Source: Methylococcaceae bacterium (GTDB lineage: Bacteria; Pseudomonadota; Gammaproteobacteria; Methylococcales; Methylomonadaceae). Taken from it: DNA of 14,299 nt. The notes under the pieces were generated by a model. The model worked only from the letters and a program-made list of their open reading frames with translations. It was not told the DNA's origin and made no database searches. Made by a program: the position numbers and the translations under genes. Shown in pieces: positions 1 to 14,299 of the stretch. Each line of letters starts with the position of its first letter. Within the stretch, counting starts at the first letter, position 1. Where the stretch lies: contig JABFST010000020.1 in the NCBI GenBank assembly GCA_013140465.1, positions 1-14,299 of the forward strand, given 5' to 3'.

Positions 1-64
1 AATTTCTCCTGAACCTGCTTTGCTTAATATGCATAACAGACAAATCTTTTATTATTTTAATCAT
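1..64 (-). CDS. Possible third gene of the defence-like operon, 5' end only
   Basis: On the minus strand an ATG at 64-62 opens a frame with no stop to the window edge (21 codons, beginning MIKIIKDLSV). It lies 34 nt after the stop of the ATPase gene, on the same strand, and is equally AT-rich. The other two minus-strand frames close here: the ATG at 82 is followed by a stop after three codons. A GAGG sequence lies about 12 nt upstream of the start, rather far for a ribosome binding site. No family can be recognised from 21 residues. ATPases of this type often have a downstream nuclease partner in the same operon, so the gene is worth following, but that is inference. The open frame may also be chance. 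Confidence 0.3.
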   Translation of the reverse strand, partial: MIKIIKDLSVMHIKQSRFRRN

Positions 65-98
65 GACTCGTTAATTCCTCATCCAAAATTTTTTGAAT

Positions 99-1844
99 TT
101 AATTATCTATGTCAATATCAGAAATAAATTCTTTACCTGCTGTTTTTTGCTTATCTAATTCCTGTTTTAGCTTTTTAAAAACTTTATAAATAAGAAAATC
201 TTCACTAGTATCAGAATAATCATCTTTTGGATTTAACCTTGAGTTTTCTAAGCCAAATAGCGGCGATGTTACTAAAGTGTTAATCATTAAATGATTTAAA
301 TCTTTTCTAAAGTAGGGATCACTTACTCTTGTTTTTCCATCATCAGAATTTCTGTAAACTCTATAGATTATTGCATTATCTGACGCTCCTTGAATAATGG
401 TTGGGCTATGTGTTGTAAACATAAATTGCACATTGGGGAATAACGATCTTAATTTACTTACTAACACTCTTTCCCATTTAGGATGTAAGTGCAAATCAAT
501 TTCATCAACTAAAACAATTCCATGTAAGTCCTTTATATTTTCAATTTCTGGTTGACTCATCTGGAGGCGACTAAGCAAGTCAACAACAAATATTATAATG
601 CTTTTGTAGCCTTCCGAAAGCTGGTCAAATGTAAGTTGAGTCCCTTTCTCAGTAAAAACTACGTCTTTTCCATGTATGTTTATATTCACATTTCTTTCAA
701 GAAGGTCGTAAAACAATCTTTCTAAGTTTTTTATAGAGAAAAAACTAGATGATTCAGTTAAGCTATTGTCTATTGAATCTCTATTTTTCTCTAACTCCAA
801 AAGTCTCTTATCTTTTAACCAGGAAATGGGGTTTGTTAATGTTTGATCACTATCGAAAAGAGACATAAAGCCATATTTTTCAGCATTATCTGTTGAGTAT
901 CTACCTCGATGCGTCCCATATGCAAAAAAATCACTCAAAAAACCAGTGTTTTTACTATCATAGGTTTTATTTTTACTATCAATACCTATTAACTCTATGT
1001 TATTATTTTTATCAATAATATCAATAGCCTTTCCTGTTTCTTCTTTGTCTGTTGAATTAAGAATATAATACCTATTGAAAGCCAGATAAATAGCCATAAG
1101 AATCAATGATTTTCCATCTCCATTCTCACCTAAAAAATAGACTTCTTTTGCATGTTTTATATGATTAATATTGACTTCTTCTATTGAGAAAAAATTTTTT
1201 ATTTTAACACTATCAATATAACTATTTTCATGTTTTTTTATGCCTTCTAACCATGATTTAAACTCAGTTTCAGTAAGGCTTAACGCTTTATGAAAATTGT
1301 TGATATAACAAATATCATAAAAATCAGATTCTAACAGTCTAACTTTTGTTAGCCTTGAAATACGTTCTTCTAAAACTTGCTTAAATAATTTTCCTACTTC
1401 GAAATTCTGAAAAATTGGTGAAAAATCATAAGGGACACTTTTCATTCGCCTATATGTTGGGGTAGCTGCTCCCGATTCGATTAATGCACTTCTAACATTG
1501 GTATATTGCTTTCCATTCTCAAGTTCAAATATACCTTTCATATTTCCTTTCGAATATTGATTGGCAAATTTTTGAACTATTTCTCCATGTGTGAAAATCA
1601 CTGCAAATAAAGCAAATAATTGTTTTTCATTTGGATAGTTTTGAATTTCAAGCCAATAGTTAGGCAATGGTTCCTCTAATGACTTAATTCCGAGAAAAGA
1701 TTTAAGAATTGGTTCATCAATACCGGCCTCTTTATTTATAAATTTATAAAGAGTTTCTTTATCATAAATTACTTCCATAACCTGAACTACGTCATATTTA
1801 GTCCAAGATGTTCGAACTTTTGTAAAATCTATTTCGCTAGTCAT
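99..1844 (-). CDS. AAA/ABC-type ATPase (AAA_15/AAA_21-like), putative defence ATPase
   Basis: This 581-residue protein has all the motifs of an ABC/SMC-like P-loop ATPase. Walker A is GENGDGKS at residues 239-246. An LSEG signature-like motif is at 409-412. Walker B is GIVLVDEID at 442-450, with D447 and E448. A histidine switch sits in TTHSP at 477-481. The segment SVKIKNFFSIEEV before Walker A is the usual first strands of the RecF/OLD-like fold, and FFAYGTHRGR (306-315) and SPLFGLENS (527-535) are typical of stand-alone AAA_21 proteins. There is no membrane segment. No TOPRIM nuclease domain is evident after the ATPase core, so it is not a full OLD/GajA protein. Residues 1 to about 205 form an N-terminal domain I cannot assign. 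The gene starts 2 nt after the methyltransferase stop, so translation is probably coupled. Such ATPases act as sensors or motors in antiphage systems such as Septu, PARIS and some retrons. The precise role here is inferred. Confidence 0.88.
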   Translation of the reverse strand: MTSEIDFTKVRTSWTKYDVVQVMEVIYDKETLYKFINKEAGIDEPILKSFLGIKSLEEPLPNYWLEIQNYPNEKQLFALFAVIFTHGEIVQKFANQYSKGNMKGIFELENGKQYTNVRSALIESGAATPTYRRMKSVPYDFSPIFQNFEVGKLFKQVLEERISRLTKVRLLESDFYDICYINNFHKALSLTETEFKSWLEGIKKHENSYIDSVKIKNFFSIEEVNINHIKHAKEVYFLGENGDGKSLILMAIYLAFNRYYILNSTDKEETGKAIDIIDKNNNIELIGIDSKNKTYDSKNTGFLSDFFAYGTHRGRYSTDNAEKYGFMSLFDSDQTLTNPISWLKDKRLLELEKNRDSIDNSLTESSSFFSIKNLERLFYDLLERNVNINIHGKDVVFTEKGTQLTFDQLSEGYKSIIIFVVDLLSRLQMSQPEIENIKDLHGIVLVDEIDLHLHPKWERVLVSKLRSLFPNVQFMFTTHSPTIIQGASDNAIIYRVYRNSDDGKTRVSDPYFRKDLNHLMINTLVTSPLFGLENSRLNPKDDYSDTSEDFLIYKVFKKLKQELDKQKTAGKEFISDIDIDN

Positions 1845-1846
1845 TA

Positions 1847-3067
1847 TTATATTGGCTTTCCAACAATCAAATATTCTTTTACTTTTCTAGACTTGTCTTT
1901 AACCCGTCCCATTGTGCTGTGAGTATAATCAGTATATTTTGTAAACACATCATATTTATTTCCCAATGAGTTCTGTGCTATATTTAATATATCTTCAACA
2001 CTTATCATACCAGTATCGCTATAGCTCAAGATGATTTTTGCACTTTTATGTTTAACCCTGATGAACATTTCTCTGAAAGCATTTCGTACCTCTGTTCTTT
2101 TGCAAAAAGGGGATTGATGACGATCACTTCTATAGCGACCTTTGAACAAAACTTCGGGGTAATCATACTTAACCAGAGTTTCTAGAGCATGATAAAACCT
2201 AGAATAATGCACAAAGGCATAAGGTGGATCTGCATATACTAATACTCCAGTGGGAAGATTATCTAAGCATTCACGATAGTCTAATGAAGTTACTATATGT
2301 TTAAAGTCATTTTTACCTAATGATTCTATTAGCTCCGTAAGCTTACTTTTAAAATAAGGTAGTATTTCTTTCTTACGATAAATAATTATATCATTCATTG
2401 AATCTGTATTATTAGCGTCTCTATACTGGGCATAATGTCCTGTGCTTTGCGCATTATATGCCATTGCAAACATCAAGCTTGAAAGTATAGGGTAGTAAAC
2501 AGGAGTCTTAGAATACTCCTCAGCGGCGACCCTTAATGCATCAATCCAAAGGCACTGCTCAAATGACCAATAAGTTCCTGAGTAGTTTTTGATAAAAAGA
2601 TGATGTCCAACATCTTTAAAATCAAGATAAATTAACTTCTGCTGTTGTTGTTCGATAGTATTAAATTCATTTAAACTTTGTTCAAATTCGTAAGGAAATT
2701 GCAAGTTTGGATAGTGTTGGTGAACTCTATCTACATGCTGTTGAGCTACAGTAATAAGATCTTCTATTAATCCTTCAAATTTTTTCCAATTGTAATTACC
2801 AAGGTAGGTTTTTGCTAAGATAGCAGAGTATTCCTGAATATCATTTGAGTACATACTAACATTTTGACCAAGAGCACCACTTAGAATGCTAGTACCTGCA
2901 AATAAATCACATATGGCTTCCCCTTCATATATTTCATTTATGGTATAAACTATGTCTCTTACAAGCTCTCTTTTTGATCCCATGTACTTTATTATGTGAG
3001 GGATATTTAATTTATAATCTAACTTTTTTCTTGTAGGTACTTTGTACTCGTTAAGAATGGTGTTCAT
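1847..3067 (-). CDS. D12-class (Dam-like) adenine-N6 DNA methyltransferase
   Basis: This 406-residue protein would transfer a methyl group from S-adenosylmethionine to adenine N6 in DNA. The motif order is that of alpha-class MTases. Motif X is KYMGSKREL at 27-35. Motif I, the AdoMet-binding loop, is DLFAGTS at 54-60. An ND pair follows at 75-76. The catalytic motif IV is ADPPY at 279-283, and an LSYSD strand lies at 347-351. The roughly 190 residues between motif I and motif IV would hold the target-recognition domain and include a short glutamine run (139-143). It is longer than E. coli Dam (278 aa), as restriction-linked MTases often are. The ATG start has no clear Shine-Dalgarno sequence. 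It is the first gene of the operon, immediately before the ATPase. Low G+C suggests horizontal acquisition. No restriction endonuclease is visible within the window. The recognition sequence cannot be read from the protein. Confidence 0.92.
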   Translation of the reverse strand: MNTILNEYKVPTRKKLDYKLNIPHIIKYMGSKRELVRDIVYTINEIYEGEAICDLFAGTSILSGALGQNVSMYSNDIQEYSAILAKTYLGNYNWKKFEGLIEDLITVAQQHVDRVHQHYPNLQFPYEFEQSLNEFNTIEQQQQKLIYLDFKDVGHHLFIKNYSGTYWSFEQCLWIDALRVAAEEYSKTPVYYPILSSLMFAMAYNAQSTGHYAQYRDANNTDSMNDIIIYRKKEILPYFKSKLTELIESLGKNDFKHIVTSLDYRECLDNLPTGVLVYADPPYAFVHYSRFYHALETLVKYDYPEVLFKGRYRSDRHQSPFCKRTEVRNAFREMFIRVKHKSAKIILSYSDTGMISVEDILNIAQNSLGNKYDVFTKYTDYTHSTMGRVKDKSRKVKEYLIVGKPI

Positions 3068-3103
3068 TATTTAGTTTTTACTTATGCTTTACTATGCGGC
3101 CAA

Positions 3104-3128
3104 TTTTGATGGCAAGTTTTCATCAAAA
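3104..3128. promoter_or_regulatory. Perfect 8-bp inverted repeat upstream of the methyltransferase
   Basis: TTTTGATG at 3104-3111 and CATCAAAA at 3121-3128 are perfect inverted arms separated by 9 nt. They lie 37-61 nt upstream of the methyltransferase ATG, where a promoter or operator would be expected. The arms are long and AT-rich and the spacer is short, so this could be a protein-binding operator, for example for autoregulation of the modification operon, or a weak hairpin. No convincing sigma70 promoter could be fixed next to it. A TTGCCA hexamer inside the repeat (minus strand) is a weak -35 candidate. Confidence 0.4.
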
Positions 3129-3203
3129 ATCAGGCATCGATTACTCCTCAGCATCATTACTTGAGTGAGGTACAAAGCTTAACTAGTGAGACGTTACTAC
3201 GCC

Positions 3204-3256
3204 GTGTGTTTAAAAGTAACCCGTAAGGGCGTACCACTGTATGGTGTATCGCGCTT
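3204..3256. repeat. Left-flanking part of repeat copy A
   Basis: GTGTGTTTAAAAGT at 3204-3217 recurs as GTGCGTTTAAAAGT at 10244-10257 (13 of 14 identical). In both places exactly 39 nt separate it from the GAGACTGTG end of the repeat element. The 39-nt segment itself is not conserved. Here it contains CCCGTAAGGG (3220-3229) and the small hairpin ACCA-CTGTA-TGGT. The equal spacing suggests that the repeated unit extends further left than its inverted-repeat end. Apart from the inverted repeat at 3104-3128, I see nothing gene-like between 3068 and 3203. Confidence 0.5.
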
Positions 3257-3376
3257 GAGACTGTGAAAGTATTGCCAATAATCACTAAAAACAGCGGAAA
3301 ATACGCCGTAAGTCATTAATTCTTAGCCGTCGAAAAATCAATTTTTTGCCTAAGTTTGGAATACTTTCACAGCCTC
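3257..3376. repeat. Repeat element copy A with 17-bp terminal inverted repeats
   Basis: The left end GAGACTGTGAAAGTATT (3257-3273) is matched by the inverted right end AATACTTTCACAGCCTC (3360-3376), with 16 of 17 positions identical. The first 19 bases are identical to copy B at 10297-10315, and similarity continues for about 15 more bases. The 120-bp length, the terminal repeats and the lack of coding capacity fit a MITE-like, non-autonomous element. I see no target-site duplication, and no transposase in the window carries matching ends. It lies between the AT-rich methyltransferase operon and fabI. Confidence 0.65.
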
Positions 3377-3412
3377 GTTAGCAATCCACCAAAGCGAAGC
3401 CTAGATCCCGCA

Positions 3413-3475
3413 TTGGGCATAGCGGTTTGCTACCGCGACCCGATAGGGCACGAAGTGAAACCGCCCTACGCCCAA
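3413..3475. terminator. Long imperfect hairpin after fabI, possibly a dispersed repeat
   Basis: The arm TTGGGCATAGCGGTTT (3413-3428) pairs with AAACCGCCCTACGCCCAA (3458-3475), allowing a 2-nt bulge and one mismatch. A smaller CCC-GATA-GGG hairpin (3439-3448) sits in the loop. The structure begins 4 nt beyond the fabI stop codon, so it would be the 3' end of the fabI transcript and could terminate it or protect it. No T-tract follows on the minus strand, so it is not a classical intrinsic terminator. The sequence resembles a dispersed extragenic palindrome, but only one full copy is present here. Confidence 0.45.
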
Positions 3476-3479
3476 CCCC

Positions 3480-4265
3480 TCAAGAAGACGAAGCCAACCC
3501 CGCAATGTTATACCCACAATCCACATAGGTAATCTCACCCGTAATCCCTGAGGCCAAATCTGAACACATAAATGCCGCCGCATTGCCGACTTCTTCTATG
3601 GTGACGTTGCGTTTTAACGGCGCGGTGTCTGAGGCTTTGTTGAGCATGGCTTTGAAGTCGTTGATGCCGGAGGCTGCTAAGGTTCTGATGGGGCCTGCGG
3701 AAATGGCGTTGACGCGGGTGCCTTCTGCGCCTAAGGCGACTGCCATGTAACGGACATTGGCTTCTAGGCTGGCTTTGGCGACACCCATGACGTTGTAGTT
3801 GGGGATGGCGCGTTCTGCACCTAAATAGGTTAAGGTCAACAAAGAGCCGTTGCGGCCTTGCATCAGTGCGCGTCCGGCTTTGGCTAAGGCGGTGAAGCTG
3901 TACGAGCTGACATCGTGGGCGACTTGGAAGTTTTCGCGGGTGGTTACGTCTACATAATCGCCGTTGAGGGCATCGCGTGGGGCGAAGGCGACGGAATGGA
4001 CGATGCAATCCAAGCCATCCCAGTGTTCGGCGAGTTTGGCAAACACGTTGGCGATGTGGTCATCGATGCTGACATCACATTCCAGGACGATGCTGGAATT
4101 GCATTGTGCCGCCATTTCTTCGACGCGGCTTTGCAATTTTTCGTTTTGGAAGGTGAACGCCAACTCGGCGCCTTCGCGGTGCATGGCTTGCGCGATACCC
4201 CAAGCAATAGAACGGTTACTGGCTAAACCGACGATTAAAACTCGTTTCCCCTGCATGAATCCCAT
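3480..4265 (-). CDS. fabI: Enoyl-[acyl-carrier-protein] reductase (NADH), FabI
   Basis: FabI reduces the trans-2-enoyl-ACP double bond in the last step of each cytosolic fatty acid elongation cycle. The 261-residue protein matches E. coli FabI (262 aa) nearly end to end. It has MGFMQGKR at the start, the SDR cofactor loop [13 protein letters not shown] (13-25), [10 protein letters not shown] (91-100), and [20 protein letters not shown] (147-166). The last segment holds Y147, Y157 and K164, equivalent to the E. coli active-site Tyr146, Tyr156 and Lys163. [16 protein letters not shown] (185-200) is the conserved substrate-loop region. The ATG start fits the family and has a GGGGAAAG Shine-Dalgarno about 5 nt upstream (4270-4277). 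It is transcribed alone, divergently from the peptide transporter operon. With all catalytic residues present, the enzyme should be active. Confidence 0.98.
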
Positions 4266-4277
4266 AGGTCTTTCCCC

Positions 4278-4306
4278 TTATTATTTAAATGGCTAGTTGT
4301 TATAAT
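4278..4306 (+). promoter_or_regulatory. Candidate sigma70 promoter for the peptide transporter operon
   Basis: A perfect TATAAT at 4301-4306 is preceded, with 17-bp spacing, by TTATTA at 4278-4283 (3 of 6 to TTGACA). It points toward the solute-binding protein gene and would leave a leader of about 155 nt containing the inverted repeat at 4378-4398. The -35 is poor, and the site overlaps the region where the fabI promoter must lie. Confidence 0.4.
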
Positions 4307-4311
4307 GTTAA
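4283..4311 (-). promoter_or_regulatory. Candidate fabI promoter, overlapping the divergent one
   Basis: Read on the minus strand, TTAACA (4311-4306, 5 of 6 to consensus) and TTAAAT (4288-4283, 4 of 6) are separated by 17 bp. Transcription would start near 4276, leaving only about 10 nt of leader and placing the Shine-Dalgarno at the very 5' end, which is a weakness. An alternative -10, TATAAC (4304-4299), lies in the same stretch but lacks a good -35. Confidence 0.3.
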
Positions 4312-4377
4312 AACCCCATCAAGACGGCTTGAAACGCCTCAAATACCTGTCATTCATGAGATTAAAGTCGCGGAAGT

Positions 4378-4398
4378 ATCACTGATAGCTTTAGTGAT
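4378..4398. promoter_or_regulatory. Short inverted repeat in the leader of the transporter operon
   Basis: ATCACT (4378-4383) and AGTGAT (4393-4398) are perfect inverted arms around a 9-nt spacer, within the wider near-palindrome ACTGATAGCTTTAGT. It lies about 70-95 nt upstream of the solute-binding protein start and could be an operator or a leader hairpin. The arms are only 6 bp, so chance is possible. The rest of 4266-4470 shows only the candidate promoters. Confidence 0.25.
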
Positions 4399-4470
4399 GT
4401 CCAGCACTTTGTCGGCTTGACCTTTGATGCCTGTGCGGCTGTTAAAACCACCATAATCCCTTCTGAATTT

Positions 4471-6321
4471 ATGCAAAATCAACTCACCCTTAAAGATTGG
4501 ACTCTGTTTGGCCTATTGGGCTTGCTGATTGTGTTGCTGGTGTTGTCGATGTACCAAATCGATAGGCAATGGCTGAAACTGAGCGAGATGCAAACCGCGT
4601 TATCCGAACAAGCCAAAGATATGCGCGATTTGCGCACGGCAGTTGCAGCGCGGCCTGTAGCCACAGCCGCCGCCAATCCGGTAGCCGATAAAACCGTCGC
4701 CACGGCTTTTGCGCGTGCGGCTGCGGCTAGCCGCCAGCCCGATTATGCGACGGGCGATTGGAGCGTGGATGCGTTTTCTACCAACCTTAAAACCATTACG
4801 CCGCTGGTGTCGTCGGATGCGTATGCGGCGAATGTGCAAAGTTATGTGTTGGAGAGTTTGCTGGCGCGTAATCCCGATACCTTGGCTTGGGAAGGTTTGC
4901 TTGCCAAAAGCTGGACCATCAGCCCCGATGGTTTGGTGATTAGCTTTAAGCTGCGTGACGATGCCCATTTTTCGGATGGCACGCCGCTAACGGCAGAGGA
5001 TGTGGTGTTTTCCTACCGCTTTATTATGACCGATGCGATACAAGCCCCACGCGAACGCGCGTATTTGGAAAAAATAGCCACCGTCAACGCCACCGACAAA
5101 TACACCGTGGTGTTTACGTTTAAAGAACCGTATTTTGAGGCCTTATCCTTAGCGGGTGGTTTAGGGGTTTTGCCCAAACATTTTTACGAACCTTATTTAA
5201 AAAACCCGCAACAGTTTAATGAATCCAAAGGTTTGTTATTAGGCAGCGGGCCGTATAAATTAGCCGACCCTAAAGCGTGGACCCCCGATAAAGGCAATGT
5301 CGAGTTAGTGCGTAACGAACGTTATTGGGGTGATGTGCAGCCCGCGTATAACCGGGTGTTGTGGAAAATCATCCAAAACGACAGCGCGCGGCTAACCACT
5401 TTCCGCAACGGTGATATTGATTCTTATGGCGCCCGTCCGGTGGAATACCAAACCCTTAAGCAAGATGCGCAAATCACCGCCAAAAGCCAAAGCTTTGAAT
5501 ATATGCCGCCTGTGGTGGGTTATAGCTATATAGCCTGGAACCAAGAACGCGCAGGTAAACCCACCCGTTTTGCCGACCCGCGCGTGCGCTTGGCAATGAC
5601 CTATCTGACCGATGTCAGCCGCATTATTAAAGATGTGTTTTTGGGTTATGCCGAACCTGCGCTTAGCCCGTTCAGCCCCACCAGCAAGCAACACGATCCG
5701 GCTTTATCACCGTATGCGTTTGATATTGACAAAGCTAAGGATTTGTTAAAACAAGCAGGTTATGAAGACCGCAACCAAGACGGCGTGTTGGAAGATGGCA
5801 AAGGCCAGCCGTTTGAATTTAAGCTGACGTATTTTCAGGCGAATGAAGACACCAAGCGCATGGTGTTGTTGCTAAAAGATTTATATGCCCGCGCTGGGGT
5901 GCGGATGATTCCGTTTCCGCAAGAATGGCCAGTGATGCTGGAAAATATCGACAAAAAAGATTTTGATGCGATTACCTTGGGTTGGACTAGCGGCATAGAA
6001 ACCGATTTGTTCCAAATTTTTCATAGCTCGCAAGCACAAAGCAAAGGCGATAATTTTACTGGCTATAAAAATCCGGCCTTGGATAAACTCATCGATGCCG
6101 CCCGCCGCAATGTCAATGAAGCCGAGCGTATGCCCTTATGGCAACAAGCCGAACACCTTATATACCAAGACCAGCCCTACACTTTTTTAATGCGCCGCAA
6201 AAGTTTGTTGTTTGTCGATAAGCGCATCCACAACCTGCAAATGACCAAGCTGGGCTTAAACTTGGGCTTTTTGCCACAGGAAAACTATGTGCCTAAAGCC
6301 CAGCAAAAATACACCCAATAA
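4471..6321 (+). CDS. Membrane-anchored peptide ABC transporter solute-binding protein (SBP_bac_5)
   Basis: This 616-residue protein is a family 5 extracellular solute-binding protein, the substrate receptor for peptide, opine or nickel ABC importers, facing the periplasm. Hallmarks are the N-lobe segment ending LAKSWTISPDGL, followed by FKLRDDAHFSDGTPLTAEDV and then SYRFI. Near the middle is LLGSGPYKL, and in the C-lobe FEFKLTYFQANEDTKRM. Residues 10-28 form one hydrophobic helix with no lipobox and no obvious cleavage site. Residues 30-58 are charged and probably coiled-coil, and 59-85 are rich in Ala and Val. It is therefore probably tethered by an uncleaved signal anchor rather than free in the periplasm. 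I chose ATG 4471 because the anchor follows directly. The upstream in-frame TTG at 4417 would add 18 residues with no family support. Neither start has a strong Shine-Dalgarno. It is the first gene of the operon. Its substrate is unknown. Confidence 0.92.
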   Translation: MQNQLTLKDWTLFGLLGLLIVLLVLSMYQIDRQWLKLSEMQTALSEQAKDMRDLRTAVAARPVATAAANPVADKTVATAFARAAAASRQPDYATGDWSVDAFSTNLKTITPLVSSDAYAANVQSYVLESLLARNPDTLAWEGLLAKSWTISPDGLVISFKLRDDAHFSDGTPLTAEDVVFSYRFIMTDAIQAPRERAYLEKIATVNATDKYTVVFTFKEPYFEALSLAGGLGVLPKHFYEPYLKNPQQFNESKGLLLGSGPYKLADPKAWTPDKGNVELVRNERYWGDVQPAYNRVLWKIIQNDSARLTTFRNGDIDSYGARPVEYQTLKQDAQITAKSQSFEYMPPVVGYSYIAWNQERAGKPTRFADPRVRLAMTYLTDVSRIIKDVFLGYAEPALSPFSPTSKQHDPALSPYAFDIDKAKDLLKQAGYEDRNQDGVLEDGKGQPFEFKLTYFQANEDTKRMVLLLKDLYARAGVRMIPFPQEWPVMLENIDKKDFDAITLGWTSGIETDLFQIFHSSQAQSKGDNFTGYKNPALDKLIDAARRNVNEAERMPLWQQAEHLIYQDQPYTFLMRRKSLLFVDKRIHNLQMTKLGLNLGFLPQENYVPKAQQKYTQ

Positions 6322-6333
6322 TAGGATGCGCCC

Positions 6334-7410
6334 ATGCTGACTTATCTTATCCGGCGCTTGTTGTTAATGATCCCTACTTTGCTGGGGATTACCGTGCTGG
6401 TGTTTACGGTGATGGCGATGTCGCCGGGGGGTATCAGTGCGCAAACCTTAATTGGCGGCATGGATATGAAGCCGCAAGAAAAACAGGCTATGCTCAATTA
6501 TTACAACAAACGCTACGGCCTAGACCAGCCTGTGCATAAGCAATATTTGCGCTGGTTGAACAACGTGTCGCCAATAGGTTTTGTCACCGATGCCCAAGGC
6601 CAGCACGGCGAGTTTTCGTTTAGCAAAGGTATGGATTTGGGCACCAGCTTCCAATACGGGCGGCCCGTGTCGGATATATTGGCAGAACGCATCCCGATTA
6701 CCTTATTGCTCAATCTGGTCACGATTCCTTGCACTTACGCGATTGCCTTGTGGGTGGGCATGAAATCCGCAACCCGCCGTGGCGGCGCGTTTGATGTCGG
6801 CGCGGGGATGTCGATGTTGGCGTTATGGTCGATACCGACCATGCTGGCGGGCGTGTTGTTATTGGGTTTTTTTGCCAATGTCCAGCATTTCCAATGGTTT
6901 CCAACCGCAGGTATCAGCAGCCGCGAAGCCCAGGACATGCCGTTTTTGCCGCATTGGCAAGCCACGGGGTTTGTGCGGGGTTTTTTGCTGGATAGGATCT
7001 GGCATTTGGTGTTGCCCGTAATTTGCCTATCTTATGGCGGTTTTGCGGCATTGGCAAAATTAACCCGCACCTCTATCCTCGAAAACCTGAACTCCGATTA
7101 TGCCCGCACCGCCCGCGCCAAAGGTTTGGCGGAATCGGATGTATTATGGCGGCATGTGTTCCGCAATAGCTTGTTGCCGCTGATTACCTTATCAGCGGGC
7201 TTATTGCCGAGTTTGTTGGCGGGGTCGTTGATTGTCGAAAATATTTTCAGTATCGACGGCATGGGCCAACTGGCGGTGGAAGCCGTAAAAGGCCGTGACC
7301 GTGAACTGGTGTTGTCGATTACTTGGGTCAGCGGCTTTTTAACTTTGGTAGGGTATTTGTTGGCGGATTTTTGTTACACCTTAGCCGACCCACGGGTGAC
7401 TTATGATTAG
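6334..7410 (+). CDS. Peptide ABC transporter permease, YejB/DppB-like
   Basis: This 358-residue inner-membrane permease is one half of the translocation channel. It begins MLTYLIRRLLLMIPTLLGI, the standard first helix of DppB/OppB/YejB proteins, followed by a long periplasmic loop containing YGLDQPVHKQYLRWL. The EAA loop that docks to the ATPase is YARTARAKGLAESDVLWRHV, followed by FRNSLLPLI. The C-terminus, DFCYTLADPRVTYD, resembles that of YejB more than DppB, and the length is close to E. coli YejB (364 aa). About six membrane segments are visible. An AGGA ribosome binding site lies 8 nt before the ATG. The gene follows the solute-binding protein by 12 nt and overlaps the next permease by 8 nt, so the operon is almost certainly co-transcribed. 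Confidence 0.95.
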   Translation: MLTYLIRRLLLMIPTLLGITVLVFTVMAMSPGGISAQTLIGGMDMKPQEKQAMLNYYNKRYGLDQPVHKQYLRWLNNVSPIGFVTDAQGQHGEFSFSKGMDLGTSFQYGRPVSDILAERIPITLLLNLVTIPCTYAIALWVGMKSATRRGGAFDVGAGMSMLALWSIPTMLAGVLLLGFFANVQHFQWFPTAGISSREAQDMPFLPHWQATGFVRGFLLDRIWHLVLPVICLSYGGFAALAKLTRTSILENLNSDYARTARAKGLAESDVLWRHVFRNSLLPLITLSAGLLPSLLAGSLIVENIFSIDGMGQLAVEAVKGRDRELVLSITWVSGFLTLVGYLLADFCYTLADPRVTYD

Positions 7411-8569
7411 CCGGGAATCATTCGCCGCGCGTATCTGGCGCAAAACCTTAGAGGGCGTGGGCGTTAGCGTCGCCTTAGGCTGGCTGGGGCTATTAGTGGT
7501 GTGCGCAGTGTTCGCACCGTTTTTGGCAAACTCTATGCCCTTATTAATGAGCAAGGACGGCACGCTGTCTGCCCCTGTGATCCGCTACTTAAACGAAGAT
7601 GACGTGTGGCTGTTGGCGGCGTTTTTTTGGGCGGTCACGCTGGTTTTTATCCCGCTGTCTTTCGGTCGTCGGGTCGTGCTGTTTTTGCTCGGTACGTTTG
7701 CCGCCATCGCCTTGGCGTATAGTTTGGTCAAACCGCCAGTGCTGGTGATTTACGACGATTTTCGTAGCCGCGATTACACCACTGCCGATTGGCGCATCAT
7801 GCCGCCGATTCCTTATGCACCTACCGATTATTTGCGCGATTTGGCGAGTAAAGGCTTAGAAGCGCCATTGGCCTCTACAGACCGTGTCCACCTGATGGGT
7901 ACAGAAGAAAATGGCGCGGATGTGTTTAGCCGCATGATCCACGCTTGCCGTATTTCGCTCAGCATCGGCCTGATTGCTTCCGGCATCGCCTTGTTGATAG
8001 GCGTGGTAGTCGGCGGCTTAATGGGCTATTTTTCCGGTTTGGTGGATATGTTGGGGATGCGTTTGGTGGAGATTTTTGAAGATATTCCCACGCTGTTTTT
8101 ATTGCTGACCTTCGTCGCGTTTTTTGGCCGTAGCCTGTATATGATGATGGTGATTATAGGCGTGACCAGTTGGTCGGGTTATGCGCGGTATGTGCGCACC
8201 GAATTTCTTAAGCTGCGCAAACAAGATTATGTGCAAGCCGCCGTTGCCAGTGGTTTGCCGCTGACCTCGATTTTATTCAGGCATATTTTGCCCAATGGCG
8301 TTGCGCCGTTATTGGTAGCACTGAGTTTTGGCGTCGCAGGGGCGATATTATCCGAAGCCACCTTAAGCTTTTTAGGCTTGGGTGTGGTCGATGCGCCGTC
8401 ATGGGGACAAATGCTCGACCAAGCCGTCAAATCGTCTACTTTTAATTGGTGGATGGCGGTGTTCCCGGGCGGGGCGATATTTATGACGGTGTTCTCGTAC
8501 AACTTATTGGGCGAGGCTTTCCGCGATGCCATCGACCCGCAATTAGCCCGCAATTCAGGTGGACAATGA
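7403..8569 (+). CDS. Peptide ABC transporter permease, YejE/DppC-like, with two extra helices
   Basis: This 388-residue inner-membrane permease is the second channel subunit. After the first helix (about 21-41) comes FAPFLANSMPLLM, which resembles the YejE segment at the same place. The conserved HLMGTEENGADVFSRMI (163-179) opens the channel domain, and the EAA loop QDYVQAAVASGLPLTSILFRH spans 274-294. The C-terminus GEAFRDAIDP is family-typical. Residues 68-88 and 91-110 form two additional hydrophobic stretches before the conserved domain, which I do not know from DppC (about 300 aa) or YejE (341 aa). They account for much of the extra length. The start overlaps the previous gene by 8 nt (ATGATTAG), and the stop overlaps the next start (ATGA). 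It should function with the YejB-like subunit and the fused ATPase. Confidence 0.94.
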   Translation: MISRESFAARIWRKTLEGVGVSVALGWLGLLVVCAVFAPFLANSMPLLMSKDGTLSAPVIRYLNEDDVWLLAAFFWAVTLVFIPLSFGRRVVLFLLGTFAAIALAYSLVKPPVLVIYDDFRSRDYTTADWRIMPPIPYAPTDYLRDLASKGLEAPLASTDRVHLMGTEENGADVFSRMIHACRISLSIGLIASGIALLIGVVVGGLMGYFSGLVDMLGMRLVEIFEDIPTLFLLLTFVAFFGRSLYMMMVIIGVTSWSGYARYVRTEFLKLRKQDYVQAAVASGLPLTSILFRHILPNGVAPLLVALSFGVAGAILSEATLSFLGLGVVDAPSWGQMLDQAVKSSTFNWWMAVFPGGAIFMTVFSYNLLGEAFRDAIDPQLARNSGGQ

Positions 8570-10206
8570 CCGCACCGTTATTAGAAGTCCGCAATCTCTG
8601 CACTTATCTGCAATCAGGCAAACAGCACGTTAAAGCCGTAGACGGCATCAGTTTTAGCATTCCTAAAGGCGATACCTTTTGTTTAGTCGGCGAATCGGGC
8701 AGCGGCAAATCCATCAGCGCCTTGTCGGTAATCGGCTTGTTGCCGTCCGGCATCGCCAGCCATCCGCACGGCGAAATCCTGTTTAACGGTGAAGATTTGC
8801 TGAAACTAGACGATATGCAGATTCGCGCCGTGCGTGGGGCAAAAATCGCGATGATTTTTCAAGAGCCAATGACGTCGCTTAACCCCGTAATGACGATTGG
8901 TGCGCAAATCACCGAAGCCCTGTACATCCATCATCCTGAAATGGGCGCAGACGAAGCCCAAGCCCGCACCATTAAAGCCTTAGAGCAAGTGCAAATCCCC
9001 GATGCCGCCAGCCGTTTTCGGAATTACCCGCACCAACTGTCCGGCGGGCAACGCCAGCGCGTGATGATTGCTATGGCCTTGGCGTGTGAACCGCAATTGC
9101 TGATCGCCGACGAACCGACCACAGCCTTGGACGTGACCGTACAAGCAGAGATTTTGCGTTTAATTAAACAACTGCAGCACGATACCGGCATGAGCGTATT
9201 GTTTATCACCCACGATTTTGGCGTAGTCGCACAAATGGCGCAGTGGGTGGGCGTGATGCAGCGCGGACGCTTGGTGGAAGTCGGCGCGTGCCAAACGGTT
9301 TTGCAACAACCCCAACATGCGTATACCCAACAATTGCTAGCCGCCTTGCCGGAAAATTTAGCTAAGCCACCCGTGCTGAGCAACCCAACCCAACCCAGTA
9401 CGCCACTCTTGGAAATTCAGCACCTTAAAGTCTGGTTTCCGATTAAAAAAGGCGTGTTACGGCGGACGGTGGATTATGTACGCGCGGTCGATGACGTATC
9501 ACTGACCATCAACCAAGGCGAAATCGTGGCCTTAGTCGGTGAGTCGGGCTGTGGCAAAACCACCTTGGGGCGGGCGGTGTTGCAGTTGGAAAAACCCACG
9601 TCTGGCAGTATCCAACTGCAAGGCCACGAATTGGTCGGGCTTTCCGAACGCGAACTCAAACCGTGGCGGAAACAAATGCAAATTGCGTTTCAAGATCCGC
9701 AATCATCGTTAAACCCGCGCTTATTAGTCGCAACCACGCTGACCGAACCCATGAAAGCACACGGCATAGGCCACAACCATGACGAACGCATCGAGTTGGC
9801 GGCACGCTTACTCGACAGCGTGCAATTAGACCGCGACTTTCTTTGGCGTTATCCGCATGAATTCTCAGGCGGGCAACGCCAGCGCATCGGTTTGGCGCGG
9901 GCATTGGCTCTCAACCCCGAATTTATTGTGTGCGATGAAATCACCAGTGCCTTAGATGTGTCCGTGCAAGCCGAAATCCTGCAATTGTTGCTGAACATCC
10001 GCCAACAACGCAATCTCACCTTATTGTTTATCACCCACAATATCGGCGTGGTCGAATACCTCAGCGACCGCACCGTGGTGATGTACCAAGGCAAAATTGT
10101 CGAAGCTGGGCTTACTGCGCAAGTGTGCGGCGCACCCGAACACGCGTATACCCAAAAATTATTGGCGGCAGTGCCGAGATTGCACCGATTAAGCTTAGGC
10201 GCATAA
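8566..10206 (+). CDS. Fused double ATP-binding protein of the peptide transporter, YejF/DppDF-like
   Basis: This 546-residue protein carries both nucleotide-binding domains that power the importer, at the cytoplasmic face. Domain 1 has Walker A GESGSGKS (42-49), Q-loop Q99, signature LSGGQ (158-162), Walker B LLIADE (178-183) and H216. Domain 2 has GESGCGKT (325-332), Q376, FSGGQ (433-437), FIVCDE (453-458) and H491. Each domain ends with the oligopeptide-transporter C-terminal motif HAYTQ. After the second Walker B the sequence is DEITSALD instead of the usual DEPTSALD, but the catalytic Glu is kept, so both sites should hydrolyse ATP. ATG 8566 is preferred because AGGTGG lies 3-8 nt upstream and it forms an ATGA overlap with the permease stop. 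Longer in-frame starts would add unrelated residues read from the permease gene. The gene order matches yejABEF. Confidence 0.96.
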
Positions 10207-10258
10207 GAGACTGTGAACGTGTTCATGTGGGCATAGAGTCTAGGTGCGTTTAAAAGTG
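10207..10258. repeat. Left-flanking part of repeat copy B
   Basis: Immediately after the ATPase stop, GAGACTGTGAA (10207-10217) repeats the first 11 bases of the element end found at 10297. GTGCGTTTAAAAGT (10244-10257) matches 3204-3217 and stands 39 nt before that end, exactly as in copy A. A small hairpin, TGAAC-GT-GTTCA, lies at about 10213-10224. The stretch looks like a degraded or nested repeat and has no coding potential. Confidence 0.45.
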
Positions 10259-10290
10259 CCGTCATACTGGCATCCAGGCCGGAATGACGG
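10259..10290. terminator. Extragenic palindrome after the transporter operon
   Basis: The left arm CCGTCATACTGGC pairs with the right arm GCCGGAATGACGG around the loop ATCCAG, with one A/A mismatch and one G-T pair in a 13-bp stem. This is a strong hairpin about 53 nt past the operon's last stop codon. It lacks a T-tract, so it may act as a transcript-end stabiliser or belong to a REP-like family rather than being an intrinsic terminator. It fills most of the variable 39-nt segment of repeat copy B. Confidence 0.5.
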
Positions 10291-10296
10291 GCTAAA

Positions 10297-10435
10297 GAGA
10301 CTGTGAAAGTATTGCAAATACTCACAAAAAGGTGTTTTTTATTTTCGTAAGCCTTTGTTTTAAGTAGCGACTGAAGTGAAAAAACTTGTTTTTTCACTCC
10401 GATGAGTAAGCTTAGGTTAATTCTTTCACAGTCTT
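10297..10435. repeat. Repeat element copy B with inverted ends and an internal hairpin
   Basis: The left end GAGACTGTGAAAGTATTGC (10297-10315) is identical to copy A. The right end AATTCTTTCACAGTCTT (10419-10435) is its inverted counterpart with two mismatches. The right half carries the hairpin AGTGAAAAAAC-TT-GTTTTTTCACT, followed by CCGATGAGTAAGCTTA. That is the same unit repeated three times in copy C, so this copy links the other two: left end shared with A, right half shared with C. No target-site duplication is evident. Confidence 0.65.
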
Positions 10436-10552
10436 TACAGCCTCTCCCACATTTGTTAAACAGTTTGGCAGCAGCGTCGGGCTGTTTTTAACTCGCTGTA
10501 CACAGGCCCGCCCAGTACAATACGCACTTTTACACGACTCCCACCCATCGCC
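10436..10552. other. Leader region of the OFA transporter gene
   Basis: No gene is visible. GCCTCTCCCACAT (10440-10452) recurs exactly at 12248-12260, on the other side of the transporter gene. A weak hairpin with AAACAG/CTGTTT arms and CAGC/GCTG inside it ends in a short T run near 10488 and could be a minor terminator. TACAAT at 10516-10521 is a plausible -10 for the downstream gene, but no good -35 lies at the right distance. Confidence 0.3.
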
Positions 10553-12211
10553 ATGCCTTTATTTACTCCCCCCTTGTTAGCAAAAGAACGCACGGTTGCG
10601 CGTGCGGGTTATAACCGCTGGCTCATGCCGCCCGCCGCCTTAGCCATCCATTTGTGTATAGGCATGGCTTATGGTTTTTCGGTGTTTTGGTTGCCTTTGT
10701 CCAAAGCCATCGGCATTAAGGACAGTATTGCTTGCCCTGCCGATATGCACTTTTTTCAAGAGCTGTTCGTGACCGATTGTGATTGGAAAATTTCAACCTT
10801 AGGTTGGATGTATACGCTATTTTTTGTTTTTCTAGGCTCGTCTGCGGCTTTGTGGGGCGGCTGGTTAGAGCATGTGGGGCCACGCAAGGCGGCAGTCATC
10901 AGTGCTTTCTGCTGGTGTGGGGGCATGTTGTTGTCGGCCTTGGGCATTTATTGGCATCAGTTTTGGCTGATGTTGCTTGGCTCGGGGGTAATAGGCGGGA
11001 TAGGTTTGGGCTTGGGTTATATCTCGCCTGTCTCCACCTTAATCAAATGGTTTCCCGATCGGCGCGGCATGGCAACAGGCATGGCAATCATGGGCTTTGG
11101 CGGCGGCGCGATGATAGGTTCGCCGTTGGCAACCGCGTTAATGAAGCACTTTGCCACAGCTGATAATGTTGGCGTGATGCCCACGTTTGTAGTGATGGCA
11201 GCCGTGTATTTTGTGTTTATGATGACAGGCGCACTCAGTTACCGCATTCCGGCAATGGGCTGGCAGCCAGCGGGTTGGGTTAAGCCCGTGGCGACTACAA
11301 CGGCAAAAATGATGACGGCGCATCATGTCCATGTCAAAAACGTGTTTAAGATTAAACAGTTTTGGCTGTTGTGGGGAGTCTTGTGCATGAACGTCAGCGC
11401 GGGCATAGGCGTGATAGGCATGTCGTCACCGATGCTGCAAGAAGTGTTTGGCGGACAATTGCTGGGCATCGCTAAAACATATAGCGAATTGGACAAAACC
11501 CAATTAGCGGCGATTGCCAGCGTGGCGGCGGGGTTTACGGCGTTGCTGAGTTTGTTCAATATAGGCGGACGGTTTTTTTGGGCCAGCCTTTCGGATTTTT
11601 TGGGGCGCAAAACCACGTTTTTGGTGTTCTTTGTGCTGGGTAGCCTGTTATACGCGAGCATTCCAGAAGCCGCTATCGCGGGCAACAAGCTGCTGTTTGT
11701 GGGTGGCTTTTGTATCATTTTAAGCATGTATGGTGGCGGTTTTTCGACCGTACCCGCGTATTTGGCTGATTTGTTCGGCACGCAAATGGTCGGGGCGATA
11801 CATGGGCGTTTGTTGACGGCGTGGGCGACCGCTGGCATTTTGGGGCCAGTGATAGTCAATTATATGCGCGATTACCAACTCGCCTTAGGCATCCCGCGTG
11901 CGCAAGTGTATAACCAAACCCTGCTGATTTTAGCGGGCTTGTTAGTGCTGGGCTTGGTGTGCAACCTGTTGATACGCCCCGTGGCAGAACATTGGTTTAT
12001 GACGGCGGAAGAATTGGCAAACGAACAACGCCATGCGCGTGAAATCGCCGACGAAGACACCGCTGAAATAGCCGCCTATTCAGTGCAAACCCGCGCAGAG
12101 CGGCCTACGCACCCGATAACTTTGGTCTTGGCGTGGCTAGGCGTGTTGCTGCCTTTGGCCTGGGGCGTTTATATGACCTTAACCAATGTGGCTAAGTTTT
12201 TTGCTGGATAA
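10553..12211 (+). CDS. OFA-type major facilitator superfamily transporter
   Basis: This 552-residue inner-membrane transporter of about 12 helices belongs to the oxalate/formate antiporter (OFA) group, which moves small carboxylates by exchange or symport. Diagnostic segments are IHLCIGMAYGFSVFWLPLSKA (32-52), MFS motif A-like GGWLEHVGPRKA (102-113), and GYISPVSTLIKWFPDRRGMATG (155-176) followed by MAIMGFGGGAMIG. The first external loop is longer than in OxlT and contains two cysteines, C61 and C76, which could form a disulfide. The central loop between the two halves is long, and the C-terminal region has a charged, Glu-rich segment before a final helix. The ATG start lacks a clear Shine-Dalgarno; an internal Met at residue 25 is a less likely alternative. 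The gene appears to be monocistronic. The substrate cannot be determined from sequence, and oxalate is not implied. Confidence 0.93.
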   Translation: MPLFTPPLLAKERTVARAGYNRWLMPPAALAIHLCIGMAYGFSVFWLPLSKAIGIKDSIACPADMHFFQELFVTDCDWKISTLGWMYTLFFVFLGSSAALWGGWLEHVGPRKAAVISAFCWCGGMLLSALGIYWHQFWLMLLGSGVIGGIGLGLGYISPVSTLIKWFPDRRGMATGMAIMGFGGGAMIGSPLATALMKHFATADNVGVMPTFVVMAAVYFVFMMTGALSYRIPAMGWQPAGWVKPVATTTAKMMTAHHVHVKNVFKIKQFWLLWGVLCMNVSAGIGVIGMSSPMLQEVFGGQLLGIAKTYSELDKTQLAAIASVAAGFTALLSLFNIGGRFFWASLSDFLGRKTTFLVFFVLGSLLYASIPEAAIAGNKLLFVGGFCIILSMYGGGFSTVPAYLADLFGTQMVGAIHGRLLTAWATAGILGPVIVNYMRDYQLALGIPRAQVYNQTLLILAGLLVLGLVCNLLIRPVAEHWFMTAEELANEQRHAREIADEDTAEIAAYSVQTRAERPTHPITLVLAWLGVLLPLAWGVYMTLTNVAKFFAG

Positions 12212-12273
12212 TAGCGGCTAGTTTGGAGCGTAATATGGCGGCCTTGTGCCTCTCCCACATGACTACATCCCAG

Positions 12274-12300
12274 CACTATCGGCCTAATTATGGCCTAGTG
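12274..12300. terminator. Hairpin downstream of the OFA transporter gene
   Basis: CACTA (12274-12278) and GGCC (12281-12284) pair with GGCC (12292-12295) and TAGTG (12296-12300), with a 2-nt bulge and the loop TAATTAT. It stands 62 nt past the transporter stop, without a T-tract. It could stop or stabilise the upstream transcript. The stem is modest. Confidence 0.35.
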
Positions 12301-12306
12301 GCAGTA

Positions 12307-12335
12307 TTGACATTGAACCGGATTTTTTAGCTATT
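12307..12335 (+). promoter_or_regulatory. Candidate sigma70 promoter of the YkgJ-like gene
   Basis: A perfect TTGACA (12307-12312) is followed after 17 bp by GCTATT (12330-12335, 3 of 6 to TATAAT). The predicted start of transcription is near 12342, about 20 nt before the ATG. The -35 is convincing and the -10 weak. Confidence 0.45.
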
Positions 12336-12361
12336 CACTACTGGCAAAGCCACTACAGACT

Positions 12362-12868
12362 ATGACTGATACCTTAGCCCAACTTCATGCCGATATTGAT
12401 GCGCGTGTTGATTCCATTTGTGCCGACCATAGCGATTGGTTGTGCCGCAAGGGCTGCGATGGTTGTTGCCATCGGCTAGCCGATATTCCCAAACTGACGG
12501 CGGCAGAATGGGAGTTGTTGCAACAAGGTTTGGCGACTTTGCCAGCAGCGCACTTGTCGGCAATCAGCGCGGGCTTTGCGGCGTTGGCAACACAGACGAC
12601 GCGCCCATTGACTTGCCCGTTGTTGGCGGATGGGCTGTGCAGCGTGTATGCGTATCGGCCCGTGGCGTGCCGCAGTTACGGTTTTTATATGCAGCGCGGT
12701 TTAGGTTTGTATTGTAAGGACATAGAGGCACGCGTGGCGGACGGCGCATGGGCCACAGTCGTGTGGGGCAACCATGATGCGCTGGATCGCCGTCTTGCTG
12801 CGCTAGGCGAAAGCCGCGAATTGACCGCGTGGTTTGCCGATTGGCAAGCGGGTGTTGATAGGGCTTGA
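12362..12868 (+). CDS. YkgJ-family cysteine-cluster (metal-binding) protein
   Basis: This 168-residue soluble protein has the cysteine pattern of the YkgJ/CxxCxxCC family, thought to chelate zinc or an iron-sulfur centre. C28, C32, C35 and C36 lie in WLCRKGCDGCCH. C85, C93 and C103 lie in CPLLADGLCSVYAYRPVACRSYGF, followed by C118. The segment CSVYAYRPVACRSYG is the family's most conserved element. There is no signal peptide or membrane helix. The molecular role of this family is not established, so none is assigned. It starts 150 nt after the OFA gene, probably from its own promoter, and its stop codon is followed after one base by the tandem-repeat element. The start has no strong Shine-Dalgarno, but the next Met is far inside the protein (residue 110). 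Confidence 0.88.
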   Translation: MTDTLAQLHADIDARVDSICADHSDWLCRKGCDGCCHRLADIPKLTAAEWELLQQGLATLPAAHLSAISAGFAALATQTTRPLTCPLLADGLCSVYAYRPVACRSYGFYMQRGLGLYCKDIEARVADGAWATVVWGNHDALDRRLAALGESRELTAWFADWQAGVDRA

Positions 12869-12869
12869 A

Positions 12870-13031
12870 GAGACTGGAGTGAAAACACATGTTTTTTCAC
12901 TCCGATAAGCAAGCTTACGACTGGAGTGAAAACACATGTTTTTCACTCCGATGAGCAAGCTTACGACTGGAGTGAAAACACAAGTTTTTTCACTCCGATG
13001 AGCAAGCTTACGCTAATTCTTTCACAGTCTC
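12870..13031. repeat. Repeat element copy C containing three tandem hairpin units
   Basis: Three head-to-tail units occupy 12872-12918 (47 bp), 12919-12964 (46 bp) and 12965-13011 (47 bp). Each has the hairpin GGAGTGAAAA / TTTTCACTCC with a 7-8 nt loop, followed by CCGATGAGCAAGCTTAC or a one-base variant. Differences between units fall in the loop (CATG or CAAG), in the length of the T run, and at one base after the stem (GATAAG or GATGAG). The array is bounded by a shortened left end, GAGACTG (12870-12876), and a right end AATTCTTTCACAGTCTC (13015-13031), as in copy B. It sits between two convergent genes, where the A-rich/T-rich stems could act as bidirectional terminators. Confidence 0.75.
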
Positions 13032-13047
13032 TATTACCCTTTACACC

Positions 13048-14299
13048 TTAATGCCTTAACGCTTTTTCCCATTTGCTCACCACTGCCGAGGCTATGCTGT
13101 TGCCCAATACGTTGGTGGCGCTGCGGCCCATGTCCAATAACTGGTCTATGCCCAATAACAACAACAAACCCGCTTCGGGGATGTCGAACATCGACAGCGT
13201 ACCCGCTATCACAATCAATGATGCCCTAGGTACGCCCGCCACACCTTTGCTGGTGAACAGCAACACTAACAGCATCAGCAATTGGTCGGCGAGCGGCATG
13301 TCGATGCCGTAGGCTTGGGCGATGAACAGCACTGCAAACGTCATGTACATCATGCTGCCATCAAGGTTGAATGAATAGCCTAGGGGCAATACTAGGCCGC
13401 AGACTTTTTCATCACAACCAAAGCGTTCGAGTTGTTGCAATAGTTTGGGATAGGCACTTTCACTGCTGGCGGTGCCAAATGCCAACAGCATGGGTTCGCG
13501 GATGTGGCGCAGCAAAGTCCATATCCGTGCGCGTAACACCAAGCCGCCGACGCTAGCCAGTAACGCGCACAGCAACAACAAGCCCAAATAAAACTCACCG
13601 ATAAACACGCCGTAGGCCAGCAACACGCCGATGCCTTGCTGGGCAATCACCGCCGCCATCGCTGCAAACACGGCAACAGGCGCATAGTGCATCACATAAG
13701 ACGTGACTTTTAACATGATGTGCGTCAAGGCATCCAACAATTTCACCATAGGCCGCGCGACATCGCCTAAAGAGGCGCTCGCCAAGCCAAAGAAAATGGA
13801 AAACACCACGATTTGTAAAATCTCGTTGGTCGCCATCGCTTCGGCAATGCTTTTAGGAAAGATATGCGCGACAAAATGGCTGAGCGTGGGTTTGACATTC
13901 GGCAAGCCCGTGTCGGCACCGATTGCGGGCAGAGGAATATGTAGCGCACTGCCGGGTTCAAACACATTCACCAATACCATGCCCAGCAACAGGCTGGTGA
14001 TGGACGCGGAAAAAAACCACAACATCGCTTTTAGGCCAATGCGGCCTACGGTTTGACCATCGCCCATTTTTGCCATGCCGACCACTAAGGTGGCAAACAC
14101 TAAGGGGGCGATAATCATTTTGACCAAACGTAGAAAGATGTCCGTCAATACGCCGAAGACAGCCACGATTTGGCTGAGTAAAGGATGCGCAGGTGTGCCG
14201 CCTAAAGACAGGTTTAGGCATTCGCCGACGATAATGCCGAGTATCAGTGCGATGGCGACATACAGGGTTTGGCGGTTAGTGTGGGGGGCTGGGCTAGGG
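13048..14299 (-). CDS. Dicarboxylate/amino acid:cation symporter, GltP-like (5' end outside window)
   Basis: This inner-membrane secondary transporter of the DAACS family (PF00375) imports glutamate, aspartate or C4-dicarboxylates with protons or sodium. KMIIAPLVFATLVVGMAKM is the conserved helix-3 region. TASSESAYPKLLQQL is the first re-entrant hairpin. GYSFNLDGSMMYMTFAVLFIAQ is the NLDG helix-7 motif. TSKGVAGVPRASLIV is the second hairpin, and GIDQLLDMGRSATNVLGNS is the substrate-binding helix 8. The last segment and the ending VSKWEKAL closely resemble E. coli GltP (GIDQILDMAR...AKWEH), and the Arg in DMGR favours an acidic amino acid. The frame stays open to the right edge with no start codon in 14167-14299, and encodes a first helix (TLYVAIALILGIIVGECLN). 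The GTG at 14166 is therefore internal and the gene is incomplete here. It is convergent with the YkgJ-like gene. Confidence 0.93.
   Translation of the reverse strand, partial: PSPAPHTNRQTLYVAIALILGIIVGECLNLSLGGTPAHPLLSQIVAVFGVLTDIFLRLVKMIIAPLVFATLVVGMAKMGDGQTVGRIGLKAMLWFFSASITSLLLGMVLVNVFEPGSALHIPLPAIGADTGLPNVKPTLSHFVAHIFPKSIAEAMATNEILQIVVFSIFFGLASASLGDVARPMVKLLDALTHIMLKVTSYVMHYAPVAVFAAMAAVIAQQGIGVLLAYGVFIGEFYLGLLLLCALLASVGGLVLRARIWTLLRHIREPMLLAFGTASSESAYPKLLQQLERFGCDEKVCGLVLPLGYSFNLDGSMMYMTFAVLFIAQAYGIDMPLADQLLMLLVLLFTSKGVAGVPRASLIVIAGTLSMFDIPEAGLLLLLGIDQLLDMGRSATNVLGNSIASAVVSKWEKALRH

What the first reader, a model, noticed from the sequence alone, without database searches (positions are those of the whole stretch)
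1..3067. Methyltransferase-ATPase operon as a candidate undescribed antiphage or modification system
A D12 adenine methyltransferase (DPPY motif) is followed 2 nt later by a complete ABC/AAA ATPase (Walker A, LSEG, Walker B, H-switch), in AT-rich DNA unlike its surroundings. A further frame opens at the left edge. The methyltransferase and ATPase pair lacks any reverse transcriptase, HNH, helicase or TOPRIM domain inside the window, so it does not match Septu, retron, Gabija or PARIS as visible. A plausible model is that methylation marks self DNA and the ATPase drives an effector encoded at or beyond the left edge.
Basis: partly seen in the sequence, partly recalled or inferred. Interest (0 to 1): 0.7.

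Follow-up and report, generated by a model that had tools for sequence, protein, structure and literature searches.

The report
Septu antiphage operon with DNA methyltransferase
The cluster joins a DNA-methylating enzyme to the two-part Septu antiphage machine through an extra protein domain of unknown kind, which suggests a bacterium that marks its own DNA so that unmarked virus DNA sets off Septu.

The parts
1847..3067 (-). D12-class adenine-N6 DNA methyltransferase (first gene of the operon)
   Evidence: Pfam PF02086 E 1.1e-19; PADLOC MTase_II E 1.9e-32; DPPY invariant and FAGT invariant or nearly so in the 22-row alignment
99..1844 (-). PtuA-type ABC ATPase with extra N-terminal domain (second gene); stops about a dozen residues before the family's usual end
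   Evidence: PADLOC PtuA E 2.8e-46; PDB sequence and fold matches to Septu and retron I-A PtuA; Walker A, LSEG, Walker B and H-switch residues invariant or nearly so in the 26-row alignment; one TAA inside the family alignment
1230..1844 (-). N-terminal domain (PtuA residues 1-205), proposed reader of DNA modification state
   Evidence: AF2 model pLDDT 87.5; homologous domain on McrB-like and DndB-like proteins; no match in the libraries tried
99..1229 (-). ABC ATPase core of PtuA (residues 206-581)
1..64 (-). first 21 codons of ptuB (HNH nuclease gene), cut by the contig end
   Evidence: ORF open at its 3' end; N-terminal profile score 17.3 bits, 0 of 100000 random in each of two controls; gene order in relatives

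Best explanation
The operon is MTase - ptuA - ptuB, a Septu-type system carrying its own DNA adenine methyltransferase. Shown here: gene identities, gene order, conservation of the catalytic motifs, and that the N-terminal domain (NTD) of this PtuA is found with one MTase family on three kinds of partner protein. Inferred: the MTase methylates a specific adenine-containing site in the host genome; the NTD is the specificity module that tells that site unmethylated (foreign DNA) from methylated (self), in the way that the N-terminal part of LlaJI.R1 does for an McrB-like restriction enzyme; recognition of unmarked DNA, through PtuA ATP binding or hydrolysis, releases or directs PtuB. Least certain: whether PtuB then cuts the foreign DNA (restriction) or host tRNA or other nucleic acid (abortive infection).
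For: PtuA identity; PtuB in relatives and its start in the window. Among 52 loci found with patterns from the ABC core only, 19 carry the NTD; 18 of these have the MTase directly upstream (17 by the script's distance rule; L017 by reading, its mechanical ORF start lying too far upstream), 17 of the 18 within 5 nt or overlapping (L011: 382 nt; in L006 the MTase is split into two ORFs), and 18 of 19 have PtuB (not L011). Of 33 loci without a detected NTD (two of them cut at the 5' end of PtuA) none has a hit to the MTase profile; 28 of the 33 show at least 1.3 kb upstream. In an NTD-HMM scan of 4473 ORFs from the loci then held, the hits other than PtuA were two DndB-like (L113, L114) and two McrB-like proteins (L116, L057), each directly after an MTase of the family; profile-profile probability of the McrB-type NTD 99.8%, E 2.8e-29. 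The MTase also sits beside BglII-family endonucleases in 5 loci, all confirmed by Pfam (L055, L056, L095, L097, L112; E 1.4e-43 to 8.7e-38), and on the MTase tree BglII and McrB-like contexts share a starred clade. MTase, NTD, ABC and PtuB distances correlate over 15 loci (Mantel r 0.69-0.84; 0 of 5000 permutations as high). In McrB-like enzymes the N-terminal part is the DNA reader, and R1.LlaJI binds DNA with its site, which the system attacks when unmethylated (passages, PMC1459862; PMC12707154).
Against: No DNA binding, methylation or defence was measured. The NTD has no recognisable DNA-binding fold and its net charge is mixed (-4.3 to +10.9 in 18 sequences; window -0.2). One NTD-bearing PtuA, L021 (the most divergent NTD), has PtuB but no hit to the MTase profile in its locus. 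The counted loci are related (L008/L009 nearly identical), so the link within PtuA may be one inherited event; on the MTase tree the PtuAB-associated MTases are not shown to be one clade (3 changes, starred branches force 1). PtuA-PtuB of one Septu and of retron-Eco7 is reported to cut tRNA-Tyr (PMC13096335, PMC11555353), so 'restriction' in the strict sense may be wrong. The window's PtuA is slightly shortened, so this copy may be defective.
Confidence: 0.6

Rival explanations
1. Guard model (retron-like or PrrC-like): PtuA-PtuB is held inactive by the MTase protein, its methyl marks or its complex with the NTD. A phage that inhibits or removes methylation, or breaks the complex, releases PtuA-PtuB, which cleaves tRNA or other nucleic acid and aborts infection.
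For: In retron I-A the gene upstream of ptuA is a reverse transcriptase, and RT plus msDNA restrains PtuAB (passages, PMC8565338; PMC11555353); here the MTase takes that place. PrrC, embedded in a type IC R-M locus, is such a guard (passage, PMC12707154). One related PtuA-PtuB pair sits between HsdS and HsdM genes of a type I R-M operon (L019).
Against: The same NTD-MTase pairing occurs with McrB-like and DndB-like partners, and MTases of the family pair with plain BglII-type endonucleases, which fits a site-reading role better than a PtuAB-specific inhibitor.
Confidence: 0.25
2. Ordinary Septu with a neighbouring, independently acting methyltransferase, the two merely travelling together on an island.
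For: The MTase family also occurs without PtuA; the PADLOC survey reports another MTase-containing operon, Hma (helicase, m5C MTase, ATPase), often near Septu type I as a separate candidate system (passage, PMC8565338).
Against: Tight same-strand order at 18 of 19 NTD-bearing loci against no such MTase at 33 PtuA loci without a detected NTD; the NTD is found after the MTase on other ATPases and on DndB-like proteins; correlated divergence.
Confidence: 0.1
3. Assembly artefact: the AT-rich 3 kb is a foreign piece wrongly joined to this genome at a dispersed repeat.
For: GC changes sharply near 3.1-3.3 kb; window 3241-3471 resembles a repeat with at least 48 other places in the same genome; none of 60 relatives has a match that reaches the NTD, and the nearest named homologues are Bacteroidota; it lies at a contig end.
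Against: The repeat places are 74-93% alike, not identical, which makes a wrong join less likely; rare horizontally acquired defence islands look like this. It would change whose operon it is, not what it is.
Confidence: 0.05

Closest known systems
Septu (PtuA-PtuB; PADLOC Septu type I)
   Same: ABC ATPase PtuA followed by HNH nuclease PtuB; catalytic motifs conserved
   Different: Adds an upstream D12 MTase and a 205-residue NTD that matches no PADLOC model
Retron type I-A / Septu type II (RT-PtuA-PtuB, e.g. Retron-Eco7)
   Same: A third gene upstream of ptuA-ptuB; retron PtuA and PtuB are the best PDB matches by sequence
   Different: The upstream gene is a DNA methyltransferase, not a reverse transcriptase; the NTD has no meaningful PDB sequence match although retron PtuAs are in that set
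LlaJI-type R-M (MTases + McrB-like R1 with N-terminal site reader + R2 nuclease)
   Same: MTase followed by a protein whose N-terminal domain is the proposed site reader; a homologous NTD occurs on McrB-like proteins, in L057 beside a DUF2357/PD-(D/E)XK protein
   Different: Here the ATPase is ABC type and the nuclease HNH; LlaJI's reader is described as a B3 domain (passage, PMC12707154), and no such match was found for the NTD
Type II R-M with BglII-family endonuclease
   Same: Same MTase family (47-48% identical in the two plasmid cases; Pfam BglII in 5 loci)
   Different: A small endonuclease instead of NTD-PtuA plus PtuB
ptuXYZ (PtuA-like ATPase with DUF262 protein and PIN-YoeB toxin; PMC11980606)
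   Same: Another operon built round a PtuA-like ATPase
   Different: The three genes named there include no MTase and no HNH gene (passages seen)
Hma (helicase, m5C MTase, ATPase; PMC8565338)
   Same: A candidate defence operon with an MTase often found near Septu type I
   Different: Separate operon with a cytosine MTase and helicase; here an adenine MTase lies in the ptuA-ptuB operon itself (passage seen)

Membership tests
Septu in the broad sense (PtuA + PtuB) | PtuA-type ABC ATPase | tested here: met
Septu in the broad sense (PtuA + PtuB) | Adjacent HNH nuclease PtuB | tested here: inconclusive
   Only 21 codons in the window, N-terminus fits; present in 18 of 19 NTD-bearing relatives; rest of the gene not found elsewhere in the genome
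Septu in the broad sense (PtuA + PtuB) | Antiphage activity | not testable with these tools
   needs a phage assay
Septu type I as a plain two-gene system | ptuA and ptuB alone, no further operon gene | tested here: not met
   MTase upstream in 18 of 19 NTD-bearing loci; so it is not filed as type I but as a variant
Retron type I-A (Septu type II) | Reverse transcriptase gene upstream of ptuA | tested here: not met
   The upstream gene is a PF02086 MTase
Type II R-M | DNA methyltransferase | tested here: met
   PF02086 and PADLOC MTase_II
Type II R-M | Cognate nuclease cutting the same unmethylated site | not testable with these tools
   inferred only
LlaJI / McrBC-type R-M | McrB-like AAA+ NTPase and McrC-like nuclease | tested here: not met
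   ABC ATPase; the third gene in relatives is HNH
PARIS | TOPRIM partner AriB | tested here: not met
   the partner is HNH in relatives; AriA ranks below PtuA by fold

The most novel reading that the evidence does not exclude
The NTD is a portable, previously unrecognised modification-reading domain that, with one MTase family, forms a 'mark-and-read' cassette mated to interchangeable effectors: the Septu PtuA-PtuB nuclease, an McrBC-like nuclease, and a DndB-like protein with an unknown third gene. In the Septu form, absence of the methyl mark on phage DNA triggers PtuA-PtuB, possibly to cut host tRNA, making a methylation-gated abortive infection system.
Probability: 0.4. Interest if true: 0.8.

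Novelty: new variant of a known kind. Interest (0 to 1): 0.62.

Why it matters
What sets off Septu is not settled in the passages seen here. A Septu variant tied to a methyltransferase and a dedicated extra domain offers a concrete, testable trigger (unmethylated DNA), links Septu to restriction-modification, and suggests how defence effectors may be exchanged behind one recognition cassette. The NTD and the unnamed third genes of the DndB-like versions are leads for defence-system annotation: the libraries tried label only the PtuA, PtuB and MTase parts.

Tried and rejected

Paper searches for an MTase-bearing Septu. No listing or passage seen describes one; subscription papers and preprints are mostly not held, and I read passages, not whole papers. 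Target site: BglII and BstYI cut GATC-containing hexamers (recalled), a hint at a similar site; not tested, and weak, since their best known MTases are N4-cytosine enzymes (recalled). PADLOC gave no match for the L095 endonuclease; Pfam did.

Rows dropped before counts: L006 (MTase in two ORFs) left out of the MTase tree and the Mantel test; L011 (no PtuB, shortened PtuA), L018 (partial PtuB) and the window left out of the Mantel test; duplicates of L054 (L096, L119) and L016 (L110, L115) not counted; P0269 left out of the McrB-type NTD profile. In one search one MTase contig length of 119 was left out by mistake (not a shared one).

Full report
WHAT IS THERE. The window is a whole 14.3-kb contig (C138) of a 3.6-Mb, 507-contig genome assembly. 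On the minus strand, reading leftward from 3067, are a 406-residue D12-class adenine methyltransferase (MTase; Pfam PF02086, E 1.1e-19), two bases of gap, a 581-residue ABC ATPase, and from base 64 a frame cut off by the contig end. GC is 33% and 30% in the two genes and 52-54% in the rest of the contig.

THE THIRD GENE IS ptuB. In relatives, the gene after ptuA encodes an HNH protein of 254-293 residues (for L003: Pfam HNH E 9.5e-7, PADLOC PtuB E 3.8e-40; best solved relatives retron PtuB, E 7.7e-11). The window's truncated frame starts MIKIIKDLS; residues 2-9 score 17.3 bits against a profile of 16 relatives (range 14.0-19.4), reached by 0 of 100000 random peptides in each of two controls. 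The remaining 12 residues before the contig end do not add support. The remainder of the gene was not found elsewhere in the genome.

CONSERVATION. A scan of the genome collection (84,980 species) and of viral contigs with patterns from the ABC core gave 51 and 1 loci. Of these 52, 19 carry the N-terminal domain (NTD). The MTase lies directly upstream in 18 of 19: 17 by the script's distance rule, plus L017 by reading, where a mechanical start codon lay too far upstream; 17 of the 18 are within 5 nt or overlap, L011 has a 382-nt gap, and L006 has its MTase in two ORFs. PtuB lies directly downstream in 18 of 19 (missing in L011). The exception for the MTase is L021, whose NTD is the most divergent. 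Of 33 loci without a detected NTD (two of them cut at the 5' end of PtuA), none has a hit to the MTase profile (28 have at least 1.3 kb upstream), while 25 of 27 with at least 900 bases downstream have PtuB. One of the 33, L037, does have a D12 MTase of another kind just after ptuB, and L019 has its PtuA-PtuB between type I R-M genes. In the protein database, 40 contig lengths are shared between the two lists of best homologues (119 and 118 lengths compared), which also points to linkage. MTase, NTD, ABC and PtuB distances correlate over 15 loci (Mantel r 0.69-0.84; 0 of 5000 permutations as high). These loci are related to one another, so this is evidence of joint inheritance, not of many independent events.

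THE NTD IS THE INTERESTING PART. It matches no Pfam family above its cut-off, no PADLOC or NCBIfam family and no PDB sequence below E 0.26, and its confident model (pLDDT 87.5) has no clear structural match. Searching the MTase family rather than PtuA, in genome samples, plasmids and viral contigs, brought up other partners. Two loci (L113, L114) have MTase, then NTD fused to a DndB-like domain (Pfam 32.6 and 41.4 bits, cut-off 29.1), then an unnamed 441/451-residue gene. Two (L116, L057) have MTase, then NTD fused to a P-loop part that I call McrB-like: in L116 it is Pfam AAA_5 with PADLOC restriction-enzyme matches (E 6.7e-43) and a third gene without matches; in L057 Pfam gives only a sub-threshold NTPase match, but the next gene is DUF2357 plus PD-(D/E)XK. 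The NTD homology is solid: 258.6, 206.0, 86.4 and 72.8 bits for L113, L114, L116 and L057, profile-profile probability 99.8%. A search with the L116 NTD found 53 proteins, five of them named '5-methylcytosine-specific restriction protein B' by a source. Other MTases of the family sit beside BglII-family endonucleases in five loci (L055, L056, L095, L097, L112; Pfam E 1.4e-43 to 8.7e-38). On the MTase tree, BglII and McrB-like contexts share a starred clade, one pair (L095, L057) being direct sisters (100/98), so partners have been exchanged; the PtuAB-associated MTases need 3 changes and are neither shown nor excluded as one clade.

HOW IT PROBABLY WORKS. In McrBC-type enzymes the N-terminal part of the ATPase subunit is the DNA reader, and R1.LlaJI binds the site that its own MTases protect (passages in PMC1459862, and PMC12707154). 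I infer: MTase marks self; NTD detects the unmarked site; PtuA relays this by its ATPase; PtuB cuts. What PtuB cuts is open: passages report nicked DNA for one Septu, single-stranded DNA for retron Ec83, and tRNA-Tyr for another Septu and for retron-Eco7 (PMC11555353; PMC12948488; PMC13096335). Rivals: a guard model in which loss of the mark or of the MTase releases PtuA-PtuB (as RT-msDNA does in retrons, or PrrC in a type I R-M locus), about 0.25; unlinked neighbours, about 0.1; a misassembled contig, about 0.05. Against my reading stand the lack of any DNA-binding fold match, the mixed charge of the NTD, the L021 exception, and the absence of any experiment.

THIS COPY. The window's PtuA stops about a dozen residues before the family end, and ptuB is cut by the contig end, so whether this copy works cannot be told. 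Of 60 relatives of the genome, 10 have PtuA-like matches, but none reaches the NTD (they begin at model position 314 or later), and none of 397 other genomes in the phylum sample has the MTase at E <= 1e-30. The nearest named homologues are Bacteroidota: it looks like a rare, horizontally acquired island.

NOVELTY. The PADLOC survey reports the reverse-transcriptase variant as Septu type II, and Hma, a separate operon with an m5C methyltransferase, as frequent near Septu type I (passages in PMC8565338). Seven paper searches showed no MTase-bearing ptuA-ptuB operon in the listings or passages seen. I file it as a new variant of a known kind. Confidence: operon identity about 0.95; mark-and-read mechanism about 0.6.

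Noticed in passing
L019 5254-10380: A PtuA-PtuB pair without the NTD sits between a type I specificity gene (Methylase_S) and HsdM: another link between Septu and DNA modification.
   Followed up: partly
L037 4610-5521: A D12 MTase of another kind (Pfam PF02086, no hit to this MTase profile) lies just after ptuB of a PtuA without the NTD.
   Followed up: partly
L113 4157-5482(-), L114 11620-12975(+): Unnamed 441/451-residue third genes after MTase and NTD-DndB-like genes; no Pfam, PADLOC or NCBIfam match. Possible new effector.
   Followed up: partly
L008 12713-14236, L009 12710-14233, L017 12705-14234: A 507-509-residue protein with a GHKL-type HATPase domain follows ptuB in three loci.
   Followed up: partly
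L021 9180-16503: The one NTD-bearing PtuA without the MTase lies between a repeat-rich stretch that looks like a CRISPR array and a 1272-residue ORF without Pfam match (Cas13-like by appearance, recalled).
   Followed up: no
L026, L025, L030, L031, L036, L038: Other PtuA relatives carry other N-terminal parts (TIR in L026 by Pfam; TPR-like and HNH-like in the others by eye), so PtuA may be a hub for exchangeable sensor domains.
   Followed up: partly
own genome C172 (L002) and C131 (L079, L117): Two more Septu-like ATPase plus HNH loci in the same genome.
   Followed up: partly
window 3241-3471: Spacer beside the island resembles a dispersed repeat with inverted ends; at least 48 further matching places in the genome (40 of 121 candidates were scored).
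   Followed up: partly
L018 7978-10167: PtuA of 729 residues, longer than its relatives, not explained.
   Followed up: no
L112 7083-9633: MTase followed by two BglII-family endonuclease ORFs, one on each strand.
   Followed up: partly
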